Source of the DNA: Eubacterium limosum
GTDB lineage: Bacteria > Bacillota > Clostridia > Eubacteriales > Eubacteriaceae
NCBI RefSeq assembly: GCF_000807675.2
Contig: NZ_CP019962.1
Span: forward strand, 4,127,157-4,191,156
Direction of reading: 5' to 3'
Length of the DNA stretch: 64,000 bases
The first letter of the stretch is position 1. The number at the start of each line of letters is the position of its first letter. Under the pieces are notes generated by a model that was not told where the DNA came from, searched no databases, and saw only the letters and a program-made list of their open reading frames with translations. This document shows positions 1-64,000 of this stretch, one piece after another. Position numbers and translations under genes: made by a program.

Positions 1-355
1 GAGTGTTATCAATAATAACATTTTTATATTGTTCGACAAGTTTATTAACTTTTTCATTATTGAATATCCCAAAATAATTTACCCATAAGATATATTCATT
101 TTTCTTTAACTGTATGTCTATCGGTTCAAACTCTTCATTTAGATAATAAAACTCAAATCTGACTCCAGATCTTTTCACTGCTTCAATAACACTTTGACAA
201 TTATAATACGGAATATAGACTTTAGAAGGATTTGCATCCCTCAAAGCATAATAAATTGCACTACGTCCACAATTAAGCGGCAATACATCTTCTCCATGGT
301 AATATTCCTTTTTACTCGTTAATTCTAAAGGCAAATATCCCCCATATTCTTTCAT
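1..355 (-). CDS. DegT-like PLP aminotransferase, N-terminal part (runs off left edge)
   Basis: This is the first 118 or so residues of a minus-strand protein that continues beyond the window. It begins MKEYGGYLPLEL and contains LNCGRSAIYYAL and VYIPYYNCQSV, then a conserved-looking LWVNYFGI stretch. These resemble the N-terminal fold of DegT/DnrJ-type PLP-dependent aminotransferases, in which a G-R-S/T-A loop binds the cofactor phosphate. The catalytic lysine lies outside the window. The ATG at 355 is chosen because GGAG sits six bases upstream; an in-frame ATG at 367 has no such site. It follows the FemAB/GNAT gene by 35 bp and is probably the next gene of the polysaccharide operon. The family call is moderate because only the N-terminus is visible. 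Confidence 0.55.
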   Translation of the reverse strand, partial: MKEYGGYLPLELTSKKEYYHGEDVLPLNCGRSAIYYALRDANPSKVYIPYYNCQSVIEAVKRSGVRFEFYYLNEEFEPIDIQLKKNEYILWVNYFGIFNNEKVNKLVEQYKNVIIDNT

Positions 356-390
356 CTTTTTCTCCATCACTTTACAATTAATTTTTGCAT

Positions 391-1383
391 TTACGCTAGC
401 GATTTATAAAAAGTGCGATTTAAACTATACTTGCTACCATAGGCTTCTTTACTTTTGATTAATCCTTCATTAAGGATTTTACCTTTATCTTCGGTTGAAA
501 TTCCCCACGATAATTTGCATATATTCTTCTCTTTCATCTCTTTAATGATTCCATAATATAAAAATGTACTGGGACTAAGCGTCGCATATTCTTCCTTTGC
601 TGCCAAGTATTGTGTATGAGCTACATTTGTTTGTTCAAAATAAAAAACCATTCCGCCTGCAATCATTTCATTCTCTTTAAAGACACCGTAAAATTGACAG
701 ATATCTTTTAAACTGCTATTTTTAAATTCTAATAATTCTTCTATTGAATGGACGGGATTTGTTTTATATTTGTGTAAATTCTGACATAATATTTCATAAA
801 AATTTCTAATTTTGTCATCATCATTTAATCTTTGAAAAGATAAACCTTCTTTAATTCCATTATTAACATTGGTTCTCTTGCCTTGCGTAAAATTACTTGT
901 AATCTTTTCTTTATATGAATAATAATCAATATATGTACTTAATTCTGCATATTCGTTATAATTTCTGTTCTCCAAACAGTACTCCAAAAGTTCAGGACTT
1001 TCTTTTGAAAATAAGGAAGGGGTAATTTTCAACGTAATTTCTTCGTAATTTTTGTCCCCCAAGTATTGATCGATTAGATCAATCATTTCCAATACTTTAT
1101 TTGAAATATAATACTTTCTTCTTATAATGATACCGCCAAAAGTTGATCCTTTATGAGAATAAAACACTTTATAACCATTTTCTTTTATGTTACACGCTGG
1201 ACAAACGGCCGCTATCGTTCCCTTTTTATCCTTAATGATAAGCGAATTATCTTCAAAACGATTTTTAGGATGGTAGTTCAAAAAACGTCTTGTTTGCAAA
1301 AAAGTTCCATTTACAGAATCGTTAAGAACAAAATCATCCCATTCTTTTTCTTCAAAATCTTTGTATTTTTCTACGATAAACAC
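391..1383 (-). CDS. FemAB/GNAT-type acyl- or aminoacyl-transferase
   Basis: A 330-residue protein with the two-lobed GNAT arrangement of FemAB-like proteins. The second lobe carries FYGVFKENEMIAGGMVFYFE followed by an ALTP-like segment (YATLSPSTFLYYGII), typical of the FemAB/BioF2 acetyltransferase domain. Proteins of this type in polysaccharide clusters usually acylate an amino-sugar or transfer an amino acid to a lipid-linked precursor; the substrate here is unknown. It lies directly downstream of the FdtA/FdtB-like pair, so acylation of the amino-sugar they make is a reasonable inference. The gene is strongly AT-rich like most of this operon. No signal peptide or membrane segment is visible, so it should be cytoplasmic. 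Confidence 0.6.
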   Translation of the reverse strand: MFIVEKYKDFEEKEWDDFVLNDSVNGTFLQTRRFLNYHPKNRFEDNSLIIKDKKGTIAAVCPACNIKENGYKVFYSHKGSTFGGIIIRRKYYISNKVLEMIDLIDQYLGDKNYEEITLKITPSLFSKESPELLEYCLENRNYNEYAELSTYIDYYSYKEKITSNFTQGKRTNVNNGIKEGLSFQRLNDDDKIRNFYEILCQNLHKYKTNPVHSIEELLEFKNSSLKDICQFYGVFKENEMIAGGMVFYFEQTNVAHTQYLAAKEEYATLSPSTFLYYGIIKEMKEKNICKLSWGISTEDKGKILNEGLIKSKEAYGSKYSLNRTFYKSLA

Positions 1384-1416
1384 TTTTATCCCTCATTTTC
1401 TACTTTTTTTACTTCT

Positions 1417-2511
1417 TTAAAAAGAATTGACTCTTTGAATAATATAATTAACCATGTCATTTTTTATCCCATAATATAAGGGCAAGCTCAATTCTTCTCT
1501 GGCAATCTTCTCTGCAATGGGAAAATCACCCTGTTCATGGCCTAAATCTTTATAAGCATCCTGTAAATGCATCGCAACAGGATAATGAATGACGGTGCCA
1601 ATGCCTCTTTCTTTCAGATAATTTTGGAGTACATCACGTTTCTTTGTACGAACTGGGAAAATATGCCAGACGTGTGTATTTTTTTCATTTACTTCTGGCA
1701 AAATAATTTGATCGTTTTTGATTTCATTCAAATACCGTTCGCAAATCTGCTGTCTTGCTTTTGTCCAGCGATCAAGTTCTCTCAACTTGATGCGTAAAAA
1801 TCCTGCTTGTAATTCATCTAAACGCGAATTAATGCCCTTGTAAATATGATGGTACTTCCGAGCCGAGCCATAATTGCCGATGGCTCTTGCTTTCTCTGCA
1901 ATTTGAGGATTGTTTGTCGTAATACATCCGCCATCTCCGAGACAGCCTAGATTTTTACCCGGATAAAAACTGAAGGAAGCCGCATCTCCCAGTGACCCTG
2001 CTTTTTTTCCTCTATAAGTTGCGCCATGGCATTGAGCGGCATCTTCAATGACTTTCAACTGGTATTTTCCTGCGATTTCAAGAATAGGGTCCATATCCGC
2101 GCACTGTCCATAAAGATGCACGGCAATAATGGCTTTGGTCCTTTCTGTAATGGCTTTTTCGATTTCAGCTGGATTAATATTATAAGTTTTGATGTCTGGT
2201 TCAACAAAAACAGGTGTTGCCCCAGTATAGGATACGGCTAATGCCGTTGCAATAAATGTATTGGAGGGAACAATTACTTCATCCCCATCGCCAATATCAA
2301 AAGCCCTCAGTAACAGATACAAACCTTCCAAACCATTTCCGCATCCGACACAGTATTCTGCCTCACAGTATTCTGCAAATTCTTTTTCAAATTGACGGCA
2401 CTCTTCCCCGTCAATGAACCAGCTTTTATCATATACGCGCTCGAAGCATGCCTGCATGTCCGCTTTGATCTCATTGTGCATGGGGGTGAAGGTACTAAAG
2501 GGTATGTTCAT
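1417..2511 (-). CDS. dTDP-3-oxo-sugar aminotransferase, FdtB/QdtB-like (DegT/DnrJ/EryC1/StrS family)
   Basis: A PLP-dependent sugar aminotransferase of 364 residues. [15 protein letters not shown] is the N-terminal cofactor loop, EDAAQCHGA is the aspartate motif, and [15 protein letters not shown] contains the Schiff-base lysine. The reading frame is open to 2619, but the ATG pair at 2511/2514 is preferred: AAGGAAG lies just upstream and the homologous part starts MNIPFSTF. It overlaps the end of the FdtA-like gene by about 17 bp, which implies translational coupling. The pairing with a 3,4-ketoisomerase points to a 3-amino-3,6-dideoxyhexose (Fuc3N or Qui3N); which epimer is made cannot be read from the sequence. 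The supply of dTDP-4-keto-6-deoxyglucose (RmlA/RmlB) is not in this window. Confidence 0.8.
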
Positions 2512-2965
2512 CATCGTTTTCTTCCTTTTGTTTTTCTTTGTTAAAAAAATCCTGCGCTTCCTCACAGTATGTCCGATAATCTCGAATATAGTCTTCCTCA
2601 TCATAATACTCGGAAGCAATAACCATCAGAACACTTCCTGGTGAGAAATTGTACATTTCCCGCCAGATCATTGGCCCGATATAAAGTCCTTTTGCGGGAT
2701 CATCTAAAGTAATAAACTCCTTTTCATAGGGAGTGCTCACACTGATTTGCACACTGCCATTAAGACAAAGCAGCACCTGCTGGAGCACTTTGTGCGAGTG
2801 AAATCCTCGGATAGTATTTTCGGGAACTCTCGTTAAATAATAGATACGTTTGATGTCAAAAGGCACGTCTTTAAGACCTTCGATAGGTGTTAAATGGCCC
2901 ATGGGGCGCTCGACATTTTTTGTATCAACGATATCGTTGAATTCAATCATTCTTATATTGATCAT
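2495..2965 (-). CDS. dTDP-4-oxo-6-deoxyglucose 3,4-ketoisomerase-like cupin (FdtA/QdtA family)
   Basis: A 156-residue cupin-fold protein with the signature RGFHSHK around residues 54-60, which supplies catalytic histidines in FdtA/QdtA/TylM3-type isomerases, followed by LNGSVQIS and [14 protein letters not shown]. The length fits the family, with a short acidic/basic tail. Members convert dTDP-4-oxo-6-deoxyglucose to the 3-oxo isomer, the substrate of the adjacent aminotransferase. It starts 7 bp after the flippase gene ends and its 3' end overlaps the aminotransferase start. FdtA and QdtA differ only in C4 stereochemistry of the product and I cannot separate them by eye. Confidence 0.78.
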
Positions 2966-2972
2966 TGGAAAC

Positions 2973-4388
2973 CTACCCTTTCTTTTTAAACCCCTTTAAT
3001 AACTTCAGCACATCATTTCCATATCCGATTACAATCAGGCCCATTGCAAACAGGATTAGAATGACCAATGGCCAGTAAAGCTTAAAAAATAAACTCAGAG
3101 TAATACAACCCATTAAAACGGATAATAAACCAAATTTTTTACTTAACTTCAAAAGCTTCATCCTTGACGTGACGATCACCACTATCAATACTGAAACCGC
3201 ATAGCCTGTAAGCGTAGAAAGGGAACAGCCCACAATTCCATAGGCTTTAATCATAAAAAAGTTCATAATAATGTTAACGAGCACCCCAACTGATAAACAT
3301 ATTGGAGACCAATAACTTTTTCTAATCACTAAAAACTGGTTGCCAGCGGTTTGAAACAACATTAACAACAAAGGCGATAAAAATAAGTATGGGAACACTT
3401 CAGCTCCTTTAGTATAATCACCTGCGAATAACAGATTGAAAATCCACTGATTAAAGGGTAACAAGACTATAAAGGCCAAAAACGAGATCACCCCTAAGTA
3501 CTCAAAAATTTTAGAAATCAATCCAACTTGGTCATCATCCCGCATGGTCGAAAATGCAAAGTACTGCCATCCCCCCGCAAAGGCCTGGTAAATAAACTGG
3601 CTGATGGAAGCCACCCGAGCGCCAATGGAATAGATCCCGACCTGTGCTACATCCAGCATGTGGGTGATCATAATTTTGTCTGTAGAGTTAAAGGCCCAAT
3701 AGATAATGAAAACCGGTAGAAGCGGCAAACCGATTTTTAACAGCGTTCTGGCAATTTCTTTATCATATAGCTTAAAATGAAATTCTCTTCGATTAAATCC
3801 CCAAAAGAAAAGAAGTATTCCTAAACTAGCGATTAAATTTCCATAAATAAGACCTTGATAGCCAAATCCAATGTATACCAATAAAACGGCAATGCCATAA
3901 TAGGCGATGGAATTGGATAGGCCCGAAACCACGTAAATAGTACGACGATTTTGCATACGTGTGGGCGCAGAGATAATGTTTCGGTTAGCTGCCAGAAAAA
4001 CCCCGATAGCCGCACACACAATGATAAAAGTACTGTCGGTATCACCGATAAAGATTTGTGAAAAGGCCTTGTTGAACAAGATTAAAACAACCATGACCAC
4101 AAAAGAGGATAACAAGACAATTTGCATCCCGGTTGATGTAACCTTCATTTTGTATTGCATCTCGTCTTTTTCAAAGTATTCACGGAACATAGCGTCGTAG
4201 ACACCCAATATGGCAAAGGATGAACCAAAATTGATGATCATGTTGAAAAGATCGAAGCGTCCAAACTCGCTGGTGTCAGGAAGCAAACGGGTTACGATAG
4301 GCAACATTAATAAAGGAACGATTTTATTTAAAATATTAATAAAACCATAAGCTAAAAAATTTTCTATAAACAATCTAAAACGTCCCAT
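2973..4388 (-). CDS. Wzx-type polysaccharide flippase (MOP superfamily)
   Basis: A 471-residue polytopic membrane protein with about 12-14 hydrophobic segments and short charged loops, starting FLAYGFINILNKIVPLLMLP, the usual opening helix of oligosaccharide flippases. Such proteins move undecaprenyl-linked repeat units across the cytoplasmic membrane. Position between glycosyltransferases and the amino-sugar genes, in an operon that also encodes a Wzy-like polymerase, supports a Wzx/Wzy-dependent pathway. The C-terminus ends in a lysine-rich tail. GC content is intermediate between the AT-rich glycosyltransferase block and the rest of the window. Confidence 0.85.
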   Translation of the reverse strand: MGRFRLFIENFLAYGFINILNKIVPLLMLPIVTRLLPDTSEFGRFDLFNMIINFGSSFAILGVYDAMFREYFEKDEMQYKMKVTSTGMQIVLLSSFVVMVVLILFNKAFSQIFIGDTDSTFIIVCAAIGVFLAANRNIISAPTRMQNRRTIYVVSGLSNSIAYYGIAVLLVYIGFGYQGLIYGNLIASLGILLFFWGFNRREFHFKLYDKEIARTLLKIGLPLLPVFIIYWAFNSTDKIMITHMLDVAQVGIYSIGARVASISQFIYQAFAGGWQYFAFSTMRDDDQVGLISKIFEYLGVISFLAFIVLLPFNQWIFNLLFAGDYTKGAEVFPYLFLSPLLLMLFQTAGNQFLVIRKSYWSPICLSVGVLVNIIMNFFMIKAYGIVGCSLSTLTGYAVSVLIVVIVTSRMKLLKLSKKFGLLSVLMGCITLSLFFKLYWPLVILILFAMGLIVIGYGNDVLKLLKGFKKKG

Positions 4389-4520
4389 TATATCCTCATA
4401 CTTTTTATTTTTTTCAAATTACTCTCAAGAATTATTTATAAACTTCTATTAGTAAAACTGTATACAGCAATAGTCTAATTTTTTATATCTTACCATTTTG
4501 GATAATATTATCTTTAATAA

Positions 4521-5468
4521 TTAATTTATCGTAAAAAATATAATAAATTTTCTTTTGACTCTGCAAAAAAGTCGTTTGAAAATATGCTTTAAAAAAATAT
4601 CAAAATTCAAAGCTATATATTTATACTTTTTTGTTGTAGAATAATTTTCAAAAAGAAAATTAATAGTATATGTATATAATATTTTTCTTTTATCAGATTT
4701 TTTAAATATTGACATATACGGAAAAATTTCTTTTTCTACTTTAAGTTTCTGATCTCGTTTTAATACTTCATTAGGAGCACTGGTTACTGTAGTAGAAATT
4801 CCAGATCCTATTCTGTATTTAACGGTAACACAATCATAAAACGCTATAGGACAACCTTCACGTAACAAACGACACCACATGGGTGAATCTTCAGCTAAAC
4901 GATAAGCTTCATCGAAAAAGCCATATTGTTCAAAACATTTTTTTGTGAAAAAAAATCCTGGTGCTGGTGGCTTTGTTCCGTAAATACAATGTAGCCTAAA
5001 TCGTTCATTATTATTGATCTCTTTTAAAAAATTAAATTCTTTAAATGTAAATTCAGCTAATTTGGATGGCATGGGACACATATTAATGTCGCATTCTTGA
5101 ATTCTCGTTACTAAAAAAGCAAATGGTTCTTTTTTAAAATGAGATACAATATTTTCAATAGTATGTGTACTGAAAAAAAGGTCGTCTGTTGCAATAAATT
5201 TTATTATTTCACCTGTTGCAACACTTAATGCACTATTAATATTTTTGACAGTTCCTTGATTAATTTCACTATGTAAAATTTTAAAATTAAAATTTTTACT
5301 GTTATTATTATTTATATAGTTATATATTTCTTTTTGATCAAATTCTTCACTTCCATCATCAGCAATAATAATTTCTATGTTGCTGTAAGTTTGAGAGAAA
5401 ATAGAGTCAAGTAACTCAAAAATATACTTTAGGTTATTATAGGAAGATATTATTATACTAACTCGCAT
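4521..5468 (-). CDS. Glycosyltransferase family 2 (GT-A fold)
   Basis: A 315-residue protein with the GT2 opening VSIIISSYNNLKYIFELLDS, the nucleotide-binding IIIADDGSEE near residue 38, and the metal-binding FIATDDL near residue 93 (DxD-like). The C-terminal third is basic and hydrophobic, with CRVKRKFIIFFTIN suggesting peripheral membrane contact. It transfers one sugar of the repeat unit; donor and acceptor cannot be told from sequence. A 132-bp spacer to the flippase gene is one of the larger gaps in the operon, and I see no convincing promoter or terminator in it. Very AT-rich, with many AAA, ATA and TTA codons. Confidence 0.82.
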   Translation of the reverse strand: MRVSIIISSYNNLKYIFELLDSIFSQTYSNIEIIIADDGSEEFDQKEIYNYINNNNSKNFNFKILHSEINQGTVKNINSALSVATGEIIKFIATDDLFFSTHTIENIVSHFKKEPFAFLVTRIQECDINMCPMPSKLAEFTFKEFNFLKEINNNERFRLHCIYGTKPPAPGFFFTKKCFEQYGFFDEAYRLAEDSPMWCRLLREGCPIAFYDCVTVKYRIGSGISTTVTSAPNEVLKRDQKLKVEKEIFPYMSIFKKSDKRKILYTYTINFLFENYSTTKKYKYIALNFDIFLKHIFKRLFCRVKRKFIIFFTIN

Positions 5469-5486
5469 TCTTATCCTTTCCGTTAT

Positions 5487-6539
5487 CTAATCTAGGACTT
5501 CATTTAACTTTTTAAAAATAGTTTTGTTGATATGATTAAAATTTATTTCATTTTCATTCAGCAACCATTCCTGTTTAAAAGTATCAATTTTATCAGAAAT
5601 AGAAAATGGTATTACTTTGCAATTTGCCAAAACACCAAAAATCATTGGGTGCATTCTTCCAGTAATAACTTTTTCTGACTCCCCTAAAATATTTAACAAA
5701 CTAGTAAGTGTATCACTATTCAATATTTTCACCTTGTTATCAATATGCATTTTTAAATAGTTTATAAAATTGTAAGTTTCTATCTTATCTTCATATGTAC
5801 TGTAAGCAAGTTTTATAAACGTATCTCTATCTATATGTTGGTTTATTATTTCAATCCAACGATCATAGTACTCTTTTATATTTATTTTATGTCTAAAGTG
5901 GCTTTTATATGTTGTATAACTATAAATCATAACTACAACGTCCTTTTTTTTACTATTTTTATTTTGGACAACATAATTATAAAGAGAAAAAGCCACATCT
6001 GGAACATAAGAACATTCTATTTCAAACTCCTTTTTTAAAAAATTTTGAGATGCTTTATCCCTTACAGTAATATTCTCACATTTTTTAAAAGCTTTTATGT
6101 AAGTCTTTTTTTCATGTGTTGACAGATTTTGATCGCATCCAATACCAAACAAAACTATCTTACTATTTATTTTACTTGCATAATCAGTCCAGAATTGCAT
6201 TGCGTAAGGAAAATAACAGTTTGATTTTACCAACTGCCCTCCCCCGATAATAATAAAGTCAAAATTATTATCCATCTTGCTTAGTATTTTTTTTATGTCA
6301 CGTTCTTTTCTAACTTTCCATTTTAACGACACGGGTAATGATTTTTTTAATTTTAACAAGATTTTATTTCCAGATACATCTTTTTTATTTGAGAATTCTA
6401 AACTCTGTTCTACAAATTGAGTAAAACCACAAAATTCAACTTGATGATCTAACTTTTTTAACATAACCATTAGCATGTATTTTATTGCTTTATCACCCAA
6501 ATTATCCGAATAACCTTGATTAATTAATAAAATTTTCAT
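5487..6539 (-). CDS. Polysaccharide pyruvyl transferase family protein
   Basis: A 350-residue protein beginning MKILLINQGYSDNLGDKAI, the typical N-terminus of the polysaccharide pyruvyl transferase (CsaB/WcaK) family. IIIGGGQLVKS lies near residue 98, a DKASQNFLKK segment near 163, and the late motif VITGRMHPMIFGVLANCKVIPFS near 292, where the arginine and histidine bind the donor. Known members add a pyruvyl ketal from phosphoenolpyruvate to a sugar, giving an acidic glycan. Its start overlaps the polymerase end by 20 bp. Some family members are not pyruvyl transferases, so the exact reaction is inference. Confidence 0.75.
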   Translation of the reverse strand: MKILLINQGYSDNLGDKAIKYMLMVMLKKLDHQVEFCGFTQFVEQSLEFSNKKDVSGNKILLKLKKSLPVSLKWKVRKERDIKKILSKMDNNFDFIIIGGGQLVKSNCYFPYAMQFWTDYASKINSKIVLFGIGCDQNLSTHEKKTYIKAFKKCENITVRDKASQNFLKKEFEIECSYVPDVAFSLYNYVVQNKNSKKKDVVVMIYSYTTYKSHFRHKINIKEYYDRWIEIINQHIDRDTFIKLAYSTYEDKIETYNFINYLKMHIDNKVKILNSDTLTSLLNILGESEKVITGRMHPMIFGVLANCKVIPFSISDKIDTFKQEWLLNENEINFNHINKTIFKKLNEVLD

Positions 6540-7818
6540 TGGTGAAGCACTCCCTTTTACTTATATCTTTAATATTTTCAGCAGTAATAGTAAAATAAAG
6601 TATAAGAAGTATACTAATTGCATTCCCACATCCTATTAAAAAATCTCCCTTAATATTCGAAATAAAATAATATATTCCTATTAAAAAAATAACTTTTTTA
6701 AAATATTTATCATTTGCTACTGTAATTGACATTCTCTTAAATATATATAAATACATATATACTATCAATAAAGTTCCAACTATTCCAAAAAAATAGATTT
6801 GTCTAAAAAAGCCTATATCTGTGTGTTTATAATATAAAATACCTTCTCCTTTATATCTTCCATCTCCTATTAAAAAAGATTTGGGACTAATATTAGAAAA
6901 GTTTTCTACCATTTTAATTAAGTTTTTTGATGTTCCAATTGAAAAGCTGCCTGTTTCCTCATATGAATAAATCATCTCAAAAGCATACACACTTATGTTG
7001 TGACTTATTTTTAAAACTTTATCTTTTCCTAAAAAAGAAAAAGCTATTATGATACTCAAAATTACAATTAGACCTCCATGAGTTATTATTCTTAAAATTT
7101 TGTTTTTTTCTTTTTTTCTATCATTCGAAATGTAACTAACAGATAAAAATATAGAAAATAATACTCCTATAAATCCTGTTCTCCCTGTAACACAAACTGA
7201 AATAAATATAGCAATATAAGCGGTAATATAAAAGTAAATTTGCTTTCTCGAAAGTTTGTTACTTATCATTTTGTAAATAATAAATATTAAAGCAAATGAT
7301 TGTATTACTCCTAAATCATAAGTAACCGAAGAAGCCATACCTAACCCTCTTATTCCGTTGTATCTTTTGAGCAAAGATTCTCTTTCAATTGATGTAATTG
7401 AAAAACATATTTCTCTGAATCCAGAAAATAGAAGCATTAACAAGATGAATAGCGCTTGAACAAAGGCGAGTATTATAAATAATCTTATAATATAGTTTTT
7501 ATTTAATTTATTTGTTCTTTTTAAAAGTTGAACAAATAGAAAAGCTCCTAAAAAATGATTCACTATAAAAAGGATAAGTGCATATAAAATGCTCATATCT
7601 TTGGATTCATTAATGATCATAATAAAAATCGAGTACAAAATTAATATAATCAAAAAAGCAACTATTTTGAACCATTCTTTTTTATAATATACAATTCTAT
7701 GGAATATTGTATATAGTAGTAAAATTATAACTACAATCTTCGAACTACTTATTGGAATTCCAACAAAAGGTATGTTGTAAACAAATAAAAATGCTAAAAT
7801 ATGTATGAGTATATCCAA
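6520..7818 (-). CDS. Wzy-like polysaccharide polymerase / O-antigen ligase-type membrane protein
   Basis: A 432-residue integral membrane protein with about 11-12 hydrophobic helices and one long extracytoplasmic loop (roughly residues 270-330) with several charged and aromatic residues (GDGRYKGEGILYYKHTDIGFF). That arrangement is typical of Wzy polymerases and WaaL-like ligases, which are poorly conserved in sequence. With a Wzx flippase and an initiating transferase in the same operon, polymerisation of the repeat unit on the outer face of the membrane is the likely role. Strongly AT-rich. The call rests on topology and context. Confidence 0.7.
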   Translation of the reverse strand: MDILIHILAFLFVYNIPFVGIPISSSKIVVIILLLYTIFHRIVYYKKEWFKIVAFLIILILYSIFIMIINESKDMSILYALILFIVNHFLGAFLFVQLLKRTNKLNKNYIIRLFIILAFVQALFILLMLLFSGFREICFSITSIERESLLKRYNGIRGLGMASSVTYDLGVIQSFALIFIIYKMISNKLSRKQIYFYITAYIAIFISVCVTGRTGFIGVLFSIFLSVSYISNDRKKEKNKILRIITHGGLIVILSIIIAFSFLGKDKVLKISHNISVYAFEMIYSYEETGSFSIGTSKNLIKMVENFSNISPKSFLIGDGRYKGEGILYYKHTDIGFFRQIYFFGIVGTLLIVYMYLYIFKRMSITVANDKYFKKVIFLIGIYYFISNIKGDFLIGCGNAISILLILYFTITAENIKDISKRECFTNENFIN

Positions 7819-7828
7819 ATCAACTCTC

Positions 7829-8962
7829 CTAGTTAGCTATATTAATAAAAAATTTTTCTAATTCTTTTATTGTTGTTTCTATATCAAAACCTGATTTAAT
7901 AGCATACTTGTAGTAATAATTTCTTTTTTTATTTATGCTAATTTTCAAAATCTCTTTTGCCCAATTTTCGGGTCCTTCTTTTAAAGATTTTGAATAAATA
8001 ATATCCGTTATATAGAGTTCTTTTGGAAGATTACTCGTTATTAAACATGGTAAACCTGAAGCCTGTGCTTCTATAACGGCAATTCCAAGCCCCTCAAACT
8101 TTGAAGGAAAAACAAAAAAATCCATCGTATTTAAATATTCATTAACATTTTCTTTTTCGCCCAAAAGTTTTACTTTTGGCTCCAAGCCTAATTGTTTGAT
8201 TTTATGCTTAATTTTAATTTCGAGGTCACCATTTCCAATGATCAAAAGGGTAGAATTGGGCTTATATTCTAAAATCTTTAAAAATATTTTAATTAAAAAA
8301 TCATGATTTTTTATCGCGGTAATTCTTCCTACATTCCCAACAACAAAATCTTTATCATTTAAATTTAATTCTCTTCGTATTTTTTTCCTTCTTTCTTCTG
8401 AATATCTAAACTTATCAACGAAAATCCCATTCTTTATTATATGAAAATGATTATTGTAAATGATTTTTTTTCCAAATAAATACATGCCCGCATTTTTACT
8501 ACAAGCAAAATAATAATCCGAAACTTTTAAAAGCTTTTTTTGGTTAACTCTACTTAAAAAATTAATTATTATTTCACAAATAAAGTTTTTAGCTTCAGAT
8601 TTTGACGCATGTGCATGTGTAATTACCTTTGCAGTAGTATACTTATGTGCCAGTTTATGGGCAAATATGCTACTAGCAGAACAGGTTTGTAACCATATAA
8701 AATTGTACTTGTTACTATTTCTAATAAAAAAGGATTTAATGTATTTTTTACATTTAAAATAATTTTCTCTTGGTTTATTTGTATGATATATCTCACTTCC
8801 CTCAGATATTAATAGTTTTTCATTATAACATTCATTATTATAAACCAAAAAATCTATTTGTATTTTTGTTTTGTCTATGCCTTTGAAAACATTAAAAATA
8901 AAGTTTTCAATTCCGCCGTTCACATTGCCATAGTCAACTACTAAAATTTTTATTTTTTTCAT
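7829..8962 (-). CDS. Glycosyltransferase family 4 (GT-B fold, EpsF-like)
   Basis: A 377-residue GT-B enzyme. The N-terminal half starts KILVVDYGNVNGGIENFIFN, the acceptor-domain glycine loop of GT4 proteins. The C-terminal half has VGNVGRITAIKNHDFLIKIF and LIIGNGDLE, then FVFPSKFEGLGIAVIEAQASGLP, the E-x7-E nucleotide-sugar binding signature. It is a retaining transferase that extends the lipid-linked oligosaccharide on the cytoplasmic side; the donor is unknown. Its start overlaps the end of the upstream GT2 gene by 29 bp, so the two are probably co-translated. Confidence 0.87.
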   Translation of the reverse strand: MKKIKILVVDYGNVNGGIENFIFNVFKGIDKTKIQIDFLVYNNECYNEKLLISEGSEIYHTNKPRENYFKCKKYIKSFFIRNSNKYNFIWLQTCSASSIFAHKLAHKYTTAKVITHAHASKSEAKNFICEIIINFLSRVNQKKLLKVSDYYFACSKNAGMYLFGKKIIYNNHFHIIKNGIFVDKFRYSEERRKKIRRELNLNDKDFVVGNVGRITAIKNHDFLIKIFLKILEYKPNSTLLIIGNGDLEIKIKHKIKQLGLEPKVKLLGEKENVNEYLNTMDFFVFPSKFEGLGIAVIEAQASGLPCLITSNLPKELYITDIIYSKSLKEGPENWAKEILKISINKKRNYYYKYAIKSGFDIETTIKELEKFFINIAN

Positions 8963-9941
8963 ATTTATTTAAATTACAATATCCTTTTGCTAATAAAACC
9001 AATACATTATATAGATGCAACATATAAAATGGATATAAGAATTTATTTGCTTTATTAAGGCTCCTCCAATCTACTGAAACTTTACAATTCTTTTCTAAAT
9101 CTTTTACTTTTTCTCTCAATTTTTCTTTGGTTTCTTCAAAAGTGTTTATTGATGCAAGTCTATACAAAGAAGCTGTTAGTGCTGTTACTGAAAAGCTTTG
9201 TATTGTTTTTTGATATTCTTCGAACAATAAATTTTCAATAAGGTAGTTCTTCATTCTTAAATATACTGGTCCCCAAGGATCATCATTTCCTTTTTTAGAC
9301 TGACTACTTGGATAATTAACATAATGATAATATTCACTATTTAAAAAACTTATTTTTCTTGCATTCCTTAAACATTCAAAACTAAATATAGCTTCTTCTC
9401 CAACCTCATCGTCCGAATAGAAAATTTTATTATTAATTATTATGCTTCTTCTTGTTACTTTTCTCCAACCGCCCCAAGGAATTTTGCCAGTCATTTGACA
9501 TCTAATCAATAATTTCTTTGAATAATTTGCAAATTTTGATATTTTCTCTTTGCAAATTATTTTTCCATCTATTTTTTCCTGGACTGCGTCTATAAATATA
9601 ACATCAGAATTTTCAAGTTTGATGATGTTATCTAATGCTTCAAAATAACCTTCATCAATATAATCATCTGAATCAATAAATATAATATATTCTCCGCTTG
9701 CTCTTTCTATCCCGGCATTTCTAGCTAATCCTGGACCTCTATTATTTTGTTCCTTAAGAATAAGCTTCTCGCTAGTTTTTAAAAAATTGTTTAAAATTTT
9801 TCCCGTTTTGTCTGTTGATCCGTCATTTACTAAAATAACTTCATAGTCTGTATAATTTTGTAATAGAACACTTTTAACGCATCGTTCAATTGTCTTTTCC
9901 GCATTAAACACTGGTATAACTATTGAAAATCTCACACTCAT
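8934..9941 (-). CDS. Glycosyltransferase family 2
   Basis: A 335-residue GT2 enzyme with FSIVIPVFNAEKTIERCVKS at the N-terminus, VILVNDGSTDKT around residue 36, GPGLARNAGIERA around 70, and the DxD-type metal motif FIDSDDYID near residue 90. The C-terminal region ends in an amphipathic hydrophobic stretch (FLYPFYMLHLYNVLVLLAK) that may anchor the protein at the membrane. It adds one residue of the repeat unit; specificity unknown. Four bases separate it from the preceding GT2 gene. Confidence 0.87.
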   Translation of the reverse strand: MSVRFSIVIPVFNAEKTIERCVKSVLLQNYTDYEVILVNDGSTDKTGKILNNFLKTSEKLILKEQNNRGPGLARNAGIERASGEYIIFIDSDDYIDEGYFEALDNIIKLENSDVIFIDAVQEKIDGKIICKEKISKFANYSKKLLIRCQMTGKIPWGGWRKVTRRSIIINNKIFYSDDEVGEEAIFSFECLRNARKISFLNSEYYHYVNYPSSQSKKGNDDPWGPVYLRMKNYLIENLLFEEYQKTIQSFSVTALTASLYRLASINTFEETKEKLREKVKDLEKNCKVSVDWRSLNKANKFLYPFYMLHLYNVLVLLAKGYCNLNKYEKNKNFSS

Positions 9942-9945
9942 TTTT

Positions 9946-10767
9946 TTACTTTCTCAAAAATTTTTTATAGATAATCTTTTGAACTTTTATTGGAAAAAGC
10001 GCTATAGCTAACTGCCCGATAACAACAATACAATAATCCCAAAAACTAGCATATCCGATTTTCCAAAATTTTTTAATTACATTCATATAGCTCTTACTAT
10101 TTTCCCAACTTTTTCGCCTTTTTGTTAGACTATCATTTGAACGAAAGAGTAATAACGATTCATCAATATTCTGTGCAACACAACCTCCATACAACATCCT
10201 CCCAAAAAGATCGACGTCTTGATTTCTTCTTAAATCACTATATCCGTTAAACTGGAATACTATACTTTTTTTATACATAACCGTTGGATGATTAAATGCG
10301 CTTCTTCTTTTAGAAAAATTATAAATATCACTTTGTTTAGATGGCACTTTTCTGGTTGATATAACCCTCTCTGGATTATCAAAAAATTCATCAACATTTG
10401 TTCCTACTAAGCTAAGATTGGTATTACTATTAAACAACTCAAGCTGTTTTTCGCACCTTTCAGGTTTTGATATATCATCTGTGTCCATTCTTGCTACTAA
10501 TTCATTTTTACAAGAATCAAGTCCAAGATTCAAAGCTTTTCCCAATCCGATATTTTCTTTGCTGATAACAATTTTAAAAAGATTTGGGTATCTACTAATA
10601 TACCTATCAAGAACGATCTCTAATTCAGTAGTAAGTGGGCCATCTTTAACAATAACTATTTCATCCGGTTTAATGGTTTGATTAATCATACTGTTAATAC
10701 TCTGTTTTAAATAACAAGGTTTTTCTTCCATATAAAGTGATAATAACACACTATATTTTTTTACCAT
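9946..10767 (-). CDS. Glycosyltransferase family 2 (AmsE-like)
   Basis: A 273-residue GT2 protein. It starts YSVLLSLYMEEKPCYLKQSI, then EIVIVKDGPLT near residue 38, IGLGKALNLGLD near 75 and VARMDTDDISKPERCEKQL near 90, the pattern of AmsE/WcaA-type exopolysaccharide transferases. A late hydrophobic segment (DYCIVVIGQLAIALFPI) may associate with the membrane. It directly abuts the initiating transferase gene, so it may well add the second sugar, but that is inference from position only. Confidence 0.83.
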   Translation of the reverse strand: MVKKYSVLLSLYMEEKPCYLKQSINSMINQTIKPDEIVIVKDGPLTTELEIVLDRYISRYPNLFKIVISKENIGLGKALNLGLDSCKNELVARMDTDDISKPERCEKQLELFNSNTNLSLVGTNVDEFFDNPERVISTRKVPSKQSDIYNFSKRRSAFNHPTVMYKKSIVFQFNGYSDLRRNQDVDLFGRMLYGGCVAQNIDESLLLFRSNDSLTKRRKSWENSKSYMNVIKKFWKIGYASFWDYCIVVIGQLAIALFPIKVQKIIYKKFLRK

Positions 10768-11439
10768 TTATAACCTTTCCGCCTTTTTCGTAAGCATATT
10801 ATATTGATTTAATGAAATCATTTTTTGTTTTAAGAGATAATCACCTAAATCTTCTGCTGTATCCATTCCCTTTGCATTTATTCCCTCTCGGACAAATACT
10901 TTTGTAATTGTTTTGACTATAATTTTATAATCTTTTAAAAAAGATATATTCTTAAGATACTCTAAATCATATTTAAACTTATCTTCCCATGTCACATCAT
11001 TACGACCATTAATTTGAGCCCAGCCGGTTAATCCTGGTAAAACGGTTTGTCTCTTTCTTTGCTCTGGAGTCATGAATACAAGGTCTTTTATAAGTTGCGG
11101 CCGCGGCCCTACAATACTCATATCGCCCTTAAAAATATTAAACAGCTCGGGCAATTCATCCAAACTCGTACTCCTGAGCATCTTTCCAAACTTGGTCAGT
11201 CTAATACTATCCGGTAGCAACTCGCCTTTTTCATCCCGTTCATCGGTCATGGTTCTAAATTTGTACATCGTAAAAATCTTTTCATCCTTGCCGGGCCGCT
11301 TCTGTTTAAAAATGACCGGGCTTCCCAGCTTCTGTTTAACCAGAATGGCGGTAACACCCATCACGGGCGACAGCACGATGATGGATGCGCAGGACAGGGT
11401 GATGTCGAGTATACGTTTGACGTATTTCTGATAGATCAT
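10768..11439 (-). CDS. Undecaprenyl-phosphate sugar-1-phosphate transferase (initiating transferase)
   Basis: A 223-residue bacterial sugar transferase with one N-terminal hydrophobic segment (LDITLSCASIIVLSPVMGVTAI). The conserved core follows: VIFKQKRPGKDEKIFTMYKFRTM, then LPELFNIFKGDMSIVGPRP and PGLTGWAQINGRNDVTWEDK. This is the short, single-helix form of the WcaJ/PglC-type family. It loads the first sugar phosphate onto undecaprenyl phosphate at the inner face of the membrane. GC content is markedly higher than in the glycosyltransferases that follow, which suggests that the conserved promoter-proximal part of the locus and the variable distal part have different histories. Confidence 0.92.
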   Translation of the reverse strand: MIYQKYVKRILDITLSCASIIVLSPVMGVTAILVKQKLGSPVIFKQKRPGKDEKIFTMYKFRTMTDERDEKGELLPDSIRLTKFGKMLRSTSLDELPELFNIFKGDMSIVGPRPQLIKDLVFMTPEQRKRQTVLPGLTGWAQINGRNDVTWEDKFKYDLEYLKNISFLKDYKIIVKTITKVFVREGINAKGMDTAEDLGDYLLKQKMISLNQYNMLTKKAERL

Positions 11440-11462
11440 TTTGAACCTCTGTATTTGGCTTT

Positions 11463-12599
11463 TTAAAACAATGCTTTAATCATGTTGATAATGCGCTGTT
11501 GGTCTGCCACAGTCATTTTGGTATCGCTCGGCAGGCAGACGCCCCGGTTAAAGATATCTTCTGCGATGCTCTGTTCATTCTTTTGGTTACAATGGCTAAA
11601 AAAATCATAGGCTTTAAAATAAGGCTGCAGATGCATGGGCTTCCAAATGGGGCGGGATTCGATATTTTCTTTTTCCAAGGCCTGCATAATATCTAATGGT
11701 TTTATCTTACTACCCTGTTTTAAGGTCATGCAGCTTAACCAGCAATTGGGTTTGCCTTTATCGGAAACAGGCATCATTTCAATATCGTCGATTTCTTTAA
11801 ATGCTTCTTGATAGGTCTCAAAGATTTGCTTTTTCTTTGTGACTCTTTCATCAAGGACTTTTAGCTGTCCTCTTCCGATACCGGCAACAATGTTGCTCAT
11901 GCGGTAGTTGTAGCCCAGCTCTTTATGCTCATAGTGGCGTTCATTCTCTCTGGACTGGGTGGACCAGAAACGGGTTTTCTGAATGAGTGCTTCATCATTG
12001 CCTAAGAGCATGCCGCCACCGGAGGTGGTGATGATCTTGTTGCCATTAAAAGATAGAACGGACAGATCACCAAAGGTACCGCATTTCTGTCCTTGATAGG
12101 TCGCGCCTAAGGCTTCAGCAGCGTCTTCTAATACTGGTGTGTGGTGGGCTTTACAGTGGACTGACAGCTTTTCATAATCGGCGGCCTGTCCGTATAAATC
12201 CACAATGATCACGGCTTTTGGATGGGGATATTTATCATAGGCTTTTTCAAGAGCTACCGGGCTCATGTTCCAGGTTTCGGGTTCGCTGTCGATAAAAACA
12301 GGCTTTGCGCCCAGGTAGATAATGGGGTTAGCGCTGGCTGAAAAGGTCAGGCTGGAACAGAAGACCACGTCTCCTTCCCCTACCCCCAGGGCTTTTAAGC
12401 CAAGATGCAGGGCGGCTGTGCCGGCGGACAGAGCGGCGCCTGTCTTAACGCCTACATAGGCTGCCATTTCTTTTTCAAACTGGTTGACATTTTTACCAAG
12501 GGGAGCGATCCAGTTGGTGTCAAAGGCTTCCTGTATGTATTTCATTTCCTCGCCGCCCATGTGGGGCGAGGCGAGATATATCTTTTCGGGCTTATCCAT
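11463..12599 (-). CDS. UDP-4-amino-sugar aminotransferase, PglE/EpsN-like (DegT family)
   Basis: A 378-residue PLP aminotransferase beginning KIYLASPHMGGEEMKYIQEAFDTNWIAPLG, the characteristic start of PglE/EpsN/PglC-operon aminotransferases that make UDP-4-amino-4,6-dideoxy-GlcNAc for bacillosamine-type sugars. LSAGTAALHLGLKAL is the phosphate loop, EDAAEALGA holds the aspartate and LSFNGNKIITTSGGG the PLP lysine. It is the first gene of the operon, next to the initiating transferase, so the first sugar of the repeat unit may be such an amino-sugar. The partner dehydratase and acetyltransferase are not seen in the window and could lie beyond the left edge. Confidence 0.82.
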   Translation of the reverse strand: MDKPEKIYLASPHMGGEEMKYIQEAFDTNWIAPLGKNVNQFEKEMAAYVGVKTGAALSAGTAALHLGLKALGVGEGDVVFCSSLTFSASANPIIYLGAKPVFIDSEPETWNMSPVALEKAYDKYPHPKAVIIVDLYGQAADYEKLSVHCKAHHTPVLEDAAEALGATYQGQKCGTFGDLSVLSFNGNKIITTSGGGMLLGNDEALIQKTRFWSTQSRENERHYEHKELGYNYRMSNIVAGIGRGQLKVLDERVTKKKQIFETYQEAFKEIDDIEMMPVSDKGKPNCWLSCMTLKQGSKIKPLDIMQALEKENIESRPIWKPMHLQPYFKAYDFFSHCNQKNEQSIAEDIFNRGVCLPSDTKMTVADQQRIINMIKALF

Positions 12600-12649
12600 T
12601 TTTCTTTCCTTTTATATTTTATATTAAAACTCATCTAAATCTAACATCT

Positions 12650-12674
12650 AAAAAAATCAGAGCCCTCTCGCTCT
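12650..12674 (-). terminator. Leader hairpin with U-tract upstream of the polysaccharide operon (putative attenuator)
   Basis: On the minus strand, AGAGC at 12674-12670 pairs with GCTCT at 12663-12659, and a run of seven T follows at 12656-12650. It lies between a TATAAT-like box (complement at 12717-12722) and the first gene, which starts at 12599. An intrinsic terminator in the leader fits operons controlled by processive antitermination, as known for LoaP/NusG-paralog control of long polysaccharide operons, but no antiterminator gene is in the window. The stem is only five base pairs, so the call is tentative. Confidence 0.45.
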
Positions 12675-12832
12675 TCTTTTTCTTACAAAACATCGACTTT
12701 TTCAATATCGAAACCTATTATAACATTTGCTCCTATGAATTGCACGTAAAATTTTGAAATAATTAAAAAAATTTATTTAAATTCGATTTATAATGGTTAT
12801 TTTCTAATAATTTGGGTATGACACCCTTCTCT

Positions 12833-12859
12833 GACGACCGTACGAAACGTACGGTCGTC
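12833..12859. repeat. 27-bp palindromic repeat, copy 1 (perfect)
   Basis: Two perfect 12-base arms, GACGACCGTACG and its complement, flank an AAA loop. It begins just past the stop codon of the GTPase gene ending at 12871. No T-run follows on either strand, so it is not an obvious intrinsic terminator. It belongs to the family seen again near 23956, 24455, 32363, 37287 and 42816. Confidence 0.9.
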
Positions 12860-12870
12860 ATTCAGACTCT

Positions 12871-13995
12871 CTATTCTGGGCTCTGCACAATTTGATGATA
12901 CTCGCGCAGTTCGGTTTTCATTTTACCGGCATATTCTCCCAGCATCTGGTACAGCTGTTCCCTGTATTTGGCCAGGCCTTTTCTGTAGAACTGGAAAAAG
13001 GCGTCGTGTTTTGCGGTTCTTTTTTCTTTTTTAAAGAGGCCTTCAAAAAACTGGCCGATATTTTCGCCTGCGGCCTGGAGGGCGTCGGTGAGGTGCAGCT
13101 TCATTCTCAGGGCTTCCAGAGGTTTTCTGGGTTTTTTAACAAAGCCGACAGGATTTTTCTCGAGGTGGTCGCAAAACTTCCAGTAATAGTGGTAGGCTTC
13201 GGAGATCAGGGTATCGTAGGACTGTTCGATATCGCTCTGCGCTTCCTCTGCGTAGGCGGTAAAGAGGCGGTTTCGTTCTTTCTCCTTGCGGGTGCTGATA
13301 CCGCCGGGCTTTCTGAGGTCGGCATCAATGCGATAGCAGCAGCGGGTATACCAGGTCTCGATGATCTCTCTGCCCTCCTCCTCAAAAATATGGGGGATCT
13401 TCTGGCTGATGGCGCTCAACAGGCCGGCCTTGATCCGGCTGATAATGGCTTCCCGGCCATAGGCCTGGGTCTTTTTCCCAGTGAGCAGGGTTTTGGACTG
13501 GCTGTTGACTGGGAGGATATCTTCCTCGGGCACATGGCCGCTCTGGGCAATGGTCTGGAGCATGGTCATGAGGTTATCCTGCCCTCCGGCCACATCGGCA
13601 TGGGTCAGGGCTACGATCACCTGGTTGCCGCTCTGGCGGAGGCTCTCGATGATCTCGAGGTCGAAGTCCTCTACCCGGGCGGCTTTGGCCGAAATGCAGT
13701 AAATGATGGTATGAAACCACTCGGTGATCTCTGGCACGTCATGGGCTTTAAGGGTATCGTTTATGAGCTGCTTCCAGTCTCTGGCCTTATCGGCCTCCAG
13801 CCCCCAGGAATCGTACAGGTGCAGGGTAAAGTCGGGAGACAGGGTCACAGCCTCCTCGTAGATGCCCATGCCGGTAACGGGCCGCCCTGCTCCGGTAGCG
13901 TAGACGTTTCTGCCAAAAATATAGTTGAACAGGGAGGTCTTCCCAGAGCCTGTTTTACCGAGGATGAGCACATTGGCGTCAAGTGTCTTTTCCAT
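12871..13995 (-). CDS. TRAFAC-type GTPase with helical C-terminal domain
   Basis: A 374-residue protein with an N-terminal GTPase domain: G1 loop GKTGSGKTS near residue 13, switch region GAGRPVTG near 35, G3 DSWGLE near 62, and a G4-like THAD near 131. Residues from about 210 onward are predominantly helical and highly charged, with a basic segment VKKPRKPLEAL and KKEKR. The function is unknown; relatives are loosely annotated as Era-like or dynamin-like GTPases. Its start overlaps the neighbouring GTPase gene by 17 bp and the G domains look homologous, so the two proteins probably arose by duplication and act together. It has no membrane segment, unlike its neighbour. Confidence 0.75.
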   Translation of the reverse strand: MEKTLDANVLILGKTGSGKTSLFNYIFGRNVYATGAGRPVTGMGIYEEAVTLSPDFTLHLYDSWGLEADKARDWKQLINDTLKAHDVPEITEWFHTIIYCISAKAARVEDFDLEIIESLRQSGNQVIVALTHADVAGGQDNLMTMLQTIAQSGHVPEEDILPVNSQSKTLLTGKKTQAYGREAIISRIKAGLLSAISQKIPHIFEEEGREIIETWYTRCCYRIDADLRKPGGISTRKEKERNRLFTAYAEEAQSDIEQSYDTLISEAYHYYWKFCDHLEKNPVGFVKKPRKPLEALRMKLHLTDALQAAGENIGQFFEGLFKKEKRTAKHDAFFQFYRKGLAKYREQLYQMLGEYAGKMKTELREYHQIVQSPE

Positions 13996-15121
13996 TTTTA
14001 TGCTCCTTCAGCCAGCTTTCCACAAAGCCGGAAAGGATAGCGCTGTCAAAGAATTCTGGATAGGACTGGGGCTTGCTGCCCTCAAACACAGCTTTTGAGT
14101 AGTTGGCGCAGCTCTGGGACAGGGCCGCACCGATGGCGGCGGTAAAGGTGGAGGCCACAACGGTGTTCACGGCAATACCGGCCGCGGTACCCACGCCGGG
14201 GATCATCTTGAGCACCCCGGCGGTCAGGCTCTGGGCCAGCATGCGCCCTGCCTGGGTCACCACCAGGCTGCCCACAAAGGAGATGAGATCCTCGGAGATT
14301 TTATCCAGCCCATAAGTTCTTAAAATATGCATGGCCATGGATACCTGTATGGGTTCTAAAAGCACCGCGTCTGAAAACGGAATGGGGATCGCGGCCACAC
14401 CTGCCGCCGCGGTGGTATAAATGGGGATGATCTTTTTTGTGACCAGTGCCTGCTTTTTCTGCACATAGCCGGCCAGTGAGCCGATGAAGCCTTCCTTTAA
14501 AGAGTCGTCCAGCACAGCCTCGGCCCAGTCGACCAGGGCGTCCCACTGCACATAGGGCGCCAGCGCCTCCTGTACGGCTTTGTCCGCGTGTGCGCTGGTG
14601 GCAAAGCAGGGGGCGCCGCAGCCCTCGGAGACAGCCTTCAGCAGCTCCTGGTATTCGTCATAATCAACGCAGTCCAGCTGGGTCAGCACTACGGCGGTAG
14701 GGATATTTTTTTCCTGCAGGGTCTGCACCACAGAGAGATCCATATCGGTCACCCGTTTATTGGCAGCGGAGATACAGTACCAGGCCTCGTGGATCTGCCC
14801 GGCCAGGGCGCCCTCCCGGCGTTCCCCGATCCATTTTTCCACATTGTCCCGATAGGCGGAGATTTTTTCCTCGCCGATCTCGTAGCCCTCGGTGTCAAAA
14901 AGATTGACGCTGGTGTCCTCACTGCTGTATTCGGTAATACCTCTTGTCAGCGGTCTTCCTGTGCCGGTGGCGGCCACATTTTTGCCAAAAACCCAGTTGA
15001 CCACCGAGCTTTTACCCGCTCCGGTGGCCCCGCAGATCAGGATATTGGGCTTACGGATTCCGGCCGCCACCTTTTCCAGCTCTCTCTGAAAATCAAAATT
15101 TTTTACTTTAATGTCGCTCAT
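13979..15121 (-). CDS. GTPase with C-terminal hydrophobic DUF697-like domain
   Basis: A 380-residue GTPase with G1 GATGAGKSS near residue 31, switch motif GTGRPLTRG, G3 DTEGYE near 77, and G4-like TQLD near 145. From about residue 220 it changes to a glycine- and alanine-rich hydrophobic region (TTAAAGVAAIPIPFSDAVLLEPIQ...) that resembles the DUF697 domain found in YcjF-like and other membrane-associated GTPase proteins. The start is supported by GAGG upstream and a TATAAT box (complement at 15160-15165). It is the promoter-proximal gene of a two-gene operon. Function is unknown; a role at the membrane as partner of the second GTPase is inference. Confidence 0.75.
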   Translation of the reverse strand: MSDIKVKNFDFQRELEKVAAGIRKPNILICGATGAGKSSVVNWVFGKNVAATGTGRPLTRGITEYSSEDTSVNLFDTEGYEIGEEKISAYRDNVEKWIGERREGALAGQIHEAWYCISAANKRVTDMDLSVVQTLQEKNIPTAVVLTQLDCVDYDEYQELLKAVSEGCGAPCFATSAHADKAVQEALAPYVQWDALVDWAEAVLDDSLKEGFIGSLAGYVQKKQALVTKKIIPIYTTAAAGVAAIPIPFSDAVLLEPIQVSMAMHILRTYGLDKISEDLISFVGSLVVTQAGRMLAQSLTAGVLKMIPGVGTAAGIAVNTVVASTFTAAIGAALSQSCANYSKAVFEGSKPQSYPEFFDSAILSGFVESWLKEHKNGKDT

Positions 15122-15191
15122 GGTTCCGCCTCTTTTCTGATGGTTGATCCTATAGCTTCATTATACCCTTTTATTCTTTGTTCTTCTACCA

Positions 15192-15220
15192 CAAAAAAAC
15201 GATGGATCAGCGATCCACCG
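15192..15220 (-). terminator. Intrinsic terminator after cysE
   Basis: On the minus strand GGTGGATC at 15218 pairs with GATCCATC with a GCT loop, followed by a C-G and seven T. It lies between the end of cysE at 15272 and the GTPase operon promoter. Confidence 0.8.
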
Positions 15221-15271
15221 TTTCAGAGTGTAAACAAATGCTATCATTTTCAATTTCCCATTGAATTTCTC

Positions 15272-16240
15272 TTAATTTGCCCAGTCAAAGTTTTCCTCAA
15301 CCTCCTGGGGCTCGCCGCCCTCCACCTGGAGCTCTGGGTTTTTCACGCTGACCTTTGAGCCTGCCGGGACAGACTGGGTGATAAAGCAGTTCCCACCGAT
15401 GATGGAATCATGCCCGATGACGGTCTCGCCGCCCAGGATGGACACATTGGAATAGATGGTCACATTGTCCTCAATGGTTGGGTGGCGCTTATGCCCGCGC
15501 AGATTCTGGCCGCCACGGGTTGAGAGGGCCCCCAGGGTAACGCCCTGGTACAGCTTGACATAATCGCCGATAATGGTGGTCTCGCCGATGACAATACCGG
15601 TGCCGTGGTCCATAAAAAAGTATTTTCCGATGGTGGCGCCCGGGTTGATGTCAATGCCGGTGCGGCTGTGGGCGTATTCGGTCATCATTCTCGGTATAAT
15701 CGGCACGCCCAGCTGGTAGAGCTCATGGGCGACGCGGAAGACCATCATGGCAAACACGCCGGGATAGGAGAAAATAATCTGATCCTTATCCGCTGCCGCG
15801 GGGTCGCCGTCATAGGCGGCCTGCACGTCCTGGGCCATGTGGGTTCTTATTTTTGGGAGGGTCTTCATAAAGGCGCAACTGATCTGCGCTGCCTCGTCGG
15901 CCACGGCCTGCACCTGGTATTTTTCAGAATTTTCATACTTGCGCATGAGGCAGAGGCGGATCTGCTTGTGCAGTTTTTCCTCAATGCGCATTAAAATATC
16001 CCCGATATAGTATTGGATGGTACAGTTAAAGAGCTCCCGGCTGCCGTAATGCCTTGGGTAAAACAGCTCTCTTATATCACATAAAATGCCAATGATTTCG
16101 TTCCTGTTTGGCAGCGCTGTGGAGGTATAGGTGGTGTAGGCGTCATCCTCATGATAACTCTCCACCATTTCCTGCGTCAGCGGCGTAATACATTGATTAA
16201 ATTCTCTGCTCACTGGTTCTTCCTGCTTTCCTGATTTCAT
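15272..16240 (-). CDS. cysE: Serine O-acetyltransferase (CysE/EpsC type)
   Basis: A 322-residue enzyme that makes O-acetylserine from serine and acetyl-CoA, the first step of cysteine synthesis. The C-terminal half is a left-handed beta-helix built from hexapeptide repeats: IDINPGATIGKYFFMDHGTGIVIGETTIIGD is the catalytic region with the conserved DHGTG, followed by LGALSTRGG and RHPTIEDNVTIYSNVSILGG. The long N-terminal helical region is that of the EpsC form. The frame is open to 16300, but a good promoter (TTGACG, 17 bp, TACAAT) lies inside that extension, so translation should start at the ATG at 16240. Only a weak ribosome site is visible there and the leader is about 25 nt. Confidence 0.9.
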   Translation of the reverse strand: MKSGKQEEPVSREFNQCITPLTQEMVESYHEDDAYTTYTSTALPNRNEIIGILCDIRELFYPRHYGSRELFNCTIQYYIGDILMRIEEKLHKQIRLCLMRKYENSEKYQVQAVADEAAQISCAFMKTLPKIRTHMAQDVQAAYDGDPAAADKDQIIFSYPGVFAMMVFRVAHELYQLGVPIIPRMMTEYAHSRTGIDINPGATIGKYFFMDHGTGIVIGETTIIGDYVKLYQGVTLGALSTRGGQNLRGHKRHPTIEDNVTIYSNVSILGGETVIGHDSIIGGNCFITQSVPAGSKVSVKNPELQVEGGEPQEVEENFDWAN

Positions 16241-16271
16241 ACTTGTTCTATCAATTAAATATGTGATTAAT

Positions 16272-16300
16272 ATTGTACCGCTTTTGTATGAAAACGTCAA
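16272..16300 (-). promoter_or_regulatory. cysE promoter
   Basis: Minus-strand -35 TTGACG (16300-16295) and -10 TACAAT (16277-16272) are separated by exactly 17 bp. The start of transcription should lie near 16265, upstream of the ATG at 16240. Confidence 0.8.
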
Positions 16301-16332
16301 TGGCTGGCCGGCTAAAATGCCCTTCTATTTCC

Positions 16333-17100
16333 CTATACTTCAAAGGGAATTACCGACTCCAGCAGTTTTCTGGCATAGGGGTTCTGTACCTGGGCCAGCT
16401 CGCCGCTCATGCACTCCTCAACAATGCGCCCTTTATATAGGAAGACAATTTTATTGCAAAGGTGGGCGACTGCCTGCAGGTCATGGGCCACAAACAGATA
16501 GGTCATGTTCATTTCAACACGCAGCGCGTGCAGCAGGGTCATGATCTGGGCCTGAACCGACACGTCCAGTGAGCTGATGGCCTCGTCCAGAACGATGAAC
16601 CGCGGGTTCGTGGCAATGGCCCGGGCGATACACACCCGTTGGAGCTGGCCGCCGGACAGCTCGTGAGGATAGCGGTCTTTAAAGGTCGCGGGCAGCCCCA
16701 CTTTTTTAAGTAAAGTGTCGATCTGATGGTCCTCTGGCCTTTTTCCAAGGGCCAGCAGCGGCTCTGCAATGGCCTCTCGCACAGTGAACTGCGCATTGAC
16801 CGAGGAGGTATAGTCCTGGAAGACAACGCTCATTTTGCCCCGGTTCTGCGCAAGCCATGTCTTAACGGGCTTACCCTCGATAAAAATGCCGCCGCTGCCT
16901 TTATCGGCCTTTTCAAGCCCCAATATCAGGCGGGAGAGTGTGCTCTTGCCGCTGCCGCTCTCCCCGATCAGTCCCACGCACAGGCCCTCCTCGATGTTAA
17001 AGCTTACACCCTCCAGCACCTTGAGGCGGCCGCCGCTAAAGCCCTCGCCCACCTTTAGATAGCTCTTATGCACATCTTTAATTTCTACCAGGTTCTTCAT
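16333..17100 (-). CDS. nikE: Nickel/peptide ABC transporter ATPase, NikE/OppF-like
   Basis: A 255-residue ABC ATPase. Walker A GESGSGKST is near residue 47, the Q-loop VVFQDY near 93, signature LSGGQLQR near 145, Walker B RFIVLDEAISSLD near 165, and the switch histidine VAHDLQA near 205. It couples ATP hydrolysis to import with NikD on the cytoplasmic side of the NikB/NikC permease. Its start overlaps the nikD end by 23 bp. The nickel assignment comes from the linked binding protein, since the ATPase alone cannot be told from OppF/DppF. Confidence 0.85.
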   Translation of the reverse strand: MKNLVEIKDVHKSYLKVGEGFSGGRLKVLEGVSFNIEEGLCVGLIGESGSGKSTLSRLILGLEKADKGSGGIFIEGKPVKTWLAQNRGKMSVVFQDYTSSVNAQFTVREAIAEPLLALGKRPEDHQIDTLLKKVGLPATFKDRYPHELSGGQLQRVCIARAIATNPRFIVLDEAISSLDVSVQAQIMTLLHALRVEMNMTYLFVAHDLQAVAHLCNKIVFLYKGRIVEECMSGELAQVQNPYARKLLESVIPFEV

Positions 17101-17926
17101 GGCGCGCCTCCTTTTTCATGGCTTTTTTAAAGGAATCCGTGATCATGATCCGGGTGTCGATCAGATACCGGGTGTAGGCGTTCTGAGGGTTCCTAAACAC
17201 TTCCTCTGCCCTTCCAGCCTCTACGCCGCAGCCCTTTTCCATGACCAGCAGATCGTCACACAGGCGTTTGACCACGCCCAGATCGTGGGAGATAAAGATA
17301 AGTGCTGTGCCGGTCTCCTGCCGCAGCAGCTCAAAGGCCTCCACCACCTGCCGCTGGTTCACAGCATCCAGGGCTGTGGTCGGCTCATCGGCAATAATAA
17401 CGGCTGGCTTCATGGCCAGGGCGATGGCGATCATACAGCGCTGAAGCATACCGCCGGATAACTGGTGCGGGTACTTCCTAACCACCTGCTCCGGGTCCCG
17501 AATATTTAAGGCGGCCAGCACCTCAGGCGCCATGGCCTTCGCGGCCTTTTTATCCATTCCCAGATTCTGCACAAAGGTCTCGGCCATCTGGCTGCCCACA
17601 CGCGCCAGGGGATCAAAGGCGGTCATGGCGTCCTGGAGGATCATACAGACCGCCTGTCCCCGGATGTGTCTCAGCCGGCTCTCCTCCAGCCCGATCAGCT
17701 CTGTTTCACAGCCGTTTTGCGTAAACAGGGCGGATCCGGTGGTTTTAAGCCAGGGGTTTAAAAGGTTCAGCACTGCCTTCGCAGTCATGGATTTGCCGCT
17801 GCCGCTCTCGCCCACAATGCCAAGGCAGCTGTTCTCTCTCAGCGCAAAGCTCAGCTTGTTCACAATGACCTCGCCGTCGCGCACATCGGTGACACTCAGG
17901 TCCCTTACCCGCAGCAGATTGCTCAT
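17078..17926 (-). CDS. nikD: Nickel/peptide ABC transporter ATPase, NikD/OppD-like
   Basis: A 282-residue ABC ATPase with Walker A GESGSGKSM near residue 39, Q-loop MILQDAM near 92, signature LSGGMLQR near 156, Walker B AVIIADEPTTALD near 178, and ISHDLGVVK near 213. Serine or threonine is replaced by methionine after the Walker A lysine-serine, as is common in OppD proteins. It forms the heterodimeric motor with NikE. It starts within an ATGA overlap with nikC. It lacks the full cysteine-rich Opp/Dpp C-terminal extension, a shorter layout typical of NikD. Confidence 0.84.
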   Translation of the reverse strand: MSNLLRVRDLSVTDVRDGEVIVNKLSFALRENSCLGIVGESGSGKSMTAKAVLNLLNPWLKTTGSALFTQNGCETELIGLEESRLRHIRGQAVCMILQDAMTAFDPLARVGSQMAETFVQNLGMDKKAAKAMAPEVLAALNIRDPEQVVRKYPHQLSGGMLQRCMIAIALAMKPAVIIADEPTTALDAVNQRQVVEAFELLRQETGTALIFISHDLGVVKRLCDDLLVMEKGCGVEAGRAEEVFRNPQNAYTRYLIDTRIMITDSFKKAMKKEARHEEPGRN

Positions 17927-18807
17927 GACACCACCGCCTTTTTGCGCGCGAAGATGGATCTGCGCTTACGCTTAAAGCCCTTATCCAGCTTTGGATTCAT
18001 GGCCTCCTCAATGCCATCGCCTAAAAAGTTAAAGGCTGCCACCACCAGAAAAATGGCGATCCCCGGCGCCAGCATCTGGCCGGGGTTGGTGGTCATGACA
18101 TTTTTGGCCTCGTTCAGCATCATGCCCCATTCCGCGGTGGGCGGCTGGACCCCAAGGCCCAGAAAGGAGAGGGCGGATATGTTTAAGATAATGGCCCCGG
18201 TATCCAGCGTTGCCAGTACGGCGATCTCGCCAAAGGCGCCCTTAATCAGATGCTTTCTGATAATATAACCAGTGCTGCACCCTGCCACACGGGCAAACCG
18301 GATGTCATTTTTATCCATAAAGCGGATCACAATGCCCCGGATCATGCGCACATACCAGGCCCACTTGGCAATGATGGTGGCAATGACAATGTTAAAGATG
18401 CCTGCGCCCAGAACCCCCACAATGGCCAGGATCATTACCTCGCTGGGAAAGGACAGCATCACGTCGCAGACACGCATGATCACCTCGTCCACAAGCCCTC
18501 TGAAATAGCCTGCGATCACACCCAGAACCAGCCCGATGCCAATGGTGCAGAGCATGGTGACAATGGATAAAAGGACTGTAATACGGCCGCCGTACAAGAT
18601 ACGCGAGAGGGTATCCCTGCCCAGCTGGTCGGTTCCGAACCAGTGTGCCAGGGACGGCCCCTGAAACTTCATGATGATATTCTGGGCAGTCGGGTCATAG
18701 GGCGCAATGATCGGCGCCAGGACTGCGGCCAGAATAACCAGCAGCAGGAACAGGGCGCTGGCCACAGCCAGCCGGTCGGCCTTAAAGCGTTTGAAAAATC
18801 CGGTCAT
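17923..18807 (-). CDS. nikC: Nickel/peptide ABC transporter permease, NikC-like
   Basis: A 294-residue inner-membrane permease with about six transmembrane helices. The N-terminal OppC-type segment is present (FLLLVILAAVLAPIIAPYDPTAQN), then FGTDQLGRDTLSRILYGGR, and the EAA-like coupling motif RVAGCSTGYIIRKHLIKGAFGEIAV around residue 195. LSFLGLGVQPPTAEWGMML is the usual C-terminal family signature. Together with NikB it forms the translocation path. The gene follows nikB by a single base and overlaps nikD by four. Confidence 0.87.
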   Translation of the reverse strand: MTGFFKRFKADRLAVASALFLLLVILAAVLAPIIAPYDPTAQNIIMKFQGPSLAHWFGTDQLGRDTLSRILYGGRITVLLSIVTMLCTIGIGLVLGVIAGYFRGLVDEVIMRVCDVMLSFPSEVMILAIVGVLGAGIFNIVIATIIAKWAWYVRMIRGIVIRFMDKNDIRFARVAGCSTGYIIRKHLIKGAFGEIAVLATLDTGAIILNISALSFLGLGVQPPTAEWGMMLNEAKNVMTTNPGQMLAPGIAIFLVVAAFNFLGDGIEEAMNPKLDKGFKRKRRSIFARKKAVVS

Positions 18808-18808
18808 G

Positions 18809-19738
18809 TTATACCTCCTGCCGCATTCGCGGGTCCATGAGCGTGGTAATCATATCCACAGCAAAATTGCTGAGGACAAAAAGCACTGCCATGATCAGCA
18901 CATAGGCCTGAATCACCGGGAAGTCCCGGTTGAAAATAGCGGTCACGCAGAGCCTGCCCATGCCCGGCCAGGCAAAAATGTTCTCAATGACCACTGTGCC
19001 CGCGATCAGCTTGGGGATGGACATGCCCAGGGCGTTGAGCGCAGTGTGCAGGGAGTTCCCCAACACATGGCGGGTGATGGTGCCCTGGCTGAGGCCCCGG
19101 GCCCGCAGATAGAGCACATAATTCTCACCCTCATTTTTAATCATATTATTGCGCAGCAGCCTCGCATAGGTGGCGATATACCCAAGCGACAGGGTCACTG
19201 CCGGCATGATGACCGAGCCCGGCGCGGTCATACCGCTGGTGGGCAGCAGTCTCAGCTTAACGGCAAAGAGCCACATGAGCAGGATACCTGCCCAAAAGGC
19301 CGGCATGGCTGTGCCGATAAAGATAACCCCCCGGATCATCCGGTCACCGATGCTGTCTCTGTAAAGCGCGCAGAGCACCCCGGCCCCTACCGAGACCACC
19401 AGTATGATGATCAGGGAGACAAAGGCCAGGTACAGTGTCGGCGGCAGCGCCTTTGCGATCTCGGCGCCCACAGGCTTGTTATTCGCATAGCTGTTGCCAA
19501 AGTCACCCTGAAGGGCATTCCCCACCCAATGGAAATAGCGGGTCAAAAAAGGCTCGTCCAGGCCAAGTTTTTCCCGCATATCCGCAATATTCTGTTCCGT
19601 TGGCACCACCTCATTGACCCGAAGCGCCACCTCGGCAGGGTCACTGGGACTTAAATTAATGAGGATAAACGCAAAGAAGGAGATCCCGATAAGAATCGGG
19701 ATCATCCATAAAATTCTCTTGATAATGTAGTTTTTCAT
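18809..19738 (-). CDS. nikB: Nickel/peptide ABC transporter permease, NikB-like
   Basis: A 309-residue permease with a first helix IKRILWMIPILIGISFFAFILINLSP, and the family's long extracytoplasmic loop (PAEVALRVNEVVPTEQNIADMREKLGLDEP). The EAA-type motif YVLYLRARGLSQGTITRHVLGNS lies near residue 190, and IENIFAWPGMGRLCVTAI near 250. It pairs with NikC. It is separated from nikA by 172 bp rich in hairpins, which is unusual within this otherwise tightly packed operon. Confidence 0.87.
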   Translation of the reverse strand: MKNYIIKRILWMIPILIGISFFAFILINLSPSDPAEVALRVNEVVPTEQNIADMREKLGLDEPFLTRYFHWVGNALQGDFGNSYANNKPVGAEIAKALPPTLYLAFVSLIIILVVSVGAGVLCALYRDSIGDRMIRGVIFIGTAMPAFWAGILLMWLFAVKLRLLPTSGMTAPGSVIMPAVTLSLGYIATYARLLRNNMIKNEGENYVLYLRARGLSQGTITRHVLGNSLHTALNALGMSIPKLIAGTVVIENIFAWPGMGRLCVTAIFNRDFPVIQAYVLIMAVLFVLSNFAVDMITTLMDPRMRQEV

Positions 19739-19800
19739 TGGAAACCTTTTTTAGAATTGTAATCTTGATCCGAAGGGAAATTTTTTTAATTTTCCAAAGG

Positions 19801-19921
19801 AGCACAGATTCTTCAGAAATTTCTTATCCTTTCAGGATATTTCTTCATCATCTGCGTTTGCTTCGTTACCGCTCACCCGCTAACGCTCCCTGTTCGCTGC
19901 CAATTCCTTTTCAGGAATTGG
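19801..19921 (-). repeat. REP-like intercistronic hairpins between nikA and nikB
   Basis: At 19900-19921 a perfect hairpin has CCAATTCCT paired with AGGAATTGG around a four-base loop; the nikA stop codon lies in the loop. A second structure at 19801-19858 nests CAGAT/ATCTG, AGAAAT/ATTTCT and ATCCT/AGGAT stems. Neither is followed by a T-run, so they look like transcript-stabilising or processing hairpins, not full terminators. Confidence 0.65.
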
Positions 19922-21515
19922 ACTCAGCTTCAAAGTACATCTTCTCAAAGGGAATCTCGTACTGAGAATCGTTAAAAGTGACCCCCTTCAGGCCTTTAAT
20001 CCCAACAGCCTTGGTCTTGGAGTAGGAGATGGGCACATAGACGCACTGGTCATTGATGTAGGTCAGGATTTCTTTGTACATACCTGCCCGGGCGTTGTCG
20101 TCCGCCTCGATCATAATCTTAGTGATGGTATCGTCAAGCCACTGCTTCCTCTCAAGACCCGTCTGCGCCTGGTAATCGCCGTGTGCCGGGATTCTCCAGG
20201 AGGAGACATAGGACTGGGGATCGTATGGTGTTCCCCAGGACAGGGAGTACTGAAGATCAAAATCGCCGGACTTCTGGCGGTCCAGGAATGCCTGCTTTTC
20301 TTCTGCCAGGATATTCATCTTAATCCCGACAGCTGCCAGATCAGCCTGGATGGATTCTGCGATGGTTCCCTCCTGGGCATTCTGAGAATTGTAGGAAAAG
20401 GTCACCTCGCATTTTTTGCCGTCCTTCTCACGCACACCGTCTGAGCCCATGATCCAGCCCGCCTCATCCAGAAGCTTTCCGGCTTTATCAGGGTCGTAGG
20501 CATAGGTTTTTAGATCAATGTCACAGTAAGGAACTGTCTTCGCCATCAGAGTATCGGCCTGATCTTCAGAGCCATTTAAGATGCCCTCGATGATGTTCTG
20601 CTTGTTAATGGCCATCTCAAAAGCCTCACGCACCTTCAGATCACTGGTGACCGGCGCCTTGCTGTTCAGCAGAATCGCTCTCGAGGCTACCGGTTCACTG
20701 AGGTAGGTCACATATGCGCCCTCTGATTCCAGCTTTTTAAAGGAATCCAGATCAATCTGGTCGCCGTCAGCGCCGAAAAGCAGATCGACCTCGCCGTTTT
20801 GCAGGGCCAGCAGAATGGTCTGAGGATCGGGCATTACCTTCCAGTTAATCTTGGACACCTTGGCCTTGTCACCCCAGTAGTTATCGTTGCGGGTAAACGT
20901 CGCGTACTGGTTGTCCTCATGCTCTGCGAGGACCCACGGCCCGGTTCCGGCATAACCGCTGACGCCGTCCTTGGTATTCCCATCCACAAAGCATTTGGGG
21001 GAGATGAAACGGAAGGGCCGTGTCAGGCCCAGCTCGACCAGTGTCGGGTAATAGGGGTGGGCCAGCACCAGCTTGAAGGTGTTGTCGTCCACGACCACCG
21101 TATCTGCGATTTCGTTGACCATATCCAGCCAGGCATGGCGCTCCTTGTTGCTGATAATGGCGTCAAAATTCTGTTTGACCGCCTGGGCGTTAAAGGGCTC
21201 GCCGTCCGTAAAGGTCACGCCTTTTCTTAAATGAAAGGTATAGGTAAGCCCGTCATCCGAGATATCCCAGCTTTCTGCCAGGGCAGGCTTTACCTCGCCG
21301 CCTTCATTCTTTGTCAGCCCTTCAAACACCATGTTCTGGGCAGACATTTCTCCCGAGTACAGGTGTGGGTTGATGTCTCTTATATCCTTGGTGCAGGCGT
21401 AGTTGATCTCATCCTTCGCGGACACATCTGTGCCGCCTGTGCTGCCGCAGCCTGCCAGAAGGCCGGTACACATGACTGCTGTCACGAACAGCGCCGCAAT
21501 TTTTTTAAGCTTCAT
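19911..21515 (-). CDS. nikA: Nickel-binding lipoprotein of ABC transporter, NikA-like
   Basis: A 534-residue solute-binding lipoprotein. The signal peptide ends in the lipobox LLAGC (cysteine near residue 23). Similarity to Escherichia coli NikA is strong along the mature part: IRDINPHLY, NKERHAWLDMVNEI, LTRPFRFISP, YAGTGPWVL, NDNYWG, MPDPQT, KVREAFEMAINK and WGTPYDPQSYVSSWRIPAHGDYQAQ. The histidine in the last motif aligns with the E. coli NikA residue that contacts nickel. Known NikA binds nickel as a complex with small organic chelators such as histidine. It is the substrate-defining subunit of this operon and lies downstream of a methyltransferase gene. Confidence 0.87.
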   Translation of the reverse strand: MKLKKIAALFVTAVMCTGLLAGCGSTGGTDVSAKDEINYACTKDIRDINPHLYSGEMSAQNMVFEGLTKNEGGEVKPALAESWDISDDGLTYTFHLRKGVTFTDGEPFNAQAVKQNFDAIISNKERHAWLDMVNEIADTVVVDDNTFKLVLAHPYYPTLVELGLTRPFRFISPKCFVDGNTKDGVSGYAGTGPWVLAEHEDNQYATFTRNDNYWGDKAKVSKINWKVMPDPQTILLALQNGEVDLLFGADGDQIDLDSFKKLESEGAYVTYLSEPVASRAILLNSKAPVTSDLKVREAFEMAINKQNIIEGILNGSEDQADTLMAKTVPYCDIDLKTYAYDPDKAGKLLDEAGWIMGSDGVREKDGKKCEVTFSYNSQNAQEGTIAESIQADLAAVGIKMNILAEEKQAFLDRQKSGDFDLQYSLSWGTPYDPQSYVSSWRIPAHGDYQAQTGLERKQWLDDTITKIMIEADDNARAGMYKEILTYINDQCVYVPISYSKTKAVGIKGLKGVTFNDSQYEIPFEKMYFEAESNS

Positions 21516-21624
21516 TTTCTTCTCCTTATGGGTTTCAGTGTTTTAAACAAACACGCCTCTGCCATTTCACAGACTCTGTAAAACGGTAAAGGCGTATCCA
21601 TAGTGTTTGATATTATGCGCGGCC

Positions 21625-22383
21625 TTATTTGGTCGCTGCGATCATGAACATGGGGGTTGAGGCATAGTTTACCTGTTCCTCGTCATTCCAGACACGGTCT
21701 CCCATATCCTGTTCGATCATGACTTTTTTAAAGCCGATGTTCAGCAGAACCGCCGCGTCCCATTGTGGGCGCATGGTACGGCTCAGCGGTAAATTTCTGG
21801 CAATCTCTTCCATGGCAGTGGTGTCTGTGCATACATAGTGGTCGTTGTAGCCCTGGGCCTGAGAGTTATTGCGGTCCTCAAAGTATTCCCGGCGCTTGTC
21901 CTCATCGTAGAGATGCAGATACCAGTTCGCGTCAAAATTTAACATTCTGCCGCCTGGCGCCAGCACGCGGTGCCACTCCTCATAGGCTTCATCTGGTCTT
22001 TCCAGGTTCCAGGTCAGGTTTCGGGTTACGATCAGATCAAAGGTGTTATCTTCAAAATCCAGCGAGTGGGCGTCCATGCGTCTGAAATCAATGGCGCTTT
22101 TATAAATGCCAGCGTTCTTTTTAGCCTTATACAGCATGGCGTCGGTGTAGTCCACAGCAGTAACATCATAGCCGCAGGAGGCCATGGTGATCGCAAAAAA
22201 TCCCGGACCTGTACCGATGTCCAGCACCTTCAGTTTTCTGCCAATCACATCCGGCTTATAGCTGTTGATCAGCTCTTTCCATACATCCATTTTATAGCTG
22301 TTCAGCTCAGCCTCGTTTACTTCAGAATAGCCGTCTGCCCGGCCTTCCCAATAATTCTCGACTCTCTCTAAAATATTCTCCAT
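21625..22383 (-). CDS. Class I SAM-dependent methyltransferase at the head of the nik operon
   Basis: A 252-residue Rossmann-fold methyltransferase. Motif I VLDIGTGPGFFAITMA is near residue 55, then VTAVDYTDAML, the acidic AdoMet ribose contact, and DLIVTRNLTWNLERPDEAYEEWHRVLAPGG further on. The frame extends to 22527, but the ATG at 22383 with AGGGG nine bases upstream is the better start; the extension reads like untranslated leader. It precedes nikA by 109 bp in the same direction. The substrate is unknown. Co-transcription with nickel uptake suggests that it may methylate a metal chelator or act in a nickel-dependent pathway, which is inference from context. Confidence 0.75.
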   Translation of the reverse strand: MENILERVENYWEGRADGYSEVNEAELNSYKMDVWKELINSYKPDVIGRKLKVLDIGTGPGFFAITMASCGYDVTAVDYTDAMLYKAKKNAGIYKSAIDFRRMDAHSLDFEDNTFDLIVTRNLTWNLERPDEAYEEWHRVLAPGGRMLNFDANWYLHLYDEDKRREYFEDRNNSQAQGYNDHYVCTDTTAMEEIARNLPLSRTMRPQWDAAVLLNIGFKKVMIEQDMGDRVWNDEEQVNYASTPMFMIAATK

Positions 22384-22581
22384 TTTTAACATCCCCTTTT
22401 GATTTTTATCACGCTGCTTGTTCATTACAAAAAATAAAGCCACGAAGAACCAAAGCGGTCTGCAAACCGCAAAATAAGCCTTCATGACTTTGTATATACA
22501 GGTATTAACTTGTGAATATTTTCTCATATTTGACGGTCGTTGTCAATGGATTTTTAGATTTTTACTTTAAAAAAATTGACG

Positions 22582-23082
22582 CTATTTAAGCATTCTTTCC
22601 AGACGGTCCAACGCTTCCAGAAAATCAGACTCGAAGCGCGTATCTTTAAAAAAAGGAACATACCAGCGCACACTCTCGTCGTAGTACTTTTTCCGAAAGG
22701 CCTGGCTCGAATCCGCGGTTGTCCTCAGGTTGTGAATCCTGTCCGCGCACTTTACATCCTTTGCCATGGCGTTGCGGTCGATCCCGCCCAGATAGTCTGC
22801 CATGTCGTAGGGCTTGGGCTTGGTCAGCAGGATCACAGCGTCCAGCACCTCCCTGTCGCTGCGCTTTAAAATCTCATCCTGGGTGGTGTCCGTATCCTCC
22901 AGTAAGTCATGAAAAAGAGCCGTGAGTAACGTATTATCATTATAGCCCCGCTCCTGTAAATAAGCTGCCACCGCCACAGGGTGTGTAATAAAAGGGATAC
23001 CACCCCAGCGCAGCTGGCCCGCGTGTTTATCTGAAGCAAAGTCCAGAGCATCCTTTAAACGTGAATCGGTAATCTGAAACAT
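22582..23082 (-). CDS. HD-domain phosphohydrolase, small alarmone hydrolase/MESH1-like
   Basis: A 166-residue protein equivalent to the HD hydrolase domain of RelA/SpoT: KHAGQLRWGGIPFITHPVAVAAYL supplies the first histidine, LLTALFHDLLEDTDTT the HD pair with the following ED motif, and AKDVKCADRIHNLRTT the downstream aspartate. Stand-alone proteins of this form are known to hydrolyse (p)ppGpp; other nucleotides are possible. The ATG at 23082 is chosen because GGAGG sits seven bases upstream, even though the frame opens earlier. There is no synthetase or TGS/ACT domain. It is a single gene with no obvious partner. Confidence 0.78.
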   Translation of the reverse strand: MFQITDSRLKDALDFASDKHAGQLRWGGIPFITHPVAVAAYLQERGYNDNTLLTALFHDLLEDTDTTQDEILKRSDREVLDAVILLTKPKPYDMADYLGGIDRNAMAKDVKCADRIHNLRTTADSSQAFRKKYYDESVRWYVPFFKDTRFESDFLEALDRLERMLK

Positions 23083-23182
23083 AATGCGCCTCCTTTTTAA
23101 CATTATACCCTCTTTTGCATAAAATTACTATTGCCCGTAAAGCCCTTTCCAATCTAAAAGAGGCAAAGCCATCGCTTTACCC

Positions 23183-23482
23183 CTAATTGTTTTTATTGTT
23201 TAAATGATTGAATTCTGCGATCAGGCTGTTAATGATATGAATCTGATCGTCTGTTAAAAAGTCAAGATTAAAAACGCGCTCATCGGACAAGCCCAGAAGA
23301 AAATCGGTCGAAGTATTTAAAGTCACTGCTATTTTTCGCAGCACATCGACCGACGGATACTTTGCAGAAGTCTCATAGGCCGAAACACTCCCCTTGGTAA
23401 TCCCCAGCTTATCTGCCAGCTGCTGCTGCGTATATCCTTTTTCCTGTCTGAGTTGTCTGAGCTTTGATCCGAAATATACCAT
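23183..23482 (-). CDS. XRE-family transcriptional regulator
   Basis: A 99-residue protein with an N-terminal Cro/CI helix-turn-helix: KLRQLRQEKGYTQQQLADKLGITKGSVSAYETS, followed by KYPSVDVLRKIAVTLNTSTDFLLGLSDE. The C-terminal 30 residues are acidic and helical, possibly a dimerisation tail. The start has GGAG upstream. Its promoter region contains CATCGCGT near 23495 and the complementary ACGCGATG near 23567, a spaced inverted repeat that could be its operator; the second arm lies inside a plus-strand promoter that faces the structured region. Confidence 0.85.
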   Translation of the reverse strand: MVYFGSKLRQLRQEKGYTQQQLADKLGITKGSVSAYETSAKYPSVDVLRKIAVTLNTSTDFLLGLSDERVFNLDFLTDDQIHIINSLIAEFNHLNNKNN

Positions 23483-23556
23483 TTAGTTTTCTCCATCGCG
23501 TTTTTAATAACAATACCATTTGCTTGTATTCTAATAATAAACTAATATACCCTGAG

Positions 23557-23585
23557 TTGACTTTTTACGCGATGAGTGTTATTAT
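23557..23585 (+). promoter_or_regulatory. Plus-strand promoter facing a non-coding structured region
   Basis: -35 TTGACT (23557-23562) and -10 TATTAT (23580-23585) are 17 bp apart. No credible plus-strand protein gene follows before the terminator at 23771. The ACGCGATG arm of a spaced inverted repeat overlaps the spacer, so repression by the divergent XRE regulator is plausible. Confidence 0.6.
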
Positions 23586-23591
23586 TAGTAT

Positions 23592-23806
23592 CATCATTAA
23601 AGATATTATGAAGAAAAATAGTTAATGTCAATCAACAAACAATAAAGTTCACTATCTATGAGGCAGTTCCTTTCTCTGCCCACAGTGAAATCAGGCGGAA
23701 GCACTTCTCTCTTGGTATCCAAAACTGCTCCACACCATTTACTCGCTTCCGCCCAATAAAAAAAATAAAAAGTGCCGGTTGGAAGCCTCCAGCCAGCACT
23801 TTTTTT
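23592..23806 (+). ncRNA. Candidate small RNA with three hairpins and an intrinsic terminator
   Basis: Transcription from the promoter at 23557-23585 would give an RNA of about 210 nt. Hairpin 1 pairs TTCACT (23648-23653) with AGTGAA (23684-23689) and contains an inner GGCAG/CTGCC stem. Hairpin 2 pairs GGCGGAAGC (23694-23702) with GCTTCCGCC (23745-23753) around a loop with TTGG/CCAA. Hairpin 3 is the terminator at 23771-23800, followed by T-rich sequence. I see no reading frame with a ribosome site. It does not match any RNA family I can recognise by eye. Confidence 0.5.
23771..23806. terminator. Strong intrinsic terminator, both directions possible
   Basis: A 13-pair stem (AGTGCCGGTTGGA with CTCCAGCCAGCACT, one mismatch and one wobble) around AGC, flanked by A-rich sequence on the left and seven T on the right. 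It ends the candidate small RNA and could also work on the opposite strand. Confidence 0.8.
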
Positions 23807-23955
23807 ATAAAACACCAAAGCTTTTCTTAAGAATTTTCACTTCATCCCTCACGCCTTCTGCCATTCAGGCCGCACCTTAGTCATTTCTCTTATTCTCTAT
23901 AGTAAATTATCCTGACAGGCTAATCCCTTCCACTCCTCCCAACCTGCATTTCATT

Positions 23956-23982
23956 CACGACCGTACGAAACGGGCGGACGTG
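23956..23982. repeat. 27-bp palindromic repeat, copy 2 (degenerate)
   Basis: Arms CACGACCGTACG and CGGGCGGACGTG flank AAA, with three mismatches. It forms the left end of the composite element at 23956-24481. Confidence 0.8.
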
Positions 23983-24454
23983 ACGAAGTGGAGGCTGCGG
24001 CGCAGCGAAGAACCAGCAATGGATTTTCTGGATGCCCCAAATCGCGGCACTCTTACCTCACAGCTTCGATGGTCTGCGCAACTCTGTACCAAATTGTTTG
24101 GTCATGGGACCATAGGCTCAGTTCGGTAAAGTGCCGCGCTCTGCGGCGGGACAGGTAGAAAATCCATTACTTCCTCAAAGAATTGACAAGCTGATATACA
24201 GCTCTGTTAAACTTGATAAAATTTATATTGCTCTCCTGCTCTTAGGCGCTGCACCACAAAACCACCATTTGCAGAGGAGCCGAAGGATATTCTCCCCCGT
24301 GGCGCGAGCAGGGTACTTTACCGAACTGAGCCTGCGGTCTCATTGAGAAAGAAGGTTGTACATTTTTCGCAGACCGCCGAAGCAGTGAGGTAAGAGTACC
24401 CTGATTGCGTCGCATCACTGGAATATCCTTCGACGGATTTTAGCTCCACTTTTT

Positions 24455-24481
24455 CACGACCGTCCGTTTCAGACGGTCGTG
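24455..24481. repeat. 27-bp palindromic repeat, copy 3, overlapping the histidine kinase stop
   Basis: Arms CACGACCGTCCG and CAGACGGTCGTG flank TTT with one mismatched position. It is the right end of the composite element. The TGA of the histidine kinase at 24469-24471 lies inside it, so the last four residues of that protein are encoded by the repeat. Confidence 0.85.
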
Positions 24482-25986
24482 TTCTCTTTGCCGGGCAGCT
24501 CCAGGGTCACAGTTGTGCCCTGACCTTCCTCGCTTGTGACCGTCAGGCCAATGCCGTGGCGCTCGGCAATCTCTTTGGCGATGGGCAGTCCCAAACCGGT
24601 TCCCTCGGCATTTTCTTCGGACAGGGTTTTATAAAAGCGTTCAAAAATATGCTTCTGGTCCTCCTCGCTGATGCCGCAGCCGTGGTCTGAAATGGTGAGG
24701 ATACTCTCAGACAGGCGCATTTCAATCTGCCCGCCCCCTGGTGAAAATTTGATGGCATTGCTCATGGCAATCATCAGCAGCTGTCTCAGCCGCAGGTAAT
24801 CACCCTGCATAAAGTAAACGCCTGTATCCACCTCAGTGGTAACGGTCAGCTCCTTTTCCTTTGCCATATTCTGGGCGCTCCGCCGCACCTCGCTGATGAT
24901 ATCACAGAGGTTCACACGCTCCAGGTTCAGCCGGAACTGGGCATTCTGGAGCCTGGACAGGTCCAGCAGGTCATTGACCAGCCGTTTAAGGGCCAGGCTT
25001 TCCGCGTACATTTCCTGATGGTAGGCGGCTACCTGGTCCGGGTCTGTCACCACACCGCCGGCCAGAGCCTCTAAGGAGCCGCAGAGCACGGTCACCGGGG
25101 TTTTAAGCTCATGGGAGATATTTGAAAAAAAAGCCCGCTGCATTTTCTGGAACCGCTCATGCTCCTCACTGGAAAGCTTGAGCTGATAGCTCAGGATGTC
25201 CAGCGAACCGGCCAGCTGCCCGATCTCATCCTGGCGCTCAATATGGCTGGCGGCTGTATAGTCGCCCCCGGCCAGCCGCCCGGCCATTACCTGCATTTCT
25301 TTCATGGGTTTTGTGAAGCTGCGGGCCAGCAGCACCGCAAAGCCGATCCCGATCACCAGCGCCACGCACAGGCTGATGGCCAGGGTCCTCAAGCCCTCGT
25401 TGGCTGCGCTTTCAATGCCCTCCACCGGCGAATGGAGCAGCACCACGGCCTGTACATTGCCGGAGCTGTCCCGGACCGGCGCGCCCACTGTCAGCGTCGG
25501 GGTGTTTAACAGGCCCGAGAAGCCCTCGCTCGCAGTGACCTGCCCGCCAAAGGCCTGATCCACAACAGTTTCGGCGTCAGCCGGCAGATCGGCGTAGTTA
25601 TAGGTAGACGCCGGAGCCTGATGGCCTTCGTGGGTGGTGGGGGTTACCAGGTTGTGGTCAGCGTCCACGACCCATACATCTGCCATGGCAATATCATCCA
25701 GAAAACGGATGTAGGCCGCGTAGCCCAGCCCATTACTGCCCCCGCTTCCTGTCCCGCTGCCGCGGTTTCCCTCGCCATGCTTCCCGGCTCCGCTGCCCTC
25801 GGCGGATATAAAGCTGCCAAAGGTATCCGCTATGGCCGCGGCCCGGTCCTCCAGCTGTTTCTGAGTCAGGGTGATATTCTGCTTTTTAAACAGCAGAAAA
25901 AACACCGAGCCTGCCACCAGCGCAAAGGCCAAAAGGGCCAGCGCAAAATAGAGCCCCAGCTTAAAAGCAATGCTACGCTTCCCCAT
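24469..25986 (-). CDS. Sensor histidine kinase with HAMP domain
   Basis: A 505-residue membrane kinase. Transmembrane helix 1 is near residues 10-33 and helix 2 near 200-220, enclosing an extracytoplasmic sensor of about 165 residues with a glycine/serine-rich insert (residues 60-85). A HAMP segment follows, then the H-box FFSNISHELKTPVTVL near 295, N-box AMSNAIKFSPGGG, ISDHGCGIS and GTGLGLPIAKEIAERHG. It should phosphorylate the response regulator encoded just upstream, with which it overlaps by 14 bp. The signal is unknown. Its C-terminal NTTV and stop codon come from a repeat element. Confidence 0.9.
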   Translation of the reverse strand: MGKRSIAFKLGLYFALALLAFALVAGSVFFLLFKKQNITLTQKQLEDRAAAIADTFGSFISAEGSGAGKHGEGNRGSGTGSGGSNGLGYAAYIRFLDDIAMADVWVVDADHNLVTPTTHEGHQAPASTYNYADLPADAETVVDQAFGGQVTASEGFSGLLNTPTLTVGAPVRDSSGNVQAVVLLHSPVEGIESAANEGLRTLAISLCVALVIGIGFAVLLARSFTKPMKEMQVMAGRLAGGDYTAASHIERQDEIGQLAGSLDILSYQLKLSSEEHERFQKMQRAFFSNISHELKTPVTVLCGSLEALAGGVVTDPDQVAAYHQEMYAESLALKRLVNDLLDLSRLQNAQFRLNLERVNLCDIISEVRRSAQNMAKEKELTVTTEVDTGVYFMQGDYLRLRQLLMIAMSNAIKFSPGGGQIEMRLSESILTISDHGCGISEEDQKHIFERFYKTLSEENAEGTGLGLPIAKEIAERHGIGLTVTSEEGQGTTVTLELPGKENTTV

Positions 25987-26668
25987 CGTTCACCTCGAAA
26001 CGGTAACCCACACCCCAGATCGTCGCGATGCTCCACCCGGAGTGGTCCCTCTTGTCCAGCTTGGCCCGCAGGCGCCGGATATGGGAATCGACGGTGCGGT
26101 TATCACCGTAATAGTCATAGCCCCAGACAGCGTCCAGCAGGTTATCCCGTGAAAAGACCTTCTGCCGGTTAGCGGCAAGGGTCCAGAGCAGCTCTGTCTC
26201 CTTTTTAGTCAGCGGTATTACTTCGCCGTCCACAGTCGTCGTATAGGTGTCCAGGTCAATGGTCAGGCCCTTGTAGCTGAAAAACTGGAGCCTGGCCCCG
26301 CCGTCCCGGGACAGTCGCCGTAAAATGGCCCGCACCCGTGCCATGACCTCTCCGCCGGAAAAGGGCTTGACGATATAATCATCCGCCCCGATGTCCAGCC
26401 CCATGATTTTCTCGAAGTCTTCGCCCCGGGCTGTTATCATAATGATCGGAACGGCTGATTCCTCCCGTATTTGTCTGCAAACCTCAAAGCCGTCAAGCTT
26501 TGGCATCATCACATCCAGCAGGATAACCGCCGGAGCCTCCCGCCTGTAGGCAGCAAGGGCCTCCTCACCGTCATAGGCAACGACAGGCTCAAAGCCCTCC
26601 TTGCGCGCGTAGGCTGTGAGCACTGCTGTTATCTGCCTGTTATCATCCGCGATCAGCATTTTTTCCAT
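25973..26668 (-). CDS. OmpR-family response regulator
   Basis: A 231-residue regulator. The receiver domain has the acidic pair DDN at residues 7-9, phospho-acceptor aspartate in VILLDVMMPKLDGF near residue 53, the threonine in MITARGED and lysine in IVKPF. The C-terminal winged helix contains LTKKETELLWTLAANRQKVFSRDNLLDAVWGYDYYGDNRTVDSHIRRLRAKL. It starts 15 bp after the upstream kinase gene ends, so all four two-component genes here may share one transcript. Confidence 0.92.
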   Translation of the reverse strand: MEKMLIADDNRQITAVLTAYARKEGFEPVVAYDGEEALAAYRREAPAVILLDVMMPKLDGFEVCRQIREESAVPIIMITARGEDFEKIMGLDIGADDYIVKPFSGGEVMARVRAILRRLSRDGGARLQFFSYKGLTIDLDTYTTTVDGEVIPLTKKETELLWTLAANRQKVFSRDNLLDAVWGYDYYGDNRTVDSHIRRLRAKLDKRDHSGWSIATIWGVGYRFEVNDGEA

Positions 26669-26683
26669 ATTTTTTACCTCGTG

Positions 26684-28114
26684 TTAAGCTTCCTTATGAC
26701 CAGTATACACCCTAATTTTGACAAAACGATGACAAAAATCCTTTAACGGAAGTTTTATCACCACTCTCCCATGGCCAGTCTGGGCATCATTCTCCAGGCG
26801 CAGGCTGCCGCCATGCTGCCTGATAATGCTGTCTGTAATGTAGAGCCCCATACCATAGTGTTTTTGGGCGCTTCTGCTTTTGTCACCCATGTAAAATTTA
26901 TGGACCGCGTTTTTGAGCGCGTGTGCGCTGAACCCTGGCCCACCATCTGTGACGGTTATGGAGAGCACACTGCTGTCTCCCTCTGCCTTAAGGCTGAGGC
27001 TGCCGCCCTCTGGCGTATAGTCGGCGCCGTTGGCGATGATGTTCATCACCGCCCGGTTCAGCAGTCCGCTGTCGCCGAAAAAGGCTTCTGGCAGGTGCTC
27101 AGTGTCAAAGTACAGGTGAATCTGCCTCCCGGCCGTATAGCCCTCGGCCTGTTTTTTTATCCGCTCCATAAAAGCCGCGGCCGGAATGCTCTCTGCGTTC
27201 AGGTTCCAGGCTGCCCTGTCCTGCGACACCTCCATCAAAAGGCGTGTGTACTCCTCAATGACCTCTGCGTTATCGTGGATATAACGAACACACTCGGCCT
27301 GCTCCTCATTCAGGTTGTCCTCTGTGAGCAGCTCGCTGTTTCCTTTTATAATGGTCAGCGGCGTCTTGATATCATGGGCCAGCGCGCTGATCTGCTCTTT
27401 CTTTTCCTGCTCCTCACGCCACTGTTTCTGAAGTGATTCCTTCAGGGCAAGGCGCATATCATCCATGGAGCTGAGCACCTGGTTAAACTCCCATATACCG
27501 GATGGGCCGGCTCTGTATTCCAGATCCTGATTCCGGATGGCATTTGTGGCCTCCATAAGCGGAGCCAGCTCGTTTTTCAGGCGTTTGCTGAATGCTCTGG
27601 TCGCTAAAAAAACCACCAGAATATAGAGTGCCGCCGCCGTAATGATAACCGCATTCATCAGTCGCTCCGGAGAGGGAAGCTTCTGGTTTAGGGCTTCGTC
27701 CTTATAGGAGGCCTTGATATAGTATTGAAGGACACAAACCCCATCGTCTCGGGGAATCTGGTAATAAAACCGATCGCCAAAGAGGTTCTGGCCTCTCTGG
27801 GCATACTCCCGGGCCTCTGCCAGCATTTTCTGATCCATGTCGGTATCAAGCACCTGACCATCGTGGCTGATAAGCGCGTAGCGGCTCCCCGCCGGGACAA
27901 GGGACGCATCAAAGGGCTCCGCGGCCTGGATGGCCTCCTTCTGATCCCTGATCGCGTTCTCCACCGTATTGGCCGGGACGAACTGATCCGATGTGATAAT
28001 CTCAGCCAGAGCGCCGGCCGCCATAGCCAGCACTACCACAAAGGATAAGACGAGCAGGCAGGCATAGGTCAGAATAATCCGGCTGATCTTTTTAGAGTGC
28101 TCTCTCATTGCCAT
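26684..28114 (-). CDS. Sensor histidine kinase (peptide-sensing type context)
   Basis: A 476-residue kinase with a transmembrane helix near residues 11-37, an extracytoplasmic domain of about 130 residues, a second helix near 152-168, and a cytoplasmic kinase core: H-box SALAHDIKTPLTIIKGNSELL, N-box MNIIANGADYTPEGG, VTDGGPGF and GMGLYITDSIIRQHGG. H-box and G-box sequences resemble kinases of the lantibiotic/bacitracin sensing group. The gene overlaps the response regulator gene by 10 bp and sits downstream of a CprABC-like transporter, so sensing of cationic peptides is a reasonable inference. Confidence 0.88.
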   Translation of the reverse strand: MAMREHSKKISRIILTYACLLVLSFVVVLAMAAGALAEIITSDQFVPANTVENAIRDQKEAIQAAEPFDASLVPAGSRYALISHDGQVLDTDMDQKMLAEAREYAQRGQNLFGDRFYYQIPRDDGVCVLQYYIKASYKDEALNQKLPSPERLMNAVIITAAALYILVVFLATRAFSKRLKNELAPLMEATNAIRNQDLEYRAGPSGIWEFNQVLSSMDDMRLALKESLQKQWREEQEKKEQISALAHDIKTPLTIIKGNSELLTEDNLNEEQAECVRYIHDNAEVIEEYTRLLMEVSQDRAAWNLNAESIPAAAFMERIKKQAEGYTAGRQIHLYFDTEHLPEAFFGDSGLLNRAVMNIIANGADYTPEGGSLSLKAEGDSSVLSITVTDGGPGFSAHALKNAVHKFYMGDKSRSAQKHYGMGLYITDSIIRQHGGSLRLENDAQTGHGRVVIKLPLKDFCHRFVKIRVYTGHKEA

Positions 28115-28764
28115 TTATACCCAATCCCCCAGACAGTCTCGATGGGGGCGCAGCCATAAACGCTCAGCTTTGCCCGGATATTTTTGACATGCTCCGCGAT
28201 GGCAGCGCTGTCTCCCTCGCCCTCATAGCCGTACACCGCCTCGTAGATCTGCTCCTTGGAAAAGACCTGGCCATGGCTTCTGGCCAGAAATTCACAGATG
28301 GCGTACTCGCTTTTGGTCAGAGATACCTTCTGCTCTCCGATCATCATCTCATGGGCGCCGAGGTTAAACCTTATGCCGTCCAGGCCCAGTACGCTTCGCT
28401 TTTCACGCTTTTCACGCCGCAGATGGGCCGCCACCCTGGCCCTCAGCTCGCCATTGCCAAAGGGCTTTGTGATGTAATCATCACCGCCGATCCCCAGACC
28501 GTACATAATATCCTTTTCCATGGTTTTGGCTGTCAGAAAAAGGATGGGACAGTCCACATTGTCCCGAAGCTCCCGGCAGAGGGTAAAGCCGTCAGTTCCG
28601 GGCATCATCACATCCAGAAGGATGAGATCAAAGGCTTCCAGCCCGTTCATGGAAAGCGCTGCCGGGTCGGACAGGGTCTTCACCTGATGACCATCCTTTT
28701 CCAGCACACGCTTCACCAGATTTAAAATGCCTTTTTCATCGTCGACTGCCAATATTCTTGCCAT
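28105..28764 (-). CDS. OmpR-family response regulator (CprR/NisR-like context)
   Basis: A 219-residue regulator with DDEKG at the N-terminus, phospho-acceptor aspartate in LILLDVMMPGTDGF, FLTAKTM and ITKPFG. The winged-helix domain includes LTKSEYAICEFLARSHGQVFSKEQIYEAVYGYEGEGDSAAIAEHVKNIRAKL. The ATG has GGAGG six bases upstream. It has its own promoter with a palindrome and lies directly after the transporter genes, so it probably controls the transporter operon and possibly itself. Confidence 0.9.
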   Translation of the reverse strand: MARILAVDDEKGILNLVKRVLEKDGHQVKTLSDPAALSMNGLEAFDLILLDVMMPGTDGFTLCRELRDNVDCPILFLTAKTMEKDIMYGLGIGGDDYITKPFGNGELRARVAAHLRREKREKRSVLGLDGIRFNLGAHEMMIGEQKVSLTKSEYAICEFLARSHGQVFSKEQIYEAVYGYEGEGDSAAIAEHVKNIRAKLSVYGCAPIETVWGIGYKWQ

Positions 28765-28799
28765 GGTGTCCCTCCTGTTGTTTCCATATTTCTACCACC

Positions 28800-28828
28800 A
28801 GTATAGCCTTTTGTGCCCCGGTGCACAA
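28800..28828 (-). promoter_or_regulatory. Promoter with palindrome upstream of the response regulator
   Basis: -35 TTGTGC (28828-28823) and -10 TATACT (28805-28800) on the minus strand, 17 bp apart. The dyad TTGTGC-N6-GCACAA at 28811-28828 overlaps the -35 and spacer, a plausible operator. Confidence 0.65.
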
Positions 28829-28835
28829 GGATTAA

Positions 28836-29606
28836 TTATTCGCTGGCGCTTCTCCCCTCCCAACGCTTAAACCAGAGCAGACAGAGCGCAAAAAGGAACA
28901 AGGTGGCGCAGCCGACAGCCAGCCATCCCACGGTGTTTTCGTTCTGGATAAACGCGAGTCCTTCCGGTGCCGGGGCTGTCAGGGCTTTTATAACAGCCAT
29001 GTCGCAGAAGCGCACGCCCCATCCCCAGGGAATAAAATACCAGATTCCTTCCCCGAGGCCTGTCAGCATCAGCGCCGCTACCAGCGAACCGGCAACCCCC
29101 ACAGAAATGGACGCGCCCTTGCCAAAGCGCAGGCTGATCCAGAGATGGAGTAAATATAAAAATAAATTAGAGGCAAACAGAGCGCCTGCCAGCTTCAGAT
29201 AGAGCAGTGCCGGTACAGCCTGCTGGCCCGGCAGCAGGGCAAAGCCTGCTCCGTAAAGGCCGACAGCCGCGACCAGCGCGCCAAGCCCCAGAACGGCGAG
29301 GAAACCAAACTTGCTCAAAAACGGAACCAGCCTGGACGGCAGCACGCCGAGCATGTTCTGGAAACCACCGGCCTGCTCCTCCTGGGAGGCCGCCATGCCG
29401 CAGACAATCCCGATAAGCATCGGAAAGGCCAGGGCCAGCGCCTCGAAATAGAAGGTCAACAAAACCTCAGTGCTCCATGCCGACAGTACACTGTAAAAAA
29501 GAAAAAGGCACACCCCCACAAGGGGGATGATCAGGTGCAGCCACAATAGGGGCGTGTGTTTTATTTTAAGGGATTCGGCCTTCAAAGACCTGAAAAAGCT
29601 TTTCAT
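28836..29606 (-). CDS. ABC-2 type permease, lantibiotic-immunity/CprC-like (LanG position)
   Basis: A 256-residue membrane protein with six hydrophobic segments and an N-terminal amphipathic start (MKSFFRSLKAESLKIKHTPLLWLHLIIP), the layout of MutG/EpiG-type immunity permeases. It begins one base after the previous permease gene ends. With the ATPase and the first permease it would form an exporter or membrane-clearing pump for antimicrobial peptides. The substrate is unproven; sequence alone gives only the family layout. Confidence 0.75.
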   Translation of the reverse strand: MKSFFRSLKAESLKIKHTPLLWLHLIIPLVGVCLFLFYSVLSAWSTEVLLTFYFEALALAFPMLIGIVCGMAASQEEQAGGFQNMLGVLPSRLVPFLSKFGFLAVLGLGALVAAVGLYGAGFALLPGQQAVPALLYLKLAGALFASNLFLYLLHLWISLRFGKGASISVGVAGSLVAALMLTGLGEGIWYFIPWGWGVRFCDMAVIKALTAPAPEGLAFIQNENTVGWLAVGCATLFLFALCLLWFKRWEGRSASE

Positions 29607-30365
29607 TTATGCCGCCTCCTTTTTGCTGAACCAGCGCACACAGAGAAGTGTCAGGGCTGCGCACAGTACCAGGGACAGCACGATCGCCACTGGAACCACG
29701 CTCATGTCAAGCAGAGGGCTTCCGGGCTCCACCAGCAGGTTATTCGGCCTGATGCCCAGTACCGGGCACATCGCCCGGGGTGTCCATGAGTATGGGATCA
29801 TAAACCAGAAGCCCTGTTCCGCCAGTATGACACCGCCAACGGTCCCCACACCGACATTGAGCAGCACTGCCCCCAAAAAGCCAAGCTTTTTAGCGAGTAT
29901 AAAGCAAAGGGGAATCTCCCACACACTGGTCAGAAAGACCACCGCCATCCCCAATATCATGGGTAAAATAGTGTCTGAGAGCGGCAGGGTTGTCCCCTGC
30001 CAGAAAAAACTTTTGATTCCGGTACCCAGAATAATCCCCAGGAGCACCACGCCGCAGGACATCAGGACATAAAAAGCGGTGACGCCCATTTTAGCCAGCC
30101 AAGAATCCCTGAGATCGACAGGCACGGTGTACAGGTTCTGATATTTAAGCTTTTTATTCCCGTCCTTCTGGTTGGAGAGCGCCGCGAACAGCGCGATACA
30201 GCCCGGGTAGATCAGCGTATACCACCAGTTAAAAGCATTGATCTGATAGTAACCAAAACCAAAGGTAAAGCTCAGAAGTATGAGCCCCAGAGGCCCCAGA
30301 AAAATCAGCTTACGGCTGAAAGTGCGTTTGAATTTCAAATTTTCTGCCTTCATCAGATTCAGCAT
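29607..30365 (-). CDS. ABC-2 type permease, lantibiotic-immunity/CprB-like (LanE position)
   Basis: A 252-residue protein with six transmembrane segments. It starts MLNLMKAENLKFKRTFSRKL, typical of MutE/EpiE-type permeases, and has the FALLSNQKDGNKKLKYQNLYTVPVDL-like cytoplasmic loop (here beginning FAALSNQKD) common in this family. It overlaps the ATPase gene by 7 bp and is followed immediately by a second, distantly related permease, the usual A-B-C order of Cpr and Lan immunity transporters. Confidence 0.8.
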   Translation of the reverse strand: MLNLMKAENLKFKRTFSRKLIFLGPLGLILLSFTFGFGYYQINAFNWWYTLIYPGCIALFAALSNQKDGNKKLKYQNLYTVPVDLRDSWLAKMGVTAFYVLMSCGVVLLGIILGTGIKSFFWQGTTLPLSDTILPMILGMAVVFLTSVWEIPLCFILAKKLGFLGAVLLNVGVGTVGGVILAEQGFWFMIPYSWTPRAMCPVLGIRPNNLLVEPGSPLLDMSVVPVAIVLSLVLCAALTLLCVRWFSKKEAA

Positions 30366-31081
30366 GATGTGTCGCCCTCCTCCTGCGCGCGGCTGTTTTT
30401 AACGACCTGCATAAACAAAGCCTCCAGGTCCTCGCCTTTATGAATTTTTGACTGGTAGCCCAGCACGCCGTCGCTGATAATGCCGATATCATCGGCCATG
30501 AGCTCAACCTCTGAAAGGATATGGCTCGACAGTATCACTGTAATCCCGTGCTTTGGAAAAGAACGGATCAGCTCACGCAGCTCCTGGATTCCGATGGGGT
30601 CCAGACCATTGGTCGGCTCATCCAGAATCAGCAGCTTCGGGTTTCCCAGCAGCGCCAGGGCAATCCCCAGCCGCTGTTTCATCCCCATGGAAAACTGCCC
30701 GGCGCGCTTGCTGCCTGTATTCTTGAGGTCAACAAGTTTCAGCACCTGCCCGATCCGCTTCTCAGGAAGACCCAGCAGGGTTGTGCGGACCTTCAGGTTC
30801 TCCTCAGCCGTCAGATTGTCGTAAAGGGGCGGCCATTCGATCAGGACACCCATGTTTTCAAGATCCTTTCTGGACCAGCTGTGCCCGTTAAAAATGATCT
30901 CTCCAGCGGTGGGGCGCAGCATACCGGTCATCATCTTAAGCGTGGTGGACTTGCCCGCCCCATTGGGGCCCAGAAGGCCGTAAATCGTATTTTTTCTTAC
31001 CCTGAGGTTTAGTTTTTTGACAGCCTCTGTTTTCTTAAAGCTCTTGCTCAGAGCCCGTGTTTCCAACAAATATTCAGTCAT
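30359..31081 (-). CDS. ABC transporter ATPase, BcrA/LanF/CprA-like
   Basis: A 240-residue ATPase. Walker A GPNGAGKST is near residue 38, the Q-loop-like IEWPPLYDN follows near residue 83, signature FSMGMKQRLGIA near 130, Walker B LLILDEPTNGLDP near 150, and LSSHILSEVE near 188. FSMGMKQRL and the DEPTNGLDPIGI string are characteristic of bacitracin/lantibiotic resistance ATPases. The ATG at 31081 has AAGGAG seven bases upstream, so the longer frame opening at 31126 is rejected. It is the first gene of the transporter operon; a TATACT box is seen at 31118-31113. Confidence 0.88.
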   Translation of the reverse strand: MTEYLLETRALSKSFKKTEAVKKLNLRVRKNTIYGLLGPNGAGKSTTLKMMTGMLRPTAGEIIFNGHSWSRKDLENMGVLIEWPPLYDNLTAEENLKVRTTLLGLPEKRIGQVLKLVDLKNTGSKRAGQFSMGMKQRLGIALALLGNPKLLILDEPTNGLDPIGIQELRELIRSFPKHGITVILSSHILSEVELMADDIGIISDGVLGYQSKIHKGEDLEALFMQVVKNSRAQEEGDTSC

Positions 31082-31208
31082 GTTATCGCTCCTTACTTCT
31101 TTTGATGGCTCTAGTATATAAGGCAATTTTCAGGATTTTATAAGGATTTTGAAAATTTTATGGTATAATTGAAAAAACATCTTTTTAACCCATCATCGGA
31201 GGATTTTA

Positions 31209-32363
31209 ATGACTCAAATTAAAACTGAAATCCACGCGCTGCTGCCGGAAATCATCCTGCTGAGGCGGTAGCTCCACCAGAATCCTGAGCTGAGCCTTAA
31301 GGAATACCAGACCGCGGACTGCATCGAGGCCCATCTGGACGCCCTGTCCATCCCTCACCGCCGTGTCGCGCCTACTGGCGTGGTCGCTGACCTCATCGTC
31401 AATCCAGATTACCCCACTACTGCCATCCGGGCCGAAATCGACGCGCTGCCCATTGCCGATGAAAAAGCAGTGCCTTACGCCTCCCAGACGCCGGGCGTAT
31501 CCCACGCCTGCGGCCATGACGGGATCACTGCCCTTACCCTGGGGCTGGCCCGGCTTTTAAGCGCGCATAAGAACGCGCTGTCCACCAATATCCGTTTTCT
31601 TTTTGAACCAGCCGAGGAAACCGGCCGCGGCGCCAGACTGCTGATTGACGGCGGGGCGCTGGAATCGCCAAAGCCTGATCAGCTCATCATCTTTCATTTC
31701 GCCAATTCTGAGCCTTTTGGCATGGAAATACAGCGGGAGGCCTCCACAGCCACGGTCGCGGGTCTCAAAATCGAGGTTACTGGCTCCTCAGGCCACTGGG
31801 CAGAGTCCTCTCTGGGCAACAGCGCGGTCAGCGCGGCTGCCTCATTGTTATGCGCTATTGAGGGGCTCAACGCCACAGCCGTCACTCAGAGGCCTTTTAT
31901 AATCGGCTTTGGAACCATCAGCGGCGGCGTTAAATCCAACGTTATTCCTGACACCTGCGCCATGGAGGGTACCCTGCGCGCTTTTACAGAATCAGACTTC
32001 GATCTCCTGTTCTTAGCCATCCGGCGCATGGCTGAAAACACCGAAAAGCGCACCGGCACCCAGATCCGCGTCAGCCTGTCCCACAGGACGCCTGCTGTCA
32101 TCAACGATCCTCGGCTTATCCAAAAGGGCTGTGACGCGGGCAGAGCGGTCTTTGGCGGCCGCTGTGTCCTCTCCGGTTCACCTTTTCTGGTCGGCGACAA
32201 TGCAGGCTGGTATTTTAAGGATATCCCAGACCTGCGCATTGTCTTCTTTGCCGCCCAGGACACTGCACCCAATTATCCTATCCACCACCCCAAGTTTGAC
32301 TTTAACGAGGGCATCTTCGGCCCGGCACTGGAAATGCTCTACAGAATGCTTCTCTCACTTTAG
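31209..32363 (+). pseudogene. M20 family amidohydrolase interrupted by an in-frame TAG at codon 21
   Basis: Translation should begin at the ATG at 31209, which has GGAGG six bases upstream and a TATAAT box at 31164-31169. The frame runs MTQIKTEIHALLPEIILLRR, then TAG (31269-31271), then LHQNPELSLKEYQ and continues open to 32363. M20D enzymes normally have RRDLHxxPELS or RREIHxxPE here, so the stop replaces one acidic codon. The rest is intact: IRAEIDALPI, metal ligands in HACGHD, FEPAEE, IIFHF and HHPKFDFNE. Known relatives hydrolyse N-acyl amino acids or amidated metabolites. It may be a recent pseudogene, start at a downstream GTG at 31380 and lack the N-terminus, or be read through. Confidence 0.8.
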
Positions 32364-32389
32364 ACGAACGTCCGTTTCGTACGGTCGTG
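32363..32389. repeat. 27-bp palindromic repeat, copy 4
   Basis: Arms GACGAACGTCCG and CGTACGGTCGTG around TTT, with a few mismatches. It abuts the TAG stop of the amidohydrolase frame, at the same gene-end position as other copies. No T-run follows. Confidence 0.8.
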
Positions 32390-32418
32390 ACACACACTAA
32401 CCAAGGAGAATATAATAT

Positions 32419-34035
32419 ATGCGTAAAACAGAAAAAAGCTGGGTTAAGGGCGCGGCCATTCTCGCCGCTGCCGGTATCTTTGTAAGACTGATTGGCATCC
32501 TTTTCCGTATTCCCATCAGCAACCTGGTGGGCAGCTACGGCAATGGCATTTTCTCAAATGTCTTCAGTATTTACAGCCTCCTGCTGATGGTATCCACCGT
32601 CGGCTTTCCGGTGGCTGTATCCAAAATGATTTCAGAAAATGTGGCCATCGGAGACTTCAGGGCTGTCACCAATGTTTTCAAGGTTTCCCTGCTCACCCTC
32701 TTTGTGCTGGGCGGGCTTTCCAGCCTTTTCCTGTTTTTTGGGGCCAGCTGGCTCATCGGGGTGACCAACTGGCCGCCTGAAAGTATCTATGCCATCCAGG
32801 GCATTGCCTTCTCCCCGCTGATCGTGGCGGTCTGTTCTGTCTACCGGGGCTACTTCCAGGGTTTTCAGAATATGCTGCCCACGGCCATCTCCCAGGTAAT
32901 CGAGCAGGTTGTCCGCATTGTGCTGGGCGTCTTTTTATGCTGGTACTGTGTGGTCATGCTGCAAAACGTCAGCCTTGGCGTTGGCGGCGCTTACCTTGGA
33001 ACCACCATCAGCAGTCTGGCGGCCTGCCTGCTTTTAATCGTCTGGCATTTTTATTTTACCCGAAAGCACAAAACACTGCTGCTCAAAACCAGCCGCAAGA
33101 CTCCCCTGTCCCGCAAAAGGATTCTGAAACGTCTGGTGCTCATCGCTGTTCCGGTTACCCTGACCTCTGCCATGATTACCTTTTTCTCCTTTGCCGACGC
33201 CATGATGTATGTCGACCGGCTGGCGCTGGCCGGGTTCGATTCCTACACAGCCACAGCCCTCATGGGGGACTTCTCCTATGCCGATACCTTTGTCAACATC
33301 CCTTTAAGCATCAGCGCCACCTTCGCCGCTGCCATGATCCCCGCCATCTCGGAATCCTTTGCCCTCAAAGATCAGGCCGGGATCAACGAGCGCATCAATA
33401 CCGCTATCCGGCTGGTTGTGCTGGTGGCCCTGCCCTGCTGTATCGGCCTTTCTGTGCTCTCGGACGGTATCTTCACGCTGATCTTCCCCGGCTCTGAGCA
33501 CGGCGCGGCCATCATGGAGGTCTATGCCTTCGCGACCATTTTTATCATGCTGTCCAATACCTTCCAGAGTATTTTGCAGTCCATTGACCGCTTTATCATC
33601 CCGCTCATTGCGCTGTTGGGAGCCTCTGTGGTGCGCATTGGCTGCAGCTATGTGTTCATGGCTATCCCCGCGCTCAATATCTACGGGGTTGTCCTGAGCA
33701 CAATGCTGACCTTTATCTTTTTAATGATCGTCAATTTTCTGTTTATCCGCCGCTACACCCACGTTCGCCTGAGCTATATAAACACCATGATCAAACCTTT
33801 TATCGCCTCGGCCATCATGGGCATGTCGGCTCTTGGCTGCTACAATTTTCTGCTGCCCCGTACCGGCAATACGATTTCGGTCCTTGCCGCCATTGTTGTG
33901 GCTGCGGTCATCTACTTCTTTTTGATCATTTTCTTCGGTATCCTCAGCGAGGATGAGCTGGAGCTGCTGCCGGGCAAACGGTTTTTACTGCCCCTGGTCA
34001 AAAAAATACAGAAGCTGTCGCCAAAAGCGTCGTAA
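32419..34035 (+). CDS. MOP-superfamily flippase, SpoVB/MurJ-like polysaccharide exporter
   Basis: A 538-residue membrane protein with about 14 hydrophobic helices. It opens WVKGAAILAAAGIFVRLIGILFRIPISNLVGSYGNGIFS, characteristic of the SpoVB/YtgP group of Firmicute lipid-linked precursor flippases. ISQVIEQVVRIVLGVF and SISATFAAAMIPAISESFA are further family motifs. These proteins move lipid-linked cell wall or spore peptidoglycan precursors outward. AAGGAG precedes the ATG by eight bases. It lies 55 bp beyond the amidohydrolase, separated by a palindromic repeat, and ends at a bidirectional terminator. Confidence 0.85.
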   Translation: MRKTEKSWVKGAAILAAAGIFVRLIGILFRIPISNLVGSYGNGIFSNVFSIYSLLLMVSTVGFPVAVSKMISENVAIGDFRAVTNVFKVSLLTLFVLGGLSSLFLFFGASWLIGVTNWPPESIYAIQGIAFSPLIVAVCSVYRGYFQGFQNMLPTAISQVIEQVVRIVLGVFLCWYCVVMLQNVSLGVGGAYLGTTISSLAACLLLIVWHFYFTRKHKTLLLKTSRKTPLSRKRILKRLVLIAVPVTLTSAMITFFSFADAMMYVDRLALAGFDSYTATALMGDFSYADTFVNIPLSISATFAAAMIPAISESFALKDQAGINERINTAIRLVVLVALPCCIGLSVLSDGIFTLIFPGSEHGAAIMEVYAFATIFIMLSNTFQSILQSIDRFIIPLIALLGASVVRIGCSYVFMAIPALNIYGVVLSTMLTFIFLMIVNFLFIRRYTHVRLSYINTMIKPFIASAIMGMSALGCYNFLLPRTGNTISVLAAIVVAAVIYFFLIIFFGILSEDELELLPGKRFLLPLVKKIQKLSPKAS

Positions 34036-34045
34036 TGCAGGCATT

Positions 34046-34081
34046 AAAAAAGCGCGTTCCATACAGGAGCGCGCTTTTTTT
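34046..34081. terminator. Bidirectional terminator between convergent genes
   Basis: AGCGCGTTCC pairs with GGAGCGCGCT with one wobble. A-run on the left and T-run on the right give terminators for both the flippase (+) and the acetyltransferase (-), whose TAA overlaps it. Confidence 0.9.
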
Positions 34082-34664
34082 AGCGTTCTGCCATCATTCT
34101 GTCCGCATCTGTTATCTCACGGAGCACCCTCGCCGGGTTGCCGGCTGCCACCACATTATCCGGTATATCCCTTGTCACCACAGAGCCAGAACCAATCACG
34201 ACATTGCTGCCAATGGTTACTCCCGGGTTGATGGTGGTATTGCCGCCGATCCACACGTTGTCCCCGATGGTCACAGGGCTGCCGCCCTCCTGAAGCGTAT
34301 TGCGTTCTTCACTGACCACTGGATGCCAGGCCGTAAAAATACAGACGCGGGGCGCCATAAAGCAGTTATCCCCAATGGTAATCGGGCAGACATCCAGGAA
34401 AACAGCGTCAAAATTGACGTACAGGTTATCTCCGGCGGTTATGTTATAGCCGTAATCACACTTAAAGCTCGGCTGAACCATGGGGTTTTTGCCAAGTTGT
34501 CCAAAGAGCTGCCCGATGAGCATCTGGCGGTGCAGCGGCTCGTATTCTGTGGTTAAATTAAAAAGGCGGCAGAGCTCATGGGCTTTCATCCGCTCCGCAG
34601 TCAGCTCCGGTGTCTCAGCACAGTAGAGCTGCCCGGCCAGCATTTTTTCTTTTTCGGTCATCAT
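34080..34664 (-). CDS. Sugar O-acetyltransferase (Maa/LacA/NodL family)
   Basis: A 194-residue hexapeptide-repeat acetyltransferase. The N-terminal maltose-acetyltransferase helix segment is EKEKMLAGQLYCAETPELTAER, followed by FKCDYGYNITAGDNLYVNFDAVFLD, the catalytic-histidine segment FTAWHPV, and the repeats GDNVWIGGNTTINPGVTIGSNVVIGSGSVV. It transfers acetyl from acetyl-CoA to a sugar; the acceptor is not determinable. It is monocistronic and minus-strand, with a palindrome TTTGTTAT-N8-ATAACAAA just upstream covering a TATAAT box. Confidence 0.9.
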   Translation of the reverse strand: MMTEKEKMLAGQLYCAETPELTAERMKAHELCRLFNLTTEYEPLHRQMLIGQLFGQLGKNPMVQPSFKCDYGYNITAGDNLYVNFDAVFLDVCPITIGDNCFMAPRVCIFTAWHPVVSEERNTLQEGGSPVTIGDNVWIGGNTTINPGVTIGSNVVIGSGSVVTRDIPDNVVAAGNPARVLREITDADRMMAER

Positions 34665-34682
34665 TTCCTCACCATATCTTTA

Positions 34683-34706
34683 TTTGTTATGATAAATTAT
34701 AACAAA
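34683..34706 (-). promoter_or_regulatory. Palindromic operator-like site over the acetyltransferase -10 box
   Basis: TTTGTTAT (34683-34690) and ATAACAAA (34699-34706) form perfect 8-base arms around 8 bp. A minus-strand TATAAT lies at 34701-34696 within it. No clear -35 is visible, so the promoter part is tentative. Confidence 0.5.
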
Positions 34707-34729
34707 TAAATCTACTTTGGCCTAGCCCC

Positions 34730-34758
34730 TTGCTCTCTGAATGACAAAGGTGTATACT
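34730..34758 (+). promoter_or_regulatory. Promoter of the GNAT gene
   Basis: TTGCTC (34730-34735) and TATACT (34753-34758) are 17 bp apart, upstream of the ATG at 34793. Confidence 0.65.
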
Positions 34759-34792
34759 TATCTCAGCATTGATTAAGTGAGGTAAATTTTGT

Positions 34793-35281
34793 ATGAACAT
34801 ACGTATCCGGCAAGCCAGGCCTGAGGATCTACCCTCAATCGCTGCCCTGGAAGCGGCCTGTTTTCCGGCTGCCGAAGCAGCGGATTCCGCCGCCTTTGAA
34901 CAACGCATCAAAACCTTTCCCGAAAGCTTTTTTGTTGCGGAGGTCGAGGGACAGATCGTCGGCATGATTAACGGCTGCGTCACCGATGACGAAACCATTT
35001 CAGACATCCTTTTCGAGGACAGCTCCCGCCACCACCCTGATGGCCGTTACCAGAGCATTTTTGGCCTGGACGTCCTGCCCGACTGGCAGCACAAGGGCAT
35101 TGCGACCATCTTAATGACCTATTTAATTCATAAAGCCATGGATTCCGGAAGAGAGGGCCTGATCCTGACCTGTAAGGAAAGGCTGATCTCGTTTTACGAA
35201 AGCTTCGGGTATCAGAATCTTGGCGTTTCGGCCTCGACTCACGGCGGCGCTGTCTGGTATGATATGCTTCTGGCCTTTTAA
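34793..35281 (+). CDS. GNAT family N-acetyltransferase
   Basis: A 162-residue single-domain GNAT protein. It starts IRIRQARPEDLPSIAALEAACFP, has FFVAEVEGQIVGMING on strand 4, and the acetyl-CoA binding motif A LDVLPDWQHKGIATILMTYLIHKAM near residue 98, where the usual Q/R-x-x-G-x-G/A loop reads QHKGIA. LISFYESFGYQNLG near residue 140 is the C-terminal motif B. The layout is close to arylalkylamine-type acetyltransferases of Firmicutes. Substrate unknown. It has its own promoter and terminator. Confidence 0.88.
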   Translation: MNIRIRQARPEDLPSIAALEAACFPAAEAADSAAFEQRIKTFPESFFVAEVEGQIVGMINGCVTDDETISDILFEDSSRHHPDGRYQSIFGLDVLPDWQHKGIATILMTYLIHKAMDSGREGLILTCKERLISFYESFGYQNLGVSASTHGGAVWYDMLLAF

Positions 35282-35306
35282 CAGTCCCACGGGGGCTGTT
35301 TTTTAT
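35280..35306 (+). terminator. Intrinsic terminator after the GNAT gene
   Basis: ACAGTCCC pairs with GGGGCTGT (one wobble) and is followed by TTTTTTATTTTTT. The stop codon overlaps the stem start. Confidence 0.85.
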
Positions 35307-35400
35307 TTTTTCCAAATTCGTCCTGTTTTTACCATTTTCAACACCGCTGTACTTTCTGCCTCTAGTATAATTAAGATAGATTATTTATGGAGGAAAGCAC

Positions 35401-36858
35401 ATGTATACTGACAATAAAATCTGGATTGCAAAAGGTGAACAGCCTGTTTATCTCCTGCCCAAAATGGCCAACCGGCACGGCCTGGTGGCCGGAGCCACCG
35501 GTACTGGCAAAACCATTACCCTGAAGGTGTTAGCCGAATCATTCAGCGATCTTGGTGTCCCGGTCTTTCTGGCAGACGTAAAGGGAGACCTCTCCGGCAC
35601 CTGCGAGCCCGGAACCGACAGTGAGGATATGCAAAAGCGCATTGAAAAATTCGGTCTGGGGGATCAATTCGGTTATAAGCCGTACCCGGTTCGTTTCTGG
35701 GACCTGCTCGGCAAGCAGGGGCACCCCATCCGCACCACCATTTCTCAGATGGGGCCTCTGCTGCTCTCGCGTCTCCTCAACCTCAACGATACCCAGTCTG
35801 GCATCCTGAACATTGTGTTCAGGGTAGCCGACGCGAAAAACCTGCTGCTCATTGACATTAAGGACCTCAAGGCCATGCTCCAGTATGTGGGCAACAACGC
35901 CAAAGACCTGAAAATGGAATACGGCAACATCTCCTCCCAGAGCGTCGGCGCCATTCTGCGCGCCATCCTGTCCCTGGAAGACCAGGGCGCCGACCAGTTT
36001 TTCGGCGAGCCCGCTTTAGACATCATGGACTGGATTCAAACCGACGAAAACGGCCTGGGTACCATCAATATTCTGGACTGCGTCGAGCTCATCCAGACCC
36101 CTGCCCTCTACTCCACCTTCCTGCTCTGGCTCATGTCCGACCTCTTTGAGGTGCTGCCCGAAGCAGGCGACCTGGATGCGCCCAAGATGGTCTTTTTCTT
36201 TGACGAAGCCCATCTGCTTTTCAACGGCGCGCCCAAGGTACTCCTCGAAAAAATCGAACAGGTCGTGCGGCTGATCCGCTCAAAGGGCGTTGGCATCTAC
36301 TTCATCTCACAAAGCCCCACAGATATGCCGGACAGCATCCTCTCACAGCTTGGCAACCGCATCCAGCACGCGCTCCGGGCCTACTCCCCCTCCGAACAAA
36401 AAGCCATCAAAACCGCGGCCGAAACCTTCCGCCCCAACCCGGCTTTTAAAACCGAGGAGGCCATCACCGACCTGGGCACCGGCGAAGCCCTGATATCCTG
36501 CCTGGATGAGGAGGGCCGCCCTACGGTGGTTGAGCGCTGCTTTATCCTTCCGCCGCAGAGCCACATGGGCCCCGCCGCCCCAGATAGCCGGAACGCCCTG
36601 ATCGAGCAGAGCCCCTTTAACGCCAAATACAGGGACACCATCGACCGCGAATCCGCCTATGAGGATCTCCAGCAGCAGGCCGAAGCCGCAGCCCAGGAAG
36701 CCGCCCCGGCCGAGGCAGAAAAGAAGCCGGCCAAAGAAGCCGCGCCCAGACACCAGAAGTCCTCTTTTGAAAAGGCTGCAGACAGCGCGCTGTCCACCAT
36801 TGGACGCGAGGTTGGAAAAAGCCTGGTACGCGGGCTCTTCGACGTCCTTAAACGCTGA
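35401..36858 (+). CDS. HerA-like ATPase, DUF853/YjgR family
   Basis: A 485-residue P-loop ATPase of the FtsK/HerA superfamily. Walker A GATGTGKT lies near residue 32, with [16 protein letters not shown] next to it, a DUF853 hallmark. [18 protein letters not shown] near residue 262 is Walker B, and [32 protein letters not shown] contains the sensor and arginine-finger region. After about residue 400 comes an alanine/glutamate-rich linker and a short conserved tail ([28 protein letters not shown]). The cellular role of this family is not established. GGAGG is seven bases before the ATG and TATAAT is at 35366-35371. Confidence 0.9.
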
Positions 36859-36865
36859 TAAAAAA

Positions 36866-36899
36866 CAAAACCAACGGTGCTGTACGCCGTTGGTTTTTT
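36866..36899. terminator. Bidirectional terminator
   Basis: CCAACGG (36871-36877) pairs with CCGTTGG (36887-36893), with AAAACAAAA on the left and TTTTTT on the right. It serves the HerA-like gene (+) and the small minus-strand gene ending at 36903. Confidence 0.88.
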
Positions 36900-36902
36900 A
36901 GT

Positions 36903-37130
36903 TTAGAATAAATGCTTAATAGAGTTGAAAAGGTCTGACGGGCTTTTGATTTCACCCAGATCCACATTATCCTTGATATGATTGATGAAGCCTGCAATCT
37001 GTTCATCCGGCAGATCCACGCCCAAAACGGATTCGGCTGTTTTAACGGGATCTTCCTTAAACTCGTTGGCCAGATCCGGGTCTGACTTAATACGTTCCAT
37101 CGCATCGCTGAATTTTTCCTGAATACTCAT
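36903..37130 (-). CDS. Small acidic protein of unknown function
   Basis: A 75-residue protein, MSIQEKFSDAMERIKSDPD at the start, then EDPVKTAESVLGVDLPDEQI and NHIKDNVDLGEI. The LGVDLPDEQI element resembles the short helical motif of Nif11/NHLP-type leader peptides and related small clostridial proteins, but there is no modification enzyme, double-glycine site or core peptide here. GGAGG is placed seven bases before the ATG, so expression is likely. It is predicted mostly helical and soluble. I do not recognise a defined function. Confidence 0.7.
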   Translation of the reverse strand: MSIQEKFSDAMERIKSDPDLANEFKEDPVKTAESVLGVDLPDEQIAGFINHIKDNVDLGEIKSPSDLFNSIKHLF

Positions 37131-37281
37131 CTGATTCCTCCTGAAAATTTAATTATTCTTTTTTATTCTACTATATCACAATACCGCATAATCTTCGATT
37201 ACAATAACCGTATTAAAGAGGTCTTTTCGGTAAAATCCCACAAGCATCGACAGAAGCCCTTTTACTATTTCAAAAAATGAC

Positions 37282-37319
37282 AAAAGGACGACCGCCCGTT
37301 TCGGACGGTCATCCTTTTT
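37282..37319 (-). terminator. ftsH terminator built from 27-bp palindromic repeat, copy 5
   Basis: Core arms GACGACCGCCCG (37287-37298) and CGGACGGTCATC (37302-37313) around TTT, extended by AAAAG and CTTTT pairs. It lies four bases past the ftsH stop, and T-runs on both sides make it a credible terminator. Confidence 0.88.
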
Positions 37320-37323
37320 TGCC

Positions 37324-39159
37324 TTAACGGTTCAGAATCTCCATAAATTCCTCTCCTGTGATGGTTTCTTTTTCGAGCAGATAACGGGCCAGCTCGTGGA
37401 GCTTTTCCTGATTATCCTTTAGGATACCAATGGCCTTCTCATGGGCGCTGCCGATAATATCCATGACCTCCCGGTCTACCCGGGCCGCAGTCTCGGCAGA
37501 GCAGGCCAGCGAGGTGTCGCCGCCGAGATATGGATTGTCCACTGTTTCCAGGGCCACCATTCCAAAATCCTTACTCATACCAAAGCGGGTAACCATAGCC
37601 CTCGCCAGACGCGTAGCCTGCTCAATGTCATTGGACGCGCCAGAAGTCACCGAATTAAAGATAATTTCCTCAGCGGCCCTGCCGCCTGTAAAGGTCGTAA
37701 TCTTATTGTAGATCTCATCCCGGCTCATCAGGTTGTGCTCACCCTCATCCACCTGCATGGTGTAGCCCAGGGCTCCGGAGGTACGCGGAATAATGGTAAT
37801 CTTGTGTACCGGCGCCGAATCGGTCTGCTTTGCCGCCACCAGGGCGTGCCCCACCTCATGGTAAGCCACGATTTCCTTTTCCTTGGGGGATATGGCCGCA
37901 TTCTTGCGCTGGTAGCCTGCAATAACGACCTCAACACTTTCCTCAAGGTCGTTCTGCTTAACCTTATTGCGGCCGCAGCGCACTGCACGTAATGCCGCCT
38001 CGTTGATGATATTGGCCAGATCCGCGCCGGAGGCTCCGGCAGTGGCCCGGGCAATGGCATTATAGTCAATGTTCCCATCCATCTTGACATCCTGAGAATG
38101 AACCTTCAGAATCGCTTCACGGCCATTGAGATCGGGCAGTTCAACCGGGATACGCCGGTCGAAACGGCCCGGGCGCAGCAGCGCCTGGTCAAGGGTTTCC
38201 GGACGGTTGGTCGCTGCCAGGATAACAACCCCTTTTTTTCCGTCAAAGCCATCCATCTCCGACAGCAGCTGGTTAAGGGTCTGCTCACGCTCGTCGTTCC
38301 CGGTAAAGCTCTTGCTGTCACGCTTCTTGCCAATGGTGTCAATCTCGTCAATAAAGACAATACACGGCGCCTTATCGGTGGCCTGCTTAAACAGGTCACG
38401 AACCTTGGCCGCGCCCATACCAACAAACATTTCCACAAATTCAGAGCCCGAGATCGAGAAAAACGGGACCTTAGCCTCACCCGCGACGGCCCTTGCCAGA
38501 AGGGTTTTACCGGTTCCCGGAGGGCCCACAAGCAGAGCGCCCTTTGGCAGGTTTGCGCCGATGTCGGCATATTTTTTAGGATTGTGCAGAAAATCGACAA
38601 TCTCTGTCAGGGCCTCCTTGGCCTCATCCTGGCCGGCCACATCCTTAAAGGTTTTGCCCGTTTCCGCCTCGACGTATATTTTAGCGTTGCTCTTGCCAAA
38701 GGTCATGGCATTGCCGCCCATTTTCTTCTGAAGCCTGTTGCCCATGAGCTGCCCGATTCCAAAGATCAGCAGGAAGGGAAGAATCCAGGTGAGCAGGAAG
38801 CTGATAATGGGGGATGTCCTCTGCTGTGCAATCTGGGTAAAGGAAATTTTGCCCTGGTCATTGCTGCCCTTGGCGGCAGACAAACGGTTGACCAGGTCCG
38901 GATCATCCATTTTACCGGTGCTGTAAATCGTCTCCTTACCGCTGCCGTCCTTTGTCTTATACACAATTTCATCGTTATTTATTTCAACCGCATCGATGGT
39001 TCCACTGTCGATGGCTGATAAAAAGGTTCCGTAATCAACCTCGGTTACCTGTTCCTTCATCAGCGATGGGAATACCAGCGCGTTAAGAAGCATGATGATC
39101 ACCAGTCCGATCAGATAATAAAATATAAGGGGTTTCCTGTGGGGGTTTTTCTGTTCCAT
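37324..39159 (-). CDS. ftsH: ATP-dependent zinc metalloprotease FtsH
   Basis: A 611-residue membrane-anchored AAA+ protease. Transmembrane helix 1 is at about residues 10-28 and helix 2 near 120-138, with an extracytoplasmic domain between. The AAA domain has Walker [10 protein letters not shown], Walker [13 protein letters not shown] and the second region of homology [21 protein letters not shown]. The zinc protease motif is HEVGH, with a later aspartate ligand in the usual position. It degrades membrane and regulatory proteins. The frame opens at 39294, but the ATG at 39159 has AAGGAG and follows the promoter at 39230-39258, so the shorter start is used. Confidence 0.97.
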
Positions 39160-39229
39160 TTTTTCTCCTTCGATTTTTTTGAACACTCCACTAAAATTAA
39201 ACAAATGTTGATTTTTGTACGTTGGTTGT

Positions 39230-39258
39230 ATTATAATAAAGGAAACCACTTCTTTCAA
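39230..39258 (-). promoter_or_regulatory. ftsH promoter
   Basis: Minus-strand TTGAAA (39258-39253) and TATAAT (39235-39230), 17 bp spacing, leader of about 65 nt. Confidence 0.8.
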
Positions 39259-39274
39259 TAAACAATACATCGAC

Positions 39275-39286
39275 TTTTGTACAAAA
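39275..39286. promoter_or_regulatory. Palindrome in the ftsH-tetR divergent region
   Basis: TTTTGTACAAAA is a perfect 12-bp palindrome just upstream of the ftsH -35 box and 62 bp before the tetR start. A related half, TTTTTGTAC, occurs near 39211. It could be the operator of the divergent TetR-family protein. Confidence 0.5.
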
Positions 39287-39347
39287 TTGAACATTTAGCA
39301 TAAATTTGTTTGATTTTATAAAATTCAACTTAAAAGGAGCTTAATCC

Positions 39348-39941
39348 ATGGGAAGTAAAGCGGAATACCGCAGCGCCATTCGTTCGCGCAAGCTCATAAA
39401 AACAGCTTTTATGGAGCTGGCTGCTGAAAAAGAAATTTCAAAAATCACGGTAAAGGATATTGCAGACAGAGCAGACATCAACCGGGGTACTTTTTACGCC
39501 CATTACCGTGACGTTTACGATGTCCTCGAGCAGATTGAGGACGAGGCCATCGAGAACCTCAGCCATTTCCTCGACAATCTAAATAATTCGGTTGAAAATA
39601 TCGGTGACATGATGCACCCCATCGACTGTTATCTGAACAAGGATATCAAGCTCAGCCAGAGGCTTCTCAACTCCAGAGAATCTGAGATGTTTTTTAAAAA
39701 GCTTCACAAAGTCTTTAAGGAAAAGCTTTTATCCAATGAAGGCTATACAAAAATATTTGAGGGCGATCCCCTGTCCCAGGATATCTGCACCACTTTTATC
39801 ACCTATGGCTGCGCCGGCGTCCTCCAAAACTGCATGCAGCACCGGGAACTCTATTCGCCTGAGTCCGTCAATCATGCCCTGAACCAATTTATCGAGGGCG
39901 GCATCCGGGCCTTCGGTCAAAATAAAAAGACGATGGATTAA
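39348..39941 (+). CDS. TetR/AcrR-family regulator
   Basis: A 197-residue regulator with an N-terminal helix-turn-helix: IRSRKLIKTAFMELAAEKEISKITVKDIADRADINRGTFYAHYRDVYDVLEQIE, the GTFYAHY string being the recognition helix. The rest is a helical ligand/dimer domain resembling the TetR C-terminal domain of Firmicute DhaS-like regulators. AAAGGAG precedes the ATG. It is divergent from ftsH, so control of ftsH or itself through the palindrome at 39275 is possible but unproven. Its last codons and stop overlap one copy of a hairpin repeated at 40190. Confidence 0.9.
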   Translation: MGSKAEYRSAIRSRKLIKTAFMELAAEKEISKITVKDIADRADINRGTFYAHYRDVYDVLEQIEDEAIENLSHFLDNLNNSVENIGDMMHPIDCYLNKDIKLSQRLLNSRESEMFFKKLHKVFKEKLLSNEGYTKIFEGDPLSQDICTTFITYGCAGVLQNCMQHRELYSPESVNHALNQFIEGGIRAFGQNKKTMD

Positions 39942-40220
39942 TGCCCATCGTCCCAGCGTTTTAAAAATCTCAAGAGACAAAACCTTTTACCTAAGGAAGA
40001 AAAAGCGTCCTGCGGGACACTGCCCTTACACCTGTAGCTTCTTCACTAAAGCAGATGCTTGATCTCTCCAGTGTCCGGCTATTCCAGTAATGCGGCACGA
40101 TTCCCGGTCGTTTGCTGCGGCGCCTGGGCCTTTTTCTTATCTGGATAAAAGGTTCAGTCTCGGACTGCATCTTTTCTCTGACAGCCTGAGACGATGGATT
40201 AATGTCCATCGTCTTTTTTA
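39929..40220. ncRNA. Structured non-coding region bounded by duplicated terminator hairpins
   Basis: A 24-bp hairpin, GACGATGGATTAATG plus YCCATCGTC, occurs at 39929-39952 and again at 40190-40213. The first has its T-run on the minus strand, the second on the plus strand. Between them is a nested fold: GAGAC/GTCTC and AACCTTTTA/TAAAAGGTT close 39974-39989 with 40146-40161, AAGAAAAAG pairs with CTTTTTCTT (39997 and 40130), and GGACACTG pairs with CAGTGTCC (40015 and 40069). The region sits between convergent genes and has no good reading frame. No promoter is clear on either strand, so expression is uncertain. Confidence 0.45.
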
Positions 40221-40225
40221 TTTGA

Positions 40226-40645
40226 TCAGTGATGATGTCCGCAGCTATGTCCATGCTGGCCGCAGCCGCCGTTTTCATGATGGTGCCCGCAGCTCTCGCC
40301 GTGGGCGTGGTCATGGTGATCACAGTGGACATTGGGGTTGTAGTCCAGCGTGCCGTTCATATAGGCCAGAACAGCCTGATCTGCGCTGCCGGCTACGCCG
40401 CCTTTAAACAGGATGCCGGCATCCATCAGGGCATTCTGGGCTCCGCCGCCGATACCGCCGCAGATTAACAGGTCAACGGACTCATCCTTTAAAAAGCCTG
40501 CCAGGCTCCCGTGTCCAACACCGTTGGTGTCCACGACCTGCGAGGCCAGAATCTGGTCTGCGTTGACATCATAAATCTTAAACTGGCTGGTATGCCCAAA
40601 ATGCTGAAATACATGTCCATCTTCATAAGTAACTGCAATTCTCAA
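40226..40645 (-). CDS. NifX/NifB-like dinitrogenase iron-molybdenum cofactor protein with His-rich tail
   Basis: A 139-residue protein of the NifX/NafY-like fold: MRIAVTYEDGHVFQHFGHTSQFKIYDV, then VDLLICGGIGGGAQNALMDAGI and GGVAGSADQAVLAYMNGTL. The last 35 residues are a metal-binding tail very rich in histidine with three cysteines. No nitrogenase genes are near, so a role in iron-sulfur or metal-cofactor handling is likelier than nitrogen fixation. It lies 3 bp after the DUF134 gene, a common pairing in Clostridia. Confidence 0.85.
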   Translation of the reverse strand: MRIAVTYEDGHVFQHFGHTSQFKIYDVNADQILASQVVDTNGVGHGSLAGFLKDESVDLLICGGIGGGAQNALMDAGILFKGGVAGSADQAVLAYMNGTLDYNPNVHCDHHDHAHGESCGHHHENGGCGQHGHSCGHHH

Positions 40646-40648
40646 TTG

Positions 40649-41050
40649 TTATACCTCATTCCTCTTTTTCGGTTTTTTAGGACAGCGTCCCTTTTCCTGA
40701 TGACAGCCACATTGTCTTTTGCCGCATTGCCGCATTCTGCAGCCGCATTCCCGGTCGGTACAGATATCATAGCTTCCGCCCTCTATTTTAAGCGTCGCGC
40801 CTGTAATCAGGTGCTCCGCCAGTTTTGACCGGGCGCTGTTATAAATGCGCTGGGCCGTCGTGCGGGCCACTGCCATCTGTTCTGCACACTCTTCCTGGTT
40901 AAGGCCAACATGGTCAATGAGCCGGACGGTCTCGTATTCCTCCAGCGTCATCACCACTGGCTCAGCCTGCTTTTTGCACGCGTCTGCGCAGACAAATATT
41001 TTTCCCTCAGGCAGTCCGCATATCCGCCTGCGTTTCGTTGGCCTTGGCAT
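40649..41050 (-). CDS. DUF134 family DNA-binding protein
   Basis: A 133-residue protein. It opens MPRPTKRRRICGLPEG, the DUF134 signature, has a sigma-70 region 4-like helix-turn-helix (LTLEEYETVRLIDHVGLNQEECAEQMAVARTTAQRIYNSARSKLAE, here starting VMTLEEYE), and a C-terminal cysteine-rich tail (CTDRECGCRMRQCGKRQCGCH) likely to bind metal. It is probably a metal- or redox-responsive regulator of the linked NifX-like gene. That function is inferred from the pairing and motifs; the family is not well characterised. Confidence 0.88.
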   Translation of the reverse strand: MPRPTKRRRICGLPEGKIFVCADACKKQAEPVVMTLEEYETVRLIDHVGLNQEECAEQMAVARTTAQRIYNSARSKLAEHLITGATLKIEGGSYDICTDRECGCRMRQCGKRQCGCHQEKGRCPKKPKKRNEV

Positions 41051-41132
41051 ATCTATTCCTCCCTCAGTGGTTCATCTGTCTTTATTATACCGTTATTATG
41101 GGCATATGTCAATAATCTTTTAAATCAGCCCT

Positions 41133-42659
41133 TTATTCCGCGGCCTTCCAATCCATTTTCCAAAGCGCAGACGCCCTCTCGTATTCCAGGTTATAGCCAT
41201 AAAAACGCGCTTCTGCCAGATAGGAGGCGTACTCAGCGTGATGATAGTCCTCGATGCGCTCTCTGGCCCCAGCATTCTCTGTCTGCTCATAAAAGGCCTT
41301 CATCGGCTCAATCGCCGCGGGGCCGCAGGCCGCCAGAGTATCCATGTCCAGCTCCTCAAGCTGGCCCTTACCGTAAGCCGAAAGATTGTAGACAGCGATC
41401 ATCCGGTCCATATTCGCATAGCTGAGCACCACCACCATGGCCGCCGCCACCGCCGCGCAGGTCTTCATAACCGCAAAGGCCTTAAACTGGCGTATGATCA
41501 GCAGGATAAAGAACAGAGCCAGCAGGAGCATAAACCAGCTGGTAAAAACCCGGAGCTGTGTCATGCCAAACCGTCCAATGTACAAAAACATCTTGCTGAG
41601 CGCAGTCGTGATGAGCAGCAGGGTGAGGATTGAAAGCGTCACATTCAGGCACTTGAGCAGTATTCGGACCGTTTTTTGAGCCTCTCTTAAAAAGAGCTGT
41701 CCTGCCCCCATTACAAAGAGGTTGATGACTGAAACCTGGCACAGCTCAAAGAAACCGCGTCTGGCATACTCGGCTGCGGTGATGCCCCCGCCCGGCAGGC
41801 TCCCCCAAAAGGCCGAGAAATAGTAACCTCCCTGGGCGGCAAAGAACATAAAATAGACCAGGCATAAAAGGCCCAGAACCGTACAACCTGTAACCGCTGG
41901 CAGCTTTTTCAGCTTTTGCTTCTGTGCTTCCAGGCTCACAGCGTCAAACACCGTCTTTTCTTTTTTGCACGCGCCATAAAACAGACCAAAGAAATAAGCT
42001 GAAAGAACAAACGCCAATGCAATCCTCAAAACCTCCAGCAGCATTTGAGGCACATTAAAAAACAAACGCCCGATCATTGCCTGGAAGGCCGCGTCGGCCT
42101 CAACCAACAGATAAAGCACCACCAGGAAAACCGGTATGCCAAGGACAAGCCCCAGCAAAACAGCCTTCAGGGCATGGCCTGTACTGCTCCCGCTGCCCAT
42201 TTTTTTAAAGGTATGCCATTCCCTTGTATAGTTAAAGAGCGGCAATGCCAGAAACCCATTAAAAAGATCCGAAAGGAAAAAGCTCCCCCTGCCAATTCTT
42301 GCACCCGCGGCACACAGTACCCAATAGGCCAGCGCGGTAAAAAGGACAGGGAGCATCAGCACGTTCAAGCGCTGATTGACAAAAAGCGTATAGCTCCCTC
42401 CCAGAGCCAGTGCCATCACAAGCCAATAAAGGCTTTCCCCTGTAAGGGCGAGGCCCTTTTTATGAAAATAAAAGCCGCCTGCCAAAGCAAACACCCCTGT
42501 AAACAGCGTTACGGTCATTCCCAGAAATCCATAGTGGCCTGGAATAAAGCAGCGTACAAAAACATAAGCCGTGAACAGCGACATTACCGCCAAAAGTTTT
42601 TCGTCAACAGATGCCTGCTGCGTTTCCTGACTTTTCAGATAAATTGTATTCTCTTTCAC
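41133..42659 (-). CDS. DUF4173 family membrane protein (GTG start)
   Basis: A 508-residue polytopic membrane protein with about 12 hydrophobic helices in two blocks and a cytoplasmic-looking charged C-terminus (DMDTLAACGPAAIEPMKAFYEQTENAG and onward). LSDLFNGFLALPLFNYTREWHTFKKM and YARRGFFELCQVSVINLF fit the DUF4173 family, whose role is unknown. The start codon is GTG at 42659 with AGGAGG seven bases before it. It has a near-consensus promoter at 42736-42764 and stands as a single gene. Confidence 0.8.
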   Translation of the reverse strand: MKENTIYLKSQETQQASVDEKLLAVMSLFTAYVFVRCFIPGHYGFLGMTVTLFTGVFALAGGFYFHKKGLALTGESLYWLVMALALGGSYTLFVNQRLNVLMLPVLFTALAYWVLCAAGARIGRGSFFLSDLFNGFLALPLFNYTREWHTFKKMGSGSSTGHALKAVLLGLVLGIPVFLVVLYLLVEADAAFQAMIGRLFFNVPQMLLEVLRIALAFVLSAYFFGLFYGACKKEKTVFDAVSLEAQKQKLKKLPAVTGCTVLGLLCLVYFMFFAAQGGYYFSAFWGSLPGGGITAAEYARRGFFELCQVSVINLFVMGAGQLFLREAQKTVRILLKCLNVTLSILTLLLITTALSKMFLYIGRFGMTQLRVFTSWFMLLLALFFILLIIRQFKAFAVMKTCAAVAAAMVVVLSYANMDRMIAVYNLSAYGKGQLEELDMDTLAACGPAAIEPMKAFYEQTENAGARERIEDYHHAEYASYLAEARFYGYNLEYERASALWKMDWKAAE

Positions 42660-42735
42660 TGTAAATCCTCCTGTGCAGAAGCTGCATGCACGCTTTGAGC
42701 TCTTAATTTCTCAAAACACTTCTTACATTGAGGAC

Positions 42736-42764
42736 AGTATAACACGTTATTTTCTGTTTTTCAA
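42736..42764 (-). promoter_or_regulatory. Promoter of the DUF4173 gene
   Basis: Minus-strand TTGAAA (42764-42759) and TATACT (42741-42736) with 17 bp between them; the leader is about 70 nt. Confidence 0.8.
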
Positions 42765-42810
42765 GTGATTTTTATTGTTTTTCGATAATTATCAATTGAT
42801 AAACACAAAA

Positions 42811-42847
42811 AAAAGGACGACCGTCTGTTTCGGACGGTCGTCCTTTT
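42811..42847. terminator. Terminator built from 27-bp palindromic repeat, copy 6
   Basis: Core arms GACGACCGTCTG (42816-42827) and CGGACGGTCGTC (42831-42842) around TTT, extended by AAAAG/CTTTT. It lies at the stop codon of the minus-strand XRE gene, with A-run and T-run on its two sides. Confidence 0.9.
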
Positions 42848-43074
42848 TAATCACTGCTATCCGGGGCTTCATCGGGTATATATTCCAGAATATCACCCGG
42901 TTGGCAATCCAGCGCCCTGCACAGGGCATAAAGCGTTGTAAAGCGTACTGCCTTGGCTTTATTGTTTTTAAGAATCGACAGATTAGCAGGGGTTATTCCA
43001 ATTTTTTCTGCCAGTGTACCAGCTGACATTTTACGCTTTGCCATCATGACATCAATATTAACAACAATGGGCAT
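42847..43074 (-). CDS. Small XRE/YozG-type regulator
   Basis: A 75-residue Cro/CI protein consisting of little more than the helix-turn-helix: VNIDVMMAKRKMSAGTLAEKIGITPANLSILKNNKAKAVRFTTLYALCRALDCQPGDILEYIPDE. It is the compact YozG form usually coded together with DUF2975 membrane proteins, as here, 11 bp upstream. Its acidic tail PDSSD ends at the terminator repeat. It probably represses its own two-gene operon. Confidence 0.92.
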   Translation of the reverse strand: MPIVVNIDVMMAKRKMSAGTLAEKIGITPANLSILKNNKAKAVRFTTLYALCRALDCQPGDILEYIPDEAPDSSD

Positions 43075-43085
43075 CCCGGTCCCCC

Positions 43086-43538
43086 CTAAATCGTGTAGTC
43101 ATTCTCATCTTTTAAGACCACAGCCAGCTGAACCACGTTTTTTACCACCCGCAGGATTAACCCGATAAAGGCTGCCGCCACAGCGAGTAAAAGCCAGGGA
43201 AGATAGTAAAGCCCGGAAATCAGACAGACCAGTCCAGCCGCAATACAGCACCAGGAGATCACCCTGAGGTGCCGGACATTTTCAGCGTTAAAAATCTGAT
43301 CCAGCCCAATGTTGTTCAAAAGCCGGTACAAATGGTACAAAAGCAGTGCCGCCGGTACGCAGCAGGCGTAAATTGTCATTAAAAAACAGGCATAAAAAGT
43401 TTCCAGCCCCAGCTCTGAGTAAAAGGCCAAAAGGCTTCTTAACCAAAAGGGCGCGCTGACGCCAAAGCCTATGAGCAAAGCCATAAAAAGCTTTACGCAC
43501 AGCTTGGATAAAGCCAGGCTTTTTGTTTCATTCCACAT
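43086..43538 (-). CDS. DUF2975 membrane protein
   Basis: A 150-residue protein with four transmembrane helices (near residues 12-30, 45-68, 90-110 and 112-132) and the conserved segment NIGLDQIFNAENVRHLRVISWCCIAAGL. That matches the DUF2975 family, which is nearly always paired with a small XRE regulator. The function is unknown; the C-terminal DENDYTI tail is cytoplasmic. It is the first gene of the pair. Confidence 0.88.
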   Translation of the reverse strand: MWNETKSLALSKLCVKLFMALLIGFGVSAPFWLRSLLAFYSELGLETFYACFLMTIYACCVPAALLLYHLYRLLNNIGLDQIFNAENVRHLRVISWCCIAAGLVCLISGLYYLPWLLLAVAAAFIGLILRVVKNVVQLAVVLKDENDYTI

Positions 43539-43597
43539 AGCAGAACCTCCTCTTTATCCATAAGATACCATATTTTTTATTGAGCGGCAAGACCTTC

Positions 43598-44602
43598 TTA
43601 TTGTTTTTCAATAAACCTCTGAACTCTAAGCGCGGCATTCTCCCGAATACAGAGCCAAAAAAGACTATAATCATATAAATGCAGGTTTTGATGCCTTTTC
43701 ATTTTCTCCGGCGCTGTATCCGGCAAATCCACCAGCAGTACCCCGGTTCTGGGCTCAATGGTGGCTGCCATGCCCTGAGGCATCACATGGGTACAGTCTT
43801 CAATCCCATATTCCTTTTTCCCCAGTGATATTTTAAAGATGGTATCGTTCCAGATAAAGGGATTAACACACAGGGAGTCTCCCCTTTCGGCTGGCAGGTC
43901 CTCCGGCACAGTGCCCCGCTGATAGCTTCTCCAGCCAAGATAACCGCCGGTCATCTCCGGCGTATTGGCAAAGGGAAGCTGCCTGAAATGGTTATGAGGG
44001 ATCTGAAAGCCCGGCAGATAGGCGCACACCAGTTGTCTCTGGAGACTGGTACCGTCAAAAAATTCTCTCAGCAGCCGAAGCCCGTGAAAGCTTCCCTGAC
44101 TGTGTCCTGCGATGATCATTGGCCGGCCGTTGTTTTCATGCTCAAGATAATAGCTGAAGGCATTGCGAATATCGGAATAGGCCATATCAAAGGCGGCCTG
44201 AACCGCGTCTGAGGGCTTTAGAAAAAAGGTCTTGACATGGGCCTGTCGGTACCTCGGCGCAAAAACTCTGGCGCAGCGGTTAAACACACTGGCCTGCATC
44301 CGGATCGTCCCCCGGTCGGTAAAAGCGTTAAGGGCTGTATCGTCAGTGTCACTGTTCCAGGGCTCATCATTGGCCTGGGCCCTCATCCGGTTCATCTCGG
44401 TCCTGTCCAGCATAATGCTACAGCGCCCATGCCGCTGGCATAGATAAGTGGTCGGATGGATAAAAAAAACATCCGCTGTTTTATTAAAGTCTTCCTCGGA
44501 TAGAAACGAGGGGACAAGGTCACTGGGAGAAGGCTTATGGGGAGAAGCCGCCCAGTTTTTCAATTGTCTGTAATCTGGTGCTTTAATACTGCTCAGTTTC
44601 AT
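43598..44602 (-). CDS. DUF3089 alpha/beta-hydrolase-like protein
   Basis: A 334-residue protein. VFFIHPTTYL near residue 45, then RMQASVFNRCARVFAPRYRQAHV, AAFDMAYSDIRNAFSYYL and the nucleophile elbow IIAGHSQGSFHGLRLL near residue 168 all fit DUF3089. LVCAYLPGFQIP follows. The fold is that of lipase-like hydrolases, with the GHSQGS serine as probable nucleophile. There is no signal peptide, so it is likely cytoplasmic. Substrate unknown. Confidence 0.85.
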   Translation of the reverse strand: MKLSSIKAPDYRQLKNWAASPHKPSPSDLVPSFLSEEDFNKTADVFFIHPTTYLCQRHGRCSIMLDRTEMNRMRAQANDEPWNSDTDDTALNAFTDRGTIRMQASVFNRCARVFAPRYRQAHVKTFFLKPSDAVQAAFDMAYSDIRNAFSYYLEHENNGRPMIIAGHSQGSFHGLRLLREFFDGTSLQRQLVCAYLPGFQIPHNHFRQLPFANTPEMTGGYLGWRSYQRGTVPEDLPAERGDSLCVNPFIWNDTIFKISLGKKEYGIEDCTHVMPQGMAATIEPRTGVLLVDLPDTAPEKMKRHQNLHLYDYSLFWLCIRENAALRVQRFIEKQ

Positions 44603-44643
44603 TGATTCTTTCTCCTTGCTGTCACAACAATTGTACCCATTTT

Positions 44644-44672
44644 AAAAGGCCGGTAACCGCTCAGCTACCGGC
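44644..44672 (-). terminator. Terminator after the EIIC-EAL gene
   Basis: GCCGGTA pairs with TACCGGC around a ten-base loop; on the minus strand CTTTTAAAA follows. Confidence 0.7.
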
Positions 44673-44678
44673 GGCATT

Positions 44679-46754
44679 TCAATCGGTTTTCTGCACAAAA
44701 AGCCTCAGCGCGTCAATGGGGATGGCCGGGCTGTACAGGTAGCCCTGATAATTTCTGCACCCCAGCGCCAGCAGCGCGTCTCGCTGCTCGGCGGTCTCCA
44801 CGAACTCAGCCAGCACCTCAAATTTAAGAGAATGCGACAGGTAGATGATCGAGGAAATAATATCACTGCTGCGCTTATTGCTCATCAGCTGCTTGACGAG
44901 CGAGCCATCGAGCTTAACGATATCAAACTGGTTATTCTGCAGATACATCAGCGAGCTGTGCCCCATTCCGAAGTCATCCATAATCAATGGCATCCCCATC
45001 TCATGAAGCGCCATCAGCCGGTCCGTCATTGTCTGCGAACTGGACAGTGCCATCTGCTCCGTCAGTTCAAGGCCCAGCTGCCAAGGCCCAAAGCTATGGC
45101 GATCCAGCAGGGCTTTCATCTGCTCATAAATTTTGGGATTATCAAGCTGGCTCGCGGTCAGATTGACGGAAATCATAAACTGGTCATCAACCAGGGGCCG
45201 GAGCCCTTCCAAATCGTCGCAGGCCGTCTCTGTAATGATCCGGCCAAGCTCTTCAAGCAAGCCTGCTTCCTCAGCCAGGGCGATAACCAGCGGCGGGTAA
45301 AGAAATCCTGCCACAGGGTGCTTCCATCTGAGCAGTGCCTCTGCGCCGATCACCCTGCCCTCCGCGTTAACCTGGGGCTGATAATAAAGGTTGATACTGC
45401 GATTTCGGATATCCCGCCGCAGCTCACTGACAAGGCCCTTGGCCACTGTCGACAGTCTGCCTGTGCGTCTCAATAAAACCGGCTTTTCTCCGCTTTCCTC
45501 TGCTCTTCTGACCACATCGCTGAGCTCCTCAATCCGACGCGTCAGGGTTTTGAGCTGCTGCTTCTGGGACAGCTGCACAAAGGGCAGGTATATCAAAGTC
45601 CCCACCGCCAGATTCAGAAGCTGGAGCAGACTCCCGGCAATGGAGCCAGTGGCCGCGTAACCGCTCAGAAAAATCGGGCTTGTCCACTCCACCGTGCTCG
45701 TGATCATTGGCACCAGGCCAAAATAAAAAGCACCATAGCTGATAAGCGTCAGCACCAGCGGCGTCAGGATAAAGGGAATAAAATAAACAGGATTAAAGAC
45801 CACAGGGACGCCAAAAAGGATCAGCTCATTCATATTAAACAAAACCGGAAAGGTCGCGATGGCCGAAAGCTCCCGCACGCTTTTACGCCGTTCTCCGATA
45901 AAGATGGCAACTACCAGGCACAGCAGCGCGCCACAGCCGCCAAAAAAGATAAACGTGTCAAAAAAGGTCTTGGTCGCAATCCATGGGCCTTGGCTAAAAA
46001 AGGTTTTTGCGACGTCATCCAGCATATTGGCCCCGTGCACGCCAAAGAACCACAAAAAGTGCATAATAAACACAAAGAAAAGTGCACTGCCCAGTCCCCT
46101 TCCCAAATGCTGAAAAAGCCCAAAAAGATAATTGGATACCAGCATCTGAAAATTGGGGATGCCAAAAACCATGACCATCAGATTATTTAAAAGGGCAAAC
46201 AGAAAAATAATCATCCCACCCGGCACCAGTGCTGCCAGAGCCTGGTTAAAATGATTGTCCGCCCCTTCCGAATAAGATTTAAAGGTGTTTAAAAAAAGTA
46301 TGGATAATTTGTCATAAAGCAGGCAGGTCACAATCGAGACTACCACCGCATTAAAAAGCCAGGTGCTCTGAAATATCTCAAAGGTAAATCCACTCTCAAT
46401 ATTGTAGGCAAAGGCTATATAAGCGCAGAGGCTGATGAGCGGAAGAAGCCCCAGATTTTCCGTACTTGTCTGCTTTTCAAAGCTCAGGCTGATTGTCAGC
46501 AGCAGGATGAGTGAGATAATACCAAGGGTCGCGTCGTTAATCAGCAGCAGCATATTCAAGAAAAAGCCATTCAAAAAGGTCTCTAAAAAAGCCTTGTAAG
46601 CCGGTATCGGCAGGCTTTTAAGCAGCAACGCAAAGGACCCGGCCATAATCCACGGTATTGCCAGGATCATTCCGTCACGTACAGCGGTCAGTATGCGGTT
46701 TTCCTCAAGTTTGCTGAATAATTTTTCGATGCCGCCGCTCAGAAGTTTTTTCAC
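44679..46754 (-). CDS. PTS EIIC-like transmembrane domain fused to an EAL phosphodiesterase
   Basis: A 691-residue fusion. Residues 1 to about 400 are a lactose/cellobiose-type EIIC (about ten helices; FGVHGANMLDDV and NMNELILFGVPVVFNPVYFIPF are the sugar-site motifs). A short coiled linker leads to an EAL domain (about 440-691): YYQPQVN, EALLRW, VNLTASQL, ELTEQMA, DDFGMGHSSL, VKLDGSL, EFVET and QGYLYSPAIP. All metal and catalytic residues I can check are present, so it should degrade cyclic di-GMP. No EIIA/EIIB domains or genes are present, so the EIIC part is probably a sugar sensor instead of a transporter. That function is inference. Confidence 0.88.
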   Translation of the reverse strand: MKKLLSGGIEKLFSKLEENRILTAVRDGMILAIPWIMAGSFALLLKSLPIPAYKAFLETFLNGFFLNMLLLINDATLGIISLILLLTISLSFEKQTSTENLGLLPLISLCAYIAFAYNIESGFTFEIFQSTWLFNAVVVSIVTCLLYDKLSILFLNTFKSYSEGADNHFNQALAALVPGGMIIFLFALLNNLMVMVFGIPNFQMLVSNYLFGLFQHLGRGLGSALFFVFIMHFLWFFGVHGANMLDDVAKTFFSQGPWIATKTFFDTFIFFGGCGALLCLVVAIFIGERRKSVRELSAIATFPVLFNMNELILFGVPVVFNPVYFIPFILTPLVLTLISYGAFYFGLVPMITSTVEWTSPIFLSGYAATGSIAGSLLQLLNLAVGTLIYLPFVQLSQKQQLKTLTRRIEELSDVVRRAEESGEKPVLLRRTGRLSTVAKGLVSELRRDIRNRSINLYYQPQVNAEGRVIGAEALLRWKHPVAGFLYPPLVIALAEEAGLLEELGRIITETACDDLEGLRPLVDDQFMISVNLTASQLDNPKIYEQMKALLDRHSFGPWQLGLELTEQMALSSSQTMTDRLMALHEMGMPLIMDDFGMGHSSLMYLQNNQFDIVKLDGSLVKQLMSNKRSSDIISSIIYLSHSLKFEVLAEFVETAEQRDALLALGCRNYQGYLYSPAIPIDALRLFVQKTD

Positions 46755-46850
46755 AACATTTTCTCTCTTTCATTCCTATTTCCTCTATTCTATACTATTC
46801 CAGACATTTTTAAAAGCGAAAAGAAACGCTTTTCACAAATATCTGTATTT

Positions 46851-46917
46851 TTCATAAATTAATTATTGAATTTTTAAGAAATATCCGTTATAATATATTC
46901 ATAAATTAATTTTTGAA
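46851..46917 (+). promoter_or_regulatory. Promoter flanked by two 20-bp near-palindromic direct repeats
   Basis: TTCATAAATTAATTATTGAA (46851-46870) and TTCATAAATTAATTTTTGAA (46898-46917) differ at one base and each is nearly self-complementary. Between and overlapping them lie -35 TTGAAT (46866-46871) and -10 TATAAT (46889-46894), 17 bp apart. The arrangement suggests an autoregulatory operator pair for the small HTH gene that starts at 46931. Confidence 0.75.
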
Positions 46918-46930
46918 AGGAGTCATTCTC

Positions 46931-47173
46931 ATGGACCCATATGAACAGATTCGGCTGCTGGAGGATCAGCTCCAGACAAAAAAAGATTATATCTCCAAGC
47001 TCGAGGCTCAGCTTGAGGCGCAGAACAGCCGTGGTGCCGGAAGAAAGCGCAAGCTGAACAGTAAGGATATTGAATTGATTAAGAGCTACCGCGCAAAGGG
47101 CTGTACCTACGCAGAAATTGCGGAAAACTTTGGTCTGAGTGTCGGTTCAGTCTATAATTACTGCAACCATTAA
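46931..47173 (+). CDS. Small helix-turn-helix protein with N-terminal coiled coil
   Basis: An 80-residue protein. Residues 1-35 are a heptad-like helix (EQIRLLEDQLQTKKDYISKLEAQLEAQ), residues 36-45 are basic (GAGRKRKLN), and the rest is a resolvase/Hin-type helix-turn-helix: DIELIKSYRAKGCTYAEIAENFGLSVGSVYNY. The ATG at 46931 has AAAGGAG eight bases upstream; an upstream TTG in frame is less likely. A dimeric DNA-binding protein is expected, and the duplicated operator upstream suggests autoregulation. It is not a full recombinase. Its neighbours on both sides are cyclic-di-GMP enzymes. Confidence 0.75.
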   Translation: MDPYEQIRLLEDQLQTKKDYISKLEAQLEAQNSRGAGRKRKLNSKDIELIKSYRAKGCTYAEIAENFGLSVGSVYNYCNH

Positions 47174-47203
47174 AAAAACCCGGATATTCATTCCGGGTTT
47201 TCT
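47174..47203. terminator. Bidirectional terminator
   Basis: AACCCGGA pairs with TCCGGGTT around TATTCAT, with seven A on the left and T-rich sequence on the right. It lies between the convergent HTH and GGDEF-EAL genes. Confidence 0.9.
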
Positions 47204-47205
47204 TT

Positions 47206-50200
47206 TTATACTTCGTTTCTAACTTCTGCGTTTAGCCGCAAAATTTCTGCCACCTGTTCATCCGTCAGCTTCTGTGGCTGTATATCTGGCCTGCCCAGAT
47301 AAAAGCCCTGGACATAATCCACGCCAAAACGGATCAGCGCATGCAGTTCATTGACGGTTTCCACCCCTTCAGCAATAATCTTGATTTTTCTTTCCTTGAA
47401 ATAGGTTACCAGGTTTTGCAACAGCTTTTGCCGGTTAATATCTTCATCAATATTCTGAACAATCGACATATCAATCTTTACATAATCGGGCGTCATAAAA
47501 AGCAGATTTGCGTCGCTGTTATAGCCTGTTCCAAAATCATCCAGGGCCAAGCCTGCTCCCCAGTTTCGGATATAACGCTGTTTTTTGCGTGTGAAGCTTT
47601 CGTTTGTCCGCTCTTCCTCTGTCAGCTCGACAACAACCTGCCCCAGAATGGGCTGGTAAAGCTGTTCCAGCTCTTCCATCTCATCGCTGGAGAGCAGTTG
47701 GTTTGAAATGGAGTTAATGAACATCCGCGCACCGCCAAAGGCTTCCTGATTTTCTTTGAGTGCTTTCAGGCTGTTAAACCAGGTCAGCCACTCAATCTGG
47801 TGAAGCTTGGACTGTGACTTGGCAAGCGCCAGAATTTCCATTGGGGTCTTCAAGGTTGAGAGTCTGGAGCGCATAAGCGCCTCATAGCCGATGATCTGCC
47901 CGTCACGTATATCAACGATGGGCTGGAAGTGGTAATCGACCAGATTTCCATCAATAAATTTATTCAGTTCTTCTTTGTTTTCAAGAAGATAGGCGTTTTC
48001 GCTGTAGCTCTTGGAATCAAACTCGCAGAACTCACCCTTTACAGAATTTTTTATCTGGTACATGGCAAAATCAGCGTATTTTAAAAGCGCCTCATAGGAG
48101 CATGAATCATCCGGATACCAGGCTACGCCACCGGAAGCCCGTATTTTAAGGTCAGGGTCATTCAACAGCGGGAAAGCTGTGTTCAAAAGCCTCTGCCGTA
48201 TCTCCGATATAATCGGGCGTATCTGATCCTTGCTGTCATAGCCATAAATCAGAGCATAAAATTCATCGCCGGATATTCTCGCAAAAATCGCGTTGGGAGA
48301 AGCAAACTGCTTAAGTATATTCGCTGTACTGCGTATGTATTCATCCCCAAAATCATGACCATAGGTATCGTTGATGTATTTCAGGTTATCCAGGTCAAGC
48401 ATAAGAACCGCCGCCGTTTTCAGTCTTTCAGGTGTCCCAAAACGCTCGTTCAGCGCAGCGTAGAAGGCCCTCCGGTTTAACAGGTTAGTCAGAATATCAT
48501 AGTCGCGTTCATGCTCTATTTTCAGCCGTTCCAGTGTTTCAATGGTCACATCCCGGATAACGCCAAGAATGTTCACATCATCCTCTACCAGCTTGATTTC
48601 GATCCATTTGCTCTGCTTGTTCTGATCCATAATTTCAATAACCGTCACATTTGTCTGAGGGTCAAAATCCTGATTCAGAATTTTAAGGCCAAGCATAATG
48701 GATTCAAAGTTTTCTTTGTTCAGACCATCAGACGCCTCTTTCACATGGCTCAAATTCAGCATCTTGAAAAAGCTGTCTGTGCAGTAGACCTCTTCTGTTA
48801 CCTTATTAATCTCAAAAGCGGCGATCGGTATCCCCGCAATGGCGATGATACGCGAGAGTTTGGAAGCAGAACTGGCCACATCCTGACTCAGTGTCTCGAT
48901 AGCTCCGGCCAGTTCATCTATCTCAGTAATGTTTGTTTTATCGAGATTTACCGGCATTCTGGGGTTACTCTTTTTAACCTGCTGCACCAATGTCGTAATG
49001 GGCTTGGTAAAATGGATGCCAGCGAGCAGAATTCCAATCAATCCAATGGCAAGCGAAATGGACAATGCGATCATAACCATCCGCATGACCATATCCGAAA
49101 AGGCAAACAGGTTTTTATTGGTTGTCACGCCGACAAGTGCCCACTTGTCTCCTGAGAAGGGCGTATTGCTGTTGTACAGGTTCAGGTATTGAACTGCGCC
49201 GAGCGCATCTTCTGTGATTCGCTCATTCTTTTTTATGCCATAGATATTTTTATAATAAGGATCATCTTCAAAGGTTGTGTGGTCGGCATTTCCGGCAAGC
49301 CGTTTATAGGCGGTCCCGGTCGTTACTACATTCTGAAAGCTTCCATCCTGATTAGCGTCCACTGCCAGCAGATAGGAAGCGTTCTTATTGGAATCCAGCT
49401 CCGTGTTCGGGAGAATCTTCTGGAGATAATCCGCTGAGACTTCAACACCCAGCACACCATAAATCGTCCCATTTTCTGTCCTCAGCGGCACCGAATAGGT
49501 AATCACATCGCTTTCGTCTGAATTCAGCTTAAAAGGACGACTCCAGTAGGCAAGATCTGAATAGGCAAAATCAGGGTTCTCCGCCGCGGCTTTAAGCGGT
49601 TTGTAATAAAAAGCCGACGCGTCAGGATCATCTCCCGAGAAGTTCAGCAGCGGCGCCCATCCGGTTGCCATGGTCACATTCGTGGCCTTTGTAACATCGA
49701 CCGGCGCCCGCTCCAGTGAAAGGTCAGAATTGTCGACAACATCGCTCCCCGGGTCTGAGTCCCGGATGTACAAAGAGGTCTTCTGTACAGACTGACCTGG
49801 CTCCAGCTCATAATTTGTGTCATTGCCCGTCAAAATGATAAAGGCGCCTGTCACAAAATTTTTTCGGATCAGATAAATCAGATTCTGGGTATTTGAGGAA
49901 ATGACCGCTTCAGGCAGGGCTGCGTTTGTACCGAGGTCCTGCACCGAAGCATTTTTTTCCTTCAGCACTTTTTCAACAGTGCTGTTGATACTCTTAACGG
50001 ACTCATCCACATTAGACCAGCGTTGAATCATTTCGTTCTCAAGATAATTTTTCCGGTTAATGACTCTTTCATTGAGGATGTCCAAGGCGTTGTTATTTAA
50101 TTGTTCAATTGTTCCACCCCACAGGATGACAAAGGAAAATAGAATTGCCTGTATCACCATAACAATAATCATTGGAGTGAAGATTTTTCGGATAATGGAC

Positions 50201-50235
50201 CGGTTACCCCAATCCAAAAATTTATGTTTTGCCAT
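47206..50235 (-). CDS. Membrane sensor with dCACHE-like, PAS-like, GGDEF and EAL domains
   Basis: A 1009-residue protein. A signal-anchor helix lies near residues 17-40, then an extracytoplasmic sensor of about 320 residues with dCACHE features (VLGVEVSADYLQKIL; SDVITYSVPLRTENGTIYG), a second helix near 375-400 and a HAMP-like segment. A PAS-like region follows, then GGDEF (LLNRRAFYAALNERFG, DLDNLKYINDTYGHDFGDEY, signature SGDEF) and EAL (YHFQPIVDIRDG, EALMRS, VVELTEEE, DDFGTGYNS, VKIDMS, AEGVET, QGFYLGRP). Both enzymatic signatures look intact, so it could make and break cyclic di-GMP. The ATG at 50235 has GAGG upstream. It lies 18 bp after a solute-binding protein gene. Confidence 0.9.
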   Translation of the reverse strand: MAKHKFLDWGNRSIIRKIFTPMIIVMVIQAILFSFVILWGGTIEQLNNNALDILNERVINRKNYLENEMIQRWSNVDESVKSINSTVEKVLKEKNASVQDLGTNAALPEAVISSNTQNLIYLIRKNFVTGAFIILTGNDTNYELEPGQSVQKTSLYIRDSDPGSDVVDNSDLSLERAPVDVTKATNVTMATGWAPLLNFSGDDPDASAFYYKPLKAAAENPDFAYSDLAYWSRPFKLNSDESDVITYSVPLRTENGTIYGVLGVEVSADYLQKILPNTELDSNKNASYLLAVDANQDGSFQNVVTTGTAYKRLAGNADHTTFEDDPYYKNIYGIKKNERITEDALGAVQYLNLYNSNTPFSGDKWALVGVTTNKNLFAFSDMVMRMVMIALSISLAIGLIGILLAGIHFTKPITTLVQQVKKSNPRMPVNLDKTNITEIDELAGAIETLSQDVASSASKLSRIIAIAGIPIAAFEINKVTEEVYCTDSFFKMLNLSHVKEASDGLNKENFESIMLGLKILNQDFDPQTNVTVIEIMDQNKQSKWIEIKLVEDDVNILGVIRDVTIETLERLKIEHERDYDILTNLLNRRAFYAALNERFGTPERLKTAAVLMLDLDNLKYINDTYGHDFGDEYIRSTANILKQFASPNAIFARISGDEFYALIYGYDSKDQIRPIISEIRQRLLNTAFPLLNDPDLKIRASGGVAWYPDDSCSYEALLKYADFAMYQIKNSVKGEFCEFDSKSYSENAYLLENKEELNKFIDGNLVDYHFQPIVDIRDGQIIGYEALMRSRLSTLKTPMEILALAKSQSKLHQIEWLTWFNSLKALKENQEAFGGARMFINSISNQLLSSDEMEELEQLYQPILGQVVVELTEEERTNESFTRKKQRYIRNWGAGLALDDFGTGYNSDANLLFMTPDYVKIDMSIVQNIDEDINRQKLLQNLVTYFKERKIKIIAEGVETVNELHALIRFGVDYVQGFYLGRPDIQPQKLTDEQVAEILRLNAEVRNEV

Positions 50236-50253
50236 TGAACACCTCATCGAGCA

Positions 50254-51693
50254 TTATTTTTGAGTTTCATCCAGTTCTTTTTTCAGCTTTTCATACCATT
50301 GATTGAAATTTTCATCGGTATTATAGGCTGCAATGGCGGCTTCCTTAGCTGTACCGGAAGCAACGGCAGCTTTAACAGCTTCTGCATCTGCCGCGGCTTT
50401 CTTTTTCATTGAAGCCTCAAGAATATTACGGGCATTCGTGCCGCCTTCAAAAGCTTTGTTAGTGTAAAGCTCGTTATTATTCGTAATATCTACGGCTATC
50501 GGAAGGGTTTTGGCCAGATTATCCGAAATGGCATTATCGCCAGCTTCTTCCACTGCGGTCTCAAGCATTTCACGCGTGTTAGCCTCTTTCTTGACAGGCA
50601 GATAGCCAGAGGTGATTGAAAAGTCAATGTTTCTCTTCGCATCGGTCAGCCATTTCAGGAAAACAGTTGATGCGTATTCCTTTCGCTCATCCGATTTAAC
50701 AACGACCATACCAGCTCCCTGTTGCACTGCTACCTTTTTGCCGTCCTTAAATTCCGGTGCCTGCATTACCACCGTTTCGATCGGATAGCTCTCGGTATCG
50801 CTGACTGTTACTTTTGTAGGATAGTAAGTAGCGCCTGATGATGAGCCAACGAGTGCAATAATATCGCCGGTCTTAGCGTCATCAGAAGCAAAACGTCCAT
50901 AAGATGCAAAATACCCGTTAATAAAAGGTACGTAATAGTTGTCCCAAAGCTTACGCATGACATCTTTGTCCAGGTTAAACGTCACCTCTCCGTTTTTGAC
51001 CTCAAAAATTTCAACGCCAAGCTGTTTAGAACCGATAATCATATAATTCGCCATGGCGTCACGGTTAAAGAAAGCCTTCCCGCCAGACCAGTCATAGTAT
51101 TTTTTGGCTGTATCAGTTAATCCTTCAATGGTATTTAGGCTGTCCAGTGAAGCGCCTGTGGCAGAAGCAAATTTATCCCAGTCAGTCTTGTTGATCATCA
51201 TGACTTCCATTGATTTGGCAAATGGAAAAATTTTCAGATTTTCCTCACTGTCAAAACGACCCTCTTCGATATAGCTCGGGATATACTCCTCAATTTCCTT
51301 TTTAGTCAGATAGTTATCCAGAGAAGCAACCATTCCAAGCTTGTCAACCTGATAGGCCGTATCGGCATAACCGGCAAAAATATCCGGCACCTCATCCGCA
51401 CCAACCTTTTTATTGGCCGATGCCAGCACCGCGTCAGTCAGCTCGTTAACATTCCCCTTATTAAAAGCCTCGACGGTAATACCCTTTTCCATACCGACGG
51501 TATCATTAAACTCTGCTACCATTTCGTCAAAGGCCTCTTTCTGCGGGCCGTTGTAATAATGCCAGACTTCAAGCGATACCGGATCATCAGGACTCAGCTT
51601 AACCTTGGTCGCTGGTGAGGCGCTGCACCCCGCTAATGTAACCGATAAAACAAGCAGCACGGCAAGTGAAAAAACACCAATTTTCTTTTTCAT
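50254..51693 (-). CDS. Extracellular solute-binding lipoprotein (family 1) without its own permease
   Basis: A 479-residue lipoprotein. The signal peptide IGVFSLAVLLVLSVTLAGC ends in lipobox LAGC. The mature part has VSLEVWHYYNGPQKEAFDEMVAEFND, the opening of sugar-type binding proteins, then DIFAGYADTAYQVDKLG and VVMQAPEFKDGKKVAVQQGAGMVVVKS. Such proteins normally deliver a sugar to an ABC permease, but none is linked. It precedes the dCACHE-GGDEF-EAL gene by 18 bp, so it may act as the ligand-binding co-receptor of that enzyme. The ATG at 51693 is preferred because AGGGG lies upstream. Confidence 0.85.
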   Translation of the reverse strand: MKKKIGVFSLAVLLVLSVTLAGCSASPATKVKLSPDDPVSLEVWHYYNGPQKEAFDEMVAEFNDTVGMEKGITVEAFNKGNVNELTDAVLASANKKVGADEVPDIFAGYADTAYQVDKLGMVASLDNYLTKKEIEEYIPSYIEEGRFDSEENLKIFPFAKSMEVMMINKTDWDKFASATGASLDSLNTIEGLTDTAKKYYDWSGGKAFFNRDAMANYMIIGSKQLGVEIFEVKNGEVTFNLDKDVMRKLWDNYYVPFINGYFASYGRFASDDAKTGDIIALVGSSSGATYYPTKVTVSDTESYPIETVVMQAPEFKDGKKVAVQQGAGMVVVKSDERKEYASTVFLKWLTDAKRNIDFSITSGYLPVKKEANTREMLETAVEEAGDNAISDNLAKTLPIAVDITNNNELYTNKAFEGGTNARNILEASMKKKAAADAEAVKAAVASGTAKEAAIAAYNTDENFNQWYEKLKKELDETQK

Positions 51694-51798
51694 ACTTTTC
51701 CCCCTTTTCATTTAAGTATATTGTAATGATTATATACCATAACAGACAAATTAGCCAGCTTAAAATAAAGTTCAGCTATTAATAAAATTCATAACATA

Positions 51799-51840
51799 AT
51801 AAAAAAAGCCTGATTTCTTTTTGTTAGAGACCAAGCTTTG
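51799..51840 (-). terminator. Probable terminator after tRNA-Arg
   Basis: On the minus strand AAAGCTTG pairs with CAGGCTTT (one wobble) across a long loop, and a T-run follows. Stem and loop are not ideal. Confidence 0.5.
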
Positions 51841-51859
51841 AAAATTTCATATTATATGG

Positions 51860-51933
51860 TGCGCCCGATTGGATTCGAACCAACGGCACATGGCTTCGGA
51901 GACCATTGCTCTATCCACCTGAGCTACGGGCGC
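51860..51933 (-). tRNA. tRNA-Arg (anticodon CCG)
   Basis: A 74-nt cloverleaf on the minus strand. Acceptor GCGCCCG pairs with CGGGCGC, D arm GCTC/GAGC, anticodon stem ATGGT/GCCAT around loop CTCCGAA (anticodon CCG, reading CGG), variable loop of five, and T arm GTTGG/CCAAT around TTCGAAT. The discriminator base is A and CC follows, so part of CCA may be encoded. Confidence 0.95.
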
Positions 51934-51948
51934 ATTTGTTACTGGTCT

Positions 51949-51976
51949 ATTATACTATAAAGAAAATAAAATGCAA
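51949..51976 (-). promoter_or_regulatory. tRNA-Arg promoter
   Basis: Minus-strand TTGCAT (51976-51971) and TATAAT (51954-51949) with 16 bp spacing, 15 bp before the tRNA. Confidence 0.75.
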
Positions 51977-52115
51977 ATACATTTTTCAAAAAACTCTCGG
52001 CAAACAGAAAATATGCAATCCTTATTATAGAACAAACCATCGTCATTATCGATCTTTTTACCAAATCAAACGCTTTTTTACCAAAATAAGAAAGCCAGCT
52101 TTCACTGGCTTTCTG

Positions 52116-52565
52116 TTATTCCTGATGCACCACCACACCAGTCCTTATTAATTTTACCGAATTTTCCAGGCAATCGCCTACCGGGCAGCGTGATTCGATG
52201 AAATCCGCCAGTTTTTCTGCTTTTTTCTGTGATGCGTCAGTTGTCATGTGCATGGTAAAACGAACTTCAGAAAAACCATTTCGCACTTCTTTGTTCAGTC
52301 CCATAAAGCCATCCGGATCGAGGTCACCCTCCAGTTCGACGTAAAAGTCTTTTAAATCAATGTGCATGGCTCCCGCAAAAGCATACGCGCAGATAGTCTG
52401 GCAGGCGCCCAGAGCGCTCAATACTGCTTCCACAGGATTTAATCCTTTGTCGGTCCCGCCCAGATCTTCTGGTTCGTCCAATAAAATTTTGAAATTCCGT
52501 GCAGTTGTCTCAACCTGCAAACCTTCCGGTAATTTTTTTGCTGTTGCCTTAAATATTGTATTCAT
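52116..52565 (-). CDS. OsmC/Ohr family protein
   Basis: A 149-residue protein of the OsmC fold. The two redox-active cysteines are in ALGACQTICAYAF near residue 45 and in ESRCPVGDCLENS near residue 130, the latter with an extra cysteine nearby. Members reduce organic or fatty-acid hydroperoxides with thiols. It is closer to the YhfA-like branch than to classic Ohr by its DEPEDLGGTDKGLNPVE motif. The ATG at 52565 has GGAGG six bases upstream. It is divergent from a Crp/Fnr-family regulator that may control it. Confidence 0.87.
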   Translation of the reverse strand: MNTIFKATAKKLPEGLQVETTARNFKILLDEPEDLGGTDKGLNPVEAVLSALGACQTICAYAFAGAMHIDLKDFYVELEGDLDPDGFMGLNKEVRNGFSEVRFTMHMTTDASQKKAEKLADFIESRCPVGDCLENSVKLIRTGVVVHQE

Positions 52566-52703
52566 TGCTAACCTCCTCATTTTTTCTTATTATATCCCAC
52601 TGAAGACTGCGTGTCGGTGACAAAGTCACTGAAGCGCTTTATGGCTAAATTTAGAATAAACTGTTATAATGAATTTAATAAAATTAATAATCGGAGGTTC
52701 ATC

Positions 52704-53360
52704 ATGCCTGAATCTATTTCCTTTCTCCCGTTTTGGGATGCCCTGACCGATTCAGAAAAGGCCGCCATCAATCAAAGCATTTTTATCCAGAAATATGAAA
52801 AGGGAACTGTGATCCATCAATACAGCGGCAATTGTATCGGTCTCAATATTCTTCAAAAGGGGCGCGCACGCATTTTCATTGCCTCACCCGAAGGGGATGA
52901 AATCACTTTATGCCGCCTGCTTGAAGGCGAGGTCTGCATCCTCAGTGCTGCCTGCATGATCCACAATCTGAATTTTGATATTGATATTGCCTATGAGGAG
53001 GATACGGAGAGCTGCATCATCCCAAAGGATGTCTTTAAGGCCATCAGCGATACAAACCCAACTGTGAAGGATTTTACCCTTGGCATGGTCGCCAACAACT
53101 TTTCCATCATCATGGATCGTTTTAATCAGTTTGCCTTCTCCAGTATGCGAAACCGTTTATCCAATGCTCTTTTAGAGCACTACCGTCTGGAAAAAAGCAA
53201 AACGCTCCATTTAACGCATGATGCACTGGCGCGGGATTTAGGAACGGCCCGCGAGGTCGTAACCCGTCTGCTCAACCAGTTTCAATCCGAAGGGCTCGTT
53301 CACCTCTCCCGCGGAGAAATCACGCTTCTGGACCCGGAATCCCTTTATTTAAGCTCTTAA
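52704..53360 (+). CDS. Crp/Fnr-family transcriptional regulator
   Basis: A 218-residue regulator with an N-terminal cupin-like sensor domain (FIQKYEKGTVIHQYSGNCIGLNILQKGRARIFIASPEGDEITLCRLLEGEVC begins it) and a C-terminal winged helix: LTHDALARDLGTAREVVTRLLNQFQSEGLV. Several cysteines occur in the sensor (GNCIG, GEVCIL, AACMIH, ESCII), but not the four-cysteine iron-sulfur arrangement of FNR. The ATG at 52704 has GGAGG. Position opposite the osmC-like gene suggests a redox or peroxide role, which is inference. Confidence 0.88.
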   Translation: MPESISFLPFWDALTDSEKAAINQSIFIQKYEKGTVIHQYSGNCIGLNILQKGRARIFIASPEGDEITLCRLLEGEVCILSAACMIHNLNFDIDIAYEEDTESCIIPKDVFKAISDTNPTVKDFTLGMVANNFSIIMDRFNQFAFSSMRNRLSNALLEHYRLEKSKTLHLTHDALARDLGTAREVVTRLLNQFQSEGLVHLSRGEITLLDPESLYLSS

Positions 53361-53442
53361 AATAACTATTTACAGTATTATTTTCGTATTTAAAAAGCCG
53401 GCATTTTGATCTGAACCCAAAAAGTTAGACAAAAGAATTAAA

Positions 53443-54333
53443 TCAAGAAACTTCGAGGGCTTGCTTCCTGTGAACAGCAGGAGGTAAGCCCTTTAGCTTG
53501 GCTTTGATACGACGGTTATTGTAGTAGTCAAGGTACTCGATCAGCTCGGCTTTGAACTGATCCATAGAGTCAAACTCTTTCATGTATAGGAGCTCGCTCT
53601 TCACTAGTCCAAAGAAGTTCTCTATCACAGCATTGTCAAGACAGTTGCTCTTTCTGCTCATGCTCTGCTTGATACTATGATCTTTAAGCAACTTCTGATA
53701 CTGCTTGTGTTGGTACTGCCAGCCCTGATCGGAGTGGAGGATCGGTTCTGCCCTGCGGGGCAGAACCGACAGCGCCCGCCTCGCCATGTTCAGCACCAGA
53801 GACAGAGCCGGACGTTCGCTAATAGTGTAGCTCACAAGGTAGCTCGAATGGAGATCGAGTATCGGTGAGAGATAGCGTTTCCGTCCGAAGAGAGAGAACT
53901 CCGTGACGTCCGTTACCCACTTCTCGTTCGGCGCCGAGGTGCTGAAATCTCTCTCAAGCAGGTTCGGTGCTACCTTCCCGACTTCGCCCTTGTAGGAGCG
54001 ATATTTCTTAATGCGTACCATGCATTTTATCTTCTCTTCATTCATCAATCGCAAAACGGTTTTGTGATTGATGACGTAACCACGGTTGTGCATTTCCATG
54101 GTTATCCTTCGATAGCCATATCGTCCCTTGTTCTCATGGAATATGTCAGTGATCTGTTTCCTTATCTCGTTGTCCTTGTCCTCGTCCTTCATGTGCTTGA
54201 TGTAGTAATAGTACGTAGAACGGGGAAGCTCTGCTATCTCCAACAGCAGCGACAGCTTGAATTCATGCCTTAATTCCCAGATCATTTGCGCCCTTTGCCT
54301 TGGCGTTCCTCTTCCTGAATTAAGGCTCGCCAT
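53443..54333 (-). CDS. IS3-family transposase OrfB (DDE integrase domain)
   Basis: A 296-residue catalytic subunit. The rve-type core has the three acidic residues: first in WVTDVTEF near residue 140, second in ILHSDQGWQYQH near 200, third in NCLDNAVIENFFGLVKSE near 236. An N-terminal HTH_21-like region (GRYGYRRITMEMHNRG) precedes them. It is normally made as an OrfA-OrfB fusion by -1 slippage on A7 at 54333-54339; the ATG here uses the last A of that run. The frame is intact. Confidence 0.93.
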   Translation of the reverse strand: MASLNSGRGTPRQRAQMIWELRHEFKLSLLLEIAELPRSTYYYYIKHMKDEDKDNEIRKQITDIFHENKGRYGYRRITMEMHNRGYVINHKTVLRLMNEEKIKCMVRIKKYRSYKGEVGKVAPNLLERDFSTSAPNEKWVTDVTEFSLFGRKRYLSPILDLHSSYLVSYTISERPALSLVLNMARRALSVLPRRAEPILHSDQGWQYQHKQYQKLLKDHSIKQSMSRKSNCLDNAVIENFFGLVKSELLYMKEFDSMDQFKAELIEYLDYYNNRRIKAKLKGLPPAVHRKQALEVS

Positions 54334-54635
54334 TTTTTTAAGTATACATTCTCCGATCGAAGCCTTTGTACTTCGGCGATGAGATCCTCTTCGACCTCCG
54401 GCTTGAGCTGCTTTCGCGGTCTGCCGCCGCCTTTACTGCCGCGGCCTCGCCGTTCTACATACAGTCCTTCCGAGCCTTCCTCGAGATAGATGCGCTCCCA
54501 AAGCTGCAGAGAATATCGACTAACACCCTATTGTGTTGACACTTCCCTTTGGCTAAGTCCGCCATTACGCACTAATTCAACCAGCTTCTGCTTTAATTCA
54601 CCGGTGTATTTCTTGTTTGGTATTCCTTTTGGCAT
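54282..54635 (-). pseudogene. IS3-family OrfA interrupted by an in-frame TAG at codon 36
   Basis: The frame begins MPKGIPNKKYTGELKQKL, a helix-turn-helix transposase subunit, and reads to QREVSTQ before TAG at 54530-54528. It then continues GVSRYSLQLWERIYLEEG, GRPRKQLKPEVEEDLIAEVQRLRSE, into the slippery run and stops at TGA (54284-54282). Related OrfA proteins have an ordinary residue between Q and GVSRYS. Unless the amber codon is read through, no fusion transposase can be made, so this copy is probably immobile. Confidence 0.8.
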
Positions 54636-54736
54636 ATAAAATTACCCCACTTGTTAGTATTATACCACATGTCTAACAAATGGGGTTCACTTCAGGGATA
54701 CCGGCTTTTTTCTATCAACTCTTCTTTTGTCTCTTT

Positions 54737-55690
54737 TTATTTTTGACGAGGCGCAATTTTAGGCTTGCTGTCATCCTCTACCAGTGTTTTCAGAGAGGCG
54801 GCTAAACCCGCAAGACCTTGTATCTCTGATGGAATAATGATCTTCGTCGCTTTCCCATCAGCTGCCCTTTCAAAAGCTTCAAGGCTTTTAATGGCGATTA
54901 CCTCTTTAATCGGCTCGGCCTCATTCATCATCTTAACCCCTTCAGCCGTTGCCTTCTGCACCTTAAGGATCGCTTCTGCTTCCCCTTCGGCTCGGCGTAT
55001 CTGGGCTTCCTTATCAGCCTCAGCTTCCAGAATCGCTGCTTCCTTTTGAGCCTGGGCCTGGAGAATCAACGCTTCCTTTTCACCTTCTGCTACGAGTACC
55101 GCGCTTTTCTTTTCGCCCTCTGCCTGGAGAATTTTTTCACGCCGCTCACGCTCTGCCTTCATCTGGCGTTCCATGGCGTTTTGAATCTCGGTCGGCGGCA
55201 TAATATTTTTCAGCTCAACGCGGTTAATCTTAATCCCCCACGGGTCGGTTGCCTCGTCCAAAATGATCCGCATCTGCGAATTGATGGTATCTCTGGAGGT
55301 CAGGGTCTGGTCCAGCTCGAGATCCCCAATAATATTACGAAGCGTCGTAGCCGTAAGGTTTTCAATGGCCCGCATCGGGTGATCGACACCATACATATAA
55401 AATTTCGGATCTGTCACCTGCATGTAGATTACTGTATCGATCTGCATGGTAACATTATCCTTGGTGATAACCGGCTGCGGTGGAAAATCCGCCACGCTTT
55501 CCTTGAGGCTGATCCGTTTTGAAATTTTATCAATAATCGGAATCGCCATATGAAAGCCGGTTTCCCAGGTGGCATGATAAGCGCCTAAGCGCTCAATAAC
55601 ATAAGCGTGTGCCTGCGGCACAATCCTGGTATTGAGTACAACCAGCACCACTACCACAATAATCAGGATCAATAGAAAAATAAAACCCAT
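54737..55690 (-). CDS. SPFH/stomatin-like membrane protein (paraslipin)
   Basis: A 317-residue protein. A hydrophobic N-terminal anchor (FIFLLILIIVVVVLVVL) is followed by the SPFH band-7 domain: RIVPQAHAYVIERLGAYHATWETGFHMAIPIIDKI, VSLKES-like ISLKESVADFPPQPVITKDNV, and VELKNIMPPTEIQNAMERQMKAERERR. A long alanine/glutamate coiled coil and a C-terminal GLAGLAASL segment follow. It is of the paraslipin/QmcA type, which forms large membrane scaffolds. It lies 11 bp after an NfeD gene, the standard partner. Confidence 0.93.
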   Translation of the reverse strand: MGFIFLLILIIVVVVLVVLNTRIVPQAHAYVIERLGAYHATWETGFHMAIPIIDKISKRISLKESVADFPPQPVITKDNVTMQIDTVIYMQVTDPKFYMYGVDHPMRAIENLTATTLRNIIGDLELDQTLTSRDTINSQMRIILDEATDPWGIKINRVELKNIMPPTEIQNAMERQMKAERERREKILQAEGEKKSAVLVAEGEKEALILQAQAQKEAAILEAEADKEAQIRRAEGEAEAILKVQKATAEGVKMMNEAEPIKEVIAIKSLEAFERAADGKATKIIIPSEIQGLAGLAASLKTLVEDDSKPKIAPRQK

Positions 55691-55701
55691 TTTGTCCTCC
55701 T

Positions 55702-56151
55702 TTAAAGTTTATACTTACGGACCATGGCTTTAACGCCCTCGATCCGCTCTACCAGTACTTCGGAACCGGCCGGCAGAATATCGTTATCCATTACGCTGCG
55801 GGCGGTCCATATCTTACCATCTACCTCAATGCTCCCTGTACCATGCAGATTATCAATCTCCTCCAGAACAACGGCTCTGAAACCAACGATACGGTCCGCA
55901 TTGGTTTTTGATTCCTTTGGCCTGATAAATCGTTTGATAAAAGGCCGGGTCAACAAAAGCAGAATAAGGGAGACACCGATAAAGAGACCTGTCTGCAGGC
56001 CAACTCCGCCGCCAGCCAGCGCGCAGATCAATGCCGCGCCTGAGCCAAAGCAGAACCAAATAGAAACCAGAGCGCCCACTGTTAAAATCTCTGCTATCAA
56101 AAAAACTGCAAGCAGTACGATCCACACTGTGACCATGCTGATACCCTCCAT
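55702..56151 (-). CDS. NfeD family membrane protein
   Basis: A 149-residue protein with two to three hydrophobic helices (VWIVLLAVFLIAEI; VSIWFCFGSGAALICALAGGG; LFIGVSLILLLLTRPFI) and a C-terminal OB-fold domain (DRIVGFRAVVLEEIDNLHGTGSIEVDGKIWTARS and PAGSEVLVERIEGVKAMVRK). Short NfeD proteins of this type work with SPFH proteins in membrane microdomains. The ATG at 56151 is chosen because GGAGG is seven bases upstream. Confidence 0.92.
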   Translation of the reverse strand: MEGISMVTVWIVLLAVFLIAEILTVGALVSIWFCFGSGAALICALAGGGVGLQTGLFIGVSLILLLLTRPFIKRFIRPKESKTNADRIVGFRAVVLEEIDNLHGTGSIEVDGKIWTARSVMDNDILPAGSEVLVERIEGVKAMVRKYKL

Positions 56152-56264
56152 ATTAACGCCTCCTTTCACTTATGTTGAAACCATTATAACCTAATTTACG
56201 CTGAATTAACAGCTTCTTTTAAAAGCTTTACATTTTCTTTATATTTTAGGCGTATTTTAGTTGT

Positions 56265-57428
56265 TTATTCTTTTACCTGGTCAAGATACCGGCAGATAAT
56301 CAGCCACATTAACAGCAAATCATTCATATTTTCTTTTGGTTCTATCCCCAGACACTGATCTACCTTCTTTTTTCTGAAAATAACTGTATTTTTGTGCAAA
56401 AACATTTCATTGGCTGTCTGTTCATAGCGAAAACCATTTTCCAGAAGATGCTTCATGGTCAATACCGCGTCCAGTACCCCCTTTCCAAAAGAATTTTCCA
56501 GCAGACTGATATAAGGGTCCAAAACCCTTTCCCGGGTCTCAGTCTCCATTTGATTATAAAAGCCCTCCGTTAAGCGTCGGTGGCTGAAAAACAATGCTGT
56601 ATCCTGGGGCAGTGAAACACTGTGGTACATTGCCACGGCATCCTCATAGGATTTCCGATAGCCATTGATCCCCGCGTGGTAGCCTCCGATAAAAAACCGA
56701 ATGGCCTGCTGGTCCTCCCTATCCAGATGCTTCAAAATATGTTCCTGATAATCCTTCAGCGTCTGTTCAATCTGCCAGGGCTCAGTTTGATCCAGTTTTT
56801 TAAAAACCAAAATATATCCGGCGGACATTACCACAGAAAGATCCTGCTTCGAGTGGTTTTTTGAACGCTTAATACGGTCCAGAAGTCTTTCATAGCCGCC
56901 TGGGTTTGGCCTGGCTTTGATGGAAATAATACAGGCTGCCCTTGGAAGCTCCATATTATAACCCATCCGCTGCCCCCAGCGCTTCATCTCCTCAGACGAC
57001 ATACCCGGACTGTCGCTGAGCAGCATTGTCACAAAAAGCTCCTTATCGTTTCGATGACGGTAAAACTGGTTCATGGATTCTTCCTGTTCGATGATCAGTT
57101 CTGCCGTCATTTTTACCAGCTTTCCAATGTTGCGGACTTCATCCGGTTTCCCGGTAATCCCCACAGCGCCCAAAACTTTCCCGTCTTTGCTGACAATGGG
57201 CATATTAATACCGGCCTTTACTCCCTGCAACTTGGCGGCATCCTCCTCCGTCACCTCATAAATGGCGCAGTCACGGATTGTCTGCATGGCTGTTTCGTGG
57301 AAGGTACCAATACGCTCAACGATCCCGCTGCCGATAATAATGGCGTTTTTATTCATGACATTGATATTATAGCCCAGGCTGTTCATTACTTCATCTGCAA
57401 TCTTCTGAGCAGTTTTTGAATCCAGCAT
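56265..57428 (-). CDS. CdaR-family transcriptional regulator
   Basis: A 387-residue regulator. The N-terminal sugar-diacid recognition domain begins LDSKTAQKIADEVMNSLGYNINVMN and contains IIGSGIVERIGTFHETA and GINMPIVSKDGKVLGAVGITG. The C-terminal PucR-type helix-turn-helix is LLENGFRYEQTANEMFLHKNTVIFRKKKVDQCLGI, with a slightly unusual FRKK in place of the typical YRLE/YRLN-like string. Known CdaR proteins activate glycerate, glucarate or galactarate use. It lies 15 bp after a glycerate kinase gene and probably activates that operon. Confidence 0.9.
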   Translation of the reverse strand: MLDSKTAQKIADEVMNSLGYNINVMNKNAIIIGSGIVERIGTFHETAMQTIRDCAIYEVTEEDAAKLQGVKAGINMPIVSKDGKVLGAVGITGKPDEVRNIGKLVKMTAELIIEQEESMNQFYRHRNDKELFVTMLLSDSPGMSSEEMKRWGQRMGYNMELPRAACIISIKARPNPGGYERLLDRIKRSKNHSKQDLSVVMSAGYILVFKKLDQTEPWQIEQTLKDYQEHILKHLDREDQQAIRFFIGGYHAGINGYRKSYEDAVAMYHSVSLPQDTALFFSHRRLTEGFYNQMETETRERVLDPYISLLENSFGKGVLDAVLTMKHLLENGFRYEQTANEMFLHKNTVIFRKKKVDQCLGIEPKENMNDLLLMWLIICRYLDQVKE

Positions 57429-57443
57429 TATTTTTATCCCCTT

Positions 57444-58574
57444 TTAACAGAACGCCCGAACCAGTCTGAACAGATTTCGGGCCGCGTTTGACAAATTCTC
57501 CTCTGCATGGTCCATTTGCCATTCAAGCCCTTCGCCGCTCTTCCAGGTCGAGAAAGCCGCTGTCAGTCCTTTTCCGTATAACGGTTCGTAGCCTTTCTCC
57601 AAGGCGCCGGAAAGGGCCACAGCCGGTACTCCCTGAGCCCTGGCACGGCCAGAAACGCCGCAAAGCACCTTGCCCATCGCACTCTGCTCATCCGTTCTTC
57701 CTTCCCCGGTTACAACAAGATCTGCCCCCTGAAGATGACGGTCAAATTCCAGGACATCCAACACAATTTCAAGCCCCGGTCTCAGCTCTGCCCCCATAAA
57801 TGCCACAAAGGGCAGGGCCAATCCTCCAGCCGCGCCAATTCCAGGCAATTCACGATATTCCTGTCCCTTCTGTCTGGCTATAAGCCCTTCAAAATGGTTT
57901 AGCCCCATGTCTAACAGACGGATCATTTCAGTATCCGCACCTTTTTGAGGGCCATAGATGGCCGCAGAGCCCAACGGCCCGCAAAGGGGATTAACCACAT
58001 CGCAGGCGATGGTTATCTTTGTTTCCTGCCATTGCCTGTCGACAGCTGAAAAATCAACAGTGGCTATCTTCTCCAGACCTTTTCCGGATAAAGGCACGGA
58101 ACATCCCTCTTTATCCAGAAACTGTGCTCCCAGAGCCGCGGCCGCGCCAATGCCCCCGTCGGTCGTTGCGCTGCCGCCAATACCAAGAATGATCTCCCTG
58201 CACCCTCTTTCCAGTGCATCCCGCATCAATTCACCAGTCCCATAAGTTGTTGTCTCCATGGGATTCCTTTTTTCCTCCAAAATCAACGGAAGCCCTGATG
58301 CCGCAGCCATCTCAATCACTGCGGTGCCGTCTTCTAATATGCCATACTCGGCTTCTGTTTCCTCGAATAAAGGGCCTTTTACCTTTGCGGTAATTCTCTC
58401 TCCCCCCGTTACAGCCAGCAGGCTGTCAACCATGCCTTCTCCGCCGTCGGATACCGGAAGCTTTATAATTTCAGCTGATTCAAAAATTTTTGCGGCTTCC
58501 CTGCCCACTACATTACAAAACGCTTCGGCCGACAGCGATCCTTTAAATGAATCTGGTGCTATGACAATTTTCAT
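57444..58574 (-). CDS. Glycerate kinase (GarK/GlxK type)
   Basis: A 376-residue kinase beginning MKIVIAPDSFKGSLSAEAF, the signature of the class I glycerate kinase family. KLPVSDGGEGMVDSLLAVTGGE, GIGGSATTDGGIGAAAALGAQFLD and LVVTGEGRTDEQSAMGKV are further conserved motifs. It phosphorylates D-glycerate to 2-phosphoglycerate. The ATG at 58574 has GGAGG upstream; the frame opens earlier without support. Its transcription start is not obvious because a terminator-like hairpin lies immediately upstream. Confidence 0.93.
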   Translation of the reverse strand: MKIVIAPDSFKGSLSAEAFCNVVGREAAKIFESAEIIKLPVSDGGEGMVDSLLAVTGGERITAKVKGPLFEETEAEYGILEDGTAVIEMAAASGLPLILEEKRNPMETTTYGTGELMRDALERGCREIILGIGGSATTDGGIGAAAALGAQFLDKEGCSVPLSGKGLEKIATVDFSAVDRQWQETKITIACDVVNPLCGPLGSAAIYGPQKGADTEMIRLLDMGLNHFEGLIARQKGQEYRELPGIGAAGGLALPFVAFMGAELRPGLEIVLDVLEFDRHLQGADLVVTGEGRTDEQSAMGKVLCGVSGRARAQGVPAVALSGALEKGYEPLYGKGLTAAFSTWKSGEGLEWQMDHAEENLSNAARNLFRLVRAFC

Positions 58575-58599
58575 TTTATCCTCCTGACAATTTTTCTTA

Positions 58600-58637
58600 A
58601 AAAGAAAAATAACATGGAAATTTCCTTCCATGTTATT
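58600..58637 (-). terminator. Terminator after the alpha/beta hydrolase
   Basis: AATAACATGGAA (58608-58619) pairs with TTCCATGTTATT (58626-58637). On the minus strand TTTTTCTTTTT follows, between the hydrolase end and the glycerate kinase start. Confidence 0.88.
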
Positions 58638-58649
58638 TTATCAAAATTT

Positions 58650-59459
58650 TTATGCTTCCACAAATTCCAGCAAAGTCTGATTAAATTTATCTGGTTCTTC
58701 CCAGAAAAGCATATGGCCGGATTCTTCAAAAAATACGGTCTTCGCATTTGGTATCACTTCGCCAACATAGGCGCTTCCCTGCCAGTCAAAAACATTGCTG
58801 TGACGCGCCACGCACACCAGCGTAGGCATATCGATAAAAGGAAGGAAGTCCCGCCAGTCCAGATTGGTATGGTCACGCATAACTTCGATTCTTACATAAG
58901 GCGGACATTTTGAGATTTCATCCGCAATAAATTTCACTTCTTCGTCTGATGGCGTATGGTGCAGGCAGGCGGTTGCCAGCCCCTCCGCACTTTCTCTCGG
59001 GGCATATTTGATATCATAACAGGTACGAATAAACATTTCCACATCATAGCAGCCGTTCTGCCCCCAAACCCAATCCGGGCCGGTGTACTGAAGCGGCGCC
59101 TGATCGACACATACCAGCTTGCTGACACGATGTTTTCCAAAAAGCTCAATATAGCTCCACAGGATAGCCGCCCCCATGGACCATCCCAAAACGGTTACGT
59201 CCTCAACGTCCAGATGATCCAGAAGATTTTTTACGTCCATCGCATAGCGTGAAATACGGTGGCTATGCATGACTTTTTCAGATTCTCCATGTCCTCTGTA
59301 GTCGAGAAGAATCACCTGACATTTTTCTGCCAGTACATCGCTGTTCTTTTTAAAGAACTGCGTGGTACAGGTCCAGCCTGGAATCATTAGAACCGGTTTC
59401 CCTTCACCCTTAACCTCATAATAAAGCTCAACATTATCATTTGTCTTAAATGTTGCCAT
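58650..59459 (-). CDS. Alpha/beta hydrolase
   Basis: A 269-residue hydrolase. VLMIPGWTC is the oxyanion loop, LDYRGHGESE follows, VTVLGWSMGAAILWSYI carries the nucleophile serine (G-W-S-M-G, near residue 96), and the late FFEESGHMLFWEEPDKFNQTLLEF has the catalytic histidine. The acid would be the aspartate near VCVARHSNVFDW. There is no signal peptide. The substrate is unknown. The ATG at 59459 has GGAGG seven bases upstream, and the gene stands alone between its own promoter region and a terminator. Confidence 0.88.
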   Translation of the reverse strand: MATFKTNDNVELYYEVKGEGKPVLMIPGWTCTTQFFKKNSDVLAEKCQVILLDYRGHGESEKVMHSHRISRYAMDVKNLLDHLDVEDVTVLGWSMGAAILWSYIELFGKHRVSKLVCVDQAPLQYTGPDWVWGQNGCYDVEMFIRTCYDIKYAPRESAEGLATACLHHTPSDEEVKFIADEISKCPPYVRIEVMRDHTNLDWRDFLPFIDMPTLVCVARHSNVFDWQGSAYVGEVIPNAKTVFFEESGHMLFWEEPDKFNQTLLEFVEA

Positions 59460-59673
59460 TTGCATACCTCCTGTTAACTTTCCATTTAATTGTTTTTATT
59501 GTAAACCTTTTTCATGCACAATACAATAGGGTTCAAGCACAGAAAAACCATTCTTCCATTGTACAACAATACAATCGCTCTCTTTTTAGGGATCGAAAAA
59601 CAGTCTTCCTGCCCGGCGCATCTGTGTTATAATACTATAATAATATATTCGCTATAAACTGGAGGTATAAACA

Positions 59674-60135
59674 ATGGGCGTATACAATGGCACTGGTTAC
59701 TTTATCAGCGCAGAGGATCTAAACCGGATAAAAATTTCCGAGATAGAGGCACAGTATCCAAAGGTCCGTGATATTTTTTTAAAGGAAAATAAAACGTCAT
59801 TTTCACCAGAAGAAGACTCTTTTCTCAGACTGCTGCAGGCCAGTGAACTGGCGACAGACGAAACGATTATCCAATACGGCGATTCTGTTCACTTTACAGG
59901 GATTTTCAAAAAATACCTCGACGAAGACGATATTAAACCAGGAACCGGAGATTATGAGATGGTCGAAAAGCTTTTAAATGAAGACGGCTATGATTATGCT
60001 GTCAGCAATGAAACTGAGTTGACGCCTTCCCTTGAGACACTCAATGTCATTCTCAGGGAGTTTGGGTTGATCAGCAATCATGACATTCTTGAAACCTACT
60101 GGTTTTTAATGCCATACATTGGAGACTGCCCGTAA
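59674..60135 (+). CDS. Hypothetical acidic protein
   Basis: A 153-residue acidic, soluble protein without a domain I recognise. It starts MGVYNGTGYFISAEDLNRIK, has an acidic mid-region (KKYLDEDDIKPGTGDYEMVEKLLNEDGYDY), and ends LETYWFLMPYIGDCP. Expression is likely: GGAGG lies eight bases before the ATG, TATAAT boxes lie near 59635, and a strong terminator follows the stop. It is monocistronic and not clearly related to its neighbours. Confidence 0.75.
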   Translation: MGVYNGTGYFISAEDLNRIKISEIEAQYPKVRDIFLKENKTSFSPEEDSFLRLLQASELATDETIIQYGDSVHFTGIFKKYLDEDDIKPGTGDYEMVEKLLNEDGYDYAVSNETELTPSLETLNVILREFGLISNHDILETYWFLMPYIGDCP

Positions 60136-60181
60136 AAAACAAAGCAGGAAACTTTAGGGGAAAAGTTTCCTGCTTTGTTTT
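60136..60181. terminator. Strong bidirectional terminator
   Basis: AACAAAGCAGGAAACTT pairs perfectly with AAGTTTCCTGCTTTGTT around a short loop, flanked by A-run and T-run. It ends the hypothetical gene (+) and can also end the micropeptide transcript (-). Confidence 0.92.
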
Positions 60182-60310
60182 TGAAAGATTATTTAATAAG
60201 GGGGTTTGAGGAGATCAAACTAATTTATAATCTAAGGGGAGGATTATTTAGTTTAATATGTAATTCGTTCTATATTTTAATTTATCAAATATTGGAGGGA
60301 GATTGTAAGA

Positions 60311-60370
60311 TTATTTGGAAGCTTTTAAAGCCTTTTCCATCATTGCTTTTAATGGGTTATAGTACATCAT
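60311..60370 (-). CDS. Micropeptide 2, MMYYNPLKAMMEKALKASK (19 aa)
   Basis: A 19-codon frame with ATG at 60370 and TAA at 60313-60311. AGAGGTG lies seven bases before the start, a good ribosome site. The peptide is cationic (net about +3) and could form an amphipathic helix after the proline. It is 13/19 identical to the peptide encoded 98 bp upstream on the same strand; NPLK, EK, ALK and the final K are kept. A GATAAT/ATTATC-type hairpin follows the upstream copy and a related one follows this copy near 60227-60252. I do not recognise the family. No longer protein gene competes for this position. Confidence 0.65.
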   Translation of the reverse strand: MMYYNPLKAMMEKALKASK

Positions 60371-60468
60371 TTCTTTTCACCTCTTTCAAGTTTGGTTATA
60401 TTTCAGATGATAATCTTAGGGGAAAAATTATCATTTCCTGATCTTTAAATATATTTACCCAGTTTTAA

Positions 60469-60528
60469 TTATTTAACACTTTTCAATGCTTTTTCTCTTA
60501 ATTTTTTTAATGGGTTATAGTAATACAT
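60469..60528 (-). CDS. Micropeptide 1, MYYYNPLKKLREKALKSVK (19 aa)
   Basis: A 19-codon frame with ATG at 60528 and TAA at 60471-60469, preceded by GAAGG seven bases upstream. It is the promoter-proximal member of a tandem pair. Net charge is about +5. Its sequence aligns end to end with the second peptide without gaps, and several nucleotide differences are synonymous (for example TAC/TAT context and AAA/AAG), as expected under selection on the peptide. The transcript should begin near 60569 from a MerR-type promoter, giving a leader of about 40 nt. Possible roles include a signalling peptide, membrane-active peptide or regulatory peptide; none is established. Confidence 0.68.
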   Translation of the reverse strand: MYYYNPLKKLREKALKSVK

Positions 60529-60575
60529 TTTATTGCCTTCTTTCTTGTCTTGGGCTGTTCCCTTAACTTGATTAC

Positions 60576-60606
60576 ATTTTAAATCCTAGAGCATACTCTA
60601 GGTCAA
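60576..60606 (-). promoter_or_regulatory. MerR-type promoter with 19-bp spacer and central dyad
   Basis: Minus-strand -35 TTGACC (60606-60601) and -10 TAAAAT (60581-60576) are 19 bp apart. The dyad CCTAGAG-N4-CTCTAGG (60585-60602) lies between them. A long spacer with a dyad is the classic layout for MerR-family activators, and the half-site resembles those of AdhR/NmlR-type members. No merR-family gene is in the window. Confidence 0.75.
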
Positions 60607-60631
60607 GCTTTTTTATCTCTAATTTTACATT

Positions 60632-60670
60632 AATTTTCAACAAAATGTAAATTACATTTTATTGAAAATT
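60632..60670. repeat. 39-bp near-perfect palindrome upstream of the micropeptide promoter
   Basis: AATTTTCAACAAAATGTAA (60632-60650) and its complement (60652-60670) differ at one position and are separated by a single A. TTACATTTT recurs at 60572-60580 in the -10 region. It may be an upstream operator. A further CTAGAG-like dyad, TAGAG-CGAA-CTCTA, lies at 60829-60842. The remainder of 60671-60880 is AT-rich with no gene I can support. Confidence 0.65.
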
Positions 60671-60885
60671 ATCATTCTGTTTACAACGGCTGATTCTCGA
60701 TGTTTTTATATCAAGTACTTTCCGTTTTTTGTATGCAACTATACAAGAATTATTCTTTTTTATATTTAAGATTTTTTTAAGTTTCTTTTTAAATATAAAA
60801 ACAGCCGCTTTTTTTAAACGGAAACAATAGAGCGAACTCTAGCTTTTGCTTATTAAATTCATATTACAAGAGCCCTCTCCACTTT

Positions 60886-60922
60886 AAAAGGCAGGAAAAC
60901 CGATTTGGTTTTCCTGCCTTTT
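60886..60922 (-). terminator. thiI terminator
   Basis: AAAAGGCAGGAAAACC (60886-60901) pairs perfectly with GGTTTTCCTGCCTTTT (60907-60922), 14 bp past the thiI stop. Confidence 0.93.
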
Positions 60923-60935
60923 AAATGTTGTTTTA

Positions 60936-62093
60936 TTAAACTCTTATAATTTCTGCGTCCTCGATTGCTTTTTCAATCATGGGGGCTACAATTTCTTCCA
61001 TTGGTCTTTCTGATTTAACAACGGCTTCCAGCTTGGGTTTTGTTTCTGGATGCTTGGGCACAAAAATCGTACAGCAGTCCTCGTACGGTAAAATAGAGGT
61101 CTCAAAGGTACCAATTCTTTCCGCAATAGTTACAATTTCCTGCTTATCCATTCCAATCAGAGGCCTGAATACTGGAAGGTCTACAACCGCGTTGGTAGCT
61201 CCCAGCCCTTCCTGTGTCTGACTGGCTACCTGCCCGAGGCTTTCTCCTGTGGTCAGAGACATGGCCCCATTGCGTCTGGCAATCTCCTGGGCGATCCGCA
61301 TCATATACCGGCGGATAATAATGGTTGTCTGACGTTCAGGACACACCTCAACAATTTTTGTCTGGATTTCTGTAAAAGGCACGACATACAGAGTAACCTT
61401 ACCGCAGTAACCCGACACAATCTTTGCCAGATCAATGACTTTTTCTTTGGCACGGTCGCTGGTGAAAGGAAAGCTGTGGAAATAAACACCAATCAGATCC
61501 ACTCCCCTTTTCGCCATCATATAACCTGCAACTGGGCTGTCAATTCCACCTGAGAGCAATAAAGCCGTCTTGCCGCTACACCCTACGGGGAGGCCGCCAT
61601 TGCATTGAATAAATTTATGATAAATATAGGTCTCTTCCCGGACTTCAACCCATAAGTTCATGTCTGGAGTGTGCATATCTACCTTAATATCCGGAATGTT
61701 GCGGAGCACTACAGCCCCTAGTCGCCGTCCGAGCTCTGGTGACTGAATGGGGAAACGCTTATCTCCACGTTTGGCAGTAATACGGAAGGTTTTAAAATCC
61801 GCTGCGTTGGCCTGTTCCAGTGTGGCCTTCTCGATGACCTCAATATCACTTTCCACCACAATGGCCGGGCTGACCGATACAATCCCAAAGACCTTTGTGA
61901 CTGCTTCCAGCGCACCCTCCAGATCTTCCTCGGAAAGATGCACAATAATGCGCCCCTGTATTTTCTGGACTTTTACACTCTCAAAGCGCTTCAGGGTATT
62001 GCGGATATTTTTTACCAATAAATCAATAAAGTAATTTCGGTTCAGGCCCTTCAGACTGATCTCACCATATCTTACTAAAATGACGTGTTTCAT
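60936..62093 (-). CDS. thiI: tRNA 4-thiouridine synthase ThiI
   Basis: A 385-residue enzyme that thiolates U8 of tRNA and can supply sulfur for thiamine thiazole. It starts MKHVILVRYGEISLKGLNRNYF, followed by the ferredoxin-like and THUMP domains (ATKVFGIVSVSPAIV; AKRGDKRFPIQSPELGRRLGA). The PP-loop SGGIDSPVAGYMMAKRG is near residue 180, then GVYFHSFPFT and the DCCTIFVPKHPETKP segment. The C-terminal rhodanese domain of E. coli ThiI is absent, as usual in Firmicutes. The ATG at 62093 has GAGG upstream. The gene follows the cysteine desulfurase and shares its promoter. Confidence 0.95.
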   Translation of the reverse strand: MKHVILVRYGEISLKGLNRNYFIDLLVKNIRNTLKRFESVKVQKIQGRIIVHLSEEDLEGALEAVTKVFGIVSVSPAIVVESDIEVIEKATLEQANAADFKTFRITAKRGDKRFPIQSPELGRRLGAVVLRNIPDIKVDMHTPDMNLWVEVREETYIYHKFIQCNGGLPVGCSGKTALLLSGGIDSPVAGYMMAKRGVDLIGVYFHSFPFTSDRAKEKVIDLAKIVSGYCGKVTLYVVPFTEIQTKIVEVCPERQTTIIIRRYMMRIAQEIARRNGAMSLTTGESLGQVASQTQEGLGATNAVVDLPVFRPLIGMDKQEIVTIAERIGTFETSILPYEDCCTIFVPKHPETKPKLEAVVKSERPMEEIVAPMIEKAIEDAEIIRV

Positions 62094-62110
62094 CAATTTA
62101 TTCCTCACTT

Positions 62111-63277
62111 TTATTTTTTTCGGCGCAAAAGCTTACGCAGCTGGCCCACTGCGTTTTCAATGGCCTCTGCGGCCTTCAGCACTTCCTCTTCGGTCGTCAT
62201 CATCGAAAAGCTGACACGGATGGTTCCTTCCTTATATTCCTCAGGAAGCCCAATCGCCTTTAAAACATACTGCTTTTCCTTTTTATGCGACGAACAGGCC
62301 GAGCCGGTCGAAACATAAATATGCTGCGCCTCCAGGCTGTGGAGCAGCACTTCGCCCCTGATGCCTTTAAAGGACAGACTCAAAACATAAGGGCAGCCAT
62401 TTTCAGGCCCATTCACCCGCATGTCCTCAATATTTTCCTTGAGGCAGTTTATCATCTCACTCCGTATGAAACGCATTTTCTCCAGCTGGCCGGAACCGCA
62501 GGCCTGCTGTACTTCAACGGCCTTGCCAAGCCCCATGATTCCTGGAACATTCTCTGTACCGGAGCGGAGGTTATTCTCCTGGCCGCCTCCGATAATCAGC
62601 GGTTTGATCCTTACGCCTTTTCTGATATAGATCGCCCCAATTCCCTTAGGCCCGCATATTTTGTGCCCGCATAAGGTCAATGCGTCAATCTTACAGGCTT
62701 TCACATCGACGGGCAGTTTCATAAATCCCTGGACATAGTCGGTATGGAAAAGACAGCTCGGGTTGCATTTTTTAATAAGCTCCCCAATGGCCGCCAGATC
62801 CTGCGCTGTCCCGGTTTCATTGTTAACTCCCATAATACTGACAAGCACGGTGTGCTCGTTAATGTTTTTTTCCAGCTCATCCATATCGATAAAGCCATCG
62901 TGGTCTACACTGAGGTACACCACATCCATGCCGTGGTCTTCATAAAACTTAAAGACTTCCAAAACAGAAGGGTGCTCAATCTGAGTTGTTATAATCCTTA
63001 TGTCCTCAACGCGCTGATTTTCAACAATGCCTTTAATGATCGTATTATTGCCTTCTGTTCCTCCAGACGTAAAATACAGCTCCTCTGGCTTACAGTGAAT
63101 GGCGTGGGCAATGCGGCCGCGCACATCCTTAATTGCTCTTTCGACCACAATTCCCCGGTCATATAAAGAGGATGGATTTCCATATTCCTCTGTAAGATAG
63201 CGCATCATTTCTTTCGCAACTTCCGGATGGGGACGCGTTGTTGCGGAATTATCCAAATATATTTCGTTCACTCTCAT
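62111..63277 (-). CDS. Cysteine desulfurase (NifS/IscS-like, dedicated to ThiI)
   Basis: A 388-residue PLP enzyme. It begins VNEIYLDNSATTRPHPEVAKEMMRYL. TSGGTEGNNTIIKG binds cofactor phosphate, ALTLCGHKICGPKGIGAIYI contains the Schiff-base lysine, and VSTGSACSSHKKEKQ the catalytic cysteine near residue 325. It transfers sulfur from cysteine as a persulfide. The immediate downstream thiI gene suggests that ThiI is the main acceptor, an arrangement like NifZ-ThiI in Bacillus. The ATG at 63277 overlaps a weak ribosome site. Confidence 0.94.
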   Translation of the reverse strand: MRVNEIYLDNSATTRPHPEVAKEMMRYLTEEYGNPSSLYDRGIVVERAIKDVRGRIAHAIHCKPEELYFTSGGTEGNNTIIKGIVENQRVEDIRIITTQIEHPSVLEVFKFYEDHGMDVVYLSVDHDGFIDMDELEKNINEHTVLVSIMGVNNETGTAQDLAAIGELIKKCNPSCLFHTDYVQGFMKLPVDVKACKIDALTLCGHKICGPKGIGAIYIRKGVRIKPLIIGGGQENNLRSGTENVPGIMGLGKAVEVQQACGSGQLEKMRFIRSEMINCLKENIEDMRVNGPENGCPYVLSLSFKGIRGEVLLHSLEAQHIYVSTGSACSSHKKEKQYVLKAIGLPEEYKEGTIRVSFSMMTTEEEVLKAAEAIENAVGQLRKLLRRKK

Positions 63278-63315
63278 CACCTGATCTCAATTTCAATTTC
63301 CCAAGTCTGCCCTCT

Positions 63316-63344
63316 ATTATACCCTACCGGCAGCCGCCGCTCAA
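63316..63344 (-). promoter_or_regulatory. Promoter of the desulfurase-thiI operon
   Basis: Minus-strand TTGAGC (63344-63339) and TATAAT (63321-63316) with 17 bp spacing, about 30 bp before the start codon. Confidence 0.8.
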
Positions 63345-63354
63345 GAAATACCAT

Positions 63355-63378
63355 AAAAAAACCGGACGAATTGTCCGA
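63355..63378 (-). terminator. dcd terminator
   Basis: CGGAC and GTCCG form a stem around AATTC, followed on the minus strand by GTTTTTTT. Confidence 0.8.
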
Positions 63379-63407
63379 TTTAAATTTCCATAACATTTTT
63401 TGCTTTG

Positions 63408-63950
63408 TTACTTCGCCTTCAGCTCTTTATCTAAAAAGATACGGCTTCCCACGGCATTGCGCTGGCCCTGGTATTTTCCAGCATAAGGATTAAGCGCCTC
63501 CTCGTCCATCTGGGCAAATACCAGCTGGCAGATGCGGCGTCCTGCTTCCAGTTTAATGGGCAGGCGATTGGCATTGTAAAGCTCCAGAGTAATTTCACCT
63601 TCAAAGCCAGGGTCAACCCACCCTGCGTTCTGGATAAACAGGCCCATACGCCCGATAGAGCTTCTTCCCTCCACAAAAGCCGTCAAATCGCAGGGGAGCT
63701 TGATGTACTCCATGGTCGTAGCTAGCAGAAAGGAATTGGAAGGGATAATAATCGAATCACTCTCAAACTGGACATACTGGATTTCATCCGTCATGGACAT
63801 TGCCTCAAACTTATTTTCATCCAGTTTCAGAAAGTTGCGGCCAAGCCGAATATCTACCGAGGCTGGCTGCACCTGTCCCTTTTCCAGAGGATCAATAATC
63901 AGCTCACCGCTGTCTAAATATTTATAAATGCTTTTATCTGATAAAATCAT
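63408..63950 (-). CDS. dcd: dCTP deaminase
   Basis: A 180-residue trimeric dUTPase-fold enzyme. VQPASVDIRLGRNF is the N-terminal motif, FVEGRSSIGRMGLFIQNAGWVDPGFEGEITLELYNA carries the nucleotide-binding serine/arginine and catalytic glutamate region, and AGRRICQLVF plus GKYQGQRNAVGSRI complete the family. It makes dUTP from dCTP for thymidylate synthesis; bifunctional dCTP deaminase/dUTPase versions exist and cannot be excluded by eye. The ATG at 63950 has AGGTGG upstream. Confidence 0.93.
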   Translation of the reverse strand: MILSDKSIYKYLDSGELIIDPLEKGQVQPASVDIRLGRNFLKLDENKFEAMSMTDEIQYVQFESDSIIIPSNSFLLATTMEYIKLPCDLTAFVEGRSSIGRMGLFIQNAGWVDPGFEGEITLELYNANRLPIKLEAGRRICQLVFAQMDEEALNPYAGKYQGQRNAVGSRIFLDKELKAK

Positions 63951-64000
63951 TGGTACCACCTAACGTATTTTTGATTATTTTAACATGCTCCGCTCTGCTT

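What the first reader, a model, noticed from the sequence alone, without database searches (positions are those of the whole stretch)
60311..60528. Tandem homologous 19-residue peptides with a YYNPLK core
Seen directly: two minus-strand frames of exactly 19 codons, MYYYNPLKKLREKALKSVK and MMYYNPLKAMMEKALKASK, align without gaps (13/19 identical), each with a ribosome site seven bases before its ATG. They are too short for standard gene callers. Conservation of peptide with synonymous DNA changes and a dedicated promoter argue for real translated products. Inference: cationic, potentially amphipathic peptides that could be signalling, membrane-active or regulatory. I know of no described family with this motif.
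Basis: partly seen in the sequence, partly recalled or inferred. Interest (0 to 1): 0.85.

Follow-up and report, generated by a model that had tools for sequence, protein, structure and literature searches.

The report
MerR-controlled tandem micropeptides with RNA tail
The gut acetogen Eubacterium limosum appears to make a previously undescribed family of 16-22-residue peptides from two stress-regulator-controlled transcripts, and the copy found here ends in an unusually conserved RNA tail that resembles a small regulatory RNA.

Summary
The two 19-codon frames (W1, W2) belong to a family with seven members in this genome, whose length equals that published for E. limosum ATCC 8486. A second locus encodes five more MMYYNP peptides plus a Cys-rich peptide, divergent from an NmlR-like MerR regulator. 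Both arrays start at the same MerR-type promoter (19-bp spacer). Only two such sites exist in the genome, and 7 of 7 exact sites in 41 genomes precede YYNP peptides. Pooled pN/pS of 0.07-0.14 in five informative genome pairs argues for translation. Divergent merR-peptide arrays also occur in E. aggregans, E. barkeri and a same-genus draft genome; elsewhere only singletons or unrelated matches appeared.
The window copy is changing: W1 lost its start and SD in two of four species. The tail after W2 is 96% identical where the adjacent coding sequence is 86%, and it is C-rich and G-poor with UCCCC loops, as in SD-blocking sRNAs. Best reading: a stress-induced dual-function RNA. A 14-nt match to a pdu-operon ribosome site is only a candidate target. 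Peptide function is inferred.

The parts
60828..60841 (-). second MerR-type dyad (TAGAG-TTCG-CTCTA), equivalent of the box that lies in front of merR at the second locus; no merR gene is beside it here
   Evidence: read; matching box at L002; dyad kept in G000, G001, G003 (TAGAGN4CTCTA) and as TAGAGCTGACTCTA in G002
60576..60606 (-). MerR-type promoter: -35 TTGACC (60606..60601), 19-bp spacer with CTAGAGTATGCTCTAG dyad, -10 TAAAAT (60581..60576)
   Evidence: the same site precedes the second locus and there are only these two in the genome at up to 1 mismatch, control 0
60469..60528 (-). peptide frame W1, MYYYNPLKKLREKALKSVK; intact in G000 and G003, start and SD lost in G001 and G002
60407..60434 (-). 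predicted hairpin between W1 and W2, loop UCCCCU
   Evidence: z -1.31 for the whole spacer, so weak by energy alone; stem kept in 4 of 4 species (by reading)
60311..60370 (-). peptide frame W2, MMYYNPLKAMMEKALKASK; intact in 4 of 4 species
60135..60310 (-). conserved C-rich, G-poor 3' tail (28 C, 6 G in the 128 nt before the terminator), candidate regulatory RNA part
   Evidence: identity G000-G002 0.96 over 179 columns against 86% for 291 nt of the adjacent coding sequence (Fisher p 4e-4); composition
60215..60256 (-). predicted hairpin, loop CUCCCCUUA
   Evidence: z -1.80 for the 128-nt tail without terminator
60191..60204 (-). CCCCCUUAUUAAAU, 14 nt complementary to the SD region of a pdu-operon gene; its first 10 nt recur in the terminator loops of the second locus and of the G004 array
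60135..60182 (-). intrinsic terminator, loop UCCCCU; lies against the end of the convergent gene 59674..60135 (+)
   Evidence: z -8.48; sequence

Best explanation
The window holds the second, satellite locus of a small dedicated regulon. An NmlR-like MerR activator encoded at the other locus binds the dyad in the 19-bp spacer of two promoters and switches on two transcripts. Each transcript encodes tandem YYNP micropeptides and ends in a C-rich tail with UCCCC in the terminator loop. Shown by sequence: shared operator and promoter geometry, peptide family, purifying selection on the peptides, conserved tail. Inferred: (1) the inducer is a reactive aldehyde, electrophile or thiol stress, because the regulator is closest to NmlR; (2) the peptides work inside the cell as N-capped (Asn-Pro) amphipathic helices that bind a partner; (3) the window transcript is a dual-function RNA: it makes W2 (and W1 in two species), and its exposed UCCCC/CCUCCCC stretches pair with Shine-Dalgarno sequences of target mRNAs. 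A candidate target is a membrane-protein gene in the propanediol-utilisation microcompartment operon, which would form a feedback against propionaldehyde production.
For: Second locus with five peptides, merR divergent from it. Operator at only 2 places in the own genome, both at peptide arrays; 7 of 7 exact sites in 41 genomes precede YYNP peptides. 19-bp spacers at the promoters of the window, second locus, G012 and G004 (read), the geometry that the MerR review gives as typical (PMC9909328, passages). pN/pS 0.07-0.14 pooled over A1-A5 and W2 in 5 of 6 pairs; the sixth, G000-G003, is nearly identical; Fisher p 3e-6 to 4e-10 for the three pairs tested. The regulator's best PDB match is H. influenzae NmlR, E 2.4e-31. 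Tail identity above that of the adjacent coding sequence, GC skew -0.65, as low in 0.13% of 3,990 window strands, UCCCC loops. [quoted passage not shown] CCCCCTTATT is shared by the window tail and the terminator loops of the second locus and of G004. 14-nt complement at the SD of a pdu-operon gene, with the same target sequence in 4 of 4 species.
Against: No expression data were examined. Apart from the terminator the hairpins are weak: z -1.80 and -1.31. Rfam gave no match at a curated cut-off; FsrA and RsaD matches are far below it, and microRNA families score as well. Three runs of CCC or more are only marginally more than shuffles (p 0.048). The duplex energy with the pdu target is not exceptional: 8.1% of 148 background starts are as strong. 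About 0.13 such 14-nt matches are expected by chance. The 10-mer AATAAGGGGG is not enriched (5 hits against 8 for the reversed control in G000), and 5 of 9 hits in G004 are at other genes' SDs. A first candidate target (SD of a kinase-like gene) was not conserved in G001-G003. The regulator scores below the NCBIfam NmlR cut-off (101.8 against 175), and the NmlR-clade Cys is Val in G004. G012 has peptides but no C-rich terminator loop. Nothing tests the peptides' partner.
Confidence: 0.5

Rival explanations
1. Peptides only: the micropeptides are the sole product, and the tail is merely a conserved untranslated region that stabilises or terminates the mRNA.
For: Every array, including G012 without a C-rich terminator loop, keeps the peptides; strong codon constraint; hairpins weak by energy; target predictions not decisive.
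Against: In the window locus the tail is at least as well conserved as W2 and better than the adjacent coding sequence, while W1 has been lost twice. The strong C over G bias and the 10-mer shared with other terminator loops are not needed for mere stability.
Confidence: 0.33
2. Membrane-active or secreted amphipathic peptides (PSM-like) made in response to stress.
For: Helical moment higher than 95% of shuffles in 6 of 10 peptides; multi-copy arrays as in PSM loci (recalled).
Against: Low mean hydrophobicity of the helix part (-0.13 to -0.49), net charge from -2 to +5; W1, W2, A1 and B2 do not pass the shuffle test. I saw no exporter gene in the ORF lists beside the loci. The motif is kept inside a fused peptide in G004, which suits a binding motif better than a free lytic helix.
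Confidence: 0.12
3. Microprotein feedback: the peptides mimic a helix of the MerR regulator and poison its dimer.
For: Coiled-coil-like heptads in the G012 peptides; local matches to the regulator's C-terminal helix in A4, A5, B2 and B3.
Against: Similarity to the regulator is within shuffle noise for 10 of 10 peptides (z -0.4 to 2.0).
Confidence: 0.05

Closest known systems
LhrC sRNAs of Listeria monocytogenes (and the UCCC-motif class: RNAIII, RsaE, SprD, FsrA, as listed in PMC4132741, passages)
   [quoted passage not shown] stress-induced.
   Different: The window RNA encodes conserved peptides, has a MerR-type promoter, and no target has been shown. Rfam gives no curated-level match.
Dual-function RNAs such as SR1/SR1P and VcdRP (abstract starts only) and RNAIII/delta-haemolysin (recalled)
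   Same: One short transcript with a small ORF and a candidate base-pairing part.
   Different: Several paralogous ORFs in tandem per transcript; control by a dedicated MerR regulator; base pairing not demonstrated.
NmlR/AdhR regulators (H. influenzae NmlR, PDB 5d8c/5e01; B. subtilis AdhR)
   Same: Short MerR protein without a long sensor domain, best PDB match; divergent target; 19-bp spacer.
   Different: Known regulons are enzymes such as adhC/estD (PMC4776306 and PMC9909328, passages); here the only sites found drive micropeptides. Below the NCBIfam NmlR cut-off.
Phenol-soluble modulins (recalled)
   Same: Tandem paralogous short peptides without signal peptide, partly amphipathic.
   Different: Lower hydrophobicity, conserved YYNP head, no exporter seen nearby, MerR control.

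Membership tests
MerR-family regulator (locus A) | MerR HTH domain above Pfam gathering score | tested here: met
   PF13411 88.2 bits, cut-off 21.6; PF00376 58.9, cut-off 28.2
MerR-type promoter | dyad inside a 19-20-bp -35/-10 spacer | tested here: met
   19 bp in the window, locus A, G004 and G012 promoters (read); definition from PMC9909328 passages
NmlR | NCBIfam NF041849 equivalog cut-off | tested here: not met
   101.8 bits against 175
NmlR | conserved Cys54 (absolute in the clade, PMC4776306 passage) | tested here: inconclusive
   Cys in 6 of 7 orthologues, Val in G004, where the preceding residue is Cys
NmlR | induction by formaldehyde or other electrophiles | not testable with these tools
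   needs an expression experiment
UCCC-motif trans-acting sRNA | C-rich motif in loops or single strands | tested here: met
   UCCCCU, CUCCCCUUA and UCCCCU loops in predicted folds
UCCC-motif trans-acting sRNA | conserved complementarity to target SDs | tested here: inconclusive
   pdu-operon site: 14 nt in 3 of 4 species, 13 in G001, chance expectation 0.13; kinase-like site not conserved
FsrA / RsaD (Rfam) | gathering score | tested here: not met
   25.9 of 80 and 27.2 of 50 bits
Dual-function RNA | translated ORF | tested here: inconclusive
   codon constraint strong; no ribosome data examined
Phenol-soluble modulins | amphipathic, membrane-active helix | tested here: inconclusive
   moment above 95% of shuffles in 6 of 10 peptides, hydrophobicity low in 10 of 10

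The most novel reading that the evidence does not exclude
An aldehyde/thiol-stress MerR regulator drives a micropeptide-encoding dual-function RNA whose C-rich tail silences part of the propanediol-utilisation microcompartment operon, so that a toxic-aldehyde organelle is throttled by an RNA-plus-peptide feedback loop, with the YYNP micropeptides as a new class of intracellular effectors.
Probability: 0.1. Interest if true: 0.87.

Novelty: new variant of a known kind. Interest (0 to 1): 0.62.

Why it matters
It adds a micropeptide family that annotation misses in a well-studied gut acetogen, ties it to a dedicated regulator, and shows one locus in which a peptide frame decays while its RNA tail stays fixed, which could be an RNA gene emerging from a peptide operon. 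If the genome is ATCC 8486, as its exact length suggests, published TSS and ribosome-profiling data (GSE97613, named in PMC6260860) could test translation at once.

Tried and rejected
Homologues beyond Eubacterium: the genome contigs pattern scan gave 21 stretches. Four are real (E. callanderi two, E. aggregans, E. barkeri). Fourteen are the C-terminus of one long Treponema/Spirochaete protein (MYYNPFAALLKK) and three are unrelated single frames. Viral contigs 0; plasmids 0 for peptide A4. The 21-row profile over 391 class genomes found arrays only in G000 and G012, plus five singletons at E 0.008-0.042. ATGATGTAYTAYAAYCC: 2 of 391 genomes, with the reversed control matching in 2 others.

Acetobacterium-type MerR homologues (48% identity and less) were checked at six loci (L055-L060) for YYNP frames: none seen. 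L055 sits beside an iron-sulphur protein ORF and L056 beside an aldo/keto-reductase-like ORF (names by recall).

MerR mimicry by the peptides: z -0.4 to 2.0, rejected. Kinase-like target: not conserved. Pairing of the tail with the arrays' own SDs: not better than 21% of 70 background starts. Rfam matches: taken as chance, microRNA families score equally. The Cys-rich sixth peptide of locus A: its GxPCGFCC pattern occurs in 1 of 291 class genomes, the own one. PMC7079680 was opened for its 'MerR' occurrences, which are an author name.

Rows dropped: pooled pN/pS leaves out W1 (start lost in two species) and the Cys-rich peptide (gapped in the alignment). L058 gave no regulator with my text pattern. 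The first alignment of the window locus had G001 in the wrong orientation and was redone. In the DNA alignment, two rows were cut short at the 3' end, so I used instead.

Full report
Observation. The window is G000:C1:4127157-4191156 of a 4,422,837-base single contig. The paper on E. limosum ATCC 8486 gives exactly that genome size (PMC5651825, section 5 read), so the strain is very probably that one. The upstream coding sequence resembles thiI (recalled name).

A second locus. DNA search of the own genome hit G000:C1:435.2-435.5 kb. There, in the same order of promoter and frames, lie five tandem peptides: MMYYNPRRAALLELKKVVEESK, MMYYNPMKSLLEKLERGAKASK, MMYYNPIRKLLEKASR, MMYYNPIRKLLEEIELAEKSAK and MMYYNPLRKLYSELEESAE, each with its own SD. 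A sixth, Cys-rich frame follows, MFVFGKENKHSVGAPCGFCCDTDRK, kept in G001 and G002 by reading of the alignment. The array is divergent from a MerR-family gene (L008 7799-8257 +, inside the 7718-8260 frame). In the window locus no merR gene is adjacent, but a second dyad like the one before merR remains at 60841..60828, which suggests that the locus arose by duplication of the merR-array region.

Promoter. Both arrays start at TTGACC-TAGAGTATGCTCTAGG..., with 19 bp between -35 and -10. With up to one mismatch the 22-nt site occurs only at these two places, with 0 control hits. Among 41 genomes (own included) there are 7 exact sites, in 4 same-genus genomes, and all 7 precede YYNP peptides. G004 and G012 have variant sites, also with 19-bp spacers. 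A review gives 19-20-bp spacers as typical of MerR promoters (PMC9909328, passages).

Regulator. The closest solved structures are H. influenzae NmlR (E 2.4e-31). The NCBIfam NmlR model scores 101.8 against a cut-off of 175. The Cys that PMC4776306 calls absolutely conserved (passage) is Cys in 6 of 7 orthologues and Val in G004. I therefore call it NmlR-like and infer, not claim, an aldehyde or thiol stress signal.

Selection. Over A1-A5 and W2, pN/pS is 0.125 (G000-G001), 0.086 (G000-G002), 0.099 (G003-G001), 0.070 (G003-G002) and 0.139 (G001-G002). G000-G003 (0.236) rests on two changes, because locus A is identical there. Fisher tests for three pairs give p 3e-6, 4e-10 and 6e-8. The pairs are not independent. 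W1 is degraded in G001 and G002.

Distribution. Besides G000-G003, G004 has a merR-divergent array with two fused double peptides (for example MMYYNPMRKRLESLAKVSEKSGRAEHSEKQAGTMYYNPTRKLLESLEEASR) and two single ones. G012 and G018 have three peptides each, one with the head changed to VYASP. Other searches found nothing convincing.

Peptide anatomy. Head M(M)YYNP, then a Lys/Glu-rich helix. Asn-Pro is a classical helix N-cap (recalled). The helical moment exceeds 95% of shuffles in 6 of 10 peptides, but not in W1, W2, A1 or B2. Hydrophobicity is low and charge mixed. The motif is kept inside fused peptides. I favour a soluble binding helix; the partner is unknown.

RNA tail. The 179 columns after W2 are 0.95-0.97 identical to G000 in three species (0.96 in G002), against 93%, 90% and 86% for 291 nt of the adjacent coding sequence in G003, G001 and G002; for G002 the difference has Fisher p 4e-4. 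At locus A the tail is less conserved (0.72 in G002). The 128 nt before the terminator hold 28 C and 6 G. Three predicted hairpins show UCCCCU, CUCCCCUUA and UCCCCU loops, but only the terminator is strong by energy (z -8.48; the others -1.80 and -1.31 for their regions). LhrC has a matching layout (PMC4132741, passages). CCCCCTTATT recurs in the terminator loops of locus A (G000, G001, G003) and of G004.

Targets. TAAGGGGAGGA, complement of the second loop, occurs once outside the locus, at the SD of a kinase-like gene, but not in G001-G003. AATAAGGGGG has three non-self hits in G000. Two are SDs: a 5'-nucleotidase-like gene (also in G003) and a 313-codon membrane-protein-like gene, the latter in 4 of 4 species with the complement extending to 14 nt, 13 in G001. 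That gene lies between an RnfC/PduS-like gene and a PduT-like gene, in an operon with diol dehydratase small subunit, PduG, phosphate propanoyltransferase, PduO and an aldehyde dehydrogenase (PduT is below its cut-off). Against it: 0.13 such matches expected by chance, duplex energy equalled by 8.1% of 148 background starts, and no enrichment of the 10-mer over its reversed control.

Prior work. No paper in the held library contains four motif strings. Searches on E. limosum with MerR, ribosome profiling or small proteins returned no description in their listings. In PMC6260860 the words 'small ORF', 'unannotated' and 'MerR' do not occur. PMC5651825 reports 100 intergenic TSSs (passages); its tables were not available to me.

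Verdict. A real, dedicated MerR-micropeptide regulon, unknown to the resources searched, restricted to Eubacterium as far as seen. The window copy looks like a dual-function RNA. Interest 0.62, because function and target remain inferred.

Noticed in passing
L008 6962..6886 region, minus strand (G000:C1:434.7-434.8 kb): A Cys-rich 25-residue frame (MFVFGKENKHSVGAPCGFCCDTDRK) with a strong SD ends the five-peptide array and is kept with synonymous changes in G001 and G002; its GxPCGFCC pattern was in 1 of 291 class genomes, the own one.
   Followed up: partly
L052 1040..480, minus strand (G004): Two frames fuse two YYNP units with a linker, so the motif also works, or is at least kept, inside a longer peptide.
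   Followed up: partly
L028, L030, L033, L034, L036, L037, L040-L047: A long Treponema/Spirochaete protein ends in MYYNPFAALLKK in 14 stretches; it resembles the peptide head by chance or as a terminal docking motif. The protein was not identified.
   Followed up: no
L145 10059..11000: A 313-codon membrane-protein-like gene inside the pdu microcompartment operon has no Pfam or NCBIfam match.
   Followed up: partly
window 53443..54333: Frame that looks like an IS3-type transposase (name by recall), minus strand.
   Followed up: no
L144, and window 58650..59465: In G004 the relative of the window's alpha/beta-hydrolase-like gene has an AATAAGGGGG SD, complementary to the C-rich loops.
   Followed up: no
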